From positions 1,871,001-1,935,000 of the forward strand of contig NZ_CP045369.1 of the NCBI RefSeq assembly GCF_009363535.1: a DNA stretch of 64,000 bases. Reading direction: 5' to 3'. The notes below the pieces were generated by a model. It saw only the letters and a program-made list of their open reading frames with translations, was not told the origin of the DNA and ran no database searches. Positions 1-64,000 of this stretch are shown here, piece after piece. This DNA is from Microbulbifer sp. THAF38. Lineage in GTDB: Bacteria; Pseudomonadota; Gammaproteobacteria; Pseudomonadales; Cellvibrionaceae. Both the position numbers and the translations under genes were made by a program. Each line of letters begins with the position of its first letter. The first letter of the stretch is position 1.

Positions 1-414
1 ATGTTTTAATGCAGGGTAATAAATAACCTGTTCAGCCAAGCTGATTTTCAGCTGTTATCAAATTATAAGTAATTCCTTGTGTGTAAGGCTGGGTATGAGC
101 TCTCCAGGTCATCGGCTTGCACATTTTCTCCTTGATTCGGTTATGTATTGGGTAAAGCTTACTTGCTGATATCAAAACTTCTCGGTATTAGTGAAATGGA
201 AGGCTCAATAGTCTGCAGTCATCCCAAAGCAAAAAAACATGCAGTGGAATGAATGCTCCTAATTAACCCGGAACTCAATAAGGGTATTTCTGTCCTAATT
301 TTTGAATTTGTTAGCCGGTTGACTGTTTGGCTTTGAGTGACATGGGCCTGATACCTTGAGTACTTCCATTTCTTCAGGAGCCGGTTTGGTAATAACTTAA
401 GTGAGAGTGACGGT
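1..414. other. Intergenic leader upstream of the cellulase
   Basis: No convincing coding sequence on either strand. The DNA is AT-rich like the cellulase gene that follows and presumably carries its promoter, but I could not pick out a clear sigma-70 pair. The only long frame on the minus strand (219-470) has no recognisable protein features and I treat it as chance. Confidence 0.6.
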
Positions 415-2196
415 ATGTTAAAAGTCAAACGAAAAAATAAAAGTTTACAGGTTATATTAGCTCTATCCATCGGGTTTTCTGCGGGAATAAGTAATATACA
501 CTCTGTTTTTGCTGCGAGCGATTCAAATCCAGTTGGTTATTTTGGCGAAATGCAGGTGGAGGGAAATAAAATTAATGGCTCCAAAACTGGAGAGCCAATG
601 CAAGTAAAAGGGATGAGTTTCTTCTGGAGTAATTGGACCACTTATTATAACTCTGAAACAGTTGATAGGATGGTTGATGAATTTCAGGTGGAAATTCTTA
701 GGGCGTCTTATGGGGTTGATGATAACGGGAGCCCGTATGATTCAGATGAAGACAAAATAAGAACTGTAGTTGAAGCTGCTATAGATAGAGGAGTTTATAT
801 AATTATCGATTGGCACACGCATGGGGCGCATAATAATGTAGATGCAGCGAAAGAATTTTTTGCAAGGATGGCAATGGATTATGGCAGTTATGATAACGTA
901 ATTTTTGAGATTTATAACGAGCCAACCTATGTTTCGTGGAGTGTTGTGAAAGACTATGCGGAAGAGGTTATCTCTGAAATAAGAAAGCACTCGGATAACT
1001 TGGTGGTGGTTGGATCGCCCACTTGGTCCCAAGATGTTGGGGCCGCTGCGAATGACAGGATAAATGATGAAAATGTGGCTTATTCGTTGCACTTTTATGC
1101 GGGAACCCATTTTTCATCATTAAGAGATAAGGCTGATTATGCTTTAAGCCAGGGAGTAGCGCTTTTTGTTACAGAATGGGGTTCAGTTAATGCTGATGGT
1201 AATGGTTCGATTAACTACGATTCAACCGGAGACTGGTTAGCCTGGATGGATGAAAATGAAATATCGTGGGCTAATTGGGCAATTAACGATAAGGCGGAAT
1301 CATCCAGTATTTTTAATTCTGATGGAAGTGTCACTGAGACAGGTAGTTTCCTGAAAAGTATTTTTGAAAGTGCTGTACCTGGTCGAATATGGGATGATGC
1401 TGGCATTGATGGCGGTACTATTGGGGATGACGATGTAGATAGTGGTAATGAAGGTGCTGGTAATACAGGCAGTGCTAATGGTGAAGAGGGTGGTGAGGCT
1501 GATAATGGTAGTGGTGGTGCTATCGACGGCGAGAATGATAATGTTGATTTAGTCTCTGGTTCAAGTGTTGGATTTAGCAAAGCATCTGACTGGGGTGCTG
1601 GATTTAATGGAAGCTTTACCATTAATAATACTGGATCAAGTGACATAGAGGGTTGGGTTTTAGAGTTTGATTTTGATGGGCAGATAAACTCTTTTTGGAC
1701 TGCTCAGATTGTTTCTCATTCGGGGAATCACTACGTGGTAAAACCCCATGATTGGAATTCCACAGTTAATGCTGGGAAATCATTAGATTTGGGTTTTACA
1801 GCAACAGGTGGGCAGACCGTTACGAATATTACCCTTGGTGGTAATAGTGATGTAGGTCAGTCAACTGGTAATACTAATGAAGGCGATACTGTTGTAGGTG
1901 CTACAAGCTTAGCACCCATTGTGGAATTTAGTGTGTCTAAAGATTGGGGGGCTGGATTCAACGGTGAATTCACCATTAAAAATACTGGGTCAACTGACCT
2001 GTCGGGATGGACTCTAGAGTTTGATTATGATGGGCAGATAGATTCATTTTGGACGGCTAAGATCATCTCTCACTCAGAAGGTCATTATGTGGTTAAACCT
2101 CTTGACTGGAATTCAACAATAAAGCCTGGAGATTCTCTAAAGTTAGGCTTTACAGCAACAGGCTCTAAAAATGTTAGTAATAGCACCCTGAAATAG
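415..2196 (+). CDS. Secreted GH5 endoglucanase with two CBM2-like modules
   Basis: Predicted extracellular cellulase (beta-1,4-endoglucanase). Residues 1-34 form a Sec signal peptide ending around VFAAS. The catalytic domain covers roughly residues 40-325 and has the GH5 hallmarks: the acid/base glutamate in IYNEP (Glu169) and the nucleophile in VTEWG (Glu254). A Gly/Asp/Asn/Ser-rich low-complexity linker (about 327-384) joins it to two similar carbohydrate-binding modules (about 388-470 and 505-593). Each module contains DWGAGFNG, an aromatic SFWTA segment and an HYVVKP-DWNST block, as in CBM2-type cellulose or chitin binders. A second short linker separates the modules. Modular secreted cellulases of this kind are typical of Cellvibrionales. 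Base composition is clearly more AT-rich than the housekeeping genes from 9 kb onward, so acquisition is possible. Substrate (cellulose versus mixed-linkage glucan) is inferred from family only. Confidence 0.9.
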   Translation: MLKVKRKNKSLQVILALSIGFSAGISNIHSVFAASDSNPVGYFGEMQVEGNKINGSKTGEPMQVKGMSFFWSNWTTYYNSETVDRMVDEFQVEILRASYGVDDNGSPYDSDEDKIRTVVEAAIDRGVYIIIDWHTHGAHNNVDAAKEFFARMAMDYGSYDNVIFEIYNEPTYVSWSVVKDYAEEVISEIRKHSDNLVVVGSPTWSQDVGAAANDRINDENVAYSLHFYAGTHFSSLRDKADYALSQGVALFVTEWGSVNADGNGSINYDSTGDWLAWMDENEISWANWAINDKAESSSIFNSDGSVTETGSFLKSIFESAVPGRIWDDAGIDGGTIGDDDVDSGNEGAGNTGSANGEEGGEADNGSGGAIDGENDNVDLVSGSSVGFSKASDWGAGFNGSFTINNTGSSDIEGWVLEFDFDGQINSFWTAQIVSHSGNHYVVKPHDWNSTVNAGKSLDLGFTATGGQTVTNITLGGNSDVGQSTGNTNEGDTVVGATSLAPIVEFSVSKDWGAGFNGEFTIKNTGSTDLSGWTLEFDYDGQIDSFWTAKIISHSEGHYVVKPLDWNSTIKPGDSLKLGFTATGSKNVSNSTLK

Positions 2197-2883
2197 GGTT
2201 GAAGTTATAAGGCTCTATGATTAATAGGTTAAGCAGTTTATTTTTGTAAGATGATATGCATCTGTAATGATTTCTCTACCTCGGCTTTGTGATATGGGTG
2301 TCTACGGTAGAAGTTATTTGCAGGTGTATTTTTCTGAAAGTTAATTTTGCTAAATTCTGTGTAGTTCTGTGGCCTTGGTGTCTGTAGAGTTCACATTTCC
2401 AAGAGCACAAGCCAGCTCACTTAACATGCCTAATATTTGTCCCGATTCTAAATTAATGGATTGATTCTCTTTATCTTAGTGGAAGAGTTAAATTTTTCTT
2501 TCACATGCTGGTTAAGCAAGTGTGTTATTGAAACAAAAGCGCCAAAAAATTGGATAGCCTTCTACGGTGTTGTTTCTCCATAAAACGCCATAGGGATATG
2601 TCCGGTCTCTTGGGCCAGTTTGAATCTTATGGCTCACTGTATGTAGAAGGGAAGTGAGGTGTTAAGCTGCAGGTATATTCGTGGTGAAATGGTATGAAAA
2701 TTTAGTGCTAAAGGTCCTGAAAGTGTAAGTTGTTAATTTACTCTTTGCCCTTAAGTATCGTGGACAATTCTTGTTATCCTCCCATCACACCGGTTCTAGC
2801 CTCTTTGAGAGGGTAAGCTTTGAGTGGGTCGCTGTATGAGGGAGTTTTCCCTATGTATTTGCTAAGGCCTGTTAACGGCCCTA
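2197..2883. other. Non-coding stretch between convergent genes
   Basis: About 690 bases between the convergent ends of the cellulase and the minus-strand oxidoreductase gene. I see no supportable ORF, no RNA gene and no strong terminator hairpin. Composition is AT-rich like the cellulase. Confidence 0.5.
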
Positions 2884-4032
2884 TTAAGCAAGTGCGGGCA
2901 TACGCTCACGGGAGTGGCTTTCTATTGAGGTCACAACGGAGTGATCATTTAATTCAAGTAGAATTTCATCCAGGCTGAGAAGTTGCCAGCATGCCTTTGC
3001 CCCAGCCTCCTCCATTTCGCCACGTAAAAATTTGCGAGCTAGGGCCGCCGCAGGAGCCGCTGGAATCCAGGGGCCATCGCCATTCAGGCCGAGCACCTGC
3101 CAGCAGCGTGAGGCAGTTTCACCATGGGTATTTTCCCCTATGGCACGCACAATCATGCCGCCGTGTGGGGTGCCTCCCGGCCAGCGTTCGCTGAGTTTGT
3201 GGCCGAGTTGGGCGATGCGTGCGGTAGTTGCTGGTAGCTGTAGGCGAGACAATTGGGCACATGCGGACAGGCCGATTTGCAGGGTGAGTGGCTCCAACCC
3301 GGTAGCGAAGCGGGCGCTGTGCATCTCGGGGAAATACTTCGGGAAGAGCTCCAGATCGGGCACATCAAAATCGCACAACCAGCGTTTACCTACCGGGTGG
3401 GCGAGCTTGATGGGGCGTAGATTTTTTCCTGCATGGGATTCACGCCAGTAGCCGCCCTGTAGTTGTGGAAAGCTATGGCCGAGGGATTCAACACCGGCAC
3501 GCACGGTTGCCAGGCCGCGATCTATACGGTGTGCGGGTGCTATAGCGATGTCGACGGAATGAATAACCGGCAACTCCAGCTGGATTTCGGCGATTGCGGC
3601 GGAGCTCAGGCCGGGCAGACTGCTGGCACCAGACACCATGGTTATTCCCGCAGCTTCTGCTGCAGGTGATAGGCGATGGAAGTCGCACACGAAGCGGCGG
3701 CCATCGGAGATATCGATGTAAGGTGTGCGGGATTCGATACAGGCTTTGGCGACCCGGTAATCCGCCTCTTTTTGGAAAGGTCCTGCGCAGTGAATCAAAA
3801 GATCCAAATGTAGGGCTTTCAGTTGCGCGGACAGGTTGATGGCGTCTCTTTCCAGGCGCAAGCCTTCGGCGAGCCCACCGAGTTCTTCGGCGCATTGATC
3901 CGCCTGAGCCTTGTTGCGGCCGGCAATAATCAGCTGGATATCGGGCTCAGAACGCAACATATGCGCGATGCGCGCGCCAAAATTGCCGTAGCCGCCAAGT
4001 ATTAATACCCGTTTGTTCAGGTTGTTGATCAC
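2884..4032 (-). CDS. Saccharopine dehydrogenase-like NAD(P)-binding oxidoreductase
   Basis: 382 residues. The N-terminus carries a Rossmann nucleotide-binding loop (ILGGYGNFGARIA, about residues 11-23) followed by the AGRN segment that reads the cofactor. The CAGPF motif near residue 82 is characteristic of the saccharopine dehydrogenase-like oxidoreductase superfamily, whose bacterial members are mostly uncharacterised. The start is GTG at 4032 with a purine-rich GAGGAG about 11 bases upstream, a little far for an ideal ribosome site. It is transcribed away from the sqd-like operon with 488 bases between, so it may share a regulatory region with it. Substrate unknown. I do not think it is a lysine-pathway enzyme, because there are no lysine biosynthesis genes nearby. 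Confidence 0.75.
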   Translation of the reverse strand: MINNLNKRVLILGGYGNFGARIAHMLRSEPDIQLIIAGRNKAQADQCAEELGGLAEGLRLERDAINLSAQLKALHLDLLIHCAGPFQKEADYRVAKACIESRTPYIDISDGRRFVCDFHRLSPAAEAAGITMVSGASSLPGLSSAAIAEIQLELPVIHSVDIAIAPAHRIDRGLATVRAGVESLGHSFPQLQGGYWRESHAGKNLRPIKLAHPVGKRWLCDFDVPDLELFPKYFPEMHSARFATGLEPLTLQIGLSACAQLSRLQLPATTARIAQLGHKLSERWPGGTPHGGMIVRAIGENTHGETASRCWQVLGLNGDGPWIPAAPAAALARKFLRGEMEEAGAKACWQLLSLDEILLELNDHSVVTSIESHSRERMPALA

Positions 4033-4520
4033 CTGGGTCGCACTCCTCTCCCCTGAGGTCAGAGAGGATCATGCAATGGGGTGGTGACGTAAATCAAGAG
4101 AATCTTGGTGTCTGTCATTAATCGATTGGGTAGAGGTTTGGTTCAATTTGGCCTAGGCAAAGAGGATTTTGACGAAAAATAGCAGTTTCTGGGGGGGCGG
4201 CCCTTGCGCTTGAATGGCATAACCTTCTTTGCAGAACTATATTCCCTATCCGCGCCAAGCTGGTGCCTGTTGGCAATCCGATTGGCGCCATCAAACCCCA
4301 GGTTTCTGCACAAGGCTCTGGGTTTCTCTAGGATTCTAAGGGGGAGCGCTTTTTTCTCACAGTACTCCCTTTGGCCGAATGGATGGGTGGATTGTAGGCG
4401 CTAATCAGTGACACCACCCACTAGCTGGTCAATAGCCAGCGGTCGCCTGGTCAGTGGTCTTGTATATTATTTATTCATAGCTTTCGGTATTTGGCGCGAA
4501 TTTTCTCTGGGGAGGCAAAT
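4033..4520. other. Divergent intergenic region upstream of the sqd-like operon
   Basis: This 488-base gap lies between the minus-strand oxidoreductase and the sqdB-like gene and must hold both promoters. The small ORFs in it (for example 4204-4404) look like noise. The sequence just before 4521 contains a strong Shine-Dalgarno (GGGGAGG). A single CTGTCAT, one Pho-box half-site, lies at 4112-4118, without a recognisable second half at the expected 11-base spacing. Confidence 0.5.
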
Positions 4521-5825
4521 ATGCGGCAAAACGGTAATGCCCGCATTTTGGTATTGGGTGGTGACGGATTCTGTGGCTGGCCTACGGCACTGTATTTATC
4601 GAGGCAGGGTTACGCTGTCACTATCGTGGATAATTTTTCACGACGCCTTATCGATGAGGAATTGGGGGTGGAATCCCTGACGCCTATCGAGAGTATTGGG
4701 CAACGTATTCAATGCTGGTGGGAGATGACCGGGCTCAATATTGGGCTGCATAGGCTGGATCTTGCCTGTGATTATGACCCCCTTGTGGAGTTGATTACAG
4801 AGACCCGGCCTGCTGCGATTGTGCATTTTGCCGAGCAGCGCGCTGCGCCATATTCCATGAAATCCTCGCGTCACAAGCGTTACACAGTTTCCAACAATAT
4901 CAATGCCACCAATAATCTTCTCGCTGCCCTGGTGGATGCGGGTGTCGATACGCATGTCGTCCATCTCGGTACTATGGGGGTTTACGGTTACGGCTCTGCG
5001 GGAATGAAGATTCCAGAGGGCTACCTGGATGTGGAAATACCCCTGGAAAATGGACAGAGGGTTTCCCAGCAGATTCTCTATCCGACCAACCCAGGCAGTA
5101 TTTATCACCTGACCAAGTCCCAGGATCAGCTGCTCTTTGCCTACTACAACAAAAACGATGGTGTGCGCGTTACGGATTTACACCAGGGGATCGTTTGGGG
5201 AACTCAAACTGCAGAAACTTCCCTGGATGAACGCTTAATCAACCGCTTTGACTACGACGGGGATTACGGCACTGTACTGAACCGTTTTCTAATGCAGGCT
5301 GCTACTGGCCATGAATTGACGGTTCATGGCACTGGTGGGCAGACCCGCGCATTTATCCATATCTCCGATACGGTGCGCTGTATCCAACTGGCGATCGATT
5401 CCCCTCCCGCTGCGGGTGAGCGTGTGCGCATTATGAACCAGATGACCGAAACCCATCGGGTACGCGATCTCGCCAAGATGATTGCCGATGCCAGTGGAGC
5501 CAAGGTGGCCTTTGTCGATAACCCCCGCAACGAGGCCGCAGAGAACGAGTTATTTGTGGAGAATGACAGTCTGTGTAACCTGGGCTTGAAGCCAACCTTC
5601 CTGGCTCAGGGACTGATGGAGGAAATCTCTGAAGTTGCCGGAAAATATGCGCACCGCTCTAATCCCGACCTGATCCCATGTCGCTCCTACTGGCGAACAG
5701 CAAAAAACCAAGAAAGTTCTCTTGGTGAAGGTATTGGTACAGATACTGAGGATAGTGCTGAGGCACCACACCTGCGCCAGGTATTGGGTGGGGCACAGAA
5801 TTTGATTGGGCCCACTAGCTCATAG
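4521..5825 (+). CDS. sqdB: UDP-sulfoquinovose synthase homologue (SqdB/SQD1 type)
   Basis: Extended SDR enzyme expected to make UDP-sulfoquinovose from UDP-glucose and sulfite, the headgroup donor for sulfolipid. I chose ATG 4521 because GGGGAGG sits about 5 bases upstream; a TTG at 4491 would add ten residues. With this start there are 434 residues. Diagnostic motifs resemble plant SQD1: GGDGFCGW (13-20, nucleotide loop), HFAEQRAAPYSM (102-113), LGTMG (149-153, Thr151) and the catalytic Tyr195-x-x-x-Lys199 (YHLTK). QGIVWG, DYDGDYGT and GTGGQTRAFI blocks also match the family. These together are specific enough to separate it from ordinary UDP-glucose epimerases. About 40 C-terminal residues after SYWRTAKN exceed the usual length and are low in homology. 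It is the first gene of a four-gene operon; the next gene follows after 19 bases. Confidence 0.88.
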   Translation: MRQNGNARILVLGGDGFCGWPTALYLSRQGYAVTIVDNFSRRLIDEELGVESLTPIESIGQRIQCWWEMTGLNIGLHRLDLACDYDPLVELITETRPAAIVHFAEQRAAPYSMKSSRHKRYTVSNNINATNNLLAALVDAGVDTHVVHLGTMGVYGYGSAGMKIPEGYLDVEIPLENGQRVSQQILYPTNPGSIYHLTKSQDQLLFAYYNKNDGVRVTDLHQGIVWGTQTAETSLDERLINRFDYDGDYGTVLNRFLMQAATGHELTVHGTGGQTRAFIHISDTVRCIQLAIDSPPAAGERVRIMNQMTETHRVRDLAKMIADASGAKVAFVDNPRNEAAENELFVENDSLCNLGLKPTFLAQGLMEEISEVAGKYAHRSNPDLIPCRSYWRTAKNQESSLGEGIGTDTEDSAEAPHLRQVLGGAQNLIGPTSS

Positions 5826-5844
5826 CCGGCAATAGGCGCTCCCC

Positions 5845-7149
5845 ATGCCAGGCTGGGATTGCTCCACCCATGTGCCTCTGTCAATTACTGAACAGAGCAT
5901 TTACAACTTGAATCACCGCAAGGTGTTGGCTGACCTGATTACCCGTGCCATGCGCATCAAGGGCGATGTGGATGTCGAGTTGTTTGAGCGGGCCATTCCG
6001 TTGGTTGTAAATTCCTATCCTATTTTTCGTTGCCGCTATCATGATGAGCCGGCAGTTCGAAGCTTTGACGATATCGAGCTGGACTATATGGATATTCGTC
6101 ATATGAGCGAGGCGCATATAACCAGTTTCCTGCGTCAGTTCAGTAGTTCGCCCATGGATTTAATTTCGGATCAACTACTTGGTCTCAGTCTTTTTCGGAC
6201 CGGCGAAGATGAATATATTTTCTTGATCAAGTGTCACCACATTATTACCGATGGTATTAGTCTTTCACTGTTGTGGGCAGAATCCCTGACTGCTTACCTG
6301 ACCATGGAAGCTGGGAAGCCTTATAGGCCTCGGGGAGAAGCTACGGATTTTGCTGACTATATCAATTTTGAAGACACCTATCTCGAATCGGAGCGTGGGC
6401 AAAAAGCCAGATATTACTGGCGTAACAAGTTGGAGCTACAGCATGAGGCTGTTTGGCAGGCCTCGCATCAAGAAATTGTTTCAATCATTTGTAAGGAGGC
6501 GACCCTCAATATTGAGGGCAGAGAGTTCGAGGAAATCCAGGCCAATGCCGGCGATGCAAAGGTCAGTCTGTTTGCCTACTTGTGTGCCGCTTACCAACAA
6601 ACTCTATGTGAATTTCTTCACCATGACTTTTGGCTGAATACCAGCCTGTCACTGCGTCTAAAGCTAGAACACCGGTATATTCTGGGGCCCATGTTTCGTT
6701 ATGGAAATCTTTCCGTTTGCAGGAATGAATCCTGGCCGGAAAAGCTCACCCGGCTGTCGCAGGAGATCAAACGTGCAGTGCGCACGGCCTATGCTGCAGA
6801 CTCTATCGGCCCTCATGGCAGTATCGGCCATAACCTTAATGCCTCCAGTTGTTTCCTGGTTAGTTTTCTTCAGACCGAAGAGCATCATGAAGGCTTTAGT
6901 GCTGTATATACCGGTGAAACTTCAGACTGGGTGGAAGTTGGCGAGAAATTGAAAATACATACGACTCCACTGCCCACACGTTTAACCCCTTACGGAATTT
7001 ATCTTTCAATAGCGGCTTATGGGGGCCAGCTTCGGGCGAGCTTTATCTATAATGTGAACTGTTTCAGTCTAAAACAGGTGGAGTGTATTATGGATCGATG
7101 GCGTCTTCGCGCGATCCATGGCTCGCAAGAAAAAATGCCCCCTCTATGA
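5845..7149 (+). CDS. Stand-alone condensation-domain acyltransferase
   Basis: 434 residues and apparently one condensation (C) domain of the NRPS / PapA / WS-DGAT fold, with no adenylation or carrier domain attached. The active-site HHxxxDG motif is intact as HHIITDG (131-137). The N-terminal LSITEQSIYNL stretch and the early Arg-rich acceptor-side region are as in C domains. I cannot find the second DFGWG motif near the C-terminus, a loss also seen in PapA-like transferases. Such proteins transfer an acyl group from CoA or a carrier protein to an alcohol or amine. Lying between the sqdB and sqdD homologues, it is the obvious candidate for acylating the sulfoquinovosyl product, where Rhodobacter uses the unrelated acyltransferase SqdA. 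That role is inference. Start ATG 5845 is 19 bases after sqdB. Confidence 0.8.
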   Translation: MPGWDCSTHVPLSITEQSIYNLNHRKVLADLITRAMRIKGDVDVELFERAIPLVVNSYPIFRCRYHDEPAVRSFDDIELDYMDIRHMSEAHITSFLRQFSSSPMDLISDQLLGLSLFRTGEDEYIFLIKCHHIITDGISLSLLWAESLTAYLTMEAGKPYRPRGEATDFADYINFEDTYLESERGQKARYYWRNKLELQHEAVWQASHQEIVSIICKEATLNIEGREFEEIQANAGDAKVSLFAYLCAAYQQTLCEFLHHDFWLNTSLSLRLKLEHRYILGPMFRYGNLSVCRNESWPEKLTRLSQEIKRAVRTAYAADSIGPHGSIGHNLNASSCFLVSFLQTEEHHEGFSAVYTGETSDWVEVGEKLKIHTTPLPTRLTPYGIYLSIAAYGGQLRASFIYNVNCFSLKQVECIMDRWRLRAIHGSQEKMPPL

Positions 7150-7226
7150 TCCATCCCATAGGTTTTTTCTGAGCATTTGGCAGTGCGTCCCCCCTAATGA
7201 GTATCAAGTAGTGTGCAGTTGTCGTC

Positions 7227-8054
7227 ATGTCTCATTGTGCCTTTGTTACCCTCATTAATAGCCCAGAGTATGTGACTGGTGCAGTCGCTCTAAAACGCTC
7301 ATTGGAGAGGGTGGGAAGTATCTATCCTCTAGTTACAATGGTGGTCGCCGATTGCGTTAATACAGGGCGGCTGGAATCTTCTGGATGCTTGGTGCGGGAG
7401 GTCAACCTGCCGGATTTTTCCGAAGCATTTATTCAGCGTCATGAGCGCGAGAGGTTACACCGGCGTGCGCCTTTCGATAAAGGGAATAAGCCTAGGTTTC
7501 ATGTTCCATTGAATAATTTTTGCAAGCTGGCTCTTTGGCGCTTGGAGGAATATGACAAACTCGTGTTTCTCGACGCAGATGTTCTAGTGCTTCGCAATAT
7601 TGATCACCTGATGGATTACCCCGAGTTTTGTGCTGCACCTAACCTCTATGAAGACTTGGATGGCTTTGGGCGGATGAATTCCGGCTTATTTACTGCCGTA
7701 CCCTGTGAGGGCACGTATCAAAAAATGCTGAAATTGCTGGATCGACCAGGCGTATTTTGGCGTCGCACCGACCAAACTTTTTTACAGGCGTTTTTTCCCC
7801 GCTGGCACGGTATACCTTATATCTACAATGCTTTGCAGTATCTGTATCTGAACTTACCTCAATTGTGGCTGTGGAGCAGTATTCATGTGATTCACTATCA
7901 ATACGAAAAGCCTTGGCAAAAGGACCATGGGAAAGCGGAACAGCTCAGACCGCTGATCGAGTTGTGGTGGGCTGTCAATCAGGGGCGCGATATCGGTTTG
8001 AGAATCGAGCAGCTTGCCCGTGAGCAGCGCCAATCGTCGGGTGGTGCCTTGTGA
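7227..8054 (+). CDS. sqdD: GT8 glycogenin-like glycosyltransferase, SqdD-like
   Basis: 275 residues, glycosyltransferase family 8. The metal-binding DxD is FLDADVLVL (Asp116-Ala-Asp118), preceded by a Lys/Leu-rich helix and followed by the MNSGLF motif that shapes the donor site in glycogenins. A late HYQYEKPW corresponds to the HFxGxxKPW motif of GT8 enzymes. In Rhodobacter sphaeroides the sulfoquinovosyltransferase SqdD is a glycogenin-like protein, so its place two genes after sqdB supports the same role: transferring sulfoquinovose from UDP-sulfoquinovose to a three-carbon acceptor. It follows the acyltransferase gene after 77 bases and overlaps the next gene by 4 bases, implying translational coupling. 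No signal peptide or membrane segment is seen, so it is probably cytosolic or membrane-associated. Confidence 0.8.
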   Translation: MSHCAFVTLINSPEYVTGAVALKRSLERVGSIYPLVTMVVADCVNTGRLESSGCLVREVNLPDFSEAFIQRHERERLHRRAPFDKGNKPRFHVPLNNFCKLALWRLEEYDKLVFLDADVLVLRNIDHLMDYPEFCAAPNLYEDLDGFGRMNSGLFTAVPCEGTYQKMLKLLDRPGVFWRRTDQTFLQAFFPRWHGIPYIYNALQYLYLNLPQLWLWSSIHVIHYQYEKPWQKDHGKAEQLRPLIELWWAVNQGRDIGLRIEQLAREQRQSSGGAL

Positions 8055-8980
8055 ATATCGGTATCACTGGCGCTAGTGGTTATGTCGGGCAATTTATTGT
8101 TCGCTACTTTCTCGATCATGGTTACAAGGTGCGGGCAATGTCCCGTTCGGGGCGCAAGTCAGGCTTATTTCCCTTTGCTGCGGGCAGTAACTTTGAGTGG
8201 GTTGCTGGCGATATGGTAGATCGCAGTGTTTTATCCAAATTTGTGAGGGGGCTTAATGCGATAGTGCATTGCGCCTATGACCATTTGCCCGGCCGTTATC
8301 GAGGTGGGGAGGGGGAAAACCTCTCCAGGTATCTCGATTCCAATTTGAACAGCACGCTGCTGTTGATGCAGGTGGCTCACTCTGCTGCCGTGGATAAATT
8401 TGTTTTTATTTCCAGTAGGGCGGTGTACGCGACGGGGTGTTTGCGCGGCAGTTTGTACGAGCATCAGGCGGTGCGGCCCGATACATTTTATGGGGCATAT
8501 AAATCGGCGGTGGAGGCGATGGTCTGTGCCTGGGCTCAGCAGCGCCAATGGCATGCGGTTTCCCTGCGCCTCACCGGAGTCTATGGCGTGGTAAATCCTC
8601 TGGAGCGCAGCAAGTGGTATGACATTGCCCGTGCGGTGGTCAGTGGGGAGCCCTATACCCAGGCCAGAGTTGCCACGGAGGTACATGGAGAAGATGTAGC
8701 CCGAGCGGTAGAGTTGGTGCTGTCTGAGGAGGATGCCCGGGGCCGGGCAGTAAATTGCAGCGATCGCCTGGTGAGCTATCGGGAAGTGGCTGAGATTTTG
8801 CAGTCCATGTTAGGAACACGTAGCCCTCTGCCCCCAGAGCCTCGGGAAGAGCCGCCAACGGTAATGGACTGTGCCTATTTGCAAGGCAAGGGCTTCAAGT
8901 TTGGCGGGGCAGAGCGCTTGCGACACAGCCTGCGCCTACTGGCGGAAGCTGTGAAGCTCGAGCAAAGACTCTACCACTAG
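8051..8980 (+). CDS. Extended SDR reductase, probable SqdC-like
   Basis: 309 residues, NAD(P)-dependent epimerase/dehydratase family. The TGASGYVG nucleotide loop is at residues 6-13 and the catalytic Tyr147-x-x-x-Lys151 (YGAYK) is present, preceded by SSRAVY as the serine-bearing strand. It starts with GTG at 8051, overlapping the stop of the GT8 gene in a GTGA junction, so it is the last gene of a tightly coupled operon. In Rhodobacter an sqdC mutant accumulates sulfoquinovosyl-dihydroxyacetone, suggesting a reductase step in sulfolipid assembly. A reductase in this position fits that step, but the family is broad and the assignment rests on neighbours. The alternative is another nucleotide-sugar modifying enzyme. 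Confidence 0.7.
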   Translation: MNIGITGASGYVGQFIVRYFLDHGYKVRAMSRSGRKSGLFPFAAGSNFEWVAGDMVDRSVLSKFVRGLNAIVHCAYDHLPGRYRGGEGENLSRYLDSNLNSTLLLMQVAHSAAVDKFVFISSRAVYATGCLRGSLYEHQAVRPDTFYGAYKSAVEAMVCAWAQQRQWHAVSLRLTGVYGVVNPLERSKWYDIARAVVSGEPYTQARVATEVHGEDVARAVELVLSEEDARGRAVNCSDRLVSYREVAEILQSMLGTRSPLPPEPREEPPTVMDCAYLQGKGFKFGGAERLRHSLRLLAEAVKLEQRLYH

Positions 8981-9010
8981 CGGGCGTAGCGATGGGGTGG
9001 TGGTTTGGGC

Positions 9011-9736
9011 TCAGCCGATTGGCCAGTGCATCAGTTCCAATGTTTCGCCGTTCGCTTTCAGGCACCAGGCATTGTGATCCCAGTCTCCCAGTACAATGCG
9101 CTCCGCAGGGGCATCATCAATGGAGAAGGGGTGGCGGCCCGGCCTGTGGGTGTGGCCGTGGATCAGAGTGTTCGCGTTGTATTCACGCATCACTTTTTCC
9201 ACTTCCTCAGGGGTGACATCCATGATGTCTTCCGCTTTGCGGCTGTTCATGGCTTTGGACGCGGCGCGAATCTGTGCGGCGATAGCGCGGCGCTCTTCCA
9301 AAGGCTTGGCCAGCAACCCCTGCTGCCAGTTGGGGTCCCGCGCCTGGCGACGGAAAGCCATGTACTCCTCATCGCGAGTGCAGAGGCTGTCGCCGTGCAT
9401 CAGTAAGACTTGCTGACCTGCCAGAGTGAGGGTGGTTGGGTCCTGCAGCAATATTGCCCCTGTGCGCAAGGCAAAATCCGCACCGAGCAGGAAATCGCGG
9501 TTGCCGTGCATCAGATACAGTTCCACCCCGGTGCCACTGTAGTGGCTCAACTCCCGTACCACTTCATTGATCAGGGGGGCATCGTCGTCATCGCCAATCC
9601 AGGCCTCGAAGAAGTCGCCGAGAATATATAGTGCCTCGGCACCGGCGGCAGGGCCGCGCAGGAAATCAAAGAAAGCCTGGGTAATCTCTGGACGGCTCTC
9701 ATCGAGGTGCAGATCGGAAATAAAATAAATAGACAA
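9011..9736 (-). CDS. lpxH: UDP-2,3-diacylglucosamine diphosphatase LpxH
   Basis: Lipid A biosynthesis enzyme that hydrolyses UDP-2,3-diacylglucosamine to lipid X (2,3-diacylglucosamine 1-phosphate) and UMP at the inner membrane. 241 residues, the usual length. It has the calcineurin-type metallophosphoesterase signature: SDLHL at residues 7-11 (Asp8, His10), GDFFEAWIGDD, GNRDFLLG, and the C-terminal HGHTHRPGRH. It is the second gene of a minus-strand pair with ppiB (35-base gap) and converges on the sqd-like operon, 30 bases from its last stop codon. The ppiB-lpxH order is common in gammaproteobacteria. Confidence 0.95.
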   Translation of the reverse strand: MSIYFISDLHLDESRPEITQAFFDFLRGPAAGAEALYILGDFFEAWIGDDDDAPLINEVVRELSHYSGTGVELYLMHGNRDFLLGADFALRTGAILLQDPTTLTLAGQQVLLMHGDSLCTRDEEYMAFRRQARDPNWQQGLLAKPLEERRAIAAQIRAASKAMNSRKAEDIMDVTPEEVEKVMREYNANTLIHGHTHRPGRHPFSIDDAPAERIVLGDWDHNAWCLKANGETLELMHWPIG

Positions 9737-9771
9737 TGTCCCCGCCTTAAAGCCTAAATGGGCTCGAAAAA

Positions 9772-10281
9772 TTACTTATCTGCGTAGTCGTCAGAAATGC
9801 TGATGCCGGTGATTTCGATGGTTTCCAGAGGTACGTCCTGGTGGAAACCCTTGCTGCCGGTTTTTACACTCTTGATCTTGTTGACCACGTCCATACCGTT
9901 GGCCACTTTACCAAACACGCAGTAACCCCAGCCCTGGGTGTCCTTGCTGCGGAAGTTCAGGAAGTCGTTGTCCTTTACATTGATAAAGAACTGGGAGCTG
10001 GCGGAGTGTGGGTCCATGGTGCGGGCCATGGCCAGGGTGCCGGTGTCATTCTTCAGGCCGTTGTCCGCTTCGTTTTCAATGGACTCACGGGTTTCTTTCT
10101 GCTCCATGTCCGGGGTCATACCGCCGCCCTGAATCATGAAGTTGTCGATCACCCGGTGGAAAATGGTCCCAGTGTAAAAATCATCACGGCAGTACTGCAG
10201 GAAGTTGGCTGCAGTCTTTGGGGCCTTGTCGAAATCCAGTTCGATAGCAATATCTCCGTGGGTAGTGTGCAAGGTGATCAT
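9772..10281 (-). CDS. ppiB: Peptidyl-prolyl cis-trans isomerase B (cyclophilin)
   Basis: Cytosolic cyclophilin-type proline isomerase assisting protein folding. The start chosen is ATG at 10281, giving 169 residues beginning [15 protein letters not shown], because AGGA lies about 6 bases upstream and this matches E. coli PpiB. A further upstream start would add 24 unrelated residues. Family motifs include [14 protein letters not shown], the SASSQFFIN catalytic stretch and [12 protein letters not shown]. No signal peptide, which separates it from PpiA. It is divergent from glnS, sharing about 210 bases of promoter region. Confidence 0.95.
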
Positions 10282-10447
10282 AAAATGTCCTATGAGGGTT
10301 GATTTCGGCCGGCATGATACCTTTTCGTCAGGAGCTGTAAAACGCCGAGTCACGATATCATAATGGATTGCCTAAAAAGTGTGCGCCAACAGTAAAAATC
10401 ATCGCCTGACGCTCAGCTAAATAGGATATTCTGTGGCTCAACTAGGG

Positions 10448-10453
10448 TATAAT
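10448..10453 (+). promoter_or_regulatory. Probable glnS promoter -10 element
   Basis: A perfect TATAAT lies 41 bases before the glnS start codon in a GC-balanced region. I see no good -35 hexamer at 16-18 bases, so the call rests on the -10 and its position. Confidence 0.4.
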
Positions 10454-10493
10454 TCGCCGTTTATGTTCGCACAGCTGTAAATAAGAGAATCCT

Positions 10494-12167
10494 ATGACAT
10501 CCGAGAGCAAGCCCGCTCACTTTTTACAGAACCTAATTCGCGAAGACCTGGCAGAGGGCCGGGTATCCCAGGTGGCAACCCGCTTTCCACCGGAGCCGAA
10601 TGGATATCTACATATTGGACACGCCAAATCCATCTGCCTGAACTTTGGTTTGGCGCAGGAGTTTGGCGGCACCTGTAATTTACGTTTTGATGACACCAAC
10701 CCGGCTAAGGAAGAGGAAGAGTTTGTCGATGCGATCAAGCGCGACGTCTCCTGGCTCGGTTTCGAGTGGAATGGTCAGGCAAAGTACTCCTCGGATAATT
10801 TTGATCAACTGTACGAGTGGGCACTGCACCTGCTTAAAGCCGGAAAGGCCTACGTCTGCGATCTGTCTGCAGAAGAAGCCCGTCACTACCGCGGCACGCT
10901 CAAGGAGCCGGGTAAAAACAGCCCCTACCGCGAAAGAGCCGTGGAAGAAAACCTGGCGTTGTTTGAAAAGATGCGCAATGGCGAAATGGAAGAGGGCCAG
11001 TGCAGTCTGCGCGCCAAGATCGATATGGCCGCGCCCAATATCAATCTGCGCGACCCGATTATTTACCGCATCAAAAAAATGGCTCACCACCAGACCGGTG
11101 ATAAGTGGTGCATTTATCCCAGCTACGATTTTGCCCATGGCCAGTGTGATGCGATTGAGGGTATCAGCCACTCTATCTGTACCCTGGAATTCGAAGATCA
11201 CAAGCCGCTGTACGACTGGCTGATCGAGAACCTGCCGGTGCCATCGCGCCCGCGTCAGTACGAATTTGCACGCCTGCACCTCAACTACACCGTGGTATCC
11301 AAGCGCAAGCTCAAGCAGCTGGTCGATGAAGGTCATGTAGATGGCTGGGATGATCCCCGCATGCCGACCCTGTCCGGTATGCGCCGACGCGGCTTTACCC
11401 CGGCTTCCATTCGTAACTTCTGCGAGATGATCGGTGTAACCCGCTCCGACTCCGTCGTTGATGTGGGCATGCTGGAATACAGCATTCGCGACGATCTGGA
11501 TAAAAATGCACCGCGCGCCATGTGCGTGATGGAGCCTTTGAAGATCACCCTGAAAAATTACCCGGAAGGTCAGGAAGAGCTGCTGTCAGCACCGGGCCAC
11601 CCAGTGCGCAACGATCTGCCGGCCCGTGAACTTCCGTTTGGCCGTACTCTCTATATTGAGAAAGAGGATTTTCGCGAAGAGGCCAACAAGAAGTACAAGC
11701 GCCTGGTGCTGGGTAAAAAAGTTCGCCTGCGCAACGCCTATGTCATTTTTGCCGAAGAAGTGGTGAAGAACGATGCCGGCGAAATTGTAGAAGTGATCTG
11801 CTCGGTTGATCTGGATACCCTGGGTAAAGACCCGGCCGACGGCGTTAAGCCGAAGGGCGTGATTCACTGGGTCTCTGCGGACAACAATGTCGATTGCGAA
11901 GTCCGCCTCTACGATCGCCTGTTCAACGATGCGGCGCCGGATGCCGGCGGTAAGAACTTCCTAGACTGTGTAAACCCGGACAACCTGCAAATCCTAAAAG
12001 GCTGTAAGGCGGAAATCGGCCTGGCTAAAGCGGAGCCGGAGCAGGGCTACCAGTTTGAGCGCAATGGCTACTTCTGTCGCGACAGTAAGTACGGCAGCGC
12101 AGAAGCGCCGGTGTTTAACCGCACTATTGGTCTGCGCGACAGCTGGGCCAAAGAGCAAAACAAATAG
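10494..12167 (+). CDS. glnS: Glutaminyl-tRNA synthetase
   Basis: Class I aminoacyl-tRNA synthetase charging tRNA-Gln. 557 residues against 554 in E. coli. The HIGH motif appears in [12 protein letters not shown] near residue 36 and the KMSKS equivalent as VVSKRKL near residue 268. The beta-barrel anticodon-binding region follows, ending with the GLRDSWAK segment typical of the family. It is divergent from ppiB and followed 87 bases later by cysS in the same direction, with a strong hairpin between them. Codon use is GC-leaning, as expected for an abundant housekeeping enzyme. Confidence 0.97.
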
Positions 12168-12201
12168 CAAAGCGGAGAGCTGCCCGAGCGGCAGTTTTCG
12201 C

Positions 12202-12226
12202 GGTTGGGCCAGGGGCTGGCCCAGCC
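12202..12226 (+). promoter_or_regulatory. Strong hairpin between glnS and cysS
   Basis: An 11-base-pair stem (12202-12212 with 12216-12226, one G-T pair) closes a GGG triloop, 28 bases before the cysS start. No T-run follows, so it is not a standard intrinsic terminator. It could be an attenuator, an RNA-processing or stability element, or a barrier to initiation at the in-frame upstream codon at 12204. Confidence 0.5.
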
Positions 12227-12254
12227 ACACAGCAAAAAGAATTTGAGAGAAAAG

Positions 12255-13631
12255 ATGTCTCTACAGGTTTACAACACGTTTTCCGGGAAGAAAGAACCCT
12301 TCGTACCACTGGTGGAAGATCAGGTGCGCATGTATGTGTGTGGCCCCACCGTGTACAACCGCGTGCATATTGGCAATGCCCGCCCTGTGGTGGTGTTTGA
12401 CACCCTGTACCGGGTACTGAAAAGAAACTTCAGCGATGTGATTTACGCGCGCAATATCACCGATATTGACGATAAAATCATGAAAACCGCGCGGGATAAC
12501 GGCGAGGAAATCGGCGTGCTGTCGGCGCGTTATGCCCAGGCTTACTACGAGGATATGGCCGCGCTCAATAACCTGGAGCCGGATATTGTCCCCTACGCTA
12601 CCCAGCACTTGCCGGAAATGATCGCGATGATCGAAAGCCTGCTGGAGAAGGGCCACGCTTACGCCGCCGAGGGCCATGTGTTGTTCGCGGTGGAGTCCAT
12701 GCAGGAATACGGTCAGCTGTCCAAGCGCTCCCTCGACGATATGCTCGCCGGTGCGCGCGTGGAAGTAGCGCCTTATAAAAAATACGCCGGTGACTTCGTA
12801 TTGTGGAAGCCCTCCTCAGAAGAAGAGCCCGGTTGGGACAGTCCCTGGGGGCGTGGTCGTCCTGGTTGGCACCTGGAGTGCTCGGCCATGATCAAGAAGC
12901 ACCTGGGTGACACCATTGATATTCACGGTGGCGGTCGCGACCTGACTTTCCCCCACCATGAAAACGAGCGCGCCCAAAGCTGCTGCGCCAATGGCGTGGA
13001 TTTTGTGCGCTACTGGATGCACAACGGCTACGTGAATATCGACGGCGAGAAGATGTCCAAGTCCCTGGGTAACTTCCGCATGGTCAAAGACCTGTTGGCA
13101 CTTTACCCTGGCGAAGTACTGCGCTTCGCACTGCTATCTGCCCACTACCGTTCAGAGCTGAATTTCAGTGCTGACCTGCTTGACCAGGCTTGGCGCACCC
13201 TGGACACCCTCTACGGTGCACTGCGTGAAACGGAAGCGGTTGAGGCTGAAGCGGCAGATCTTAACGACACCGCCTTTATCAAGGCGTTGGAAGACGATCT
13301 GAATACGCCGATCGCCATCAGCGAGTTGCACCAGATCGCCCGCGATTTGAACAAGGCCGAAGACGCCGATAAAGCGCGCCTGAAAGGTTTGTTGCTGGCG
13401 GCCGGTGAAATGCTTGGCATTTTGCAGCAAGACCCGGAAGCCTGGTTCAAGCAGGCCCGCGGTGGCGAAGAAACGATTTCCGCAGAGGAAATTGAAGCGC
13501 TGATTGAAGAGCGTGTGCAGAGCAAGAAAAACCGTGACTTTGCCCGCGCCGATGAGATTCGCGAAGAGTTAAAATCCAAAGGTGTGGTGCTTGAGGATAG
13601 CCGCGAGGGCACTAAGTGGCGCCGCGAGTAG
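12255..13631 (+). CDS. cysS: Cysteinyl-tRNA synthetase
   Basis: Class I synthetase charging tRNA-Cys. 458 residues from ATG 12255, preceded by GAGAGAAAAG. The frame stays open back to 12204, but those residues fall in the hairpin and lack homology character. Motifs: zinc-binding Cys in [13 protein letters not shown] (variant HIGH), [12 protein letters not shown], the zinc ligands in [15 protein letters not shown], and KMSKSLGN. The C-terminal DALR-like domain ends with [14 protein letters not shown] and [11 protein letters not shown], as usual. Same strand and close to glnS. The next gene is 110 bases away. Confidence 0.97.
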
Positions 13632-13741
13632 GGCGCCTCTTACCCCTAAACTAGATCCTTAAACTACGCTCACTGATTTCTCCCTGGCTGGTCGCAGCTG
13701 GGGAGAAAAAGCCATTCGAATTTCATTTGTAGAAGCGAACC

Positions 13742-13930
13742 ATGAAAAAAGTACTCGTTCTGATCTGCTCCGCTGCAGCCCTTGTCGCACTGACCGCCTG
13801 TGAGCCCAAGCGCGGCTCCGATGCTTGGTGTGAAAAAATGGATAAAGTGCCCAAGGGCCAATGGACCCTGGATGATGGACGCGACTACACCAAGTACTGC
13901 GTCTTCAACCAAAAGCCGGAAGAGGAATAA
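13742..13930 (+). CDS. Small DUF3012-type lipoprotein
   Basis: 62 residues. A lipoprotein signal peptide ends at the lipobox LTAC (Cys20). The short mature part has two more cysteines and the pattern AWCEKM-x-KGQW-x-DYTKYC, which matches the small DUF3012 lipoprotein family of gammaproteobacteria. Function unknown. It ends only 15 bases before jetA, so it may be cotranscribed with the Jet operon; whether that is functional or accidental is not visible from sequence. Confidence 0.8.
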   Translation: MKKVLVLICSAAALVALTACEPKRGSDAWCEKMDKVPKGQWTLDDGRDYTKYCVFNQKPEEE

Positions 13931-13945
13931 GCGAGCCTATAGTCG

Positions 13946-15373
13946 TTGTTCTTCGTCGATTCTTACCAGCACTTTTTCCGCCCGCTGACCGGTAAATACC
14001 GCGAACAGGTGGTTGAGTGCTTACGTCTTTTGTATGAGCGTCTGTACACCGCCAAGGCTGACTACGGTGAGTCTTTGCTGCGCGAACAGATTCTGGAAAT
14101 TTTTGCCGAGGCCCTGACCCGCGCGCCCCAGCTCGATAGCGAGGACGGCGTGCAGGACCCCGAGGGCCGCTTCCGCAACCTGCGCGATCAGGCCGTCTGG
14201 GTACTAAACAGCCTGGTGGAATTCGGTTGGCTGGAGAAGCAGGTGGATAGCGCCACGCTCACCGCTACTTATCCGTTTAGCCGCCGGGGCCGCCTTTTCA
14301 CTCAGCCGCTAGTGGAAGTGAACGGCACTCGCGTGCGCACCCGCCACCGCAATACCCGCAACACCTTAAATGCCCTGGAAGCTTTTGCCAGCCGAGGTGA
14401 AATCCACGACTTGATCGATGCTTGGGAATACTCCGAGCGTATCGTGGCGGACTTCACCGATATGATTGCCGAGCTGGAAGAGCGCAAGCGGGAAATGGTG
14501 CGGGAGGTGGAAGCCCAGTTACTGGTGCAGCAGGCTACCGATGAGTTTTTCTCCTTTATGGAGAGCCGCTTTCAGCCGGACCTGGCTATCCGCCTTTCTG
14601 CGGACAGCGTGGAGAAGCATCGCGATTCCATCAACCGGGTGATTGACTGCATTCGCCGCAAAGAGGATATGCAGAAAGCGGAGTGGGAAAAGCGCCTGCG
14701 TCAATTCTTGCCGGAATTGGTGGAGCAGGGGCAGTCTTTATTGTGGTTGATGCTCGATACCATCGAGGACCGCATGCGCCGCGCCTGCGAGGTGAAGCTG
14801 CCTGCACTGCGCCGCGCCCTACAGGGCTTTACCAAGCGCGCCGATATTATTATTCGCCAGCTCAGCTACCTACACAGCCAGGCCGAGGGCGAGTTTGCCG
14901 ACCTGTGCCAGCGACTCGGCGAAAGCCAGCAAAAAACACAAATTCTCGAGCAGCTGGGTGAAGAGCTGGGCGGTTTTCAGCTGCGCCTGTTTGACCCCAA
15001 GCAAACCCAGCTGTGGCAGCGCAATCGCCGCCAGCCGGTCAATACCCGGGTCGAAGATGAAACCCCCATCGGTGAAGAAAACCGCCGCGAGATCGAGCTA
15101 CAGCAAATGCTCGACCAGGCGTTTAACTTTAACAACAGTCACCTGCGCGATTACTTGAGTGATGCCCTCGGCACCGGCCGTCAGATCAACAGCCGCAACC
15201 TGCCATTGCGCGATGCGCGTGATCTGCTCGCTATGAGTCATGTGATCGAAGCGGCGGCGGTGAACCAGAGCGGCGCCGCCGAGTTGCAAGTGAAATTTAC
15301 CGGTGAAATCGCCAGCAATGATTATTTCACCGAGTTTGACGAATATATCCTGGAGCTGAAAAACAGTGATTGA
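13946..15373 (+). CDS. jetA: Wadjet JetA / MksF-like kleisin
   Basis: 475 residues, the kleisin-like subunit of a Wadjet (JetABCD) or MksBEFG SMC complex. It begins with the FFRPLTGKYR-type winged-helix region typical of JetA. A long helical middle (about residues 150-370, rich in Glu, Arg and Leu) follows, and a C-terminal winged-helix segment should contact the SMC head. The only plausible start is a TTG at 13946, since an in-frame stop lies 6 bases upstream; a TTG start may keep the level low. It overlaps jetB by 8 bases. Identification rests on subunit character plus the complete four-gene order. Confidence 0.85.
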   Translation: MFFVDSYQHFFRPLTGKYREQVVECLRLLYERLYTAKADYGESLLREQILEIFAEALTRAPQLDSEDGVQDPEGRFRNLRDQAVWVLNSLVEFGWLEKQVDSATLTATYPFSRRGRLFTQPLVEVNGTRVRTRHRNTRNTLNALEAFASRGEIHDLIDAWEYSERIVADFTDMIAELEERKREMVREVEAQLLVQQATDEFFSFMESRFQPDLAIRLSADSVEKHRDSINRVIDCIRRKEDMQKAEWEKRLRQFLPELVEQGQSLLWLMLDTIEDRMRRACEVKLPALRRALQGFTKRADIIIRQLSYLHSQAEGEFADLCQRLGESQQKTQILEQLGEELGGFQLRLFDPKQTQLWQRNRRQPVNTRVEDETPIGEENRREIELQQMLDQAFNFNNSHLRDYLSDALGTGRQINSRNLPLRDARDLLAMSHVIEAAAVNQSGAAELQVKFTGEIASNDYFTEFDEYILELKNSD

Positions 15374-16103
15374 ACAGGCTTTGGAAGAGGCTCTGGCGCA
15401 GTGTCGCCTGAATCGCAGTGAATTCTCCGAGCTGATGGTGCGCCTGTTGGATTACGGTGTGATCTGCCGGGATGAAAGTGTAATTGAAACTACCCTTTAC
15501 GATCGTTTCCAGCGCTGTGAGCCGTTGGTGCGCGAGTGGTTGGCCCCCTTGGGGTTGCGATTGCAGCACGACAGCCGATTCCAGTTTATCCGCGTATACC
15601 CACCCGGCGCTGAGGTGCCCGGTCTGCCGGATCAGGAAGAGCCGCACCACGGCGGTTTCCGCGCACGCCTTAGCCAGCAGGAAGTAGCTGCGATTCTCGC
15701 CCTGCGGGTGGAGTACGACAAAGCGCTGCGGGAAGGGCAGGTGGATGAGGGTGGTTGTGCCGCGTTGTCTCTGGAAGCCCTGGAATTGGGGATGCGCAAT
15801 TTGCTGAAAATGTCCCTGCCTGATAAACACGCCGAGCGCAAAAACCTGCTGAAAAAATTACGCCAGCTACGCTTGGTGCAGTTCAGCAGCGAAGAAGTGG
15901 AGGCCAGTGCGGAAGTCTGGCTTCGAGTGCGCCCGACCATCGCGCACTTTGTCAGTGAGTCGGTATTGCGCCAGTTGATCGACAATGACATCCCACCGGC
16001 CTCCCACGAAGAGAAAGATGATGCTGAGGAAGAAAAACCCTCCGAACGTATAACCCCAGAAGTTGAAGACCACAGCCTGTTTGAGAGCGAAGCGGCCTCT
16101 TAG
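15366..16103 (+). CDS. jetB: Wadjet JetB / MksE-like subunit
   Basis: 245 residues. Its place (overlapping jetA by 8 bases, before the SMC gene), its size and its acidic C-terminal tail fit the KITE-type JetB / MksE subunit, which binds the kleisin and forms two winged-helix domains. Start GTG 15366. The central region LSQQEVAAILALRVEYDKAL and the later LRLVQFSSEEV segment are plausible winged-helix elements. The last 30 residues are highly charged (EEKDDAEEEKPSERI). Function in the complex is inferred from the system. Confidence 0.82.
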   Translation: MIEQALEEALAQCRLNRSEFSELMVRLLDYGVICRDESVIETTLYDRFQRCEPLVREWLAPLGLRLQHDSRFQFIRVYPPGAEVPGLPDQEEPHHGGFRARLSQQEVAAILALRVEYDKALREGQVDEGGCAALSLEALELGMRNLLKMSLPDKHAERKNLLKKLRQLRLVQFSSEEVEASAEVWLRVRPTIAHFVSESVLRQLIDNDIPPASHEEKDDAEEEKPSERITPEVEDHSLFESEAAS

Positions 16104-16116
16104 GGTGTAATAAAAA

Positions 16117-16135
16117 TGGCCGGGACTACCGGCCA
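16117..16135. promoter_or_regulatory. A-flanked hairpin between jetB and jetC
   Basis: A perfect 7-base-pair stem (TGGCCGG / CCGGCCA) with a GACTA loop, bordered by five A upstream and seven A downstream. On the plus strand this is not a terminator. Read on the minus strand it looks like one (stem then T-run), though no minus-strand gene ends here. It may tune jetC expression relative to jetAB. Confidence 0.45.
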
Positions 16136-16245
16136 AAAAAATCGAGAAATATTCGACCGCCTGGGGCTGTGTGAGCCGCGCCCAGGAGCCTTGCAAAAGG
16201 TTGTCGGGTTCCCGCCTGCGAAAAGACTGTGTTTTTGAAAAGACT

Positions 16246-19200
16246 ATGTTCCTAAAAAAACTGATCCTGATTAACTGGGGCAATATCCCGCAGTTGGAAT
16301 ATGATTTCGGCCCGATCAACCTGTTTTCCGGCGGTAACGGTTCCGGTAAAACCACGGCGGCCGATGCTATCCAGACATTGATGACTGCCGCCCACGACAC
16401 CCTGTTTACCTTTAACCCGGGGCAGGATGAAACCACCCAGCGCGGGCGCGGTGGCAAGCAGGTGCGGACGCTAGCTTCCTATGTGCTGGGTTGTGACGAC
16501 GGCAGCTACGCTCGTGTAGAGCCCACCGACTGTTATATCGCTGGTATTTTCCATCCCACTAGTGGTGAAGAGAGCGCAGAGCCCTTTACCGCAGTGATGG
16601 GCATCCGGGCTCACCTGGATAACAGCAGCAAGCCCGCTCAGGCCCGCCAAAGTGATTTGCGCTTTTTTGTATTCCCCGGCGAGCAATTGGTGATGGGGGA
16701 TTTTGTCCGGGATTACACCGATGGCAAACACCTGCTGCCGCTGGATAAATTCAACCAGGTGCTGAGCAAACAGTTCGAAAAAGTCGAGCAGTACGATAAG
16801 AAAAAGGCCTACCTGCGCCGCCTTTACGGCGCCCTGCGCGGACGCCGCGATGCAGTCTCCGATCGCGAGGCCACGCACGCCGCGCGCACCTTTGCCAACT
16901 TTATGGCCTACAAGCCAGTAAAGAGCATCAACGATTTTGTTGCCCAGGAAGTGTTGGAAAAACGCGATCTGGGTGATGCCATCCGCTCCGTATCCGAGCT
17001 GATGAAAACCATTCACAGCATGGAACAGGAAGCCCGCCAGATTGTGGAGCGGGTCAGTTCTCTGGAGGCCATTGCCCAGTCGGTAGAGCTCTACCGGGAT
17101 CAGTGGTTGCAGTTGCGGGTGCAGGAATATTTGTGCGCGCGCCACCGCCAGCAGCGGGTACAAAAAAGTTACCTGAGCGGCAAGAACGACCAGAAAAAAC
17201 TGCGTAGCGATCTGGACAACAATGAGCGCGAAGTGCGCATCGCCTCCGAGCGCGTCGAGCAACTCAACGGCCAGCTGGTAGAGCTTCAAGCCCAGCGTCT
17301 GGGTATCGATGCGCTGCGCAATAAGGACGAACTGGAACAGCGTATTAACAATGCCCTGAGCCTTCTGTCCCAGCAGCACACCCCCATGTCTGCTGAAGAG
17401 GCCCGCTGGCGCGAGAACCGCGAGGCCGCCGAAGAATTATTAAACCTACTCAACTCCACCTCTGCCGAGCTGGAAATTCCCGCTTTCTCCGATAAAGCAC
17501 TGGTGCAGGCGATCAAGCAGGTAGCCCGCGAGGAAGACTTGCCGGATCTGCACAAGCTGTTGGGCAAGGACTGGATTGACTTGGCCGCATTGGAGCCCCT
17601 GCGCGAGCGTGCCGCCAGCAGTGAAGCGTTGCAGAACCGCCTCTACGACCTGTTGGATAGCAGTGGTAAGGGCGGCGCCGGTAATGAGTCCTCCCCAAAG
17701 GAACAGATTGCCCAGCAGGCCTCCCGCTGGGAGCAAAAAGTGCAGCAACTGCAAAAGCAGCTGCGCACCCAGGAAAGCCGTATCCAGCACCTTCAGGCCA
17801 ACCGCGTGCGCTATCCCCAATCGGTGGAAGCGGCCCTGGCCGCTATTCGTGAGCAGTGCCCGCAGGCGGAACCCCGCGTTCTTTGTGATTACGTGGAAGT
17901 GTTGGATGAGCGCTGGCAGATGGCGATTGAAGGCTATCTGGGCGGCGCGCGCTTCTCGATTATTGTTGAGCCGGAACACGAGGCTCGCGCGATTCGTATC
18001 GTGCGCAGCCTGCCGGGTCGCAACAACCGTGCCCGCGTGATTCAGGGGGATAAAGCCCGCCGTGATGCTGAGCGTCTGGAGACACCGTCCAGCTCCATTC
18101 TCGAATTGATGGAGTTCACCCATAAAACTGCTGAGCACTATTTGCGCGCCTCCTACGGTGCTGTGGTACAGGTAGAGGATGAACACGAGCTGCGCGGTAC
18201 CCGTCGAGGCCTGACCGCCGACGGCATGGCCAGTGGCAATTACAGCATGTGGCGCTGCGATATGGACGATGCGGAGCTGGTATTCGGCCAGGGCGCCCGC
18301 GCTCGCGCATTGGCCGCACAGCAGCGCGCTATGGAGCAGTTGCTGGAAGAGGCCGCTCACGTCAACGAGCGCCACCAGCTCTACCGCCGTGTCACCCACG
18401 CGGTGCGTGGGTTGGCGAATATCAAGCTGTTGTCTATCGTGGATTCCGCACTGGCGGCCCAACGCGAATGGCGCAGTGCCGAGCGTGCTTTGGAAAACCT
18501 GGATCTGAAGGATTTCGAGCAGTTCGAGCAGCAAGTCGATGAACTAAAAGCCCAGCTTAAAAACCAGCAGAAGCAGTTGTCTGATCTCCAGCGCCAAACC
18601 GGCTCCCTGGAAACCAAGTTAAAGAGCAACGAAAAACTTTTGTATGCCCTGTCTGGTGAGCTGGAATCCCTGGATGATGCCGCCAGTGACAGCGAGGAGA
18701 TGGTAAGGCGTATTACCGCCATCGACCCCACTTTCGATGCCGAGAAAGTGCTGGTTACTGCCGATGAACAGGTGGATCGCGCCGCAGATAACTTCGATTT
18801 CTCAGCGGATATTGAAAGCTGGCAGGGGCAGTTGGAAAAATACAGTCGCCAGCTGGATCGTGCGGTCATGGAGTACAACGCCACCTGTGCCAGCGTCGAT
18901 ACCCTGGTGTTTGAGCCAGACCTGAGCGGTGGCCACAAAGATAGCCTGTTCAAGTTGATCAGTGGCCTCGGTAATCAGGTGGAGACCCTGCGCAACCGCC
19001 TGAAGAATAACCTGCTGGTGGAGCGTCACGATCAACTGCTGGGATTGAAAAAATCCTTCAACACCACTTTTGTCACTCACTTGTGCCACGCTATTTACCA
19101 GTCCATTAACGACGGTAAGCGCGTGCTGGATGATCTGAACAAAGAGTTGGAGCACCACCGCTTTGGCGCGGATCGTGAGCGCTTCCGTTTCGACTACCAA

Positions 19201-19890
19201 TGGGTAGCGGAATTTAAGGAGTACTGGAGCTTCTTTAAGGCAGTGATCGAGCTGCCGAACCTGGGTGAAGAGCAGAGCTTGTTTGATACGGATTTGGCCC
19301 CCAAGCACCGCAAAGTGCGCGATCGCTTGTTGAATATGCTGCTGAGTGAGGACGAACAGGTGGCGCGGCGCGAGCTGGATCGTATCAGTGATTACCGCAA
19401 TTACCGCAGCTACGAGATCTACAAAGAACCGGAGGGCAAAGAGCCGATTGCACTTAGCCAGTACGGCACCGGTTCCGGCGGCCAGCTGGAAACCCCGGCT
19501 TATATTATCCGCTCCGCAGCGGTAACTTCCGCCTTCCGCTTTGGTGAAAGCGGCAGCCATTTACAGATGGTGCTGGTGGATGAGGCCTTTTCCAAAATGG
19601 ATGAGTCCCGCTCCAAGGAAGTGATCCGTTACTTGACTGAAACCCTGGGGCTACAACTGCTGTTTATTATGCCCAGCAGTAAATCCGGGCCTTTTATGGA
19701 TCTGATCTCCAATCAGTTTGTGTTTAGCAAGTGCCCCAGTGCCAAGCCCATCGGCCAGCTGAATACCCGGGTGTATGTGGATCGCAAGGTGTGCAATCAG
19801 GAGCGTATCGCCGAACTCTGGGCTAATCACCGCCGTACGATTCGCCAACAGGCATCGCTGGATTTTATGGACCTGGTAGAAGTAGATTGA
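16246..19890 (+). CDS. jetC: Wadjet JetC / MksB SMC-like ATPase
   Basis: 1214 residues from ATG 16246; a GTG at 16171 would add 25 residues of non-conserved sequence. This is the SMC motor of the Wadjet complex, which extrudes DNA loops and identifies small circular DNA. Walker A is GGNGSGKT (29-36), at the very N-terminus. A long coiled coil (about 290-480 and 770-990) flanks a hinge-like region near 560-680. The C-terminal head has the ABC signature as TGSGGQLETP and Walker B as MVLVDEAFSKMD, with a late LLFIMPSSK block. The signature uses SGGQ rather than SGGE. It lies between jetB and jetD in the expected order. Confidence 0.92.
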   Translation: MFLKKLILINWGNIPQLEYDFGPINLFSGGNGSGKTTAADAIQTLMTAAHDTLFTFNPGQDETTQRGRGGKQVRTLASYVLGCDDGSYARVEPTDCYIAGIFHPTSGEESAEPFTAVMGIRAHLDNSSKPAQARQSDLRFFVFPGEQLVMGDFVRDYTDGKHLLPLDKFNQVLSKQFEKVEQYDKKKAYLRRLYGALRGRRDAVSDREATHAARTFANFMAYKPVKSINDFVAQEVLEKRDLGDAIRSVSELMKTIHSMEQEARQIVERVSSLEAIAQSVELYRDQWLQLRVQEYLCARHRQQRVQKSYLSGKNDQKKLRSDLDNNEREVRIASERVEQLNGQLVELQAQRLGIDALRNKDELEQRINNALSLLSQQHTPMSAEEARWRENREAAEELLNLLNSTSAELEIPAFSDKALVQAIKQVAREEDLPDLHKLLGKDWIDLAALEPLRERAASSEALQNRLYDLLDSSGKGGAGNESSPKEQIAQQASRWEQKVQQLQKQLRTQESRIQHLQANRVRYPQSVEAALAAIREQCPQAEPRVLCDYVEVLDERWQMAIEGYLGGARFSIIVEPEHEARAIRIVRSLPGRNNRARVIQGDKARRDAERLETPSSSILELMEFTHKTAEHYLRASYGAVVQVEDEHELRGTRRGLTADGMASGNYSMWRCDMDDAELVFGQGARARALAAQQRAMEQLLEEAAHVNERHQLYRRVTHAVRGLANIKLLSIVDSALAAQREWRSAERALENLDLKDFEQFEQQVDELKAQLKNQQKQLSDLQRQTGSLETKLKSNEKLLYALSGELESLDDAASDSEEMVRRITAIDPTFDAEKVLVTADEQVDRAADNFDFSADIESWQGQLEKYSRQLDRAVMEYNATCASVDTLVFEPDLSGGHKDSLFKLISGLGNQVETLRNRLKNNLLVERHDQLLGLKKSFNTTFVTHLCHAIYQSINDGKRVLDDLNKELEHHRFGADRERFRFDYQWVAEFKEYWSFFKAVIELPNLGEEQSLFDTDLAPKHRKVRDRLLNMLLSEDEQVARRELDRISDYRNYRSYEIYKEPEGKEPIALSQYGTGSGGQLETPAYIIRSAAVTSAFRFGESGSHLQMVLVDEAFSKMDESRSKEVIRYLTETLGLQLLFIMPSSKSGPFMDLISNQFVFSKCPSAKPIGQLNTRVYVDRKVCNQERIAELWANHRRTIRQQASLDFMDLVEVD

Positions 19891-19942
19891 ACTGAGCAGG
19901 CATTTTTCGGGGGAACCCCCCCCATTGGCAGGGAGGCAACCG

Positions 19943-21145
19943 ATGGAAAAGGCATTGCCCTATTGGGTAGAGGAAAACCCGCTGTTAATCGGTATCCTGA
20001 ATTTTATTCTGGATCGGCGGGACAGCCAGCTGCAACGTGGCAAGGAAGCCCGCATCAGTTTCAGGTTGGATTTGCGCGCTGGCAGTAAACGCTGGCAAGA
20101 AGTACTTGAGCCGCTCAGGGACCCCACTCAGGATGAGCAGGAACTGTGGAGTGAGCTCCAGTACTTTGCCAGTGAGTATCAATGCTTTGCGGTAAAGCCG
20201 AATCCCAAACGGCGACCGGGTGTTGCAGAGTGGCAGGGCGCCCAGCTGATCTTTAAGGATGCCAGTGAAGAGCAGCTGCGCCTTTGGCTCGATCGCCCAT
20301 CCCCCAACTTGCGCCAGTCTGCCTGGACCAGCTTACTGGAACCCTATGTCGACCGTTTTGAGAACCCCGCTGCTTTTCCCATAGAGGGGTTGGAACTCCA
20401 GCCGGGATTCGACTCCGTTGAAGAGTTGGTCTCTTGTTGGGTCTCAGTAGGCCGGGAGTTAATATTTGCTGAGCAAATCTCCTGGCGGCAATTGGCCGCG
20501 CGCTGCTTTAAAGGCGATTCCAAATATCTTGATTTACATAGTCGCCAGTCCCTGGTGCGTAACCTGTTTCCGGAACTGAGCCGAAAAATTCGCGAGCGCC
20601 AACTGTTACTTCACGCCTACCTGCCGGAACAGTTTACGCAGGTGATTTTTATAGAGAATCAAGATACTTTTATCAGCCTCGCTGAATTGCAGCCCAACCG
20701 CACGGCCCTGGTGTATAGCGAGGGTTATCAGGGCGGCGCGGAGCGGATTCGCAATCCTGGCATTGCTCGCTTTAGTACATTTAATGTGGTCGATAAAGCG
20801 TCTCGACAGCAATTTCTCCAATGGTGGTATGGCGATGACTCGAGTCCATTGCCAGTTTTTTTCTGGGGGGATCTGGACTATGAAGGCTTGCGGATTGCTG
20901 CCGCATTGAGAAGAAGCTTTCCTGAGTTACAGTGTTGGCGCCCCGGTTACGACCTATTGCTCGACTCTCTTCGCACTGGCAAAGCCCACTGCCCCGACTT
21001 GGCAGAAAAACTAGGGCAAAAACCCATCGAAATGATTGGCTGCCAATACGCGGATCAATATTTGATCCCGGCTCTCTCGACAACGACTTCTTTTGTGGAC
21101 CAGGAGGCTGCCAACTTAGGTGCATTGTTGGAAACCCTTCCATAG
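19943..21145 (+). CDS. jetD: Wadjet JetD / MksG Toprim nuclease
   Basis: 400 residues from ATG 19943, preceded by GGGAGG 7 bases upstream. JetD cleaves plasmid DNA held by the Jet SMC complex. The N-terminal half corresponds to the DUF3322 arm and the C-terminal half to the Toprim-like DUF2220 domain. Acidic catalytic motifs are visible: the Glu in FIENQDTF near residue 242 and the DxD in FFWGDLDYEG near residue 308. Nothing suggests inactivation. It is the last gene of the operon and lies 52 bases after jetC. No terminator is obvious downstream. Confidence 0.88.
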   Translation: MEKALPYWVEENPLLIGILNFILDRRDSQLQRGKEARISFRLDLRAGSKRWQEVLEPLRDPTQDEQELWSELQYFASEYQCFAVKPNPKRRPGVAEWQGAQLIFKDASEEQLRLWLDRPSPNLRQSAWTSLLEPYVDRFENPAAFPIEGLELQPGFDSVEELVSCWVSVGRELIFAEQISWRQLAARCFKGDSKYLDLHSRQSLVRNLFPELSRKIRERQLLLHAYLPEQFTQVIFIENQDTFISLAELQPNRTALVYSEGYQGGAERIRNPGIARFSTFNVVDKASRQQFLQWWYGDDSSPLPVFFWGDLDYEGLRIAAALRRSFPELQCWRPGYDLLLDSLRTGKAHCPDLAEKLGQKPIEMIGCQYADQYLIPALSTTTSFVDQEAANLGALLETLP

Positions 21146-21331
21146 TCTTTACGAAAGATTGCCTTTGTCGCTAATCGATAAATTTCTCTACAGTTTTATC
21201 GCCCAGTGGCCCATGCAATAGCTTCAGTCAGCTTTCAAGCTTGTTTTTTATGCGCAAGATCTCGGAAGATACAGGAAATTTACGGTAAAAATGCCCTTTA
21301 AAAATAACAAGGGAAGTTCCTGGAGATCTCT

Positions 21332-21781
21332 ATGCGTCAGTTTTCCATTTTGGTCATTTTTGCTTTGGCCTTTGGCGGCGCCGCTGTTTTATATGAGAAG
21401 GAAAGCCGCAAAGTTAAAGGTGTGCTGACCCAGATTACCGAGCTGCAGGCGCAGATGGGGGATTTGCAGGCGGAGGTCAATCGACTTAACAGCGAGCTGG
21501 AAGCCGTGAAGCTCGCAGAGCGTCGCCGGCCGAATTTGTCCACTATGGCCAATCGCATCCGCCGGGAGTCCAACCCGTCCATGCCGCCCAAACCGGTAGT
21601 GGAAAAGCGATTCGAGCAAAAACGCTCCGCTCTGATGGCCTCCGATGTTACTACGGCCCCACCTGCAATCCGTTCGGGAGAAGGGCAGGGTGAGGGTGAT
21701 GAGTGGTCGCGCCCCACTATAGATGCGGACCAGTATCAAAAGGAGACTGCGGACAAGGAAGTGTTGGACCCCTACCAGTAA
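21332..21781 (+). CDS. Membrane-anchored coiled-coil protein
   Basis: 149 residues of unknown function. A single N-terminal hydrophobic segment (about residues 4-20) is followed by a heptad-like helix (LTQITELQAQMGDLQAEVNR, about 32-51, continuing through LNSELEAVKLAE), then a proline-rich, polar tail. This is the architecture of a small bitopic inner-membrane protein with a periplasmic coiled coil. Start ATG 21332 with GGAGAT upstream. It is alone between jetD and a large inverted repeat. I recognise no family. Confidence 0.7.
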   Translation: MRQFSILVIFALAFGGAAVLYEKESRKVKGVLTQITELQAQMGDLQAEVNRLNSELEAVKLAERRRPNLSTMANRIRRESNPSMPPKPVVEKRFEQKRSALMASDVTTAPPAIRSGEGQGEGDEWSRPTIDADQYQKETADKEVLDPYQ

Positions 21782-21810
21782 TTTACCTTCACCGGTTGAT
21801 TCCTGCTGTA

Positions 21811-21866
21811 AAGCCCGCAAAATACCTGCCTCTTGGCGCACACCGTGCCAGGTATTTTGCGGGTTT
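21811..21866. terminator. Long inverted repeat, probable terminator
   Basis: A perfect 15-base-pair stem (21814-21828 with 21849-21863), extendable to 18 pairs with one G-T pair, and an inner 4-pair hairpin (21838-21841 with 21845-21848). The right arm is followed by only three T. It sits just after the coiled-coil gene, so a transcription stop or 3'-end stabiliser is the simplest reading. Confidence 0.5.
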
Positions 21867-21922
21867 GCTGTATCTGGCAAATGCGTTTTATAGCCACTGA
21901 TTGTGAGGGGGCGCCCCGGCCA

Positions 21923-22396
21923 ATGTCATTAAATAAATTCTACACATCGCTCAATAGTCAACTCGAAGGCCTGCTATCAGCGGAGAATGATTGGCTGGCC
22001 AATACTGCCAATGCCAGCGCCTTACTGTTTATGGAACTGGAAGATATCAACTGGGCGGGCTTCTACTTTTTGCATGGTGATGAACTGCGTCTGGGGCCTT
22101 TTCAGGGCAAGCCCGCCTGTACTCGGATTTCGGTAGGTGCCGGGGTTTGTGGCACAGCGGTATCCACGGGTGAGTCCCAGCTAGTGGAAGATGTACATCA
22201 GTTCCCCGGCCATATCGCTTGCGATGCGGTTTCTGCTTCTGAAGTGGTTATTCCGCTCTACGATAATAACGGCCGCTGCCTTGGGGTGCTCGATATCGAC
22301 AGCCCCACCGTTGCCCGCTTCACTCAGGAAGACCTTGCCGGCTTACAGGGCTTTGCCCAGGTTCTGCTGAAATCCTCTGACCTGCCGAAAAGCTAA
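21923..22396 (+). CDS. msrC: Free methionine-(R)-sulfoxide reductase
   Basis: 157-residue GAF-fold enzyme that reduces free methionine-R-sulfoxide with thioredoxin as electron donor. Start ATG 21923. The frame is open further upstream, but those codons fall in the inverted repeat. The family signature is clear: GPFQGKPACTRI, GVCGTA, and QFPGHIACDA, with Cys66, Cys76 and Cys100. The spacings of 10 and 24 residues match Cys84/94/118 of the E. coli enzyme. The closing GVLDIDSP is also typical. It overlaps the next gene by one base (TAATG), suggesting coupling. Confidence 0.93.
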   Translation: MSLNKFYTSLNSQLEGLLSAENDWLANTANASALLFMELEDINWAGFYFLHGDELRLGPFQGKPACTRISVGAGVCGTAVSTGESQLVEDVHQFPGHIACDAVSASEVVIPLYDNNGRCLGVLDIDSPTVARFTQEDLAGLQGFAQVLLKSSDLPKS

Positions 22397-23142
22397 TGGC
22401 GCTGTTGTGGCAGAAGCAGGTGGGAGACACCCGCTACGAGGTGCGCAACCACGGCGCCAGTGTGCGCTTGTACAGTAATGGGGTTTTTCATTCCCAGTGG
22501 AATCCCCGCGACCCCCTTAAGGGCTCCCTGTGGGAGCTGCTTATGTTGCCCGCCTTCTTTCTCCCAGAGAAGCGTCTGAATTCGGTATTGCTGTTGGGGG
22601 TGGGGGGGGGTGCCCTGATTCGCCTGCTGCAGGCCTATACCTCAGCAGAGCGCATTGTTGGTGTGGACTTGGACCCGGTTCACCTGCAAGTAGCCCGCCG
22701 CTACTTCGGTGTTAAGGATGTTGAGCTGGTGCATGCCGATGCCAAAGAGTATGTAGCAGATTACCTGGAAAACCCCTCCAGTGAGCCGTTTGATCTGGTG
22801 ATCGATGATTTGTTTGGTCACTTCCAGGGGGTGGCACAGCGTGCCGTACCCGCAAATCAAGAATGGTGTGCCAGTCTAATGCGCCTCCTACACAAGGAGG
22901 GTGTTTTGGTCAGCAATTTTGGCGATCTCCAGGAGCTTCGAGGCAGTGCCTGGCGTCAAAAAACTTTGCGCAATCGCCTACGTGGCGCCTGGATGGCCTA
23001 TATGCCCCAATATGAAAACCATATCCTGGCGGTGAGTAGAAAGACACTTTCCTTGTCAGAACTGAATGCCCGTGCTCCAGGTAAAATCAATCCCAGTAGC
23101 CCCAGCTGTCGTCTTTATACCCATCACCGAATTTTGCGTTGA
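22396..23142 (+). CDS. Spermidine synthase-like SAM-binding protein
   Basis: 248 residues with a Rossmann methyltransferase / polyamine synthase-like domain. The cofactor loop is LLLGVGGGALIRLL (about residues 65-78), followed by the acidic VGVDLDPVHL, HADAKEYV and DLVIDDLFG. Such proteins are usually annotated as spermidine synthase-like or fused-MFS methyltransferases of unknown role. The N-terminal part lacks the full polyamine-synthase fold, so I do not assign speE. It starts within the msrC stop codon. Confidence 0.75.
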   Translation: MALLWQKQVGDTRYEVRNHGASVRLYSNGVFHSQWNPRDPLKGSLWELLMLPAFFLPEKRLNSVLLLGVGGGALIRLLQAYTSAERIVGVDLDPVHLQVARRYFGVKDVELVHADAKEYVADYLENPSSEPFDLVIDDLFGHFQGVAQRAVPANQEWCASLMRLLHKEGVLVSNFGDLQELRGSAWRQKTLRNRLRGAWMAYMPQYENHILAVSRKTLSLSELNARAPGKINPSSPSCRLYTHHRILR

Positions 23143-23282
23143 GTTTCCTGACTGGTGTGCCCAAACGGCAAGCTAGATAGGGAGAAAAATGCCATTGTCG
23201 TTTTTTTGTGGGGTCTTGTTGGCGCCCTTTCTCACAGTCTGTCTATACTGACATTAGCGACTTATTACTCCAGGGCTCGTTA

Positions 23283-23738
23283 ATGCGGTACAAAACAGTT
23301 GAGGAAGTTATTCAGGAAGGAAGGGATTTTCATGCCAAATTGGCGCTGCAATACGAAGAGTATGAGCAGCTTGCCACCAACAAGCGGGTTGAGCTGCTTT
23401 TAGATCAGCTTCGACGACGGGAAGACTCCATGAAGCACTCGCTGGAGAACTTCCACGCCGACCTACCCCCTGGTGCCTTGCATACCTGGGTGCAATTTGC
23501 CCCAGAAGGGCGCGAGAAGGAGTTCCTGCAGCGTCTGCGCAGTATCGATATCGATAATCTAGACGACATTGCCAAACTGGCAATGGATATTGAGATCTAC
23601 CTGGCTGATCAATACCGGGATCTGGCCCAAGGGGCGGAGACTCCCTCTGCGCGTGAGGCTTTCGAACGCTTGCGGCAACTGGAGGAGTTGGAGGAGCACA
23701 CCCTCTCTATGAATCTGTTTAATTTGCGCGACTATTGA
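23283..23738 (+). CDS. Helical hypothetical protein
   Basis: 151 residues from ATG 23283; an upstream in-frame start at 23208 would add 25 residues that look untranslated. It is almost entirely alpha-helical by composition, with many Glu, Leu and Arg (LLLDQLRRREDSMKHSLENF; FERLRQLEELEEHTLSMNLF). This resembles a small four-helix bundle of the rubrerythrin/ferritin type, but I do not see a full metal-binding set. No signal peptide. Function unknown. Confidence 0.65.
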   Translation: MRYKTVEEVIQEGRDFHAKLALQYEEYEQLATNKRVELLLDQLRRREDSMKHSLENFHADLPPGALHTWVQFAPEGREKEFLQRLRSIDIDNLDDIAKLAMDIEIYLADQYRDLAQGAETPSAREAFERLRQLEELEEHTLSMNLFNLRDY

Positions 23739-23742
23739 TTCT

Positions 23743-23777
23743 GCCAATTCCGCCAATTCCGCCAATTCTGCAGAATT
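23743..23777. repeat. 9-base tandem repeat and palindrome
   Basis: Three direct copies of GCCAATTCC-like 9-mers begin at 23743, 23752 and 23761, running into a perfect 14-base palindrome AATTCTGCAGAATT at 23764-23777. It lies just after the preceding stop codon. Confidence 0.7.
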
Positions 23778-23856
23778 AGCAGATAGCGTTAGTCTGCAAG
23801 CATGATTTGTTGTCCTGGCGACTGCTCGCCTTATTTAGACGCCGGCAAACTGCGCC

Positions 23857-24870
23857 CTAAGGGCGCAGCCGGTACACACAGAAGCCCTTCTCTTTGGTGA
23901 TCAACTGCACTTCAGAGAAGTAGCGCGGCCCCTTTTTTCCCAGCGGAATAAACTCATTCACCACAAAGAGCGCCGTACCGGTTATTTTCAATAACCGTGC
24001 GCTTTGTTGCAGAAATCGATCGGTGAGATCGCCCTCCACCTGAAAACCCTGATGGAAGGGCGGGTTGCACAGCACCAGATCAGCAGCGCCGCTTTCAAAC
24101 TCATCTCCGGCATCCGAGGGTAGTACTACCCCTTTTATCCCCAGAGTCTGAAAGTTTTTCTTACAGGAGAGTAGGGCGGCGGCATTATTATCGGTGGCGG
24201 TAAAGTGGAAGCTCCCCAGTGAAGCCAGCCGTGTGCTGAGGTAGCCGTAGCCACAGCCGAGGTCCACTACTTGGGCGTTTTCCTTGGGCAGCTCGGTGGT
24301 GAGCTGCTGGGCCAGCAGGGCGCTGCCCTTATCAATCTTGTTCCAGCCGAACAGACCGGGCTTACTGTAGAGGCCGCCTAACTCTGGCAGACTGCGCAGC
24401 TGCGGGTAATCCTCCTCAGCGATGAGCTTTCCACCCTGAGGATGCTCCACTCGGTTAACGCTGCAATAATCATTACCGAATTTTTGCAGGTGCTTACCGC
24501 TACCCAGGCGCTCCGCAACTTTCAGTGCATAGCTTTTAATGCCGCTCTGCTTTTCTCCCAGCAACACCAGTTCGCCACCCTCCCCAAGGAGTCGGGGGGC
24601 CTGATTGATGATATGGTGGACGACGGCCTTCTCTTTAGAAACTGAATAAACAATGCGGCGATAGCGGCGGTCCAGCTCTTCAAAGTGAAAGTCGTTATAG
24701 AAGCTGCGCCCAACCTTACCCTGGGCCCGCTCGGCAATATCCCAGCGATTGGTGAGGAGATCGCCTTCGAAATGAAAGCCCGGCTGTAGCAAGGGCTTGC
24801 TGTTTTCATCGGCGATCCACAGGGTTTCACTCGGCACCTGTGAGATTTCCTGGAGGAGAAGCGAGGACAT
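23857..24870 (-). CDS. rsmC: 16S rRNA (guanine-N2) methyltransferase, RsmC-like
   Basis: 337 residues, close to E. coli RsmC (343), which methylates G1207 of 16S rRNA in the 30S subunit. The N-terminal half is the degenerate duplicated methyltransferase domain. The C-terminal half holds the cofactor motif VVDLGCGYGYLS near residue 202 and the catalytic NPPFHQG motif near residue 270. RlmG is a close relative, so the exact rRNA target is not certain. Start ATG 24870 with GGAGGAG just upstream. It follows rsuA by 5 bases in a folD-rsuA-rsmC minus-strand operon. A GC-rich hairpin overlaps its stop codon. Confidence 0.82.
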   Translation of the reverse strand: MSSLLLQEISQVPSETLWIADENSKPLLQPGFHFEGDLLTNRWDIAERAQGKVGRSFYNDFHFEELDRRYRRIVYSVSKEKAVVHHIINQAPRLLGEGGELVLLGEKQSGIKSYALKVAERLGSGKHLQKFGNDYCSVNRVEHPQGGKLIAEEDYPQLRSLPELGGLYSKPGLFGWNKIDKGSALLAQQLTTELPKENAQVVDLGCGYGYLSTRLASLGSFHFTATDNNAAALLSCKKNFQTLGIKGVVLPSDAGDEFESGAADLVLCNPPFHQGFQVEGDLTDRFLQQSARLLKITGTALFVVNEFIPLGKKGPRYFSEVQLITKEKGFCVYRLRP

Positions 24871-24875
24871 AGTCT

Positions 24876-25592
24876 TTATTGTACCGAAGCGATTTCTTCA
24901 GGAGTTAACAGCCGGTATTCGCCTTCCTGGAGTTCTTCATCCAGGAAAATATCGCCGATTCTCTCCCGGTGCAGTTCGATTACCCGGTTACCCAGGGTGG
25001 CAAACATACGCTTGACTTGGTGGTAGCGGCCCTCACCGATGGTGATGCGCACCTCGTTGGCATAGAGGATCTCAAGCTTGGCCGGCTTGGTTCTTTTCTT
25101 TTCATTATTGAGCCAGATACCCTTGGCAAACTTTGCCACTGCATCCTCCTCAATTTTCTCTGCCAGCAGAGCGTAGTAGGTTTTCTCACAGTGGTGGTTT
25201 GGTGAAGTCACCTTGTGGGACCACTGGCCATCATCAGTGAGCAGAACCAGCCCGGTGGTATCGATATCCAGGCGCCCGGCGATATGCAGCTTGGCTTTGT
25301 TGGGCTCGTCAATCAGGTCCAGCACCGTAGGGTGCTCGCCATCTTTGGTGGCACTTACATAGCCCAAAGGCTTGTTCAACATAATATAGCGGGGCCCCGG
25401 CTCATGCAGGGGCTCATCATCCAGGCACAGTTCATCACTGGGCTGTATCTTGGTAGAGGCATCCGTGACTGTCACACCATTCACAGTAATGCGCCCCGCC
25501 CAGGCGGCGCGCTTTACATCGGAGCGGGAGAGATCAGTGACCTGGCTGACCGCTTTATCCAGACGAATCAGGTTAGCCAATTTTACGCTCAC
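24876..25592 (-). CDS. rsuA: 16S rRNA pseudouridine(516) synthase
   Basis: 238 residues. An N-terminal S4-like RNA-binding domain ([10 protein letters not shown]) is followed by the RsuA-family synthase domain with the catalytic Asp in [17 protein letters not shown]. Further matches to E. coli RsuA include [21 protein letters not shown] and ELHRERIG, which favour RsuA over RluB/E/F. It starts with GTG at 25592, inside the end of folD (20-base overlap), so it is translated from the same message. Confidence 0.92.
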
Positions 25593-26418
25593 CGGAATCG
25601 ACAGATTGGTAGATCAGGGTATTGATGGTCATGGGGCCAACACCGCCGGGCACCGGGGTGTAGGCGGCAACGCGCTCAGTTAGCGGGCCCAGCTCAATAT
25701 CGCCCACTCCGCCTGGATGGTAGCCGGCATCCACAACTACAGCGCCATCTTTAATCCACTCAGCCTTAATAAACTCCGGTTTGCCCACGGCGCCCACTAC
25801 GATATCGGCGCGGCGGATATGTTCGGCCAGGTCTTGAGTGCGGGAGTGGCAGATAGTTACGGTGGCATTGGCGTTCAATAACATGGCAGCCATCGGCTTA
25901 CCCAGGATAGGGCTGCGGCCCACAACTACGGCGTGCTTGCCTTCCATTTCGATATTGTAGGCTTCCAGTAGGCGCATAATGCCTTTAGGGGTTGCACAGC
26001 CATAGGCCTCTTCACCCATTGCCATACGGCCAAAGCCCAGGCAGGTTACGCCATCTACATCTTTCTCCAGGCTAATCGCGTCGAAACAGGCACGCTCATC
26101 GATCTGTGCCGGCACTGGGTGCTGGAGCAGGATGCCGTGGACGTTGGGGTTGGCGTTGAGCGCCTCAATCTTGGCGAGTAGCTCCTCAGTAGTGGTGGAG
26201 GAGGGCAATTCCACCTGCATGGAATCCATGCCGATGCGGCGGCAAGCATTGCCTTTCATCTTTACATAGGTAGCGGAAGCGGGGTCATCACCCACCAGGA
26301 TGGTCGCCAGGATTGGCGTTTGCCCACCGCTCTTCTCCTTTAGTACGGCTACCCGGGCCGAGAGTTCTTCTTCAGTTTTCTGTGCCAGGGCCTTGCCGTC
26401 CAGAACCAGTGCAGACAT
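25573..26418 (-). CDS. folD: Methylenetetrahydrofolate dehydrogenase / cyclohydrolase
   Basis: Bifunctional folate enzyme interconverting 5,10-methylene-THF and 10-formyl-THF. 281 residues from ATG 26418, the standard length; a start six codons upstream is possible. Motifs: [14 protein letters not shown] with the catalytic Lys, [17 protein letters not shown], and the NAD(P) site [14 protein letters not shown], ending with [12 protein letters not shown]. It heads the folD-rsuA-rsmC operon and overlaps rsuA. Confidence 0.97.
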
Positions 26419-26759
26419 AGATGCTATCTCTAACAATAAAAAATCGATGGCTAATAGACCGGAGTCTGCTCCAGCACCTACTGTATATAGAAGGGCGGAA
26501 GCAGGCGGCTTTTAGGAGCTGCTTACTTTTTATCCGGTCGGATTCGCGAAGTGCGCCATTTTCGCACAGGTTGGAAATAATTTCGCCACTTCTGGGCCCA
26601 GATAGGCAAATGGATAAACTTCTTTAAAAATAATAGCTTAGAAGCGTTGACATGGGCCGGGGGTATCATTACTATGCACGCACTTCGCAGCTACAGCGAC
26701 TTACACAACCACCTACGGGGCGGTTAGCAAAGTCAAAGAGGTGCGAACGATTGGAAAAA

Positions 26760-26836
26760 CGGGGCATAGCGCAGTCTGGTAGCGCGCCTGCTTTGGGAGC
26801 AGGATGTCGGGGGTTCGAATCCCTCTGCCCCGACCA
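26760..26836 (+). tRNA. tRNA-Pro (anticodon TGG)
   Basis: 77 bases including encoded CCA. The acceptor stem CGGGGCA pairs with TGCCCCG, the anticodon loop is TTTGGGA giving TGG, and the T arm GGGGGTTCGAATCCC(T)C is normal. First of a Pro-Arg-His cluster. Confidence 0.96.
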
Positions 26837-26854
26837 ATTTTCCGGGTTCACCTT

Positions 26855-26931
26855 GCGCCCGTAGCTCAGCTGGATAGAGCATCCGCCTTCTAAGCGGATG
26901 GTCGCAGGTTCGAGTCCTGCCGGGCGTGCCA
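26855..26931 (+). tRNA. tRNA-Arg (anticodon TCT)
   Basis: 77 bases with encoded CCA. Acceptor GCGCCCG pairs with CGGGCGT (first pair G-T), anticodon loop CTTCTAA gives TCT, and the T arm has GGTTCGAGTCC. It follows tRNA-Pro by 18 bases. Confidence 0.96.
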
Positions 26932-27046
26932 TCTACACAAGATGGTGCTGGTTTGGCAAAAAGGACTTAGTCTGAAGCCAGATTGGCTGCAAGAGATATC
27001 CGGCAATCAGTACTGCCACAAGGTGCTGAAGTATATCACTTTTATG

Positions 27047-27122
27047 GTGGCCGTAGCTCAGTTGGTAGAGCACAGGATTGTGGCTCCTGAGGTCGCGGGT
27101 TCGATCCCCGTCGGCCACCCCA
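27047..27122 (+). tRNA. tRNA-His (anticodon GTG)
   Basis: 76 bases with encoded CCA. Acceptor GTGGCCG pairs with CGGCCAC, and a G at 27046 can serve as the G-1 special to tRNA-His. The anticodon loop TTGTGGC gives GTG. Third tRNA of the cluster. Confidence 0.96.
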
Positions 27123-27150
27123 GATTCTTCCTTGTTTTTCAAGGACTTAA

Positions 27151-27176
27151 AACCTCGCCTAGTGCGGGGTTTTTTA
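27151..27176 (+). terminator. Intrinsic terminator of the tRNA cluster
   Basis: A stem CCTCGC / GCGGGG (with one T-G pair) and a CTAGT loop, followed by six T, 31 bases after tRNA-His. Confidence 0.75.
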
Positions 27177-27317
27177 GTTTTTGGCCCCGTGGTGCCAATT
27201 CATAGTGCCAATTTTGGCCTCAATCTATATTGAGGTTTAATTTTGGCAGATCGTGAGTCATGTCCATCTGGCGGTACCCCCCCTGTTGAAATCACTAAGA
27301 AGTAGCTTGGAGCTGTA

Positions 27318-27779
27318 ATGAAGTATCTGCTGTCCGTATTTTTCCTAACTTGTTCTATGTTCGCCTCTGCGGCTGGGGACTCAAATTTTTCATTAGGCGT
27401 TGGTGTGGATCATGCTGGGCTAGGAGCAAAGTACTCGATTAACCGCGGTAAAGATAAGTATTTCGGCTCTTTGGGTTGGAAGGGCTTCTCCGATCAGGCT
27501 GGTTCAGTCACGGGGTGGGGCTTAGGCTGGGAGCACCTTGTATCTTCTGATAGTCACTCTTTAGGGACTTTCTTGGGGCTTGTTGAGGTTGATTATGCTG
27601 GTGATAGCGCGGTGCGCTATCACGGTGTTGCTTTGCTCTACAACTATTACTTTTCAGGGTTTTCTGAGTCTTCTTTTGTCCTTGGCGCTGCTATTCATGC
27701 GGGTGCTAGCTCATATGATGGGCCGTATTATGATGATAATACTACCGGTGCGACCGTAAAGCTGGCCTATCAGTGGTAG
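27318..27779 (+). CDS. Small exported beta-barrel-like protein
   Basis: 153 residues. The signal peptide is about residues 1-19 (cleavage near ASA-AG). The mature part is full of alternating Gly/aromatic/polar strands (SLGVGVDHAGLGAKYSI, GWGLGWEHL, GVALLYNYYF) and ends in YQW, the terminal aromatic expected of outer-membrane barrels. An eight-strand barrel is plausible at this size. No specific family recognised. It stands alone downstream of the tRNA terminator. Confidence 0.65.
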   Translation: MKYLLSVFFLTCSMFASAAGDSNFSLGVGVDHAGLGAKYSINRGKDKYFGSLGWKGFSDQAGSVTGWGLGWEHLVSSDSHSLGTFLGLVEVDYAGDSAVRYHGVALLYNYYFSGFSESSFVLGAAIHAGASSYDGPYYDDNTTGATVKLAYQW

Positions 27780-28148
27780 TGTAGGAGCTTTTTTAAAGGG
27801 GCCTTATATAAACAAATGAATTAGTATTTTTTGTTTTTCAGGAGGAGGATCCTCGCTTGATGTGGGGGTTTTTTCATTTTTCTATTTGCCTATCCATATA
27901 AGTGTGGTGAGGACAGAAAGTTTGCCCCTTTAATATTTAGAGACTAATAAAGTCTTGCTTTTGAGGTTGGCGAAGGGAAGTCGCTATTCTCATAGGCTGT
28001 TGTTCTCTCGAATTTCCGAAATTACCGCTAGTGCTTTAAATCTTAGATGTTGAAAGTGCGGTGGCAATTTTTGGAGGGTAATAAACTCTAACTAAGTATT
28101 GTACACACATGGTGTGCAACAAAATTTTTAATACAAAGATATTATAGC
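27780..28148. other. Intergenic region
   Basis: AT-rich, no supportable ORF. A GAGGATCCTC palindrome and a G-run before six T near 27845-27874 may act as a weak terminator for the barrel gene. The following gene starts with GTG. Confidence 0.45.
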
Positions 28149-30002
28149 GTGAAGTTCTCAAATCATTATTTTCCCCTTTTATTGTTGATTTTTTGTTTTG
28201 CCCTGCAAGCATGTAAAGATGGAGGGTCAAGTAAGAAAGGTCCATCAAGCAACGAAACGGCTAATAAGGAAAACCGAGTTCCAGTAGTGTCAAATCGGAT
28301 TCAAGATTTCACCTTGGAAGTTGGTGTCGATCTGACCCTTCAAGTATCTGCTGAAGACCCGGATGGTGACTCTTTATCTTTCAATATTGAAAATCTGCCT
28401 CAGTTCATTTCTGCAAGTGATAATAATAACGGAAAGCTATCATTGATCTTTGCAGCAGAAGCCGGTGATGAGGGAGAATACCATTTAAGTATTGACGTAT
28501 CTGACGGTGAAGGTGTTACAAATACTTCCTTTTCAGTTCGGGTGGTAAATAGTAGCTCTACAGGAATGATTGATGACCTGAATGATTTTTCAATTGAGGA
28601 AGCTGGCAGTGAAGTCTCGCGAATACCTGTCAATCGAATTGGTGCAAATGAAGTCCATATAGACAACTTGGTTGCCCCTGATTTTGCAAATATATTTATT
28701 GGTGAGTCCAATGACCTGGTCATTGAGTTGGCTCCAAAATTTGGCTCAGCTGGAGTCTATACTGTTGATTTTGAATTAAACGATGGTTTCAGGAAGCAGA
28801 AAGTCATATTTGAAATAGTTGTAACACAGGCTGATTTTATCCCTGAAATAATTTTTCCTGAAGAAATAATTGTATCCGAAGGTACAGAAACTACTCATGA
28901 AATTCTTTCGGCTGAAATTGGAAGTCTAGTATCAGTTACATCATCAACGGTTCCCGAATTTGGGGAAATTGTACAGTCAGATAGTGGGAAAATAGATCTT
29001 ATATTAGGGCCCGGCTATAAAGATGCTGGTATTTATAAGATTGAAGTGACTTTTCATAATGGAAGTTTTGATAGTCCAGTATTTGATATGGAAGTTACTG
29101 TTGAGCAATCATTTAGCGGGGAGGCATCTACTATAGATGCTGGTGCTTTTCATACCTGCGCATTAGAGCAAGAGACGGTTTATTGTTGGGGGTTGAATGA
29201 TGTCGGGCAGGCTAAAGTTCCTGCCCACCTCGGTGATGTTACACATTTGGCCGCTGGTGAATATCATACCTGTGCGGCTGATGAGAATGGTATTTCATGT
29301 TGGGGGCGTAATTTTAATGGAGAGGCATCTCCGCCTGAAGGAACTATCAATGTTTCGAAGCTAGCTGCTGGATATGAGCACACCTGCGTACTTTCTAATG
29401 GGCAAGTAAAATGTTGGGGGTCAAATACTGATGGTTTTGGGGCAGATGTTGGCCAGAGTCGAGTTCCCGATAGTTTAGGCGTAGTTACTGATATTTCAGC
29501 TGGTTTCTTTCATACCTGTGCGCTTGATGAGGCAGGATTGCAATGTTGGGGATCAAATCATTGGAAGCAAAGCGATACGCCTAGTGGTTTATCATCAGTT
29601 ACCAGTTTTGGAGCTGGTAGATTAATAACCTGTGCAGCTGAAAGCATGGGTTTGAGCTGCTGGGGAACGGCTGATGGCTATGGACAGAATAAAGTGCCAG
29701 ACACTGTGGTTCTTCCAGATCTATTCGAAATTGGTTACTTTTATAATAGCTGTGCCTTCGAGAATGGTGAATTGATTTGTTGGGGGGCTGGTTCAAGTGA
29801 TACAAATAATTGGCCCCACTTTGGGCAGGGAATAGTACCTCAAAATCTTAACAATATTTCTTCACTAACCCTTGGAATGACTCATGCTTGTGTAATTGAT
29901 AGCGGTAGTGTTAGCTGTTGGGGTGCTGGTGAAGAAAGTGATGGTCAGGGTGATTATCATTTTGGGCAGAGTATTGTTCCAAGTTTTTTACAGGCTCCTT
30001 AG
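28149..30002 (+). CDS. RCC1-repeat surface lipoprotein with Ig-like domains
   Basis: 617 residues, start GTG 28149. A lipoprotein signal peptide ends in the lipobox LQAC (Cys22), followed by a short Ser/Asn/Lys linker. Residues about 45-320 hold three cadherin/Ig-like beta domains (the first with AEDPDGDSLSF, as in He_PIG-type repeats). Residues about 330-610 form roughly six to seven RCC1-like propeller blades, each with HTCAL or similar, then CWG, then GQ...VP. The paired cysteines in each blade (HTC...CWG) suggest disulfides in an exported protein. Likely a cell-surface binding protein; ligand unknown. It is AT-rich and lies right beside the prophage remnant, though not obviously part of it. 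Confidence 0.75.
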   Translation: MKFSNHYFPLLLLIFCFALQACKDGGSSKKGPSSNETANKENRVPVVSNRIQDFTLEVGVDLTLQVSAEDPDGDSLSFNIENLPQFISASDNNNGKLSLIFAAEAGDEGEYHLSIDVSDGEGVTNTSFSVRVVNSSSTGMIDDLNDFSIEEAGSEVSRIPVNRIGANEVHIDNLVAPDFANIFIGESNDLVIELAPKFGSAGVYTVDFELNDGFRKQKVIFEIVVTQADFIPEIIFPEEIIVSEGTETTHEILSAEIGSLVSVTSSTVPEFGEIVQSDSGKIDLILGPGYKDAGIYKIEVTFHNGSFDSPVFDMEVTVEQSFSGEASTIDAGAFHTCALEQETVYCWGLNDVGQAKVPAHLGDVTHLAAGEYHTCAADENGISCWGRNFNGEASPPEGTINVSKLAAGYEHTCVLSNGQVKCWGSNTDGFGADVGQSRVPDSLGVVTDISAGFFHTCALDEAGLQCWGSNHWKQSDTPSGLSSVTSFGAGRLITCAAESMGLSCWGTADGYGQNKVPDTVVLPDLFEIGYFYNSCAFENGELICWGAGSSDTNNWPHFGQGIVPQNLNNISSLTLGMTHACVIDSGSVSCWGAGEESDGQGDYHFGQSIVPSFLQAP

Positions 30003-30185
30003 TTTAAGTATATTAATAGTGAAAAATTGTTTGCTATCAACTAATAATGAGCCTTCTAAATAGGCTATCCGTAATATTTGGTTGATTTGGAAGGCCTTAA
30101 AAAAGCCTAAGAGAGGGGTTGCAACCTGTTAGCACAGCCTGCCTGGGTAGTTTTGGCTGTGCGCAGGTGCATCACCCGATCTACA

Positions 30186-31161
30186 TGCAGTTATGCTTCT
30201 CAGTCATAGATCACGCCTTATGCTCAGTAAATTATTAAGCATCCCCTTTAAAGTCATTTGCTATTTTGATCTTCGAATCATGAAAGCGCTGTTTAATTAC
30301 CCCAGCAGCTAGTGCTGCTCGCTGTTCTCTTTGCCAAATGGCATTGAACCCAGTGCGGGTGTAGGCGCGGCCTGCGCGGCTGCGGATGATATGAGTGGTT
30401 TGGATTTGTGCTTCGATGTTAGTGGCTACTGCGCGATCAACGGCTTCTTTGAGGGCTGAGCTCCATAGCTTTAGTTGGGCTTTGCCTGTCTTGGCTTGCA
30501 CAATAAGTAGGCCGTCTTCTTGGATGTCTGCGCGGGTAAGGGCGAGAACATCTTGCTGTCTGGCTGCACACAAATAGCTGATTTCCATAGCGCACTGGTG
30601 CATCACGTGGCCGCGATCACCTAGCCATTGCCAAAAGGCTTGGTATTCCCAGTCTTCTACATAGCGCCCGCCGGGCTTTACTTTAATTGTTTTCACTACC
30701 GCTGTGGGGTCTTAGATCTTCACGAACCCTCTAGCTTTGCCCCATTTCATCACAATGCCGAGAAAGGTTCGCTCTCTATTGGCGGAGGTGGGGTACTCAG
30801 CACCGCGTGCATCCATAAACATCTGCACTAGCGGGGAGGTGATGGTGTCTGGCTCCATTTCCCCAAATACTGCGAGGACTCGCTGGCTGTAGCGGTAGTA
30901 GTCTTTTTGAGTCTGCGGTTTTATGTGTTTGGTGTACTGGGGGGAGGCGAAGTAGAGCTCTACCAAATCTGCGAAGGTAAAGGTCTTTTGAACTAGGCCG
31001 GCTAGGTATTTCTCACAGGCAACCCAGACCTCAGCCTGGGAGGCGTCGGGGCCGGCAATATGCTTGGTTGGTTCTCCATGCTTGCGAAATCGGTAACCGT
31101 TTTTATACCGGGCTACATGCGGTGGCATCCATGCATTTTCGGGGTTACGCCTCCTGCCCAT
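30186..31161 (-). pseudogene. Tyrosine-recombinase integrase, broken
   Basis: Phage-type integrase of the MGRRRNPENAWMPP family (arm-binding N-terminus, then SAM-like core-binding domain). The N-terminal 149 codons (31161-30712) end at an in-frame TAA after GFVKI. The same frame continues immediately with DPTAVVKTIKVKPGGRY and the catalytic domain down to 30235, so the TAA replaces a sense codon. A second lesion follows: after FKGDA the frame ends, and a shifted frame reads TEHKA-stop-SMTEKH, which looks like the GHKAASMTERY catalytic block with errors. One nonsense change plus a frameshift and further decay make it unlikely to work. It marks the left end of the prophage. Confidence 0.85.
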
Positions 31162-31364
31162 CAGCTTGCTGCTCCCAGGTTAAAGCCTTCAGGTAGGTTG
31201 CTGCCTGTCGGGCTTAGCTTTAATGCTCCGCGTGCCAGAGTGGCTTGATTGACCATCTCCCAGGTAAGTGCGGGTGAGCCATCTTTGCGGCTTACATAGG
31301 GGATTCGGTTGGCCTCGAGAGTCTGCTTTTGCGCTTCCATATTCCCTACCGGTGCTCCGGTCAT
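31161..31364 (-). CDS. Small DUF4224-like phage protein
   Basis: 67 residues from ATG 31364, with GGAGGAAA upstream. It contains the ANRIPYVSRKDGSPALTWEMV core resembling the DUF4224 proteins that sit directly upstream of phage integrases and may act as excisionase-like or recombination helpers. Its stop overlaps the integrase start. Function inferred only from position and similarity. Confidence 0.6.
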   Translation of the reverse strand: MTGAPVGNMEAQKQTLEANRIPYVSRKDGSPALTWEMVNQATLARGALKLSPTGSNLPEGFNLGAAS

Positions 31365-31576
31365 GCGATTTCCTCCCAGTTGTTGCGAAAGTGAATGGCT
31401 AGAATTGTGGGGCGGAGTTGGAATTTGTAAAACCACTCCGCCAGCAAGTTATTGCTGTTGGTCACAGAGAGCTGCATAGCTTGGGTGGGCTCACGATTGA
31501 AGAGGTCGCGAGCGCAGTGTGTCAGCGCTTCGGCGTGGCGTGGGGCCAATAGTCTGAACGGCTTAGCGGTGTTCAC
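31361..31576 (-). CDS. Small phage-associated hypothetical protein
   Basis: 71 residues. Its stop codon overlaps the start of the DUF4224-like gene in an ATGA junction, and the three minus-strand frames form a compact operon ending with the integrase; this coupling is the main reason to accept it. No recognised domain; the sequence has APRHAEALTHCARDLFN and an aromatic WFYKF segment. Confidence 0.5.
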   Translation of the reverse strand: MNTAKPFRLLAPRHAEALTHCARDLFNREPTQAMQLSVTNSNNLLAEWFYKFQLRPTILAIHFRNNWEEIA

Positions 31577-31705
31577 TTGGGTGCCCTATCCTTGGTTAAC
31601 GATTACAGTTTCTGAAAGGTAATATTTGGGTTGTTATCCATAAGTTATTTTTTCGAGGTTAATACCCTTGATATGCTCGAAGTGTACTTTTCACGGAGGA
31701 TAAGA

Positions 31706-32170
31706 ATGAAAAAACTAAGAGGTTTGGTAGTAGGAGTTCTACTGTTACCTGGCTTAGAGGGTTGTGCTGTAAAGAATGATACGCCAGTGATAATTAGCGA
31801 GTATTTCGCAATAGAGCACTTCTCTAATAAGCAGGAGGTATTGAGTAAGGCGAGACAGGCCTTGTTGAGAGACGGATTTCAAATTTTATCTGCCGATTTA
31901 GAGGCGGGTTATATCTCTACTTCTCTGAAAAATTGGAAGCTTTTGCCGAATCAGGCCCATTGTGGTACGGCTAAAGGGGTGGATTATTTGGATGACAATC
32001 ACACCAAGACAGAGGTGGCCTTTAATGTGGTAGTCGATGATAGAGCAGTGATTGTTCGCTCAAACATTCAGGGAGAGTATCTACCGGGAGAGCTGGCTAA
32101 AAATCTTACTTTAAATTGCGTTTCTCGCGGTGTTATAGAAGTTGAGATGGCAAAAAAAATATTGTTCTGA
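31706..32170 (+). CDS. Small lipoprotein, possible phage cargo
   Basis: 154 residues from ATG 31706, with GGAGGA 6 bases upstream. The lipobox is LEGC (Cys20). The mature part has the FSNKQEVLSKARQALLRDGFQILSAD pattern of small beta-alpha lipoproteins that bind or assist envelope enzymes. Two further Cys are present. It lies where the prophage early genes would be and is AT-rich, so it may be a lysogenic-conversion cargo gene. Confidence 0.65.
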   Translation: MKKLRGLVVGVLLLPGLEGCAVKNDTPVIISEYFAIEHFSNKQEVLSKARQALLRDGFQILSADLEAGYISTSLKNWKLLPNQAHCGTAKGVDYLDDNHTKTEVAFNVVVDDRAVIVRSNIQGEYLPGELAKNLTLNCVSRGVIEVEMAKKILF

Positions 32171-32219
32171 TTTTTGGTTTACAAAGCCCATATTAATGGA
32201 CTCATTTTTTTGACTCAGG

Positions 32220-32444
32220 AGTGTAGAAGCCAATGATGACCGCGCAAAAACTTACTTCTTTGCCAGGAACCCGCCCCGTATCCAGGCGCGGAACTGGTCT
32301 CCCGAAGATTGGCAGCTGACCAGAGAATTTTATAATCAGGCTGTCAGGGTATGCCCAGCTGGCTGTGTGGTGCAATTGGGTGAGGCGGGAGAGGTTTGCT
32401 CCCATAATGCCCCCCCAGCGAGCGAGAGACCGTCCAATCGGTGA
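32220..32444 (+). other. Possible phage gene remnant without a start
   Basis: An open stretch with no usable start codon that reads protein-like on the plus strand (NWSPEDWQLTREFYNQAVRV, then CPAGCVVQLGEAGEVC). It looks like the tail of a phage early gene truncated by deletion. I cannot name the family. The minus-strand frame across it (32202-32483) looks less protein-like. Confidence 0.3.
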
Positions 32445-32558
32445 GATATTGAGAGATACCAGCTGATAAGCCCCGAGCACCAAGCCAATAGTTTTCAGTT
32501 GGCCGCGTGATAGGGCCCAGTCGGGCCAGTTGAGGTTAGTGTTTACAGTCTTGGGGGC

Positions 32559-32705
32559 ATGAGATTCGATTCAACGAGACAGGCTTGGCATGATGCCTTT
32601 GATGGCTCTGCTTCAGCGTTTGATTATGAGGCAATGGGCAATAGGAGTACCGTCACCTCAAACACCCGGCGGAGCCGTAAAGTTTTAATTCGTGATGAGG
32701 TATAG
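32559..32705 (+). CDS. 48-residue ORF of uncertain reality
   Basis: A short frame from ATG 32559, preceded by a G-run (TTGGGGGC). Composition (many Arg, Ser, Asp) could be a small phage regulatory protein, but no homology is recognised. Confidence 0.3.
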   Translation: MRFDSTRQAWHDAFDGSASAFDYEAMGNRSTVTSNTRRSRKVLIRDEV

Positions 32706-32720
32706 GGAAAGGCAAATCAA

Positions 32721-32927
32721 GTGTTCGGCCGAATTGATGCGCCTCGGGTGAGTGGTGTTGAAACGATTGTGAGTAAGGTGAGCGGTAACCGAGTTATGGA
32801 TTCCTGTGAGCAGGGAATCATTCGACGTGATTGCAAAACTGAGACAAAGCGATCTGCTGGGGCATGGCTGCGTATGTGTCACCGGCAAAAAGATTTAAAG
32901 AGCGGGCGGCGCTGTTGCAGTATCTGA
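32721..32927 (+). CDS. 68-residue ORF of uncertain reality
   Basis: GTG-started frame whose end overlaps the antiterminator-like gene. The first part (FGRIDAPRVSGVETIVSKV) looks protein-like, while the last 20 residues lie over the next gene. Possibly a small phage protein; unassigned. Confidence 0.25.
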   Translation: MFGRIDAPRVSGVETIVSKVSGNRVMDSCEQGIIRRDCKTETKRSAGAWLRMCHRQKDLKSGRRCCSI

Positions 32928-33211
32928 TGTCTGAATTCGACAAGTGGGAGGAGCCGCATCCGAGGGATAAGGTTAGCCAGTTGGCGTTATTTTGTATTAG
33001 CGCGAGTGCGTTGCGGGATGTGAATGGGCGATCAATAGATCTAGGTCATGCACGTAAAATATTAGGGTGTGACAAAAAGCGTTGGGATAGAGAGTGGGTG
33101 AAAATTCGGAAGCGCTTACAGCGGCGTCTGGACCCTTTGCCCGGAAGAGCTTTGGGGCCGGTGTCTGAGTTGGTGCAAGAGTACCGCAGTCGACTTAAAA
33201 AGGCCTGTTGA
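32864..33211 (+). CDS. Phage late regulator, Q-like by position
   Basis: 115 residues, basic and helical (LGCDKKRWDREWVKIRKRLQ; LVQEYRSRLKKAC). No metal-binding cysteines and no family I can name with certainty. Its place is telling: it ends on the -35 box of a strong promoter that is followed within about 60 bases by an intrinsic terminator, the layout of lambda Q, pR' and tR'. I infer that it is the antiterminator allowing late transcription past 33297. The 3' end of this gene is partly duplicated at 33969-34034. Confidence 0.5.
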   Translation: MAAYVSPAKRFKERAALLQYLMSEFDKWEEPHPRDKVSQLALFCISASALRDVNGRSIDLGHARKILGCDKKRWDREWVKIRKRLQRRLDPLPGRALGPVSELVQEYRSRLKKAC

Positions 33212-33236
33212 CAGCTTTGTCCTGAGTAGGTATAAA
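33208..33236 (+). promoter_or_regulatory. Strong sigma-70 promoter, late-promoter-like
   Basis: Consensus TTGACA (33208-33213), exactly 17 bases, then TATAAA (33231-33236). The -35 box overlaps the stop codon of the Q-like gene. Transcription would start near 33243 and meet a terminator about 50 bases later, giving a short RNA unless antiterminated. Confidence 0.8.
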
Positions 33237-33271
33237 TTCCCTAGCGTGCGGTTTTTCCGCTTTGCAGAATA

Positions 33272-33297
33272 AAACCGGCCTTTGAGCCGGTTTTTTT
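33272..33297 (+). terminator. Intrinsic terminator just after the late-type promoter
   Basis: Stem AAAACCGGC / GCCGGTTTT with a short loop and seven T. It stands about 50 bases after the likely start site, like lambda tR'. Confidence 0.85.
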
Positions 33298-33389
33298 ACG
33301 CTGTTAATTTCTAAAGCTATTGAGCGAATGTATGCACATGAAAATATTGGACGTAAATTTCCCATGAACTATTTTTATATAATTTTTTA

Positions 33390-33887
33390 ATGTTGTTAAG
33401 CATAAGCAGTTTATCTTCTAATGATACTTCCTACATGGAGGTGAATAATAATTCAAGCCATGAAGAAATCTCGAAGATTGATAGTGCAGATCAGAGCACT
33501 AGAGATGAAGCAAGGATGGGTGCTGAATTAGACAATTGTATGAGCTTACTTAGAGATAAAGTAGAAGCTTATGCTTCTAGTCCTAATGGTATGAGTATAG
33601 ATAAGCTTGTGTATAAGGTAAGTCTAGATGATAGGTATAGTGTATCTAGAACACTGAGATCCATAATGAAGAGTGGTGTAGAGGAAATATCCTATTTTAC
33701 ACTAGAAGCTTATAATGCTCGCTATGGAGCTTCTCCTATTCCCAATGTAAGAGATGAAATAGAGCCAACGCATTTATTTTTTATTAAGCCGCATGGTAAT
33801 AGATTTTCCAGTGGTTTAAGTTTTCCTGCTGGTCGCTCAGGTGATGTTTGTTATTTCCTTGAACTTGAAGTTTTAGTTATTGACTGA
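33390..33887 (+). CDS. AT-rich cargo gene between duplicated promoter modules
   Basis: 165 residues, no recognised domain. The start could be ATG 33390 or ATG 33435. It is mostly polar (SHEEISKIDSADQSTRDEAR near the N-terminus), with no signal peptide or membrane segment, so cytosolic. Base composition is far more AT-rich than the phage structural genes. It lies alone between the two copies of the promoter-terminator segment, so its position is that of a moron: a cargo gene expressed from the lysogen and not needed for the phage. Confidence 0.6.
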   Translation: MLLSISSLSSNDTSYMEVNNNSSHEEISKIDSADQSTRDEARMGAELDNCMSLLRDKVEAYASSPNGMSIDKLVYKVSLDDRYSVSRTLRSIMKSGVEEISYFTLEAYNARYGASPIPNVRDEIEPTHLFFIKPHGNRFSSGLSFPAGRSGDVCYFLELEVLVID

Positions 33888-34034
33888 CATATGTAAATGT
33901 TAATGGCAGCCGTCTAAGGGTAAGGGTTTTTCAGAATATTTTAAGTTGCTTATCTTAACTCATTTGCGGGGAAGAGCTTTGGAGTAGTATTTGGGTTGGA
34001 GTAAAAGGGTCAAAAAGCGATTTAAAGTAGTCTG

Positions 34035-34063
34035 TTGACAGTTTTGTCCTGAATAGGTATAAA
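34035..34063 (+). promoter_or_regulatory. Second copy of the late-type promoter
   Basis: TTGACA (34035-34040), 17 bases, TATAAA (34058-34063). It directs transcription into the lysis and head genes, past the terminator at 34098-34125. Confidence 0.8.
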
Positions 34064-34097
34064 TTTCCTAGCATGCGGTTTTTTCCGCTTTGCAATA

Positions 34098-34125
34098 AAC
34101 CCGGCTCCCCCAGCCGGGTTTTTTC
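34098..34125 (+). terminator. Intrinsic terminator, copy 2
   Basis: Stem ACCCGGCT / AGCCGGGT with a five-C loop and a run of six T. Equivalent to the terminator at 33272-33297 but with a changed stem sequence, so the structure is preserved by compensating changes. Confidence 0.85.
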
Positions 34126-34223
34126 GTTTCTGACTTTCTATTTTTCATTGCTCCATCACCTGTACTTGGCGGCGTTCTTGTGGGCGCTGTTTTTTTATTC
34201 CTTAGCTCTACGAGCTGAAATTC

Positions 34224-34619
34224 ATGAACTGCAATCTGCAACGTTTCGCCTATGGGCCTGATGCCACATTGGGGCGGCTGAGAGTGCGTGACTGTGTGTT
34301 TTATACGGTTGAGCGCCCGTAGTTGGGGAATCGTCCGTTCGAGAGCTGTATTCCTGAAGGGGTTTATTCCTGTAATCCCTATAACTCACCGAGGTTCTCC
34401 AATGTGTGGGAGCTACAGGAAGTCCCAGGTCGTTCAAAAATCCTAATCCATACGGCAAATTATTCTGCAGATGTGCAGGGCTGCATTGGTATTGGCTCTA
34501 ACCTGGCTCCCGGTGGTTGGTGGGTGACGCAATCCCGCAAGGCCATGCAGCAGCTGCGAGAGCTGCTGCCGCCTGAGTTTGATCTAACAATTACGCACTA
34601 TGTGCCGGAGTATCCGTGA
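34224..34619 (+). pseudogene. DUF5675-type phage protein with in-frame amber
   Basis: Reading from ATG 34224 gives 32 codons ending YTVERP, then TAG at 34320-34322, then the same frame continues LGNRPFESCIPEGVYSCNPY to 34619. In the DUF5675 family the motif is ERPW followed by an Asn, so the amber replaces a Trp codon (TGG to TAG). The rest (ILIHTANYSADVQGCIGIG) matches the family. These proteins are found in phage lysis cassettes and are thought to act on the cell wall, which fits the holin genes that follow at once. A TTG at 34323 could restart translation without the N-terminus. The gene is likely dead or reduced. Confidence 0.75.
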
Positions 34620-34975
34620 TGGGTATTTGGTCTGGAGTTAAGGGTTTATTTGCTGGCCCAGAGTCTGCGGGCAAAGTGCTGGATGCCACTGTAAATACCG
34701 TGGATGCGGTGTGGTTTACCGATGAGGAAAAATCCCGTTGGTATCTCAAATACCTGGAAGCCACGCAGCCGCAGAACCGGGCACGGCGATTAATTGCCTT
34801 TCTGGTGACATTGGTTTGGGCGTTACTGGTTTTATTGATTGCGGCGGCCATGGCTTTCAAAGCCCCTTTTGTAGCAGACCTAAAGGGCCTGCTGGTTGAT
34901 GTGGTTGTGCAGCCTTACAGCATCATCATCGGTTTCTATTTCGTGAAGTCGTGGGTGAGTGAGGTTAAGCGGTGA
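34619..34975 (+). CDS. Holin of the 3-TM gene-transfer-release type
   Basis: 118 residues from ATG 34619 (a GTG lies one codon earlier). An N-terminal amphipathic region holds WFTDEEKSRWYLKYLEATQP, typical of the 3TM holin family known from gene-transfer agents and phages. It is followed by two membrane helices (about 62-82 and 92-112). It would form inner-membrane pores to release endolysin. The start overlaps the stop of the previous frame, and the end overlaps the next gene by 4 bases. Confidence 0.8.
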   Translation: MGIWSGVKGLFAGPESAGKVLDATVNTVDAVWFTDEEKSRWYLKYLEATQPQNRARRLIAFLVTLVWALLVLLIAAAMAFKAPFVADLKGLLVDVVVQPYSIIIGFYFVKSWVSEVKR

Positions 34976-35202
34976 ACACTGTAGCTCAAGAGGCAGCGAG
35001 GGAAGCCATGGTTCAGAAGGTCGCCAGTGCAACCACTACGGTTGCTGCGGGTACAGCGGTTGTCGGTGGATATGCCGCACAAGAGTTATTGGCGGTAGGT
35101 GGTTTCCTGATTGCTTTGAGTTGGTTCATTGTGAATTGGTATTACAACCATAAGCGCTTGAAACTGCAGGAAAGGCAGCAGGACGGGGACGATGGACGTT
35201 AG
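34972..35202 (+). CDS. Second small membrane protein of the lysis cassette
   Basis: 76 residues, GTG start overlapping the holin stop by 4 bases. One clear hydrophobic segment (LLAVGGFLIALSWFIVNWYY, about 39-58), an Ala/Val-rich stretch before it and a basic C-terminus. The size and place fit an accessory holin or antiholin. Confidence 0.65.
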   Translation: MNTVAQEAAREAMVQKVASATTTVAAGTAVVGGYAAQELLAVGGFLIALSWFIVNWYYNHKRLKLQERQQDGDDGR

Positions 35203-35926
35203 TGTAAAGCTCGATACCTCAAAGTTTGATAAGGCCTCAGCCGAATTAAAAAAGCAGCTGCCCTATGCCAGTTCCGTAGCGCTGAATAATGTGGCGTTTC
35301 GTATACGGGGAGAAGAGCGCGCAGCAATTGGGCGCATATTTGTAAACCCGGCGAAGCTGACACTGAACTCTGTACTGGTAAAAAAAGCCACTAAGCGCAC
35401 GGGTGTTGCCAAAGTCTTTATTCGCGATCAGGCCCCGAACGGCACGGCACCTAGTGAGTATTTAGCGACGTCAGTGATTGGTGAGAACCGGATTGATAAA
35501 CGCTTTGAGCGAGCGCTTCGGCATGCTGGACTCTTACCGAGCGGGATGTATGTAGTGCATGGGAAGGAAGCCCGTTTGAACAAGCATGGCAACATTTCGG
35601 TTGCGACCTATAAGAAGATCCTGGCAGAGCTGCGTGCTAACTCCGGCGCTAAAAAGAGTGGAGCTGATGGTGTGAATGGCACCAAGTCTAAATATTTTGT
35701 CGGAAAAGTTAATGGGAAGCGTAACAAGCAGTGGTATGGGGTGTGGAAGAGGGCTGGTGGTAAGCGCAATCCAACTGCTAAACCCATTCTTATTTTCCTT
35801 AAAGGCAGGCCGAACTACCGCCAGCGCTTTCCTTTTGTTGGGATTGCACAGGGTATTGCTCGGCGGCACCTGCCGATAGAGCTTGATAAGGCAATGGACC
35901 ATGCAATCAAGACTTCAAAGCGTTGA
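35192..35926 (+). CDS. Phage structural protein, minor tail type
   Basis: 244 residues, very basic, no membrane segments. It contains KLDTSKFDKASAELKKQLPY at the start and conserved stretches such as SVALNNVAFRI, as in phage minor-tail or head-closure proteins encoded ahead of the terminase in lambda-like prophages. Overlaps the previous gene by 11 bases. The role is not certain; its position before the terminase is unusual for a tail component. Confidence 0.5.
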   Translation: MDVSVKLDTSKFDKASAELKKQLPYASSVALNNVAFRIRGEERAAIGRIFVNPAKLTLNSVLVKKATKRTGVAKVFIRDQAPNGTAPSEYLATSVIGENRIDKRFERALRHAGLLPSGMYVVHGKEARLNKHGNISVATYKKILAELRANSGAKKSGADGVNGTKSKYFVGKVNGKRNKQWYGVWKRAGGKRNPTAKPILIFLKGRPNYRQRFPFVGIAQGIARRHLPIELDKAMDHAIKTSKR

Positions 35927-36014
35927 TGAACGGGTCCTCCTGGGCGACCCAGCCCACGAGCAATTCGGGCCCGTGTTTTTAACAGCTATCTGAAATTTCC
36001 TAGGGGGTTATACC

Positions 36015-36536
36015 TTGGCTGACAACCTATCACTGGATGATCAGGCCACTCAGTCTGGTTTGGCTCGCTTAGTGGGCGCATCACAGCCGGCGATTGCAAA
36101 GCACTTTAAAGCAGGGGTCTTTACTGAAGCTGCCAGTTATCGGGTTTGGCTTCAGGAGTACTGCGAGCGATTACGAACAGAAGCCGCTGGCCGCCAGGTT
36201 AGCGACGCCCGCAGCCGCCGCGATATGGCCCAAGCCATTGAGTCTGAGGTGAATGCTCAGATGAAAATGCGCGAGCTGTATAAGGACGATCAGTTAATCC
36301 TCGATATTGAGTCCGTACGCAAGGCGATGGTGGAGTGGTCCACCATTGGCAAAAATGAATTTATAGGAGCGGTAGAAAGCATCGTTATTGCTATCGAAAG
36401 TCAGCATGCCATTACCGTCGATCGAGAACCCCTACAGCCAAACATTGACGCTGCCCTCAAAGCTATTGGCAGTTACGAGATTGAATCTGAAGAGGCTGGT
36501 GCAGGAGGTGCGCCAGGCCTGGATACCGCAGCCTAA
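36015..36536 (+). CDS. Terminase small subunit (Nu1-like)
   Basis: 173 residues, start TTG or the following codons near 36015. The N-terminal helix-turn-helix-like region (TQSGLARLVGASQPAIAKHFKAG) would bind packaging sites, followed by a long helical part (RRDMAQAIESEVNAQMKMRE) for assembly. It lies directly before the large subunit, with overlap, as in lambda. It recognises phage DNA and delivers it to the motor. Confidence 0.8.
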   Translation: MADNLSLDDQATQSGLARLVGASQPAIAKHFKAGVFTEAASYRVWLQEYCERLRTEAAGRQVSDARSRRDMAQAIESEVNAQMKMRELYKDDQLILDIESVRKAMVEWSTIGKNEFIGAVESIVIAIESQHAITVDREPLQPNIDAALKAIGSYEIESEEAGAGGAPGLDTAA

Positions 36537-38505
36537 AATCCCGCTGATCGAGTGGTTGCCAAACAATATCAAACTGCCCTCGGAGGATAGCGACAACGCC
36601 GGCTATTACCGCAACGATTATGTGCCCTATTTCTGGGGCGTAATGCACGCACTGGATAGTCCGGTGTCCTGGATGGTGGTAATGCAGAAAGCCGCGCAGA
36701 TCGGCTGGACGGTTCTGCTGGCTACCGATATCTGTAAGGTCGCCGTCACCGACCCGGCCCGCATCCTGATGCTGTTTCCCAAGGATGAAAAAGGCCGGCT
36801 GTTTATGGATGAAAAGCTGGTGCCGATTATCGAAGGTTCGCCAGCAGTGAATCGGGTGATCGATGTCACCACCAGCCGCAAAGGCGGTAGCCGCTCAACG
36901 CGCAAGAAATTCCCCGGCGGTGAGGTGCGTACCATTGGCTCCAACTCGATTTCCAATGTGAAATCCACTACAGCCCGCCGGGGCTATGTGGAGGAGCCGG
37001 ACGATACCAATAAAGACGTCGGCGATCAGGGCGATTCCATTCGCCACCTGCGCGAACGCCTCAAGCGCATGCGCAATAAGAAATTAATTATCGGTGGCAC
37101 ACCGGCCGTTGCCGACCTTTCCCAAGTGGAGCACTACACCAAGCTCGGCACCATGCGCGTGCTGCCGGTGACCTGCCACGACTGCGGCGATTCCCATGTA
37201 CTGGATTGGGAAAATGTCAGCTGGCTGGAGAAAGAGGGCGGCACGCCGCACCCGGTATTCGGCCTGCACCAGCCAGAAAGCGCGGTGTATAGCTGCCCGC
37301 ACTGTGGCAGCGCCTGGGATGACTACCGCCGCCAGGCCAATATTCTGCAGACCTGCAAAACCGCTCGGGAAAATGGCGATGACTTTGCCGGCTGGGTGAA
37401 AACCCAGTGCGGCGAGGATTTTACCGAGCATGAAATCGAACCGATAGAAACCTTTATGGAGCTATCGGAACTCTATGTGTGCATTCCCGGCACCGGCCTC
37501 GCCGATGTGGTGCGGGATTTTCTCGAAGCCGAACACGAAGCCAAAAGCGGTGATGAATCCGCGCGCATTGTTTTTCAGAACAACAAGCTGGGCAGGCCCT
37601 ACCAGTATGCCGCCAGCCGCTTGCTGGACCACGAAAAACTACAAGAGGCCGCCGAGGATTACCCGGAATTAGTGTGCCCTGCCGGTGGTCTGCTGGTAAC
37701 GGTCGGCATCGATGTACAGCACGACCGCCTGGCAATCAGCATCCGCGCCTTTGGCCGCAATGAAGAATCCTGGCAGATGTACTGGGGCGAGATCGATGGC
37801 GATACCGCCGACAAGCGCGACGATTGTTGGGATGCCCTGGATAAGCTGGTGTTCCAAAGTTTTGAGCACGAGCGCTTCGGCGAGATCCGCGCAGCGGCAG
37901 TCAGTATTGATTCCGGCGATGGCGGCACCAGCAATGCGGTGTATCACTGGGTGCGAACCCGCGATAAAAAATATCGCGGTGTGTTGGTGATGGCCATCAA
38001 AGGTGACAGCAACGACTTCGGCACCAAGGAAATCTTTAACCAGCCCCGGCAGGTGGATTTTAACAACCCCAAGCGCCGCACCAAAGCCGACCGTTACGGC
38101 GTAAAGGTTTATATCGTGGGCACCCACAAAGCCAAAGACCTGATGGCCAAGCGCCTGCTGGGCACCAGTGCCTACATGCACAGTTGCAAGCATGTGCGCC
38201 AGGACTACTGGGAGCAGGTGACTGCAGAAGTCAAAGCACCGAGTAAGAAAAATAAAGGCCGGGAAACCTGGCAACCGCGTCCCGGCCGCCCCAATGAAGG
38301 CACCGATACCGAGGTCTACGCCCTACACGCCGCCCACGCCATGGGCATGCACAAATACAACGAGAAAAAATGGTCCACCATCGAATCGCGCCTGGGCCAG
38401 CGCACGCTATTTAGCGAACCTCAACAAACACCCGAACAGCCCAAACCAGTCCCGAAAAAACCAAGGCAGCCTGCGCAGCCAGCCGGCTCCCTACTGGATA
38501 GTTAA
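36481..38505 (+). CDS. Terminase large subunit, GpA family
   Basis: DNA packaging ATPase and cos nuclease of the lambda gpA type. The start is unclear: the frame is open from 36388, but the part overlapping the small subunit has no character, so I use TTG 36481 (674 residues). GTG 36499 is another option. The adapted Walker A appears as QKAAQIGWT (lambda has the KSARVGYSK-type loop), followed by the Walker B-like RILMLFPKD region and a zinc-finger-like pattern (CHDCGDSH and CPHCG). The nuclease domain contains VTVGIDVQHDRL. The C-terminus is Pro/Lys-rich. GC content is higher than in the cassettes. Confidence 0.9.
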   Translation: MNLKRLVQEVRQAWIPQPKIPLIEWLPNNIKLPSEDSDNAGYYRNDYVPYFWGVMHALDSPVSWMVVMQKAAQIGWTVLLATDICKVAVTDPARILMLFPKDEKGRLFMDEKLVPIIEGSPAVNRVIDVTTSRKGGSRSTRKKFPGGEVRTIGSNSISNVKSTTARRGYVEEPDDTNKDVGDQGDSIRHLRERLKRMRNKKLIIGGTPAVADLSQVEHYTKLGTMRVLPVTCHDCGDSHVLDWENVSWLEKEGGTPHPVFGLHQPESAVYSCPHCGSAWDDYRRQANILQTCKTARENGDDFAGWVKTQCGEDFTEHEIEPIETFMELSELYVCIPGTGLADVVRDFLEAEHEAKSGDESARIVFQNNKLGRPYQYAASRLLDHEKLQEAAEDYPELVCPAGGLLVTVGIDVQHDRLAISIRAFGRNEESWQMYWGEIDGDTADKRDDCWDALDKLVFQSFEHERFGEIRAAAVSIDSGDGGTSNAVYHWVRTRDKKYRGVLVMAIKGDSNDFGTKEIFNQPRQVDFNNPKRRTKADRYGVKVYIVGTHKAKDLMAKRLLGTSAYMHSCKHVRQDYWEQVTAEVKAPSKKNKGRETWQPRPGRPNEGTDTEVYALHAAHAMGMHKYNEKKWSTIESRLGQRTLFSEPQQTPEQPKPVPKKPRQPAQPAGSLLDS

Positions 38506-38721
38506 ATGTCTAAAACCGCACAAGCCATGGTCGACCTCTATATCGAGGCCGAGATAGACGTGCTCGCCGGAAAAACCACGGTCATTAACGGCCGCCAATT
38601 TACTGCCGAGAACCTGCAAGAGATCCGCGCGGGCCGACAGGAGTGGGAGCGCCGAGCAACTGCAGAAACCTTAAAGGCCGCCGGCAAACGCCCTGGGCCC
38701 GCCTACGCGAATTTTAATTAA
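38506..38721 (+). CDS. Head-tail joining protein, gpW-like
   Basis: 71 residues. It fits the lambda gpW position (between terminase and portal) and character: helical N-terminus, a beta hairpin with VINGRQFTAENL, then a helix. It starts immediately after the terminase stop codon and its stop overlaps the portal start by one base. gpW closes filled heads. Confidence 0.75.
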   Translation: MSKTAQAMVDLYIEAEIDVLAGKTTVINGRQFTAENLQEIRAGRQEWERRATAETLKAAGKRPGPAYANFN

Positions 38722-40205
38722 TGAATAAATTAGATTCTGTTATCGGGTTTTTTGCACCCGAGGCTGCCCTGCGCCGTGTACAAGCCCGGCGCGCCCTGGA
38801 GATCGCCGCCGCCTATGAAGCCGCGCGCCCCAGTCGCCTGCGCAAAAACCCCGGTGATAACCGCAGTGGTGATCTGGTACTGGGAGGCAGCGTGGAAACT
38901 CTGCGCGGCCAAGCCCGGCACCTGGAGCAAAACCACGATTTTGCCTTTGGCATTCTCACCACCCTGGTGAACAACATTGTCGGCCCGCGCGGTATCGATG
39001 TGGAATTCCAGCCCAAAACCTGGGATGGCGATATCCATGACGGCCTCGCCAGCCAAATGAATGATGCCCACAAGGAATGGGCACGGCGCCCGGAATGTAC
39101 TCGGCAGTTCAGCTGGGGCAAAGCGCAGCGGCTTCTGTGTAATACCTGGCTGCGCGATGGTGAAACTTTAATGCGGCACCTGCAGGGCACAGTGCCCGGT
39201 TTAAAGCACCGTACCAATGTGCCTTACACCATCGAATGCCTGGAACCGGATTTCTTACCGGTCAGTTACAGCGACTCCAGCAAGCGCATTGTTCAAGGCA
39301 TTCAAAAGTCTGCCTGGGGCGAGCCCGCGGGGTTTTGGTTGTACGACGAGCACCCCGGTGCCTCATTGAACTGGCGTATGAAGCGCAGGTTCCATAGTGC
39401 CAAAAATATTGAGCACCTTAAGTTTGTGCGCAGGCTGCACCAAACCCGTGGGGCTTCCATCTTTGCCGCGGTGATGAATCGCCTTACTGATATTAAAGAC
39501 TATGAAGAAAACGAGCGCGTTGCCGCCAAGATTGCCTCAGCCATGGTGGGTTTTATTCAAAAGGGCAGCCCTACTGAGTACCAGCATGATGATACTTGGG
39601 ATGATGAAGGAAACCGCACCCTCGATATCCGTGCCGGTGCCATCTATGACGATCTCCGCCCTGGGGAATCAGTCGGCACCATTCAGAGCAATCGCCCCAG
39701 TGGTCTGCTAACGCCATTTTTAGAAACCATGCACCGCATGGCCGCCGCCGGCACCATGGCCAGCTTTAGCAGTATCAGCAAAAACTACAACGGGACTTAT
39801 AGCTCGCAACGCCAGGAGCTGGTGGAGCAGTGGACCAATTACGAAACCCTCAGCCTGGAATTTTGTGAGGAAATTGTAGAGCCGGCCACCCGCCGCTGGG
39901 TGCAAATGGCTTTACTGGCGGATGCCTTCAAAGTGCCGAGTGATGTCGATCCATCCACGCTGATGCATGTCGATTTTATTACCCCGGTGATGCCCTGGAT
40001 TAACCCGGTCCATGAAGCCAGCGCCGATGAAACCCTGCTGGAAAATGTACTGGCCAGCCCACAGCAGACCATCCGCCGCCGTGGCAAAAGGCCAGATGAT
40101 GTGATTAAGCAAACTGCTGCCTGGCAGCGGAAGCTCAAACAAAACGACATTACCACCCCAACCAAACGCGAAGCCGTACCCGCGCAAGAAATTGAATCTG
40201 AATAG
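38721..40205 (+). CDS. Portal protein (lambda gpB family)
   Basis: 494 residues. Forms the dodecameric DNA channel in the head. Typical lambda-portal features: NHDFAFGILTTLVNNIVGP, an early IECLEPDFLP block, HLKFVRRLHQTRG and AAGTMASFSSISKNYNGTYSSQR near residues 345-365. It begins one base before the gpW stop ends and is followed after 9 bases by the protease. Confidence 0.9.
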   Translation: MNKLDSVIGFFAPEAALRRVQARRALEIAAAYEAARPSRLRKNPGDNRSGDLVLGGSVETLRGQARHLEQNHDFAFGILTTLVNNIVGPRGIDVEFQPKTWDGDIHDGLASQMNDAHKEWARRPECTRQFSWGKAQRLLCNTWLRDGETLMRHLQGTVPGLKHRTNVPYTIECLEPDFLPVSYSDSSKRIVQGIQKSAWGEPAGFWLYDEHPGASLNWRMKRRFHSAKNIEHLKFVRRLHQTRGASIFAAVMNRLTDIKDYEENERVAAKIASAMVGFIQKGSPTEYQHDDTWDDEGNRTLDIRAGAIYDDLRPGESVGTIQSNRPSGLLTPFLETMHRMAAAGTMASFSSISKNYNGTYSSQRQELVEQWTNYETLSLEFCEEIVEPATRRWVQMALLADAFKVPSDVDPSTLMHVDFITPVMPWINPVHEASADETLLENVLASPQQTIRRRGKRPDDVIKQTAAWQRKLKQNDITTPTKREAVPAQEIESE

Positions 40206-40214
40206 GAGGCAGCC

Positions 40215-40835
40215 ATGCCGAATAAGTCCTGGTACAGCATCACCGCTGCCGCCAATACCAGTGAAGCCGATATTTATTTGTATGACTACATCGGCTACTG
40301 GGAGTTGACTGCAAAAGACTTTGCCCGCGATCTCAAAGCGCTCGGTGATGTCAGCAAGATCAATCTGCATATCAACTGCCCTGGCGGGGATGTGTTCGAC
40401 GGCACCGCCATTTACAACCTGCTCAAAGATCACAAAGCCGAGGTGGAAACCTGGATTGAAGGCATCGCAGCCAGTATGGGCAGTGTGATCGCCTTAGCCG
40501 GGGACACGGTTCACATTGCCGAAAACGCTTATTACATGGTGCACAACCCCAGTGCCGGTGTACGAGGCGATGAGCGCGCCCTGGAAAAAACCAAGAGCCT
40601 ACTGGCAAAAGTGAAAACCACCATGAAAAGCCTGTACTCCTCGCGCACCGGCATGTCGGATGAGGAAATCAGCCAAGTGATGGATGACGAGACTTGGTAT
40701 ACCGGCGCCGAAGCCGTGGAAGCCGGTTTTGCCACCGATACCACCGCAGCAATGGAAATGGCTGCCAGCTTCAGTGCCGATCACTTAAACCAATTCAAAA
40801 ATACCCCTCAAGCCATTAGTGCATTGGTTGTGTAG
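40215..40835 (+). CDS. ClpP-like prohead protease
   Basis: 206 residues, S49/ClpP-type serine protease that matures the capsid. Catalytic Ser in GIAASMGSVIA and His in YYMVHNPSAG are visible, with the substrate-groove NCPGGDVFDGTAIYN preceding. Start ATG 40215 with GGAGG upstream. No separate scaffold gene is seen; the N-terminal part of the capsid gene may play that role. Confidence 0.9.
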   Translation: MPNKSWYSITAAANTSEADIYLYDYIGYWELTAKDFARDLKALGDVSKINLHINCPGGDVFDGTAIYNLLKDHKAEVETWIEGIAASMGSVIALAGDTVHIAENAYYMVHNPSAGVRGDERALEKTKSLLAKVKTTMKSLYSSRTGMSDEEISQVMDDETWYTGAEAVEAGFATDTTAAMEMAASFSADHLNQFKNTPQAISALVV

Positions 40836-40922
40836 GGGTCCACTGAATTTAGATTCCCGTCTGCGGTTGCAGGCAACTCAACCCAACCCCAACCCCAAAC
40901 CCAAACCAAGGAAGCGCAAGCC

Positions 40923-42275
40923 ATGCCTAAAACTACCTCCACCACGCCAGCTGCAACCGCTGCGCCCGAGGTTACCCCAGAAATGAAAGCGCAGATTGCC
41001 GCCGATGCCAGAGCGCAATTTGCCGCGGATGAGAAAAAGCGCAAAGACACTATCACAGCCGTATTTAAAGGCTTCGAAGCACATAGTGTTGTGATGCAGG
41101 AATGTCTCAATGATATGGACTGCACCGCCGAAAAAGCCAAAGACAAACTGCTCACAGCCCTCGGCAGCCAAACCCCAACCCCCGTGCAAAGCTACAGCGT
41201 AGTGGTGCATGAAGGTGAGGGCATTAAGCGCTTAAAAGCCGATGCCGAAAATGCGATTGCCATGCGCGCCCTCGGTGAAAAGCGCACAGAAGGCAATGAA
41301 CTCAGTGGCTACACCATGATGGAGATTGCCCGCATCCTCATGCAGGCCCACGGCCAAAGCTTGTCCGGACTCGACAGAATGGGTGTGGTCGCCGCAGCCT
41401 TTACCCATAGTTCGGGTGACTTCGCAACGGTGCTCGGCAATATCGCCAATAAATCTATGCTCAAAGGCTATGAAGAAGCACAGGAAATCTTCCCGCGCTT
41501 TACCAGTGTCGGCAACCTCAGTGACTTTAAACTCACCACCCGCACAGACTTGGGCAGCTTCCCCTCACTGCGCCAAGTCGCACCGGGGGCAGAATTTAAA
41601 TATGTGAGTATCGGCGAACGCGCCGAGACCGCCGCACTAGCCACTTACGGGGAACTCTTCTCCATTACTCGCCAGGCCATCATTAATGACGACCTGGGCG
41701 CATTCACCCGAATCCCGCAAAAGATGGGCCTCGCCGCTGTGCGCACCGTGGGGGATCTGGTATTCAGTATCCTGCTCAACAATCCCGAAATGGCAGATGG
41801 AAAAGCCCTGTTCCATGCGGATCATGGCAACTTGGCCAGCGCCGCTCTAATCAACACCGCCAGCATCGACGCCGCACGGGTATTGATGGGTAATCAAAAG
41901 GATGGCAGCGCAGTGCTCAATATCCGGCCCAAGTTCCTGCTCTGTGATATTGCCGACGAGGGCAGCGCAAAGGTTGCCCTGGAATCCGAATTCGAAGTGG
42001 GAGAATCCACTAAAAACAACACCACACCGAACAGCGTGCGCAATATCGCCGAAGTGCTCTCTGATGCGCGCCTTAGCGGACATAACGGCTGGTACCTCAA
42101 TGCCGACCCGGTAGCGCATGACACCATCGAAGTGCTCTATCTGGATGGCCAGCAGGCCCCGGTTTTAGAAGAGCAAAATGGCTGGAGTGTCGATGGGGTG
42201 GAATTCAAAGTCCGCCTGGATGCCGCTGCGAAAGCCTGGGATGCGAAAGGCATGGTGAAAACACCCAAGACCTAA
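40923..42275 (+). CDS. Major capsid protein
   Basis: 450 residues, Mu-like major head subunit family. Residues 1-110 are Ala/Glu/Lys-rich and likely a scaffold or delta domain (TPEMKAQIAADARAQFAADEKK). The coat part follows (ANKSMLKGYEEAQEIFPRFT; GAEFKYVSIGERAETAALATYGELFSITRQAIINDDLGAF; KALFHADHGNLA). It is preceded by an AACCCC-rich leader and AAGGAAG. It assembles the HK97-fold shell after cleavage by the upstream protease. Confidence 0.88.
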   Translation: MPKTTSTTPAATAAPEVTPEMKAQIAADARAQFAADEKKRKDTITAVFKGFEAHSVVMQECLNDMDCTAEKAKDKLLTALGSQTPTPVQSYSVVVHEGEGIKRLKADAENAIAMRALGEKRTEGNELSGYTMMEIARILMQAHGQSLSGLDRMGVVAAAFTHSSGDFATVLGNIANKSMLKGYEEAQEIFPRFTSVGNLSDFKLTTRTDLGSFPSLRQVAPGAEFKYVSIGERAETAALATYGELFSITRQAIINDDLGAFTRIPQKMGLAAVRTVGDLVFSILLNNPEMADGKALFHADHGNLASAALINTASIDAARVLMGNQKDGSAVLNIRPKFLLCDIADEGSAKVALESEFEVGESTKNNTTPNSVRNIAEVLSDARLSGHNGWYLNADPVAHDTIEVLYLDGQQAPVLEEQNGWSVDGVEFKVRLDAAAKAWDAKGMVKTPKT

Positions 42276-42302
42276 CCTCAATTCCAACTGAGATTAAACC
42301 GG

Positions 42303-42330
42303 AAAGGGCCGCAATACGCGGCCTTTTTTA
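42303..42330 (+). terminator. Intrinsic terminator after the capsid gene
   Basis: Stem GGCCGC / GCGGCC extended by A-T pairs, AATAC loop, then six T. It would limit expression of genes downstream of the capsid. Confidence 0.8.
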
Positions 42331-42362
42331 TTTCGACTGCTTTACCCACTGAGAGAAAGAAT

Positions 42363-42734
42363 ATGGCTACGAATTTTGTACAAGACGGGCGCATGCTCGA
42401 TTTCACCAACAACACCAGCGCAGCGATTACCTCTGGCCAGGTGGTAATCGCAGGTGCGGTCCTGGGTGTGGCGATGGATGATATCGCCGTGGGTGAATCC
42501 GGGGTGATCGCTATTGATGGCGTATTTACGGTGCCCAAGGTATCCGGTGCAGTGATTGGCCAGGGCGAGTCACTCACCTGGGATATCTCTGCTGCAGCCT
42601 TTGACGATAGTGCTGCAACAGCCGCAACCGGCGATATCACCGGCCCTACCGCCTTTGCCGCGGAATCCGCAGGGAATGGCGCGACCAGCCTAGCGGTCAA
42701 GTTTACCGGCGTACCGGGCACCGTGAAGGCCTAG
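42363..42734 (+). CDS. DUF2190-type capsid decoration protein
   Basis: 123 residues, beta-rich, Gly/Ala/Thr-rich. The pattern ATNFVQDGRMLDFTNNTSA, then GVAMDDIAVGESGVIAIDGVF, is that of DUF2190 proteins that stabilise phage capsids, in the usual place after the major capsid gene. Confidence 0.85.
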   Translation: MATNFVQDGRMLDFTNNTSAAITSGQVVIAGAVLGVAMDDIAVGESGVIAIDGVFTVPKVSGAVIGQGESLTWDISAAAFDDSAATAATGDITGPTAFAAESAGNGATSLAVKFTGVPGTVKA

Positions 42735-42741
42735 GTGATCC

Positions 42742-43038
42742 ATGGATCTGGACCAACGAGCCGCAGAGCGCGCGTTTCGCAAATGGGGCAAGCCTGCTAT
42801 CTATACAGACGGTAGCGGTGCTGAACCTATTACTTGCCGAGTGATTAAAGATCAAGAGATCGACGAGTTCGAAGATGAGGAACGTGTGCGGGTGCCGCGT
42901 ATCGAGTTGAGTCTGCTGGTCAGTGAGGTAGGGGCTTACAACTCCGAGGCGGTGATTACTCTTGGCGGTGTGGAGTATGCAGTGCGCAAGCGGCTGACGG
43001 ATGATGGGGTTGTTTGGCGGGTGCTGGTGGATGCTTAG
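42742..43038 (+). CDS. Head-tail connector protein
   Basis: 98 residues. The short gene after the decoration protein matches head-tail joining proteins (lambda FII-like position): AAERAFRKWGKPAIYTDGSG, DEERVRVPRIELSLLVSEVG and a C-terminal VRKRLTDDGVVWRVLV. The last 20 codons of this gene recur at 45258-45317, fused to another gene, which marks a recombination junction. Its natural neighbour should be the gene now at 46933, with two cassettes inserted between. Confidence 0.78.
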   Translation: MDLDQRAAERAFRKWGKPAIYTDGSGAEPITCRVIKDQEIDEFEDEERVRVPRIELSLLVSEVGAYNSEAVITLGGVEYAVRKRLTDDGVVWRVLVDA

Positions 43039-43113
43039 GAGTATATGCCCTTCCCAAATTATTATAAAGCGGAGAAAATGCCCAACTTTATTGAGTTTTC
43101 TTAGAGTAGACTT

Positions 43114-43141
43114 TTGTACATTTGTACCAATAATTTATATT
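43114..43141 (+). promoter_or_regulatory. Candidate promoter of cargo cassette 1
   Basis: TTGTAC (43114-43119), 16 bases, TATATT (43136-43141), in AT-rich DNA about 120 bases before the first cargo gene. Confidence 0.35.
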
Positions 43142-43260
43142 TTAATGACTCGCTTAATGCATATCTACTACTCTTAGTAAATATCTTATGCAGATATAAA
43201 GTGGGAAATTACAAAGAATGTTCTCTAGGATTTCTTGCTAAGTCGACATGAGTTGAGATT

Positions 43261-43782
43261 ATGGAAGCAATAGCGTCAATCATTGATTCACTGGTGTGGC
43301 CAGTCTGTATCGTAATTATAGTTTTAGTTTTAAAGTCAGAAATTTCGCATTTGGCAAAAAAAGTCAGCAGAATTTCCCACAAAGAGACTCAGATTGATTT
43401 CAATGCAGCAGTTAAGAACGCCTCTTTTTCTCTAGAAACGGAAGAGCTTAATACAAAAATTACTGTTTCTGATGAGTTGTCGGATTTATCACCAAGGGGA
43501 TCGGTAATAGAATCTTGGTTAAGAGTCGAAGATGCAGTAAGAGGATATAATTTAAGACATGGAATTGATGCTTCTAAGGAAAAGCCGTTTAGAAGCTCAT
43601 TGGCTGCGATGAATTCGATTCACTATGATTCTATCGGTAAGGGAACTTTGCAAATGTTGGAGTCATTGCGAAGGCTTCGAAATGAAGCGGTTCACTTAAG
43701 TGATGCAAATATTTCGGCTGTCTCTGCAAAAGAGTATAGAGTCATGGCAGATAAAGTAATTTCTGCTTTAGAAATGGCCTGA
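43261..43782 (+). CDS. Membrane-anchored protein with HEPN-type motif
   Basis: 173 residues. One N-terminal membrane helix (about residues 8-25) followed by a basic turn, then a cytosolic helical domain. Near its end is LRRLRNEAVH (residues 136-145), which contains Arg140-Asn-Glu-Ala-Val-His145, an RX4H pattern as in HEPN domains and DUF4145-like proteins. HEPN proteins are often RNases in toxin-antitoxin and phage-defence systems. That the domain is active here is inference. It is AT-rich, first in cargo cassette 1, and followed by two membrane proteins. I see no separate antitoxin. Confidence 0.6.
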   Translation: MEAIASIIDSLVWPVCIVIIVLVLKSEISHLAKKVSRISHKETQIDFNAAVKNASFSLETEELNTKITVSDELSDLSPRGSVIESWLRVEDAVRGYNLRHGIDASKEKPFRSSLAAMNSIHYDSIGKGTLQMLESLRRLRNEAVHLSDANISAVSAKEYRVMADKVISALEMA

Positions 43783-43880
43783 TGCTATAAAGGAAAGCGG
43801 CTTTCTTGGTTGCATTTTATTTTCGCTTTGAAATTTGATATGTAAGTTAGTTTAAAATTTTTATGTGAGTTTAATGGACG

Positions 43881-44369
43881 ATGGAGCATCTAAGTTTTCT
43901 GGAAAAGCTGCGGGCAGTGTTTCTTTTGTCTGCTTGGGGTTGCTCGATTCTCTTCATTGTTGGGGCGCCAAATGAAGTTGAGATCGTATATTCAGTAAAA
44001 AACACTGCTCCAGAAAAGTTAAGAATTGAAAAAGCATATCTAACTTCGGAATCATGCGGGGTGGGAAAAAAATGCGATCGTATTAAATTTGAAGCAACTA
44101 ATTTAGCAACAAATTCCCCTGTAGAAGAAAGGATAGACGCTGAGCCGGGAATATTCCCTTTTGGTGTTTCAATTGGGCGAAAACAGATATGGTCTACAGA
44201 GAGGAGCTATCTCGAAGAGTTCAATGTAGGTGAAGTGTACGATGCGTATTTAGCCAGTAATGGGAGGTACTATTTGTCACAAGGAAGCTATTTTCCATTC
44301 GCATATCTTCTGGCTTTTTCGGTATTGTGGTTGGTGGGAAATGCCGTCGTTATAGCAAATAGGTTGTAA
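43881..44369 (+). CDS. Cargo membrane protein with periplasmic loop
   Basis: 162 residues. Two predicted membrane helices (about 12-29 and 140-158) flank a loop of about 110 residues with two Cys (ESCGVGKKCDR) that may form a disulfide in the periplasm. No recognised family. It lies in cassette 1 between the HEPN-type protein and a 4-TM protein. Confidence 0.55.
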   Translation: MEHLSFLEKLRAVFLLSAWGCSILFIVGAPNEVEIVYSVKNTAPEKLRIEKAYLTSESCGVGKKCDRIKFEATNLATNSPVEERIDAEPGIFPFGVSIGRKQIWSTERSYLEEFNVGEVYDAYLASNGRYYLSQGSYFPFAYLLAFSVLWLVGNAVVIANRL

Positions 44370-44462
44370 AAGATAGATTTATATGGTTGTCTGCACTTGG
44401 TTAGCTCTGTCCTTTTCTGGTCTGTTTGTTTGGGGTTAGATTTTTTATGGGGTTATTGATTT

Positions 44463-44888
44463 GTGAGCAAGAGAATTCAGAGGGTGATTGTTGGGGTTTT
44501 ATTTCCCATTATATTGGGGGCTCTATTTCTTATGATATGGGTAATTTTACCTCGTGGTTTTAATAATTTGACAGATTCTAATTCCTATAAATTATTCATT
44601 CTGGCGTTTTTTGTTCAGTTCATATTTCTTGGAATTCCGGCGCTTATTTGTTCTGCAATCGTTGAGTTTTTTCAATCTATATTAAAGAGTGATTTTTGTT
44701 TTTATGTCGTTGGTGGTTTTTTGTGTGGAGTCTGTAATATAACGATGGCAGCTCTCTTTTTTGGGGAGTCTAGATTTTACACGGTGTACTCTTTTTTCAT
44801 TTTTTGTGTTATTCCTGGGATTGTTGCTGCAGTTGTTTTGCGTGAAATGTATCAATCATCAAGTGCATTGTTAACCAATAAAGAGTGA
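44463..44888 (+). CDS. Four-helix membrane protein of cassette 1
   Basis: 141 residues, GTG start at 44463. Hydrophobic segments at about 8-30, 44-66, 77-100 and 107-126. No family recognised. Very AT-rich. Ends shortly before the terminator at 44941. Confidence 0.55.
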   Translation: MSKRIQRVIVGVLFPIILGALFLMIWVILPRGFNNLTDSNSYKLFILAFFVQFIFLGIPALICSAIVEFFQSILKSDFCFYVVGGFLCGVCNITMAALFFGESRFYTVYSFFIFCVIPGIVAAVVLREMYQSSSALLTNKE

Positions 44889-44940
44889 TAGTAAATCTTG
44901 GAAGTCAACGTATTTTGAGTTGAGAGTAAACTGATATCGA

Positions 44941-44963
44941 AACCCGCTTCGGCGGGTTTTTTT
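44941..44963 (+). terminator. UUCG terminator closing cassette 1
   Basis: Stem CCCGC / GCGGG with a TTCG tetraloop followed by seven T. The bases after it (ATGCCCAAAAT) recur after the terminator of cassette 2 at 46881, so this sequence belonged to the phage leader of the tail gene. Confidence 0.9.
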
Positions 44964-44992
44964 ATGCCCAAAATTTCTGGAGAACATCCCCA

Positions 44993-45317
44993 ATGACCCA
45001 ACGCATCACCATCCGCGATGCCGCCCTAAACAATCTAAAAAACCTATCTGGCTACAACTTCCCCTCATCGGGCACTACCGATGGCATCGAGCGGGAAAAG
45101 CTGCCGGCCATCCTTGTGGGCTTTGCTACGGAACAAACAGAACAGGAACTCTCGGGCACCATACGCCAACTGAATCTTGACGTGTCTGTGGTGGTGCATA
45201 GCCGGGGGGATATCTATGAATTGTTGGATAGGGCTGCGGCGGATGTTGAGGGCGTATTCAGTGCGCAAGCGGCTGTCGGATGATGGGGTGGTTTGGCGGG
45301 TGTTGGTGGAAGGGTAG
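44993..45317 (+). pseudogene. Chimeric pseudogene, tail gene start fused to connector gene end
   Basis: From 44993 to about 45255 this is a second copy of the gene at 46933 (MTQRITIRDA, NNLKNLSGYNFPSSGTTDGI and so on). At about 45253-45260 it switches to the end of the connector gene at 42742: the bases ATTCAGTGCGCAAGCGG onward, in that gene's frame, read VRKRLSDDGVVWRVLVEG and stop at 45315-45317. In the tail-gene frame the ORF ends at 45283. The short shared GTAT and the abrupt switch indicate illegitimate recombination. The product is not expected to work. Confidence 0.9.
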
Positions 45318-45326
45318 GGGGGTGTT

Positions 45327-45354
45327 TTGTTCGCTCTTCTTAAAATGTTATAAA
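45327..45354 (+). promoter_or_regulatory. Candidate promoter of cargo cassette 2
   Basis: TTGTTC (45327-45332), 16 bases, TATAAA (45349-45354), just past the chimeric pseudogene and about 110 bases before the first gene of the cassette. Confidence 0.4.
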
Positions 45355-45461
45355 TAAGCTTCCTTGTGTGTATTGGACTCACAATAAGTTGCCAGCCGGT
45401 GTGGTGGGCGTTATGTGTGTTCAAATTTTAAACGTTTTAAATGTGGTAACTTACTGTCAAT

Positions 45462-45896
45462 ATGAAAAGTTTTTTTCTTATTCTCATTTCACTCACCATT
45501 GTGGGTTGTAATTCTGTCCTTGTAACGTATAAGCCGCCTCAAACAGGTAATTTGACTAAATTAAAATTGCCAAAAGATGACAACACTTTATACAAACTAG
45601 GTGAGCTAAACGAAAAAGGTTGTGCGGTCAACTTTAGAACTGTAAGGGCTGAAAGCTATTCGGATAGCGAAAATGTATATGTTCAAGCTAACAAAAGTAT
45701 TGTGCTTCATGTGAATAAATCAGGTAGAACAATCTGTAGAGGCACTGAGGCTATGAGCCTAGAGAGTAATAAACACTATGAAGCGGATATATTTCCAGTT
45801 CGTCATTTTTGCCTCGTCTCCATCTACGATATTACTGATGGTAAGAAAGGCGAAAAGGTAGAGCCTGAGGATCTTAACGGTTGTGTGAAAGAGTAA
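45462..45896 (+). CDS. Cargo lipoprotein of cassette 2
   Basis: 144 residues. Lipobox VGC at Cys16. The mature part is polar, with four more Cys (for example KGCAVNF, RTICRGT, RHFCLVS, LNGCVKE), which may form disulfides. No family recognised. First of three envelope genes in cassette 2. Confidence 0.6.
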   Translation: MKSFFLILISLTIVGCNSVLVTYKPPQTGNLTKLKLPKDDNTLYKLGELNEKGCAVNFRTVRAESYSDSENVYVQANKSIVLHVNKSGRTICRGTEAMSLESNKHYEADIFPVRHFCLVSIYDITDGKKGEKVEPEDLNGCVKE

Positions 45897-45925
45897 AGGT
45901 TACTAATCACAGTTCAATATGTTTT

Positions 45926-46270
45926 ATGAAAAAATTTATCAGAAAAGCCTGTAGCTTGATAACAGCATTGCTTGTATTGGGTGTTTTGTGGGTTCACATT
46001 TTGTCTAAGGATGCTTTTTTAGCCAATTTTGACAAATGGTATTTCTACTCAACTGCTGTTTTGATGTTTGGGTGGGTAGTATCTATGGCAGGCCTTTTTG
46101 TAAACAAGCATTGGGCGTATTTTTTAGCCATAGCTGTACTGGTTTTACATCAAGTCACGCTAGTTATTTCGGGGGCGTGGCAATTAAACAAAGTGCCAAT
46201 GCTTGTATTGCCAGTGTTAATTTTGTGGTGGTTTAAAGGCAGTTCACCTTTAATAAGACGTTCAGTCTAG
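45926..46270 (+). CDS. Multi-pass membrane protein of cassette 2
   Basis: 114 residues from ATG 45926; the frame is open to 45881 without a better start. Three to four hydrophobic helices (about 9-26, 38-56, 61-80, 87-102) and basic ends. No family recognised. Lies between two lipoproteins. Confidence 0.55.
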   Translation: MKKFIRKACSLITALLVLGVLWVHILSKDAFLANFDKWYFYSTAVLMFGWVVSMAGLFVNKHWAYFLAIAVLVLHQVTLVISGAWQLNKVPMLVLPVLILWWFKGSSPLIRRSV

Positions 46271-46389
46271 CGATATTTTCTAGACGTTGGGCTGCTTCTG
46301 AGTTCCTGGTAAATGGTACTGAAAACCCATTATAAACTGAAGTAGCGATTAGCTTCTTCTGAATGAACTGTTATGCATCTGAGAAAAAT

Positions 46390-46851
46390 ATGAAGAGTGT
46401 TCTAACAATTTTTTTCGCTTTTTTGTTGGCGAGCTGTGCTACCCAAAACACAGAAAATGCCGACATTTTCGATTTTAAATTTGGGCTTCTTGTTGGTGGT
46501 TCAATGAACACACTTGATGTAGTTGAAAACCAATTTATTATTCCACACAGAGTGGCCACGAAACTTCCATATTTTGGTTTCAAAATTAATCCTGGCCACT
46601 ATGAACTGTACAGTGTGCAAACTATTATTTATTTTCCGTCAGCGCCTAAATCTATATCCGGAAATCTTGAAGGTTCACCGGAGGACTATGCTGAAGGTAT
46701 CAAATCTCGAGTTAATTTATATCAGGGTCGCTCAGTAGTTGGCTATCGCCTCGAACCCGGCGACCCTTACGGAGACTATAAATTAGTCGTTTTAGTAAAT
46801 GGCAGGCCTTGGCAAGAAGTTGATTACAAGATCGTGCCAGAAAGCGCTTAA
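46390..46851 (+). CDS. Second cargo lipoprotein of cassette 2
   Basis: 153 residues from ATG 46390. Lipobox LASC at Cys16. The beta-rich mature part contains NPGHYELYSVQTIIYFP and a closing YKLVVLVNGRPWQEVDYKI, resembling small immunoglobulin-like or DUF-type periplasmic proteins. No named family. AT-rich. Confidence 0.58.
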   Translation: MKSVLTIFFAFLLASCATQNTENADIFDFKFGLLVGGSMNTLDVVENQFIIPHRVATKLPYFGFKINPGHYELYSVQTIIYFPSAPKSISGNLEGSPEDYAEGIKSRVNLYQGRSVVGYRLEPGDPYGDYKLVVLVNGRPWQEVDYKIVPESA

Positions 46852-46880
46852 CAAACGAAGACACTACATCGTAAATACTA

Positions 46881-46903
46881 AACCCGCACCAGCGGGTTTT
46901 TTT
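46881..46903 (+). terminator. Terminator closing cassette 2
   Basis: Stem CCCGC / GCGGG with an ACCA loop and seven T, followed by ATGCCCAAAATTCCTGGAG, near-identical to the sequence after the cassette 1 terminator. Confidence 0.9.
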
Positions 46904-46932
46904 ATGCCCAAAATTCCTGGAGCACACCCTAA

Positions 46933-47325
46933 ATGACCCAACGCATCACCATCCGCGATGCCGTACTCAGCAATCTGCAAACCCTATCAGGCTACAACTT
47001 CCCCTCAGCAGGCACCACGGAAGGCATCGAGCGGGAAAAGCTGTCGGCAATCTTTGTCGGCTTTGCAACGGAACAAACAGAACAGGAACTTTCGGGCACT
47101 ACTCGCCAGCTGGATCTTGTTGTGTCGGTGGTAGTTCACAGCCGGGGGGATATCTATGAACTGTTGGATCAGGCTTCTGAGGATGTAGAGGGCGTCCTGC
47201 AGGATCGAACCCTGGGCGGTGCCTGTGAGATTTTTGCACTCTCGCAAACCGATTTTGCCTTGGATCAGGATCACCCACTGGGTGAGGTACGCTTGACCTA
47301 TACCGCCCAATATTCCACTGAATGA
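46933..47325 (+). CDS. Phage tail protein (tail terminator-like)
   Basis: 130 residues, intact copy of the gene truncated at 44993. It contains GIEREKLSAIFVGFATEQTEQELSG and VVSVVVHSRGDIYELLDQA, as in the small minor-tail or tail-terminator proteins that sit between head-tail connectors and the tail tube gene. Function is inferred from order. Confidence 0.7.
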   Translation: MTQRITIRDAVLSNLQTLSGYNFPSAGTTEGIEREKLSAIFVGFATEQTEQELSGTTRQLDLVVSVVVHSRGDIYELLDQASEDVEGVLQDRTLGGACEIFALSQTDFALDQDHPLGEVRLTYTAQYSTE

Positions 47326-47375
47326 CGCACCCCGCGTCGGACTTTTATTTCCATTAAAGCAACGGGAGAACCCCT

Positions 47376-47849
47376 ATGTCTCAATTGGCTCAGGGCACCA
47401 ATATCTATTTTATCGACCCGGCAGATGACTCTGTGAAGAAAGTGACCGGGTTGAATTCTTTTAACCCCGGTGGCAACCCGGCGGATCAGCTCGACGATAC
47501 CTCTCTGGAGGACTTGGATAAAAAGTTTAAACGGGGTCTGCGTACACCGGGGCAGGCGTCGGTAGGTCTCAAAATTGATCCAAGAAATGCGGTCCATAAA
47601 CGCCTGCATGAGCTGTCCCAAGATGACACGGTGGACAATATGAAATGGGCAGTGGGCTGGAGTGATGGCACCGAGGCGCCCACAGTGACAACCGGTGAGT
47701 GGACCCTGCCGACTACCCGCACCTGGTTCACCTTCGAGGGCTATGTGGCTGACTTCCCCTTTGATTTTCAGCAGAACAGTTTGGTCACTGGTGAAATGTC
47801 GATCCAGCGCAGCGGCGGTTCGGCCTGGACGGTTAAGTCTTCAACTTAA
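47376..47849 (+). CDS. Phage tail tube protein
   Basis: 157 residues, beta-rich. Features of siphophage tail tube proteins: LAQGTNIYFIDPADDSVKK at the start, an LNSFNPGGNPADQLDDTSLED segment, KRGLRTPGQASV and a FEGYVADFPFDF core. It would form the long non-contractile tail tube. It is the last intact phage gene in this remnant. Confidence 0.82.
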   Translation: MSQLAQGTNIYFIDPADDSVKKVTGLNSFNPGGNPADQLDDTSLEDLDKKFKRGLRTPGQASVGLKIDPRNAVHKRLHELSQDDTVDNMKWAVGWSDGTEAPTVTTGEWTLPTTRTWFTFEGYVADFPFDFQQNSLVTGEMSIQRSGGSAWTVKSST

Positions 47850-47859
47850 GAGGTTAATT

Positions 47860-48072
47860 ATGGAATTATCCATCGAATCCCTGGAGTAGGGCACTTTTCC
47901 GAAACGCCGGTTAAGTGTTCCATTACCTGGAAGTTGGGCGAGTAAGAGTGATTGACGAGTTTCTTTGTGCTCCGTCTCAATTTTATTAAAGAGCCCTCAG
48001 CGATGTACCGGAGATACGTGGAGGGGTATTGCCGACAGTATTATTGATACCGAGGAGAAAACCACTATTTAG
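47860..48072 (+). pseudogene. Tail assembly chaperone remnant
   Basis: Starts normally (ATG at 47860, MELSIESLE) then hits a TAG. A neighbouring frame continues VGHFSETPVKCSITWKLGE, and a later stretch reads ADSIIDTEEKTTI, both recognisable parts of the lambda G-like tail assembly protein. At least one frameshift plus stops. Nothing phage-like follows, so tape measure, tail tip and fibre genes were lost here. Confidence 0.75.
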
Positions 48073-48331
48073 CCAAGAGTATATTATCTGGGAGGCAGGC
48101 TCACCAGTATCTATGCAAATTTCGCAATGAGCATTAAGAATCACGAAAAATTAATGACTTTATGATCATACGGCTTTTAGCTCACTAAAAAGGCAAGCTT
48201 TTACCAACGGGCTCTATGTTGCTGTTGTTCCTCGCTGTCGGAGCTGAGGAGACATATGGCTCCGGCAACGCTGGTCTATTACTAGTTGAGGCTAGAGCCT
48301 GAGCTGGGACATTTACAGATGCGATTATAGT

Positions 48332-48355
48332 TGGGTACTGGGTACTGGGTACTGG
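48332..48355 (+). repeat. TGGGTAC tandem repeat
   Basis: Three full copies of the 7-base unit TGGGTAC plus a partial copy, followed by a T-run. Too short for a named element. Confidence 0.75.
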
Positions 48356-48881
48356 GTTTTTTTAGGTCAAGAATTTACCCCTTGGTTGTGTTGTTAAATA
48401 AATTGTCGAGATCTCCATAGGAAAGATATAGATCAACATCAGTTTCCTCAAAGCTAAAAAATCTGGGGCTGGAGAGAGTGGTATAGAATTGGTAGTCGAT
48501 ATTTTTAATCCCTGGGGAGCGAGTAGTGGATGATATATAATCTGTAACTGCTCTTGGGCTTCATAAGTGACAGTTTGTTTTTGAGTAGGCTTTATTACAT
48601 GCGTTATTCAGGATAGAAGTAGCTTATCAGTGTCTTTCTAATGGGTGGTAGAGGTGCAGACTCCATCCATTGGTCTATTCCTTACAGTTGCTTTTATCTT
48701 AAAAACCAAAATGTATTTTGGGGAATGGTACCAATAAACCTTGGAATCGCTTCTCTTTGCCGGGACGTAGTAGTGTTCAAAGGTAATGACAGGTGTATTT
48801 CTTGATGCTTAATATTGAAAATGTAATAGAAGGTGACAGTGCCAATTAACTCAGTGCGAAATAAAAATTTATGATGTTAAA

Positions 48882-48962
48882 ATAGTGAGATAGTGAGATA
48901 GTGAGATAGTGAGATAGTGAGATAGTGAGATAGTGAGATAGTGAGATAGTGAGATAGTGAGA
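48882..48962 (+). repeat. ATAGTGAG microsatellite, about 10 copies
   Basis: An uninterrupted, perfect 8-base tandem repeat of about 81 bases (10 full units). It lies about 130 bases upstream of the start of the next gene (49095), within reach of its promoter. Perfect units suggest recent or continuing slippage. Confidence 0.95.
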
Positions 48963-49094
48963 TTCAACTCAACCTTTAGGTTTACGATGCTAGTTTGAAG
49001 ATGGTTATTAGTGAGCCCTTTTGGAAGAGTTGAATGTCTCAAGTGGTTGTCAAGTAATCAAGTTGCCCTTTTCGAAATAAGTAAGGAAATAAAA

Positions 49095-49529
49095 GTGAAA
49101 AATTTTTTGGTTGCAATGGTTTTGATGGTTGGCTCTACCTGTGCCTTAGCTAGAGATGATATTAGTGATTACTCGGTAGAAGAAGCGATGTCGACCCCAA
49201 AAGTATCTTCAGCTGTTGGTGAGGGTGTAATTTTCTATTTTGGTCAGCAAAAACATCCTAAGATCCTACAGGATTTCGGAGAATTCCGTTCAAATAAGAA
49301 GACTAATGCTTTTGGAAAGTCTGACAAAGCTGCCTGTCAGTGGGCTTTTGCATCTGCTATTAAGTCGCTTAAGCAGCGTGCAGAAAAAGAAGGGGGAAAT
49401 GCCGTAGTGAATATTAGATCGAATTACAAGGGTAATATGACTGCTAGTGATGCCACTTTTAAATGTGGAGCTGGCGCGATTATGGCTGGCGTTGCACTTG
49501 TTGGTGATGTGGTGAGAGTAGAAGAATAA
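49095..49529 (+). CDS. Small exported protein
   Basis: 144 residues from GTG 49095 with AAGGA upstream; an in-frame codon at 49011 would spoil the signal peptide. The signal peptide covers about residues 1-20 (cleaved near CALA-RD). The mature part has CQWAFASAIKSLKQRA, GGNAVVNIRSNYKGN and a final CGAGAIMAGVALVGDVVRVE, a pattern seen in small proteins often misannotated as excinuclease ATPase subunit and resembling the YbjQ-like fold. The two Cys may pair in the periplasm. Function unknown. Its upstream region carries the 8-base repeat. Confidence 0.75.
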   Translation: MKNFLVAMVLMVGSTCALARDDISDYSVEEAMSTPKVSSAVGEGVIFYFGQQKHPKILQDFGEFRSNKKTNAFGKSDKAACQWAFASAIKSLKQRAEKEGGNAVVNIRSNYKGNMTASDATFKCGAGAIMAGVALVGDVVRVEE

Positions 49530-50524
49530 TTATAAGTGTAGTTTTATTGGATATTGCCCCGGCTCTAGAGCATGTACACATGTAGTGGTCCATGTTGGTA
49601 TCCGATGGGAGATTAAGAGCTTTCACCCGAGCTTTGTTCTTTTCTACTTAAGTGGTATTTTTTTATTATTTCCACTGAAAAATTCTTCTTATGGCCTATC
49701 TTCTTGTTTAAGCTGCTTTCACCTAAAAGGCCCGCAGTGCGCGGGCATAGTTGGTTACACTGGAGGTTCTAGGGTTTTTCCTTTTTTTCTGAGTTTTCCG
49801 CCTGCTATGTTATAGATCGTTAATTGGTCTGTTTCTTTATCGAAGATTTGCATCCAATATTTAATGCGTCCCCTTTTTGGGAATCTTGGTTGCTTTCTAC
49901 TTTGTTCCCTCAGTGGTCATTGCTGAGTGGATAAAGTCACTTGCTCTACCCATCATTAGGTTGAGAGTGCTACTAGCCACTAAATAGTGCATATCTATTC
50001 ATTGTGTTCTTCTTAATTTAAAAAATGGGATTCACATAAGTATCCATTTGGAGAGGTAGGCGATAGGTTGCTTTGGAATACTTATTTCAGCTTTTTACAG
50101 GTACTTACAAGAATAGATTGATAATGTCGCGTTAACTCATTGATGCCTTTGGGTCTATTCTATGCTGGCATAGGATTTTCTATAAGAAAAATTGATTTTT
50201 CTATATTGTGCTCATCAGAAAGGCCGGGATGAATATGTAAGAGTGAGCAAATAGAAATATATATGCCGATACAGGTGGTTGGGTTGAATCTTGGTTGCCT
50301 TGGTTAAATGCGCAGGCTTAAGGTAGATTACTGCTTAGGTTTAATTGCTTTGGCTTGATTTGTTAGGGTGTGGATGTATGTCAGTTAAACAGGAAAATAA
50401 AATATATTTGAATATATGTGAGGGGTATTGATATGTGGTTAATTTATTTTTAACCTTTCAGTGAGTCTGTGTGGTAGTGGGTTGGGGGAAAATAAACATC
50501 TAAAAATTTAAGGGAATCACCTAA
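49530..50524. other. Gene-free stretch with one hairpin
   Basis: Nearly 1 kb with no supportable gene on either strand. A hairpin GCCCGC / GCGGGC lies at 49730-49746; with the T-run on its minus-strand side it could stop minus-strand transcription. Otherwise AT-rich and featureless. Confidence 0.5.
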
Positions 50525-51355
50525 ATGAATAAATTGATAAAGTTCATTATTTGTCTTGCTCTCGGTTTCGGTTTTTGCAGCCAGCCATTTGCTGTTGAGA
50601 TTCTCGCGCACAGGGGGGCATCTGGTGAGTACCCTCAGAGTACAGCGCTGGCTTTCGATAAGGCTTTAGAGCAAGGGGGAGATATTCTGGAGCTGGATGT
50701 TCATTTTTCGAAAGACCATCACATCATCATAAATCATGATGCAGATCTCAAAGACAATGTTGGAGTACCCGATAAAATTAATGATTTGACTCTGGGTGAA
50801 ATTAAGACCCTAGATGCTGGGCATGAGTTTACCCTGGATAAAGGCAATACCTACCCTTTCAGAAATCAGGGGCTTACTTTGTTGACGCTGAATGAACTGT
50901 TTGAGCGATACCCTGATGGGGTCTTTAATGTGGAAATCAAGCCTAACGACAAAAGGCTCTCAGAAGTGCTTTGGCAGGTTATTTTAGACTACAGGATGGA
51001 GCATAGAGTGACTGTTGCGAGCCAGCATAGCAAAGCAATGAGACACTTTCGAGAAATTAGCGGGGGTGAGGTCAGGACCAGTGCAACCATAGGTGAGCTT
51101 GTGGAGGCAAGCCTTGCCTGGAGTTCGGGTTTTGGCTGGGCTTTCAAACCTCAATTTGATGTCGCGCAACTGCCATATAGTATAACAACCAAACCTTACG
51201 TGCGTTTTTTTCAGAAAAAAGGTGTGGATGTAGACCTTTGGACTGTGAATGATGCGGACCATATTGAGCGCAGTATATCATTGGGGGTAGATGGAATAAT
51301 TGGTGACTACCCTGATCGTATTTATCAGGCGCTTGTAGATGCCGGGGAGCGCTAG
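50525..51355 (+). CDS. Periplasmic glycerophosphodiester phosphodiesterase
   Basis: 276 residues. Signal peptide about 1-23 (cleavage near FAV). The GDPD catalytic set is present: HRGASGEYPQST (His29, Arg30), ILELDVHFSKD with the metal-binding Glu and Asp, NHDADL with His, and NVEIKP with Glu, then LWTVND and GVDGIIGDYPD near the end. It hydrolyses glycerophosphodiesters from phospholipid breakdown to glycerol-3-phosphate and an alcohol. The exported form suggests nutrient or phosphate scavenging. Confidence 0.92.
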   Translation: MNKLIKFIICLALGFGFCSQPFAVEILAHRGASGEYPQSTALAFDKALEQGGDILELDVHFSKDHHIIINHDADLKDNVGVPDKINDLTLGEIKTLDAGHEFTLDKGNTYPFRNQGLTLLTLNELFERYPDGVFNVEIKPNDKRLSEVLWQVILDYRMEHRVTVASQHSKAMRHFREISGGEVRTSATIGELVEASLAWSSGFGWAFKPQFDVAQLPYSITTKPYVRFFQKKGVDVDLWTVNDADHIERSISLGVDGIIGDYPDRIYQALVDAGER

Positions 51356-51622
51356 TATCAACTAACCACCCATAACATGTGGGGTAATTTAATACCTGTA
51401 CCTAAGAAGGTAGGTACCTGTGGCGAGAGCTGTGAAATACTTCACTAGGGTGAGCATAAACTTAGAGTATGAGTGTTAGTAAAAATTGTCATTTATTTTA
51501 GCTATAGGTTGGGTGCAGGGTAGAGATTGTTTGCGTAGTAATCAATCTTGCGGATAAAGTTGTTGGTTCGTTTGTTGGTCAATTTTATTAAATATTAATT
51601 GTCATTATCATGGGGAGAGTAG

Positions 51623-52018
51623 ATGTATAAAACAATTCTTTGCGCTATAGAGGCTTCCCAGGAGGGCCGCTTTGTGCTTTCAAAGGCAGTAGATCTCTCT
51701 AAGCAGCATGAAAGTAACTTAATAGTATTGAATGTGCTTCCTTATAGCTTTCTCCCTAAGGATTATCAACGGGAACTTAAAGAGGATGCTATTCCTAAGT
51801 TTGAGGAGATTACTTCATCCTTCGGTGTCGCTAAAAAGAATCGCGCCCTTAAGGTGGGTAAACCTTATGAAGTTATTTGTAAGGAAGCTGTAAAAAGAAA
51901 TGTCGATTTAATTGTTCTGGGGACGCATTCTAAGAAAGGTCTAAGTTCTCTTATCGGCTCTACAGCGAACAGTATTGTAAATTACGCTCATTGCGATGTC
52001 ACTCTGGTGAGAATTTGA
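51623..52018 (+). CDS. Universal stress protein (UspA family)
   Basis: 131 residues, single Usp domain. Starts YKTILCAIEAS and ends with the ATP-binding-type motif GTHSKKGLSSLIGSTANSIV, followed by CDVTLVRI. A cytosolic stress-related protein; exact role unknown. Start ATG 51623 with GGGGAGAG upstream. Confidence 0.9.
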   Translation: MYKTILCAIEASQEGRFVLSKAVDLSKQHESNLIVLNVLPYSFLPKDYQRELKEDAIPKFEEITSSFGVAKKNRALKVGKPYEVICKEAVKRNVDLIVLGTHSKKGLSSLIGSTANSIVNYAHCDVTLVRI

Positions 52019-52335
52019 TTGGGATGGGCTTTACGTAGACAAATCATAGAAAACAGTCTTTGAGACTATGGTGTGATCTACTGCTAGACGGATAGCGTCT
52101 AGCTTAATTTGGGAGGAAAGATTGACTTCGTTGACTGCCTACTCATTGAGCATCTCTATCTTTGGTGACAGCTTTATTAACTTAATTGGTGTTAGGGTTT
52201 AGTAGACCACTACAAAGTGAGTCTACATAAGGAATTATTCAAGGGATTTAATAGCAGTCGATTAACTATAGAATGTAGCTGCTCGACTGCTATTGTGAAA
52301 TTAAGAGCGGTAATAGTTAGTTACCCGCCAATCTA
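52019..52335. other. Intergenic region with inverted repeats
   Basis: Lies between the usp gene and the convergent nhaA. It holds an 8-base-pair hairpin GCTAGACG / CGTCTAGC (52083-52103) followed by TTAATTT, which may stop usp transcription, a GTAGAC / GTCTAC pair (52202-52226), and a perfect 12-base inverted repeat (52250-52261 with 52283-52294) downstream of nhaA. No gene. Confidence 0.5.
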
Positions 52336-53787
52336 CTAGGGAGCAGAGTGAGGAGGCAGAAAGTTATCTGAACTTTCCCTTCCCGCTACATCCTGGAGCT
52401 CATCTTCACTGTCAACCGATGCTGGGGCGCTGCGCAGAATCAAGAAACCCGCAACTCCAGAGATTACAGAGGCTAGCAAAATACCGGCTTTAGCCTGGAT
52501 CAAAAGCTCGTATTGGCTGCTAAATGCCAGTTCAGCAATAAAAATCGACATTGTAAAACCGATGCCCGCGAGCAGTGCTACACCAATGATGTGCTGAAAG
52601 TTTGCGGCCTTTGGGAGTTTGCCCCAGCCAAGTTTCCAGCCAATCCAGGTGGCCCCGACAATGCCAATTAGCTTACCGACAACCAGGCCGCCAATAACTC
52701 CAAGGGTTACTGGGTTGAGCACAGCCGTTGAACTGCTAAAGCTATCAAAAGGGATGCCCGCATTTGCGAGTGCGAAGATAGGGATTACTATAAAGCCCAC
52801 AGGGATATGTAATCGAGTTTCCATACGTTGCAGGGGGGACTGAGCCAGATTTACACCGTTACCCAGGGCCATTACTCTTGCATGGAGGGCATCGTTAGCA
52901 ATGATTTTGTCCCCGGGGCGAAAATAGCGGTCGAAGCTGCGAATAATATCTTTTACAAAGGTGCTGAATGCTACTGGGTCATACTTTGGCTTAGCGGGCA
53001 ATGCCATGGCGGTAATGACACCGGCTAGCGTTGCGTGGACGCCTGCCTTGTAAAGTCCATACCAGAGTAAAATGCCTATAAAAACATAGGCTGAAGAGCG
53101 ACGAATTCCGGCAGCATTGAGTAAACCCATGGTTACAACTAGAAAGCCGGATGCGATCAGAGCAGTAGTGTTCACTTGCTCGGTATACCAGATTGCAATC
53201 ACAAGGATTGCACCCAGGTCATCAACAATGGCCAGGGCTACCAGGAAGGTTACAACTGCTCTGGGTACCCGGTTTCCTAGAAGTGCTATACAGCCTACTG
53301 CGAAGGCGATATCGGTAGCCATGGGAATGCCCCACCCAGGTTCCGCTGCGCTGCCGCTATTGAGAGAATTGTAAATAAGGGCTGGAACCACCATGCCACC
53401 AATAGCTGCCATCACAGGTAAGACCGCTTGGCGTAGATCGGAGAGCTCTCCAACTAGAAATTCACGCTTGAGTTCCAGCCCTACTAAGAAAAAGAAAATG
53501 GCCATTAGGCCATCATTAATCCAGTGGTGTAATGAAAGAGAAAGCTCCCAGTCACCGGAGCCGATGCTAATTGGTACGTGCAGCAGGTGCTTGTAAGCAT
53601 CCTGTAGGGGGGAGTTGGCAACAATCAGTGCTACCAATGCAGAGAGCATTAATAAGATACCACTGCTACTTTGGCGATGAATAAATTCTTCAAAAGGTGT
53701 AACCAAGCGACCAAAGGCCTCCTCTAGTGGCGCCTCAAAAACCTTCCCTTTGCGAATTTTGAACCTATCCAGAACACTTTTTGCCAT
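52336..53787 (-). CDS. nhaA: Na+/H+ antiporter NhaA
   Basis: Inner-membrane antiporter exporting Na+ in exchange for H+ for pH and salt homeostasis, apt for a marine cell. 483 residues versus 388 in E. coli, with about 30 extra N-terminal residues and a polar C-terminal tail (SVDSEDELQDVAGRESSDN). The transport-site aspartates are Asp189-Asp190 in LAIVDDLGAI (E. coli 163/164) and Asp159 in PMATDIAFAVG (E. coli 133). Around eleven to twelve membrane helices are expected. Start ATG 53787 with GGAGG upstream (in TAGCTAGAAGAAGGAGGCAG direction on the minus strand). Confidence 0.95.
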   Translation of the reverse strand: MAKSVLDRFKIRKGKVFEAPLEEAFGRLVTPFEEFIHRQSSSGILLMLSALVALIVANSPLQDAYKHLLHVPISIGSGDWELSLSLHHWINDGLMAIFFFLVGLELKREFLVGELSDLRQAVLPVMAAIGGMVVPALIYNSLNSGSAAEPGWGIPMATDIAFAVGCIALLGNRVPRAVVTFLVALAIVDDLGAILVIAIWYTEQVNTTALIASGFLVVTMGLLNAAGIRRSSAYVFIGILLWYGLYKAGVHATLAGVITAMALPAKPKYDPVAFSTFVKDIIRSFDRYFRPGDKIIANDALHARVMALGNGVNLAQSPLQRMETRLHIPVGFIVIPIFALANAGIPFDSFSSSTAVLNPVTLGVIGGLVVGKLIGIVGATWIGWKLGWGKLPKAANFQHIIGVALLAGIGFTMSIFIAELAFSSQYELLIQAKAGILLASVISGVAGFLILRSAPASVDSEDELQDVAGRESSDNFLPPHSAP

Positions 53788-55696
53788 CGGCTATCTGCCT
53801 CCTTCTTCTAGCTAAGCCTTACAAAAAGTAGGGCTACTATATGCCTTTTAGAGGTCAGAGGTTAGCATGGCGAATGTATCGTTATCTATATTGAAATGTA
53901 TTTTAGCTAGAGTTTACTTTGCGAACTTTAAGTAGCTCAGAATAAGAACCCCTTTCCTGATGTGAAGTTGTAGTAAGGCTGCAGTAAATTAGTTATGAGT
54001 AAAGTTGGTACCCTGGGGGCTTTAGAAGACTACTTTATAACCTTAAGCTAGGGAGGTTTTAAGGGGCTGACCTGTTCATTTTGTAGTCATTCGTATAGCT
54101 TCGCTCTTGGATTTCGGTCAATAAATAGTGAGCCTTCTTTTGAGTAGTCAAGATCCGAGGTAATTAGAGTTGCTGTAGAAAATGACTATGCTAAAGAGGT
54201 GGCCATTTGCCAAGAAGCTTTGCGCCTAATGCCTATCTGGAAGCGGATGCTAACCACGGTAAATATCGCAATTAGGCGAGACGTGCATAGATAGAAAATT
54301 AGGTGTAGGGTATTCTAGCGCGGCGACTCCTTCCCTGTGAAAAAATTATGCAGTTTGTAAAGCTGTGATATCAATAGATATATCCTCAGCAGGTTTGCCT
54401 CTTGGCTTGCTTGCGCGACAATCCCTCATATTTCTTTTAGTGCACCCCACGAGAGTGCTTCAGATACTCGATCATTGGGTGGGTTGATCTCTTTTTGCTG
54501 TGGAGATGAGTATTCTATTAATGGACAGGATCAACTTATGGCTACCCTGGTTCGTAGAATATTTGCTTGCAAGTATGCAATGCAGATCTCACCAGCTTCA
54601 TCAAGAAGAAGTACACTTCGCCCGCTGAAGCGCTATAATTCATACTGAATATTAATACTAATAAAAGCTCTAGTGCTCCAGGTGTGGATCCCATTGTTTA
54701 AGCCATAACTGAGCTACTCATTTGATTGAGGGTGCTGCTTTTAATACCTAGCTGAAAGTGACTAACTAATGCGGTAATTGCTACATTAAAGTAAAAAGAG
54801 ACCAGTAAAAGTGAAAGTTCATAGAACAATTTTCTCGATGTTGTGAGATTTTGTTTTTAGTTGGCTAGTTGCTTAAAAACCAGAAAGAGATTGAAGGTCT
54901 GCGTATTTCTTTGTTTTGCAACTTGCGAGATATTACTTAAAAGCTCTACTAATTTGATATATCTGAGGGAATTAAGGTGAATTCTAATAAGAGCTAAGGT
55001 TTTACGTAATGTTGTACTCATCCTATAGGGATTTTTATGGGATTATGTTGCCTGGAGATGAAAAGTATTCAGGAAGCATGTTTGTATATCGATTTATTTA
55101 GCGTGTTATTTTCTATGGAAAAGTTTCACTGATATCTGCTTCAGCTCATTCCTTGAAATATATTTTATTGTACGGTGGGTGAAACTGTGGAAATAATGAC
55201 ACGTCCCAGTATTCTTTTTTCTTAAAGATTGATGCTATAACAAAGCTTTGCGTATCTGGTGAGCGCTTGTGGAATCTTAGGTGAGTAACTTTGGTAAAGG
55301 TATGTTGGTCAATGCTCAAACTGTAGTAATGCCGACTTTAAAGCTAGCAATACCATATACCGGCTACCTCCTCCTTGAGTGACTGTGGAAATACTCGTTG
55401 ACACAATTTGTAAAGGGCGACGGCGGGCTCGCCGTATCTAGTGGGAGAAAAGTTTTACCTTTTGATTGGGTTTTGTGATTTTTACCCCCTATGCATTTAA
55501 TGGGGCGGAGGTTTTTCTAATCTTTCTTATGTTTCTTTATGGCCATGTCTGCTAAATATGCTATAAGCAGGACCTTTACGCATACGGCTCAAATGCTTGA
55601 TAATTGGCGCCCAGGCTTCCAGGGGTGGGTGGTGCTCATGTGCTTCTTCCCAAGCGGGGGTGTATAGGAATTGAATCTGAAATCTTGGAGTGATCG
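53788..55696. other. 1.9 kb gene desert
   Basis: No supportable gene on either strand. Small frames are short, lack starts and show no family features. A stretch at 54180-54294 reads YAKEVAICQEALRLMP, which could be the ghost of a helical repeat protein, but it is too short to call. The region is likely decayed former coding DNA or a lost element. Confidence 0.5.
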
Positions 55697-56326
55697 GTGA
55701 CGACAACAGTTGAACGCAAGGCAACCAATGTACATTGGCATGATGGCGATGTAACTCGTGACAACAGGGCTAGCATTCTTGGCCATAAAGGGGTGACTCT
55801 CTGGTTCACTGGTTTGTCTGGTTCCGGCAAGAGCACTGTGGCGGTAGCTGTTGAGAAAGCCCTGGCTGCACGTGGAGTTCTGAGCTACCGCTTGGATGGC
55901 GATAATATACGCTTAGGGATCAACTCCAATCTGGGCTTCTCCGCTGAAGATCGCCAAGAAAATATCCGTCGTGTCGGCGAGATCTCCAAGCTGTTTGCGG
56001 ATACCGGGGTTGTGGTGCTGAGTAGCTTTATCAGTCCATATCGCGAGGATCGCGATTTGGTCAGAAAGATGCACGAGGATGGAAGCCTGCCCTATTTGGA
56101 GGTGTTTGTAGACTGCCCCTTAGAAGAGGCGGAATCCCGCGACCCCAAAGGCCTCTATAAAAAGGCCCGAGCTGGTGAGATTAAAGGCTTTACCGGTATT
56201 GATGACCCCTATGAAGCGCCAGTTTCCCCAGAGTTGCGCCTGAATACGGCAGAAATGACCCTGGAGCAGGAGGTGGCGGTGATTATTTCCACTCTGCAGG
56301 AAAAGGGTATTATTGCCAAAGACTAA
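55697..56326 (+). CDS. cysC: Adenylylsulfate kinase
   Basis: 209 residues, GTG start at 55697. Phosphorylates adenosine 5'-phosphosulfate to PAPS in sulfate activation. P-loop GLSGSGKST at residues 39-47, then LDGDNIRLGINSNLGFS, ENIRRVGE, the FISPYREDRD block and GLYKKARAGEIKGFTGIDDPYE, all diagnostic. Not in an operon with cysDN here. It ends in a strong terminator. The link to the sqd-like operon is general sulfur metabolism only, since sulfolipid needs sulfite made downstream of this step. Confidence 0.96.
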   Translation: MTTTVERKATNVHWHDGDVTRDNRASILGHKGVTLWFTGLSGSGKSTVAVAVEKALAARGVLSYRLDGDNIRLGINSNLGFSAEDRQENIRRVGEISKLFADTGVVVLSSFISPYREDRDLVRKMHEDGSLPYLEVFVDCPLEEAESRDPKGLYKKARAGEIKGFTGIDDPYEAPVSPELRLNTAEMTLEQEVAVIISTLQEKGIIAKD

Positions 56327-56349
56327 GGTTCTTCTCAGCTGCCCATACC

Positions 56350-56381
56350 AAAAAGGGAGGCTTAAAAGGCCTCCCTTTTTT
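56350..56381 (+). terminator. Intrinsic terminator of cysC
   Basis: An 11-base-pair stem AAAAGGGAGGC / GCCTCCCTTTT with a TTAAAAG loop and a T-run. Confidence 0.9.
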
Positions 56382-56529
56382 CTATCGGATTTATCAGACC
56401 ATTCGATTCATCACTTCTGATACTTACTTCTTATAAGTCCTTCCCTGCGCCAAGAATCGGTTGATCTCCTTATCCCTTCATATACTCATCCTGTACCAGT
56501 TTTAGAAGTTGGCAGCTGCGGAGGCGTTT

Positions 56530-58896
56530 ATGTCGACAAGGGGAGCTTGGTTTCTCTCTGTATTTTTCTTGGTGTTGGTCGGAGTGCTAGGAGTAGCCGC
56601 TTGGATCGCATATGCAAAACTACCAAAGGTGCATGGCAAGGTGGATGCTCCGGTGCTGGGAGTGCCAGCTGGAGCCCTCGAATATTCTCCCTCGCCTGCC
56701 TATGCAGGTCCTCATCCAAGAATGATGTCGCGCCCACCAGAGTATTTCCCTTTCCCTATCTCAATCGGTGAGGTCGGACCTGTGGAAACTCTATTTACGG
56801 GCCCTTCAAAATACCCGTTCTTCTGTGGTCGCAACGCCATTACGGATAGGCAGCCATTAGTGGATAACCAAGTTAAGGAAGGAGTGGCGGTTTTTGCTTT
56901 AGATGCTGATGGGAAGAAAACCAAAGAGGTGATTGGTTATAGTCGGGACTGTAGTCATGCCACGGAGGTCACTTACTTCTATCGCAGTACAACCGATGGA
57001 AGTTTTTACTATCTACATGAGGCGCGCAACGATATTGACAAGGTGACAGTGAATGGTCGCCAGGTAGATTTTATCGTTCGAGTGGAAACGGGCACGATCA
57101 ACCGGCACTTTTACGCCATTGCTGCTTTGCGTGGAGAGGGAGAAACAGCAGAAAAACCGAATGCCAGTAACTGGAACCGCCGCCTGATCTATCAATTTCG
57201 CGGTGGAGTTGGTATTGGCTGGCGCCAAGGCAATCTGAGCAAAGGGGACGTGACTACACGGCGCATGGATCAATTGGCCCGCGGCTATGCCATCGTGTAC
57301 TCGACAGCGAATCAAACTAGAAATCACTACAATTTATGGTTGGCTGAAGATACGGCACGACGCCTCAAGAAACAGTTCCAGGCACTTTATGGCGAGCCAA
57401 TGTATACGGTGGGCATCGGTGGTTCTGGAGGGGCCATACAGCAATATCTATTCGCGCAAAATGCACCAGGGTTACTGGATGCGGCAATTCCACTCTATTC
57501 CTATCCAGATATGGTGACCCAGACAATTTATGCCTTTGACTGCGAGCCCCTTGAGTATTTCTTTGATGTTCTGGATGCCGACAATCCCCGCTGGAAGGAT
57601 GTTGAGGAACGCCAGCGTATTCAGGGGCTAGCAGCGAACCCTGAGGCAGATAGTCGCTTCAAGCTGATAACTATGGCGGCAGGTTTGTTTGATAGTCGCT
57701 ATAGGGGGCGGCCAAGTGGCGCCACTGAGTGTGTTGATGGTTGGCGTGGTTTGGTGCCATTAGTAAACAATCCAAATTTTGTGCATTTCTTCAAAAGCTT
57801 TGCTGGGGATTTACCGGAGAGGGTGCATTGGACTCATTGGGAAAACCTCCGCCAGTTTTACGGAGCTGGTGAAAATGGCTATGCAAATACTACCTGGGAT
57901 AATGAGGGGGTTCAGTATGGGTTGAAAGCGTTAGTTGGTAGTGAAATCAGCATCGACACTTTCTTGAAAATCAATGCCGCCATAGGTGGCTGGAAGGCCC
58001 AGCAGAATCAGTCACAAGAAAAGCTATGGTTTTTAAATGGTGGGTTGTTCCCTGTGAAGCTTTCCGTTTGGAGTGAGCAAAACCTCAATATGGGAACTTT
58101 GGAGAAACCTGCCAAGCGTAGCCGAGCAAGTATGGAGGCGATCAATGGTATCTATAGGTCGGGTCACGTTTTCCTTGGGGATGTGGAAATCCCAATTGTA
58201 GATATGCGCCACTATCTGGATGAAGAGCCGGATATGCATCATAGCTCCGCTTCTTTCACTGCTCGTGAGCGTATTCGAAGAGCTCGGGGCCATGCGGATA
58301 ATCAGTTGATCTGGATGAGCCACAAAGACTACAACCCACTGGATGATGCTTTAGATCTTGTTGACCGCTGGATGCAAAACATCATCAATGATCCTGCCAG
58401 CGGTGTTGTAGATAATCGACCAGAGGATGCTATCGACCGCTGCTTTGACAGCGAAGGTAATGTACTGGCATCGGGGTCGGATGTTTGGAATGGCGACTGG
58501 AATGGCCAACCAAAGGGTAAATGTATGAGGGAGTACCCGGCACACAGAACTTCAAGGCAAGTGGCTGGGGCACCTGTGACGGATGACATTTTTAAGTGCG
58601 CGCTTCAGCCAGTTGAGCGGGCCTTGGCAAAGGGCGTATACGGCTCCCATACGGAAGAGATTTCGGGTCGCCTCGATGATTTACGTCGCATCTTCCCAAC
58701 CGGGGTATGTAATTACAACGAGCAGGACTTGGCGCGCCCGAAAGAGCAGTTGATTCCTAAAGAGGTTCCTGTACGGATAGCAGGTCATTTAATAGATCCA
58801 GACTATCGACAGGGCAAGCTGTTGCAGGAGGCAAGTGTCGGGGAGGGGGAGATGCAGCCGGTGTCTGTACCTTCGGAAAGCATGCCCGATGAATAA
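56530..58896 (+). CDS. DUF6351-type alpha/beta-hydrolase-like protein
   Basis: 788 residues from ATG 56530, with GGAGG 6 bases upstream; a TTG at 56509 is less likely. An N-terminal membrane helix (about 7-28) anchors or exports it. The large domain contains VGIGGSGGAIQQYLFA near residue 300, with Ser in the GxSGG nucleophile elbow of alpha/beta hydrolases, and fits the DUF6351 family, often loosely labelled tannase/feruloyl-esterase-like. A RIAGHLIDPDYRQGKLL block lies near the end. The substrate is unknown; an extracytoplasmic ester hydrolase is plausible. It stands alone between the cysC terminator and tRNA-Val. Confidence 0.75.
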   Translation: MSTRGAWFLSVFFLVLVGVLGVAAWIAYAKLPKVHGKVDAPVLGVPAGALEYSPSPAYAGPHPRMMSRPPEYFPFPISIGEVGPVETLFTGPSKYPFFCGRNAITDRQPLVDNQVKEGVAVFALDADGKKTKEVIGYSRDCSHATEVTYFYRSTTDGSFYYLHEARNDIDKVTVNGRQVDFIVRVETGTINRHFYAIAALRGEGETAEKPNASNWNRRLIYQFRGGVGIGWRQGNLSKGDVTTRRMDQLARGYAIVYSTANQTRNHYNLWLAEDTARRLKKQFQALYGEPMYTVGIGGSGGAIQQYLFAQNAPGLLDAAIPLYSYPDMVTQTIYAFDCEPLEYFFDVLDADNPRWKDVEERQRIQGLAANPEADSRFKLITMAAGLFDSRYRGRPSGATECVDGWRGLVPLVNNPNFVHFFKSFAGDLPERVHWTHWENLRQFYGAGENGYANTTWDNEGVQYGLKALVGSEISIDTFLKINAAIGGWKAQQNQSQEKLWFLNGGLFPVKLSVWSEQNLNMGTLEKPAKRSRASMEAINGIYRSGHVFLGDVEIPIVDMRHYLDEEPDMHHSSASFTARERIRRARGHADNQLIWMSHKDYNPLDDALDLVDRWMQNIINDPASGVVDNRPEDAIDRCFDSEGNVLASGSDVWNGDWNGQPKGKCMREYPAHRTSRQVAGAPVTDDIFKCALQPVERALAKGVYGSHTEEISGRLDDLRRIFPTGVCNYNEQDLARPKEQLIPKEVPVRIAGHLIDPDYRQGKLLQEASVGEGEMQPVSVPSESMPDE

Positions 58897-58991
58897 TAGT
58901 GGGTCTTGGCGCGAAAATTGTTGACAGGAAATTTTATTCCAGTAATATGCGCCTCGCTCAAGGGGCAAGGCCCTTAAAGAAGATGAGCAGC

Positions 58992-59067
58992 GGGTGGTTA
59001 GCTCAGTTGGGAGAGCGACGGCCTTACAAGCCGTAGGTCACAGGTTCGACCCCTGTACCACCCACCA
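58992..59067 (+). tRNA. tRNA-Val (anticodon TAC)
   Basis: 76 bases with encoded CCA. Acceptor GGGTGGT / ACCACCC, anticodon loop CTTACAA giving TAC, and the T arm CAGGTTCGACCCCTG. Confidence 0.96.
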
Positions 59068-59095
59068 ACTTCCTTAAGTGGAAGTTGACTACCGA

Positions 59096-59172
59096 GGACC
59101 GGTAGTTCAGTTGGTTAGAATGCCGGCCTGTCACGCCGGAGGTCGCGGGTTCGAGTCCCGTCCGGTCCGCCA
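59096..59172 (+). tRNA. tRNA-Asp (anticodon GTC)
   Basis: 77 bases with encoded CCA. Acceptor GGACCGG / CCGGTCC, anticodon loop CTGTCAC giving GTC, and the T arm GCGGGTTCGAGTCCCGT. Follows tRNA-Val by 28 bases. Confidence 0.96.
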
Positions 59173-59216
59173 GATACGAAAAAGGCCCCCTCGAAAGATG
59201 GGGCCTTTTTCGTATC
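59173..59216. terminator. Very long terminator hairpin after tRNA-Asp
   Basis: Perfect 17-base-pair stem (59173-59189 with 59200-59216) with a 10-base loop. The centre (AAAAAGGCCCC / GGGGCCTTTTT) makes it a bidirectional intrinsic terminator. It starts at the first base after the CCA end. Confidence 0.92.
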
Positions 59217-59672
59217 TGTAAGATCGGTATGCGAGAGTCAAGTTGGTCTTGTATGGACGCATGCGGGGGGGGGCGATCGTGGTCTGATCGGCAGGCTGAG
59301 AAAATAGCAGATGGCGGTGGGAGGCTTGCTGGATCTGAGTATTTCCTGGTGCCCCCAGAAATAAACAAGCTTATTATTTTGGCTCTTAATAAAGGTTGCA
59401 GATCATCACTGGGATAGAGGCTAGCTAGAGCTGACTCAACTTGTGAATTATCACTTGTAACAAAATTTGGATCGCCGGCTTGGTGAAGCTTTTGTCTTCA
59501 GCGTAAAGACTCCCTCAGTCTAGGCAATGCAGGTTGGCAGGGTGCAAGTTTCAGTTGGGTAGCCTCGAAGTGATTGATGTACCTCTCGATCAATGTAGCC
59601 CTCTTTGGACCCTTGGCTTCACCCAAGTGACGATCAGTTCTGGGGGCTATTGTTACGGCAAAAACCAGAAAG
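59217..59672. other. Intergenic region
   Basis: About 455 bases without a supportable gene. The frames crossing into the tRNAs are artefacts. It includes a run of nine G near 59265. Confidence 0.5.
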
Positions 59673-60647
59673 ATGAGCTCTATTCCTCACTATTTAACTA
59701 ATCTCGATCTGAATTACTTCACCGAAGCCGCTCGCGATATTCCCTACCAGAAAGTCCACAGTGATCTATTCCCTGGAGTTGAGGTTTGGATCCGTCGCGA
59801 TGACCTGCTAGACCCGCTTATTTCAGGTAATAAAGCCTACAAACTTCTTTACAACCTAATCGACGCGGGAGAGCAGGGGGTTGAAACCCTAATTACCTGT
59901 GGCGGAGCCTGGTCAAATCACTTACATGCCTCTGCTGCTGCAGGGGCCCGCTTTGGCTACCGTACCATTGGCATTATCCGCGGTGAGCGCCCGCCAGAGC
60001 TGAGTGCCATGCTGCAAGATGCAGAGCGCTTGGGCATGGGATTCAAGTTTGTGACCCGAGAACTATATAGGCAGCGTAATCAGCAGGAATTTCCCGGTCA
60101 TTTAGGGGGTGAGCTACAAAATTACCTCTATTTGCCAGAAGGTGGGGCAAACTTTGCTGGGGCGAGAGGGGTTTTCTTATTGGGGAAGATTATCGAAGCT
60201 ACTAAGCCAATTAGGTTTGATCAACTTTGGGTGGCTTGCGGTACAGGCCTAACTCTTGGGGGGCTGAGAGCAGCTGTAAATAGCTTTCCTGTGTGCGGCG
60301 TTGAGGTTTTGAAGGCGGGCGGGTCTATCCGCCGTGACGCACAGCGCTGGCTCGCGGCACTATCAACAAGCGAAGCTTGCAGGCGTGACCAAGTCGTCGC
60401 GAAGAGTGTCGATTTAATGAGCGAGTATCATTGTGACGGCTATGGTAAATACCCCAGCCAATTGCAGGCATTTCAGCAGGCTTTCGAGCGTCAATCCAGC
60501 ATTCCTCTAGATCCTATTTATACCGCCAAACTTTTGTATGCGATTCACCTAAGGGCTAATGCTGGCCATTTCGAGTGCGGTACTAAGATTCTGGCGCTCC
60601 ATTCTGGCGGACTGCAGGGGCGACGTGGATTACAGCTTGGCAGTTAG
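59673..60647 (+). CDS. PLP-dependent D-cysteine desulfhydrase / ACC deaminase family
   Basis: 324 residues, fold-type II PLP enzyme. The Schiff-base Lys lies in ISGNKAYKLL (near residue 55), followed by CGGAWSNHLHASAAAGARFG, where SNH binds the substrate carboxylate. ACGTGLTLGGL binds the phosphate, and the final LHSGGLQGRRG is typical of the YedO/DcyD/ACC deaminase group. Likely releases ammonia (and perhaps sulfide) from a small amino acid; the exact substrate is not readable. Start ATG 59673. The next gene is nadK after 194 bases. Confidence 0.85.
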   Translation: MSSIPHYLTNLDLNYFTEAARDIPYQKVHSDLFPGVEVWIRRDDLLDPLISGNKAYKLLYNLIDAGEQGVETLITCGGAWSNHLHASAAAGARFGYRTIGIIRGERPPELSAMLQDAERLGMGFKFVTRELYRQRNQQEFPGHLGGELQNYLYLPEGGANFAGARGVFLLGKIIEATKPIRFDQLWVACGTGLTLGGLRAAVNSFPVCGVEVLKAGGSIRRDAQRWLAALSTSEACRRDQVVAKSVDLMSEYHCDGYGKYPSQLQAFQQAFERQSSIPLDPIYTAKLLYAIHLRANAGHFECGTKILALHSGGLQGRRGLQLGS

Positions 60648-60841
60648 GTTAAAAAACAACCTTTTTGGGTCGATAGCTTCCCTTGACCGGGCGTCCTTGT
60701 TCGACTCTAACTCCAAGCTAAGGCATAATATTCTGTCACATTTTTGGGAACCTTTTTCTGTCGACGTGTAAAGTAAGATTATGCGATTGACAGGCAAAGC
60801 AACAATCGCAAGGCCCAGGTTCGGGCACCTGAGAGGGAGCG

Positions 60842-61714
60842 GTGTCGGAATTTCAAAATATCGGCCTGATCGGTCGCACTGAAAGTGATAGTGCTGTGGT
60901 CTCGCTCAAGCGCCTTATGGTATTTCTCGAGCGGGAAGGTTACACAGTTGTATTGGAGAAAGAGACTGCTGCGGCAGTGTCCGCCCTCAACGCGCAAATC
61001 TCTTCAAAAGAAAAGCTAGGTGAACTCTGTGATTTAGTCATTGTCGTCGGTGGTGATGGTAGCCTACTCGCTGCCGCCCGTGCCTTGGCAAAATTCAGTG
61101 TGCCCCTGCTCGGTATTAATCGTGGGCGCCTAGGTTTCCTCACTGATATCAGCCCAGATGAGGTAGAGCGAAAAGTGGGTGAGGTGTTGGTCGGCAAATA
61201 TATGGCCGAGAGTCGCTTTCTGCTGGATATGTCCGTAACTAGGGCCGGTAAGCCCTTAGGCAAGGGGTCAGCGTTGAATGATGTTGTTATTCATCCTGGT
61301 GAATTTATTCGAATGATTGAATTCGATCTTTTTATTGATGGACAGTTTGTTTATGCCCAGCGCTCTGATGGGCTTATTATTTCCACCCCCACAGGTTCTA
61401 CTGCATATGCTTTGTCTGGAGGTGGACCGATTATGCACCCAAAACTTGATGCGATTGTTCTGGTCCCATTAAATCCTCACACATTAAGCAGCCGCCCAAT
61501 TGTAGTGGAGGGAAGTAGTGAATTTAAGATAGTTGTAGGGGAGTATAATACAACAAATCCGTATGTAACTTGTGATGGACACGAGCAGGTTGTTACTAAT
61601 CCTGGAGATATCATTCGTATTCACAAAAAACCTCATCGGTTAACTCTGGTCCACCCTCTCGAGCATAATTTTTATGAAATTTGTCGAAAAAAACTTAATT
61701 GGCAGTTGTCGTAA
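60842..61714 (+). CDS. nadK: NAD kinase
   Basis: 290 residues, GTG start with GAGGGAG upstream. Phosphorylates NAD to NADP. Signature GGDGSLLAAAR with the catalytic Asp, then GINRGRLGFLTDI, the NDVVIH motif and TPTGSTAYALSGGGPI. Ends at FYEICRKKLNWQLS. Length is normal. It borders the AT-rich sugar-transfer genes, with a sharp composition change near its 3' end. Confidence 0.97.
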   Translation: MSEFQNIGLIGRTESDSAVVSLKRLMVFLEREGYTVVLEKETAAAVSALNAQISSKEKLGELCDLVIVVGGDGSLLAAARALAKFSVPLLGINRGRLGFLTDISPDEVERKVGEVLVGKYMAESRFLLDMSVTRAGKPLGKGSALNDVVIHPGEFIRMIEFDLFIDGQFVYAQRSDGLIISTPTGSTAYALSGGGPIMHPKLDAIVLVPLNPHTLSSRPIVVEGSSEFKIVVGEYNTTNPYVTCDGHEQVVTNPGDIIRIHKKPHRLTLVHPLEHNFYEICRKKLNWQLS

Positions 61715-61785
61715 CTGAGCTGGTGTGGGTGCAACTATTTGCATTGATTGTTTTACTTGATTTTAGTTTTTTCGATATTGCAGAT

Positions 61786-62787
61786 ATGATTAATTACGTA
61801 ATATTAAACCCCTTTTATAGTGGTGAAGAGGGGTCTAGTTCTGGAATAGATATATATTCTAGAGAGTTAAGGCAAACAATCTTGTCAAAAAGTGGTATAA
61901 ATGTAGCCTCTTTAAATTTTAACTTCACTGAAAAGAGGAGAGATTTGAGGGGGTATGTGAGCCGCAGTTTAGCTGAATTTAGCAAAAAAAATACAATTGT
62001 CGAAGCTCCCGACGCAAGAGCTTTTGGAGGGTTGATCCCTGCTGGGTACTTTACTCACATTAGATTGCATTGTCCTCTGTTTCTCGCTCAAAAATATGAT
62101 CGAGCGAACCCTAGTAAGCTATTGAAGTTTCGTGAGGTCCGACAAATACGGAAGGCAGACCTTCTTTCATCCCCTTCTGGATTAATGTGTAGTGAATTGT
62201 CGCGTGAGTTAAGGGGCAAGGAAGTATCTATTTACCCTAATCCAATCTTCAATTATATCGAGCAACCTCCTGTCGTTGAAATTGAAAGAGATATAGATAT
62301 TCTTTTCTTAGGTAGGTATCAGTACTTGAAGGGAATAGATGTTTTTTTGAAGGTTGTTGGTCAATTTGGTGGGGAGTTGAAGGTTGCAGTGGCTGGAGAT
62401 GATAGGCCAGTAAGTTCATATGCACTTAATAGTGTAGATAATCACGGCTTTGTAGGCCCGTCAGAGAAGATGGCTCTTCTTCATAGAACTAAGTGTGTTC
62501 TGATTCCTAGTAGATTTGAGTCTTTTTCCATGGTTGCTTATGAGGCTATTTCCTGTGGTGCGAAAGTGATTACTTGGCCTAATACTGGATTTAGTGAGTG
62601 GGCGGATAATGAAATCGTTTATAGGGGTTTGGATGATGAAAAAAAAACGAAAGAGATAATTTTAAATGCACTGCAGTCGTCTCCGGACTCTGCAAAATTT
62701 CATGAAAAAGTTGATAGTGTTAATGGAGCGTTTTGGCTTGGGATCGAATATGTTCAAAAAAAATTCAATGAGTGGTTGAGTGTATGA
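61786..62787 (+). CDS. Glycosyltransferase, GT4 type
   Basis: 333 residues from ATG 61786; the frame is open to 61699, but that part overlaps nadK. The C-terminal half has the GT-B donor-binding pattern: DILFLGRYQYLKGIDVFLKVV, then GFVGPSEKMALLHRTKCVLIPSRFESFSMVAYEAISCGAKVI with the usual E-x7-E-like glutamates. An envelope or capsule polysaccharide is the likely product. AT-rich. Its stop overlaps the next gene's start (ATGA). Confidence 0.82.
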   Translation: MINYVILNPFYSGEEGSSSGIDIYSRELRQTILSKSGINVASLNFNFTEKRRDLRGYVSRSLAEFSKKNTIVEAPDARAFGGLIPAGYFTHIRLHCPLFLAQKYDRANPSKLLKFREVRQIRKADLLSSPSGLMCSELSRELRGKEVSIYPNPIFNYIEQPPVVEIERDIDILFLGRYQYLKGIDVFLKVVGQFGGELKVAVAGDDRPVSSYALNSVDNHGFVGPSEKMALLHRTKCVLIPSRFESFSMVAYEAISCGAKVITWPNTGFSEWADNEIVYRGLDDEKKTKEIILNALQSSPDSAKFHEKVDSVNGAFWLGIEYVQKKFNEWLSV

Positions 62788-63893
62788 TTGGAATTTTAAA
62801 ATTAGTATGGTTTAGATTAAGGAGCGAACCATTACAGTTTTTTTTGCGCTCATCCAAAAAAGTGTTTTTTTCACCTGGTGTTTTGCTGCATGATATTGGA
62901 AATGCGATATCTGCGCCATTGAAATTTATGGGGACAACTGGGGTTTCCGGTGCGATTCAAGCTGGCGATCGCGTTGTTCTAGATGGTGCGGATTTTATTA
63001 GAGCGCGGAAAAGTCAGGAGGAGCTTGTCAGTGGTTATCCGTGCTATAGTTTGATATATAAGAGTGAGAAAAAATTTGGTATTTACCGAAAGAAATTTTC
63101 ACCTACAAACGGACGATTTTCCTCGCTATTTTTTATGCCTGCAGCAGGAAATGATATTGCTGGTGACTTTTTAAAGGATGCCTCTGAAAACGCTTCTAAC
63201 TTCATTGGTTTTAGAAAGGAAAATCTCGGTGTGTGTCTCTTAAACGAGGAGGCGATTATTAGTGAAAAGCTAGTATTAATGACGAGATTGAAACCTTTAA
63301 AGCTGCAAGAAAGTTTCTATTGTTCTTATCAAAATTTAGTGGTTGTGAATCCTAAAGGATATATACCGTGGATGTACTGGCAAGTTAACCAGGATTCCAA
63401 TATTGTTTTGGTTCTGACAGAGAAGCAGGATGAAGAGGTTTTTCGAGATTATCTTGATATAGCATCTGTCGTGATTGATTGTAACAGTGTAATTAACTCT
63501 GTTGATCGGAAGAATTCTTATACATATGTTCAGGGTTCTCTTGAATCTTTGAGGCACTTGCTAGTAAATGTTATCCTTGACCTCAGCGAAAAACAGAAGA
63601 ATATTCTTATGCCCGCCTATCGGGGTCTTGAGTATATCCCTAATATTGAGCTTCTAAATAGCAAAGGAATAGGCGGTGTCCTCTGTTTGACAGAGTCATT
63701 CAGTCCTATTAAAGGAGCAACATTTGTTGAAATGCTTGAATGTAATAAGGAAAAGATAAAATATATTCTTCTTAGGGAGGAGCTTCATTTGAGATATAAA
63801 GATTTAATCTGGAGGTCCGAAGAAGAAGGTGAACCTTTAGAGCTGTTATTGAAATCATTGAAGGATGGTGTGAAGTATGAAGTCATCTATTAA
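62784..63893 (+). CDS. Hypothetical protein in the glycosyltransferase cluster
   Basis: 369 residues from ATG 62784, coupled to the gene before by a 4-base overlap. No clear family. It contains MPAAGNDIAGDFLKDASENASNFIG and a long mixed alpha/beta C-terminal part (ILMPAYRGLEYIPNIELLNSKGIGGVL). It may be a sugar-transfer or polysaccharide-export accessory protein, judging only by its neighbours. AT-rich. Confidence 0.6.
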   Translation: MIGILKLVWFRLRSEPLQFFLRSSKKVFFSPGVLLHDIGNAISAPLKFMGTTGVSGAIQAGDRVVLDGADFIRARKSQEELVSGYPCYSLIYKSEKKFGIYRKKFSPTNGRFSSLFFMPAAGNDIAGDFLKDASENASNFIGFRKENLGVCLLNEEAIISEKLVLMTRLKPLKLQESFYCSYQNLVVVNPKGYIPWMYWQVNQDSNIVLVLTEKQDEEVFRDYLDIASVVIDCNSVINSVDRKNSYTYVQGSLESLRHLLVNVILDLSEKQKNILMPAYRGLEYIPNIELLNSKGIGGVLCLTESFSPIKGATFVEMLECNKEKIKYILLREELHLRYKDLIWRSEEEGEPLELLLKSLKDGVKYEVIY

Positions 63894-64000
63894 TATAGTT
63901 CATATTTCTTTAACCCCGTTAGTAGGTTCCCCAGGCAAGATTGCTGATTGTCTAAACCGATACACTCCTCATCGAGGTGAGTTTATTTACTTGTCGGATT
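63877..64000 (+). CDS. Partial gene, likely glycosyltransferase, cut by window end
   Basis: Starts at ATG 63877, overlapping the previous gene by 17 bases in another frame, and runs open to the last base. The 41 visible residues begin MKSSINIVHISLTPLVGSPG, a start typical of GT4/GT1-type glycosyltransferases (hydrophobic strand followed by a Gly-rich turn). Incomplete. Confidence 0.55.
   Translation, partial: MKSSINIVHISLTPLVGSPGKIADCLNRYTPHRGEFIYLSD

Follow-up and report, generated by a model that had tools for sequence, protein, structure and literature searches.

The closest described counterpart of the locus considered here is the sqdBDC operon of Rhodobacter sphaeroides, Sinorhizobium meliloti, and roseobacters, which carries homologues of sqdB, sqdD (for a GT8 glycosyltransferase, GT8 being a retaining fold), and sqdC (for an SDR reductase) in the order also found at our locus. 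Rhodobacter has, in addition, the LPLAT-like acyltransferase SqdA. For SQDG formation, R. sphaeroides requires SqdA and the sqdBDC genes alike (PMC11346425). We judge acylation to be the least understood step of this Rhodobacter-type pathway. In a different route, the SqdB-SqdX or Agt type, a GT4 enzyme acts on diacylglycerol. Within the open-licence literature, we found no paper joining sulfoquinovose (SQ) with a condensation domain, nor one joining it with Microbulbifer.

Judged by homology and gene order, the locus in our window (the whole stretch of Microbulbifer DNA analysed, 64,000 nucleotides) is an sqdBDC-type operon with a condensation-domain (C-domain) gene inserted between sqdB and sqdD. 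Its parts and surroundings are as follows:

1..26, + strand: last 26 bases, all that lies in the window, of C-domain paralogue B (whole gene L004:7741-9027 = G000:C1:1869740-1871026)
2884..4032, - strand: flank gene F3, saccharopine-dehydrogenase-like NAD(P) domain protein (Pfam PF03435, 7e-13), on one side of the putative insertion site of the sqd cluster
4461..4520, + strand: sqdB leader with GGGGAGG ribosome-binding site, from a four-genome alignment
4521..5825, + strand: sqdB, predicted UDP-sulfoquinovose synthase (ATG at 4521), from SQD1 kinship, tree, and active-site residues
5845..7149, + strand: C-domain A, free-standing NRPS-type condensation-domain protein and proposed acyltransferase, from Pfam Condensation, motif, and conservation
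6235..6255, + strand: active-site motif HHIITDG (HHxxxDG) of C-domain A, residues 131-137
7227..8054, + strand: sqdD, GT8 glycosyltransferase with DAD (DxD) motif, from Pfam Glyco_transf_8 and SqdD identity
8051..8980, + strand: sqdC, extended SDR reductase with GxxGxxG and YxxxK (GTG start), from Pfam Epimerase and SqdC identity
9011..9736, - strand: lpxH-like metallophosphoesterase gene (named by eye), from synteny, on the other side of the putative insertion site

A check of ORFs and translations places sqdB and the C-domain, GT8, and SDR genes in one compact plus-strand group: gaps of 19 bp (sqdB to C-domain) and 77 bp (C-domain to GT8) are followed by a 4-bp overlap (GT8 with SDR). The four tightly spaced genes of the original prediction are therefore where it had put them, with coordinates and family matches in agreement (Condensation [PF00668], 2.3e-35 for C-domain A; Glyco_transf_8, 4.9e-13 for the GT8; Epimerase, 5.5e-30 for the SDR). 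The mechanical ORF of sqdB opens at a TTG at 4491, upstream of the ATG. As measured by pN/pS, which lies between 0.077 and 0.178 against the three nearest relatives, the four genes are shown to be under purifying selection.

The window SqdB matches plant SQD1 (PDB 1i24) at E=1.3e-96, is 62-71% identical to the 80 best bacterial SqdBs among 584 confirmed relatives, and keeps nearly all of the SQD1 active-site residues checked (Thr, Met, Tyr, YxxxK, His, and Arg; the residues to check were named from PMC4388408). In a quick tree whose deep branches are weak, it falls inside bacterial SqdB, grouped with Shewanella and outside the clade of sqdBDC-type SqdBs. Phylogeny, the check that had been named for this kinship, does not place it among non-sulfoquinovose epimerases, and tree, identity, and residues agree. 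It is thus highly improbable that the protein is some other nucleotide-sugar enzyme, despite two observations that could be read in that sense. One is its score on the NCBIfam UDP-sulfoquinovose synthase model NF041015, 326 bits against a curated cut-off of 575; however, four control bacterial SqdBs (among them a cyanobacterial SqdB and that of a roseobacter sqdBDC operon) score 326-344 bits, so the cut-off does not separate SqdBs, and we rejected the reading that a protein below it is not SqdB. The other concerns Glu147 of Agl3, whose E147A variant is impaired (PMC4388408): the window SqdB has no Glu at that position, but it shares this difference with 114 of the 117 further SqdBs in the alignment, among them every one of the 12 sqdBDC-type proteins and 10/10 from cyanobacteria.

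The GT8 protein is 52-57% identical to SqdD of alphaproteobacterial sqdBD(C) operons, and the SDR is 32-34% identical, over nearly its full length, to three SqdCs of alphaproteobacterial sqdBDC operons, whose sqdB-sqdD-sqdC order the window locus matches. Together with the SQD1 match, these identities bear out the homology claimed earlier for all three genes, and headgroup synthesis is well supported as their predicted function. All eight genomes with this kind of GT8 also carry sqdB, which is present in 16 of 116 genomes (p=2e-8, uncorrected for kinship); among the 80 nearest SqdB loci, several of them incomplete, only Shewanella has such a GT8 near sqdB. Relative to the known operons, the window differs in its C-domain gene, in an SqdC that is only 32-34% identical, and in an SqdB outside their clade. 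Descent of the whole operon from an alphaproteobacterium was rejected in its simple form: SqdD clearly fits, but SqdB, as placed in the quick tree, does not. The C-domain and GT8 genes have G+C contents of 47.7% and 48.8%, versus 54.7-57.9% in four measured flanking genes; as a sign of acquisition, this was set aside, the window as a whole standing at 49.2%.

At another place, the genome carries a second and divergent sqdB, whose neighbour codes for a GT4 glycosyltransferase ~29% identical to the GT4 following a cyanobacterial sqdB. This locus, which resembles the SqdB-SqdX or Agt type, is separate from the window operon, with a GT4 in place of the GT8-SDR pair and without a C-domain. Both it and paralogue B were missed by the original prediction because they lie outside the window, and the presence of an sqdB-GT4 locus means that an SQ lipid alone would not show the window operon to be its maker.

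Our main reading, to which we give about even odds (roughly 0.5), is that SqdB, SqdD, and SqdC make SQ-glycerol and that the C-domain enzyme O-acylates it in the place of Rhodobacter SqdA. SqdB would form UDP-SQ from UDP-glucose and sulfite, SqdD would transfer SQ to an acceptor of three carbons, either dihydroxyacetone, free or as the phosphate, or some derivative of glycerol, and SqdC would reduce the product to SQ-glycerol. The second His of the HHxxxDG motif of C-domain A would then activate a hydroxyl of SQ-glycerol for transfer of a fatty acyl chain, the donor probably being an acyl carrier protein (ACP), and the end product would be a mono- or diacyl SQ-glycerolipid, in which paralogue B, where present, may place the second chain. 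Acceptor, acyl donor, step order, and product are what we infer for the pathway, and ordinary PlsC-type enzymes could account for some or even the whole of the acylation. An acylating role for the C-domain enzyme is consistent with the evidence, and we infer a replacement of SqdA: the two enzymes would share acylation of the SQ-glycerol headgroup while having unrelated folds.

C-domain A is a single-domain protein of 434 aa that keeps HHxxxD-x14-Y, a motif assigned in PMC10619693 to NRPS-type and not to CoA-dependent enzymes. In 12/12 homologues, the second His, the Asp, and the Tyr that comes after them are unchanged; the first active-site His is a Gln in Shewanella, a point against our main reading. 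Among solved structures, C-domain A is, by profile, closest to NRPS C domains rather than PapA enzymes: its best PDB match is bacitracin synthase 3 (1.1e-30), and no PapA name occurs among the 54 PDB sequences matched. An AlphaFold2 model from a two-sequence input (window and L006) had a mean pLDDT of 36.8. Plasmid records gave 256 C-domain matches, all below 60% identity, the ten listed being ordinary NRPS-type proteins at 21-24%. Paralogue B, which adjoins the cluster, has 428 aa, is 56-57% identical to C-domain A, and is likewise intact at its active site (Pfam Condensation E=1.9e-37; HHIIADG, with Tyr 15 residues past the Asp).

This NRPS-like character, the kept motif, the large NRPS-type proteins elsewhere in the genome (G000:C1 about 1.14-1.17 Mb), and a patchy distribution resembling that of secondary metabolism would all suit an enzyme that couples SQ-glycerol with an amino acid on a carrier, or with another acyl group that is not a fatty one, so that a sulfonated conjugate, surfactant, or secondary metabolite takes the place of a membrane lipid as product. 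We consider this rather unlikely, given that neither an adenylation nor a carrier-protein gene could be recognised next to the C-domain gene in seven clusters of the genus or in Shewanella, and that sqdD and sqdC are lipid-headgroup genes in the known operons. What weighs against our main reading is that neither the four cluster genes nor those immediately around them could be recognised as coding for an ACP or an acyl-activating enzyme.

Among related systems, PapA1 and PapA2 of mycobacterial sulfolipid-1 and MAC1 and MAC2 of the mannosylerythritol lipids belong to the C-domain fold class and acylate a sugar or sugar-polyol (PMC10619693 for the MAC enzymes). MAC1 and MAC2 form a pair, as do C-domains A and B. 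Unlike the window enzyme, the PapA and MAC enzymes are CoA-type or PKS-associated and act on other sugars. A precedent is OaaC (PDB 12KH), which has detectable homology to C-domain A (E=4.5e-7) and is a free-standing C domain using fatty-acyl-ACP; its motif is (D/H)HxxxDS with a constant second His (PMC13142362), versus HHxxxDG and a proposed hydroxyl acceptor in C-domain A, but it makes amides with amines and not esters, which counts against it as an acyl-ester precedent.

Since the operons examined in alphaproteobacteria do without a C-domain gene, the one here could be an add-on. Lipids of the 2'-O-acyl-SQDG type occur in algae, and one alternative, unlikely in our estimate, is that ordinary SQDG is made through a separate SqdA/PlsC-type acyltransferase (a genome of this kind should in any case have general lipid acyltransferases), with the C-domain enzyme adding an extra acyl to the sugar to give a lipid of that 2'-O-acyl type. 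Condensation/BAHD-fold enzymes do acylate sugars, as MAC2p does mannosylerythritol (PMC10619693); what counts against this account is its need for one more, unlinked enzyme for the glycerol, and nothing specific otherwise.

The C-domain gene accompanies sqdD and sqdC in seven genomes of the genus, our own included, and in Shewanella surugensis (one of 117 Shewanella genomes). Within the genus, the cluster is found in few genomes and decayed in two, which counts against our main reading. In the other six carriers, the C-domain, GT8, and SDR genes follow one another as they do in the window and occupy the same chromosomal place, with sqdB linked in three; this shared arrangement, together with the pN/pS values, speaks for more than a chance grouping. 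In every sqdB-linked locus examined (5/5: our own, G036, G003, G009, and S. surugensis), sqdB and sqdD enclose the C-domain gene. In 12/12 sqdBDC operons examined from other classes than the window's, sqdD follows sqdB directly, with neither a C-domain gene nor any other in between. Of 8 cluster-less genomes searched, 7 have F3, and in 6 of these it is the immediate neighbour of the lpxH-like gene, a synteny that marks the two as the probable flanks of the cluster's insertion site.

That the product is SQ-glycerol itself or an SQ surface glycan, with the C-domain gene a passenger of unrelated role, strikes us as improbable. Within the genus, sqdB does occur in several further settings, some glycan-like, and it is unlinked from the cluster in 3/7 genomes. 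Yet the C-domain gene stays with sqdD and sqdC in those three (one retains a weak sqdB relic of 35 residues, E=1e-4, just upstream of it), its place between sqdB and sqdD or beside sqdD-sqdC is kept in two bacterial families (those of the window's genus and Shewanella), and it is under purifying selection (pN/pS 0.117-0.178 against three relatives). An evolutionarily stable place for the C-domain gene in the gene set is thus supported.

Upstream of the cluster, 4461..4520 is the best conserved part in an alignment of the window, G036, G003, and G009, and this leader probably holds the promoter. The supposed link to phosphate limitation found no support: a scan of the 550 bp preceding the cluster in each of seven genomes turned up no conserved Pho box, the best sites having 5-7 mismatches of 18 (100 shuffles of the window region gave deciles of 5 to 7). 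The second sqdB is preceded by a weak Pho box (4-5 mismatches) at the same place in three genomes, equalled by 2, 3, and 9 of 100 shuffles; in three other genomes, 13-39 of 100 shuffles equal the best site, and we base no claim on this box. Promoter-like sites are at chance level (5 versus 5.2), and terminator-like sites number 10 versus 5.9; both kinds were set aside.

A C-domain gene inside an sqd operon suggests a possible new way to finish a sulfolipid, in which a conserved set of genes apparently relies on an unrelated fold for the acylation step. More tentatively, and on the doubtful side, the route may be headgroup-first: free SQ-glycerol would receive one chain each from A and B, both drawn from ACP, bypassing phosphatidate and diacylglycerol and running beside the diacylglycerol-dependent route of the second SqdB and its GT4. 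This would give, to our knowledge, the first membrane glycerolipid with ester bonds from NRPS-type condensation domains. If our main reading is true, NRPS-type condensation domains would have to be counted among the membrane-lipid acyltransferases. Finding sqdB in a genome or metagenome would then no longer point to one single SQDG route, this genus alone having four settings for the gene.

The gene group at window positions 4521 to 8980 comprises four plus-strand genes, the first three separated by 19 bp and 77 bp and the last two overlapping by 4 bp:

4521–5825, plus strand: sqdB (protein 1)
5845–7149, plus strand: C-domain A, a free-standing NRPS-type condensation protein (protein 2)
7227–8054, plus strand: GT8 gene, sqdD (protein 3)
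8051–8980, plus strand: SDR gene, sqdC (protein 4)

Protein 1 matches plant SQD1 (PDB 1i24; E = 1.3e-96), protein 2 has Condensation as its sole Pfam family (E = 2.3e-35), protein 3 is a GT8 protein whose nearest solved kin is glycogenin (E = 7.8e-18), and protein 4 is an extended SDR. The original prediction of a four-gene sqd group encoding SqdB, a C-domain protein, a GT8 protein, and an SDR is thus correct, as judged by the open reading frames, their spacing, and the Pfam and PDB matches.

A scan of species genomes returned at least 584 confirmed SqdB relatives, of which the best 80 share 62 to 71% identity with the window protein and span cyanobacteria, actinobacteria, bacilli, Deinococcota, Proteobacteria, and others. 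On the NCBIfam UDP-sulfoquinovose synthase model NF041015, window SqdB scores 326 bits against a cut-off of 575; the four controls (a cyanobacterial SqdB, a roseobacter SqdB from an sqdBDC operon, the Shewanella SqdB, and the second copy in the same genome) also fall short, at 326 to 344 bits, so the cut-off fails to separate SqdBs. All five bacterial SqdBs scored lie below 575 bits, and automatic naming by this model may therefore overlook many UDP-sulfoquinovose synthases. In alignment, window SqdB retains the active-site Thr, Met, Tyr, YxxxK, His, and Arg, the residues checked being those named in PMC4388408. The same source reports that mutating one Glu impairs Agl3; this Glu is absent at that column in window SqdB, which counts against it, and is missing from 114 of 117 other aligned SqdBs (including 12/12 of sqdBDC type and 10/10 cyanobacterial), although alignment of the column is uncertain. 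The 117 rows were thinned to 82 by taking every second locus of L007 to L085 while retaining seven named ones; a quick tree of these unites window SqdB with three relatives and Shewanella surugensis (99% support) and sets 13 sqdBDC-type SqdBs in a separate group (100% support), with weak support for the deep order.

The GT8 and SDR genes have counterparts in known sqdBDC loci. Among 72,556 plasmid records searched by tblastn, 10 match the GT8 protein: seven at 52 to 57% (Marinovum, Palleronia, Loktanella, and four Sinorhizobium), all of which also contain an SqdB match, and three at 28 to 31%, which are other rhizobial GT8s. Five of the seven loci were inspected, four of them annotated. GT8 directly follows sqdB in all four. 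In three, the gene after it is an annotated SDR; in the fourth, from S. meliloti, GT8 is followed by an unannotated ORF that is SDR-like by eye. The window SDR shares 32 to 34% identity over nearly full length with the three annotated SqdCs. In an Agrobacterium record (SqdB 42%), the gene's surroundings are of glycan type and include no GT8 of the SqdD kind. Across 398 sampled genomes of the phylum, GT8 occurs at E ≤ 1e-30 in nine, the window's own and eight of another class; all eight possess sqdB, sqdD, and sqdC, with sqdB–sqdD match gaps of at most about 420 bp, leaving no room for a C-domain gene. Among 369 sampled genomes of the window's class, GT8 is found at E ≤ 1e-20 in its own genome only. 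Given this kinship, the operon order, and these counts, the window group is best described as an sqdBDC-type set, rare in its class, plus one extra gene.

C-domain A is a single-domain protein. The nearest PDB neighbors of its 12-member profile are C domains of the NRPS type, among them bacitracin synthase 3 (E = 1.1e-30), VibH (1l5a, 5.2e-12), and 12kh (4.5e-7); no PapA-named entry occurs among the 54 PDB sequences matched. All 12 homologues keep the second His, the Asp, and the Tyr that follows it across a 14-residue spacer; the first active-site His is Gln in the Shewanella protein. Entry 12kh is OaaC, described as a free-standing C domain working with fatty-acyl-ACP, in whose group the second His is >99% conserved and the first variable (PMC13142362). 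NRPS enzymes keep HHxxxD-x14-Y, whereas HxxxD is common to CoA-dependent relatives (PMC10619693), which weakly suggests acyl-ACP as the donor for C-domain A.

On the proposed route, UDP-SQ (SQ, sulfoquinovose) would be made first, SQ-dihydroxyacetone would be formed from it and converted to SQ-glycerol, and SQ-glycerol would then be acylated by the C-domain protein. Mutants in sqdC are reported to build up SQ-dihydroxyacetone, and SqdA is an acyltransferase. SQDG in R. sphaeroides requires SqdB, SqdA, SqdC, and SqdD, with sqdBDC forming an operon (PMC11346425). Since the C-domain protein has the sole acyl-transfer fold among the four, acylation of SQ-glycerol would be its simplest role. It might form one ester or two, and its paralogue C-domain B, described below, may form the second. 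Fungal MAC1/MAC2, which act on mannosylerythritol, offer a working parallel (PMC10619693).

Among 116 genomes of relatives (own included), GT8 occurs at E ≤ 1e-10 in eight, all of one genus, and sqdB at E ≤ 1e-60 in 16, which include all eight (p = 2e-8, uncorrected for kinship). The C-domain–GT8–SDR trio is intact at the same chromosomal place in seven genomes (own, G036, G003, G009, G042, G029, and G044); sqdB is linked to it in four and lies elsewhere in G042, G029, and G044. Immediately ahead of its C-domain gene, G042 has 35 residues that weakly match the SqdB end (E = 1e-4) and are read as an sqdB relic. Values of pN/pS for sqdB, C-domain A, GT8, and SDR are 0.077 to 0.178 against the three nearest relatives; against the three more distant relatives, C-domain A, GT8, and SDR give 0.18 to 0.36, with synonymous sites saturated. 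The cluster lies between F3, a saccharopine-dehydrogenase-like gene (2884–4032, minus strand), and an lpxH-like gene (9011–9736, minus strand). F3 is present in seven of eight chosen cluster-less genomes and directly adjoins the lpxH-like gene in six of those seven, an empty junction that fits acquisition of the cluster as a unit. Repeated loss may be an alternative, and G+C content is not decisive here. Pieces of the C-domain gene remain in G004, and broken pieces of the C-domain, GT8, and SDR genes in G010. In G044, two overlapping ORFs (L111:7991–9150) stand in place of F3, which is probably broken there. Shewanella surugensis, with one sqdB, has sqdB, C-domain, and GT8 genes consecutively and the SDR nearby on the opposite strand; a search of 117 Shewanella genomes found this C-domain at E ≤ 1e-30 in no other.

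Upstream and elsewhere in the genome lie related genes:

L004:7741–9027, ending at window base 26, same strand as C-domain A: C-domain B, an intact paralogue, 56–57% identical
window 415–2196, between C-domain B and F3: GH5 cellulase with CBM2
L003:9421–11726 (G000:C1:1077420–1079725), same genome: second sqdB (64% identical) and GT4

Four of the seven trio genomes (own, G036, G003, and G029) have C-domain B (pN/pS 0.153, 0.197, and 0.329), and G009 retains a fragment; a single C-domain gene seems enough in G042, G044, and Shewanella. In G036, G003, and G029, the syntenic stretches likewise carry C-domain B but no such cellulase. The GT4 starts 95 bp downstream of the second sqdB and shares 42 to 48% identity with GT4s near sqdB in four other loci (L059, L071, L018, and L021) and about 29% with that after a cyanobacterial sqdB (L049). 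Its function is likely SqdX- or Agt-like, and the two genes together probably specify a separate route to SQDG that depends on diacylglycerol.

Within the genus, sqdB occurs in at least two more settings. Another SqdB lineage (L123, L124, and L125, from G070, G037, and G034) is preceded by a PAPS-reductase-domain gene, and a sulfotransferase-like gene comes after it in L123 and L124; Pfam covered L124 only, where sqdB stands with PAPS-reductase-domain and sulfotransferase-domain genes. These genes may make a glycan that is sulfated or bears SQ, and may themselves provide the sulfite for it. A further lineage, 55 to 58% identical, adjoins epimerase and apparent glycan genes in L129, L130, L131, L138, and L139 (G042, G004, G029, G044, and G010), the glycan genes of L138 being probable ones. 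As the only sqdB found in G042 and G029, it may serve the trio there in trans.

The occurrence of sqdB in heterotrophic bacteria is already known (PMC4796936, which refers to earlier studies). For S. meliloti, sqdB has been included in a listing of the Pho regulon (PMC10315480). In the open-licence papers searched, we found no paper joining sulfoquinovose terms with "condensation domain." We rate as the new element an NRPS-type protein, with a proposed role as acyltransferase, embedded in an sqdBDC-type operon.
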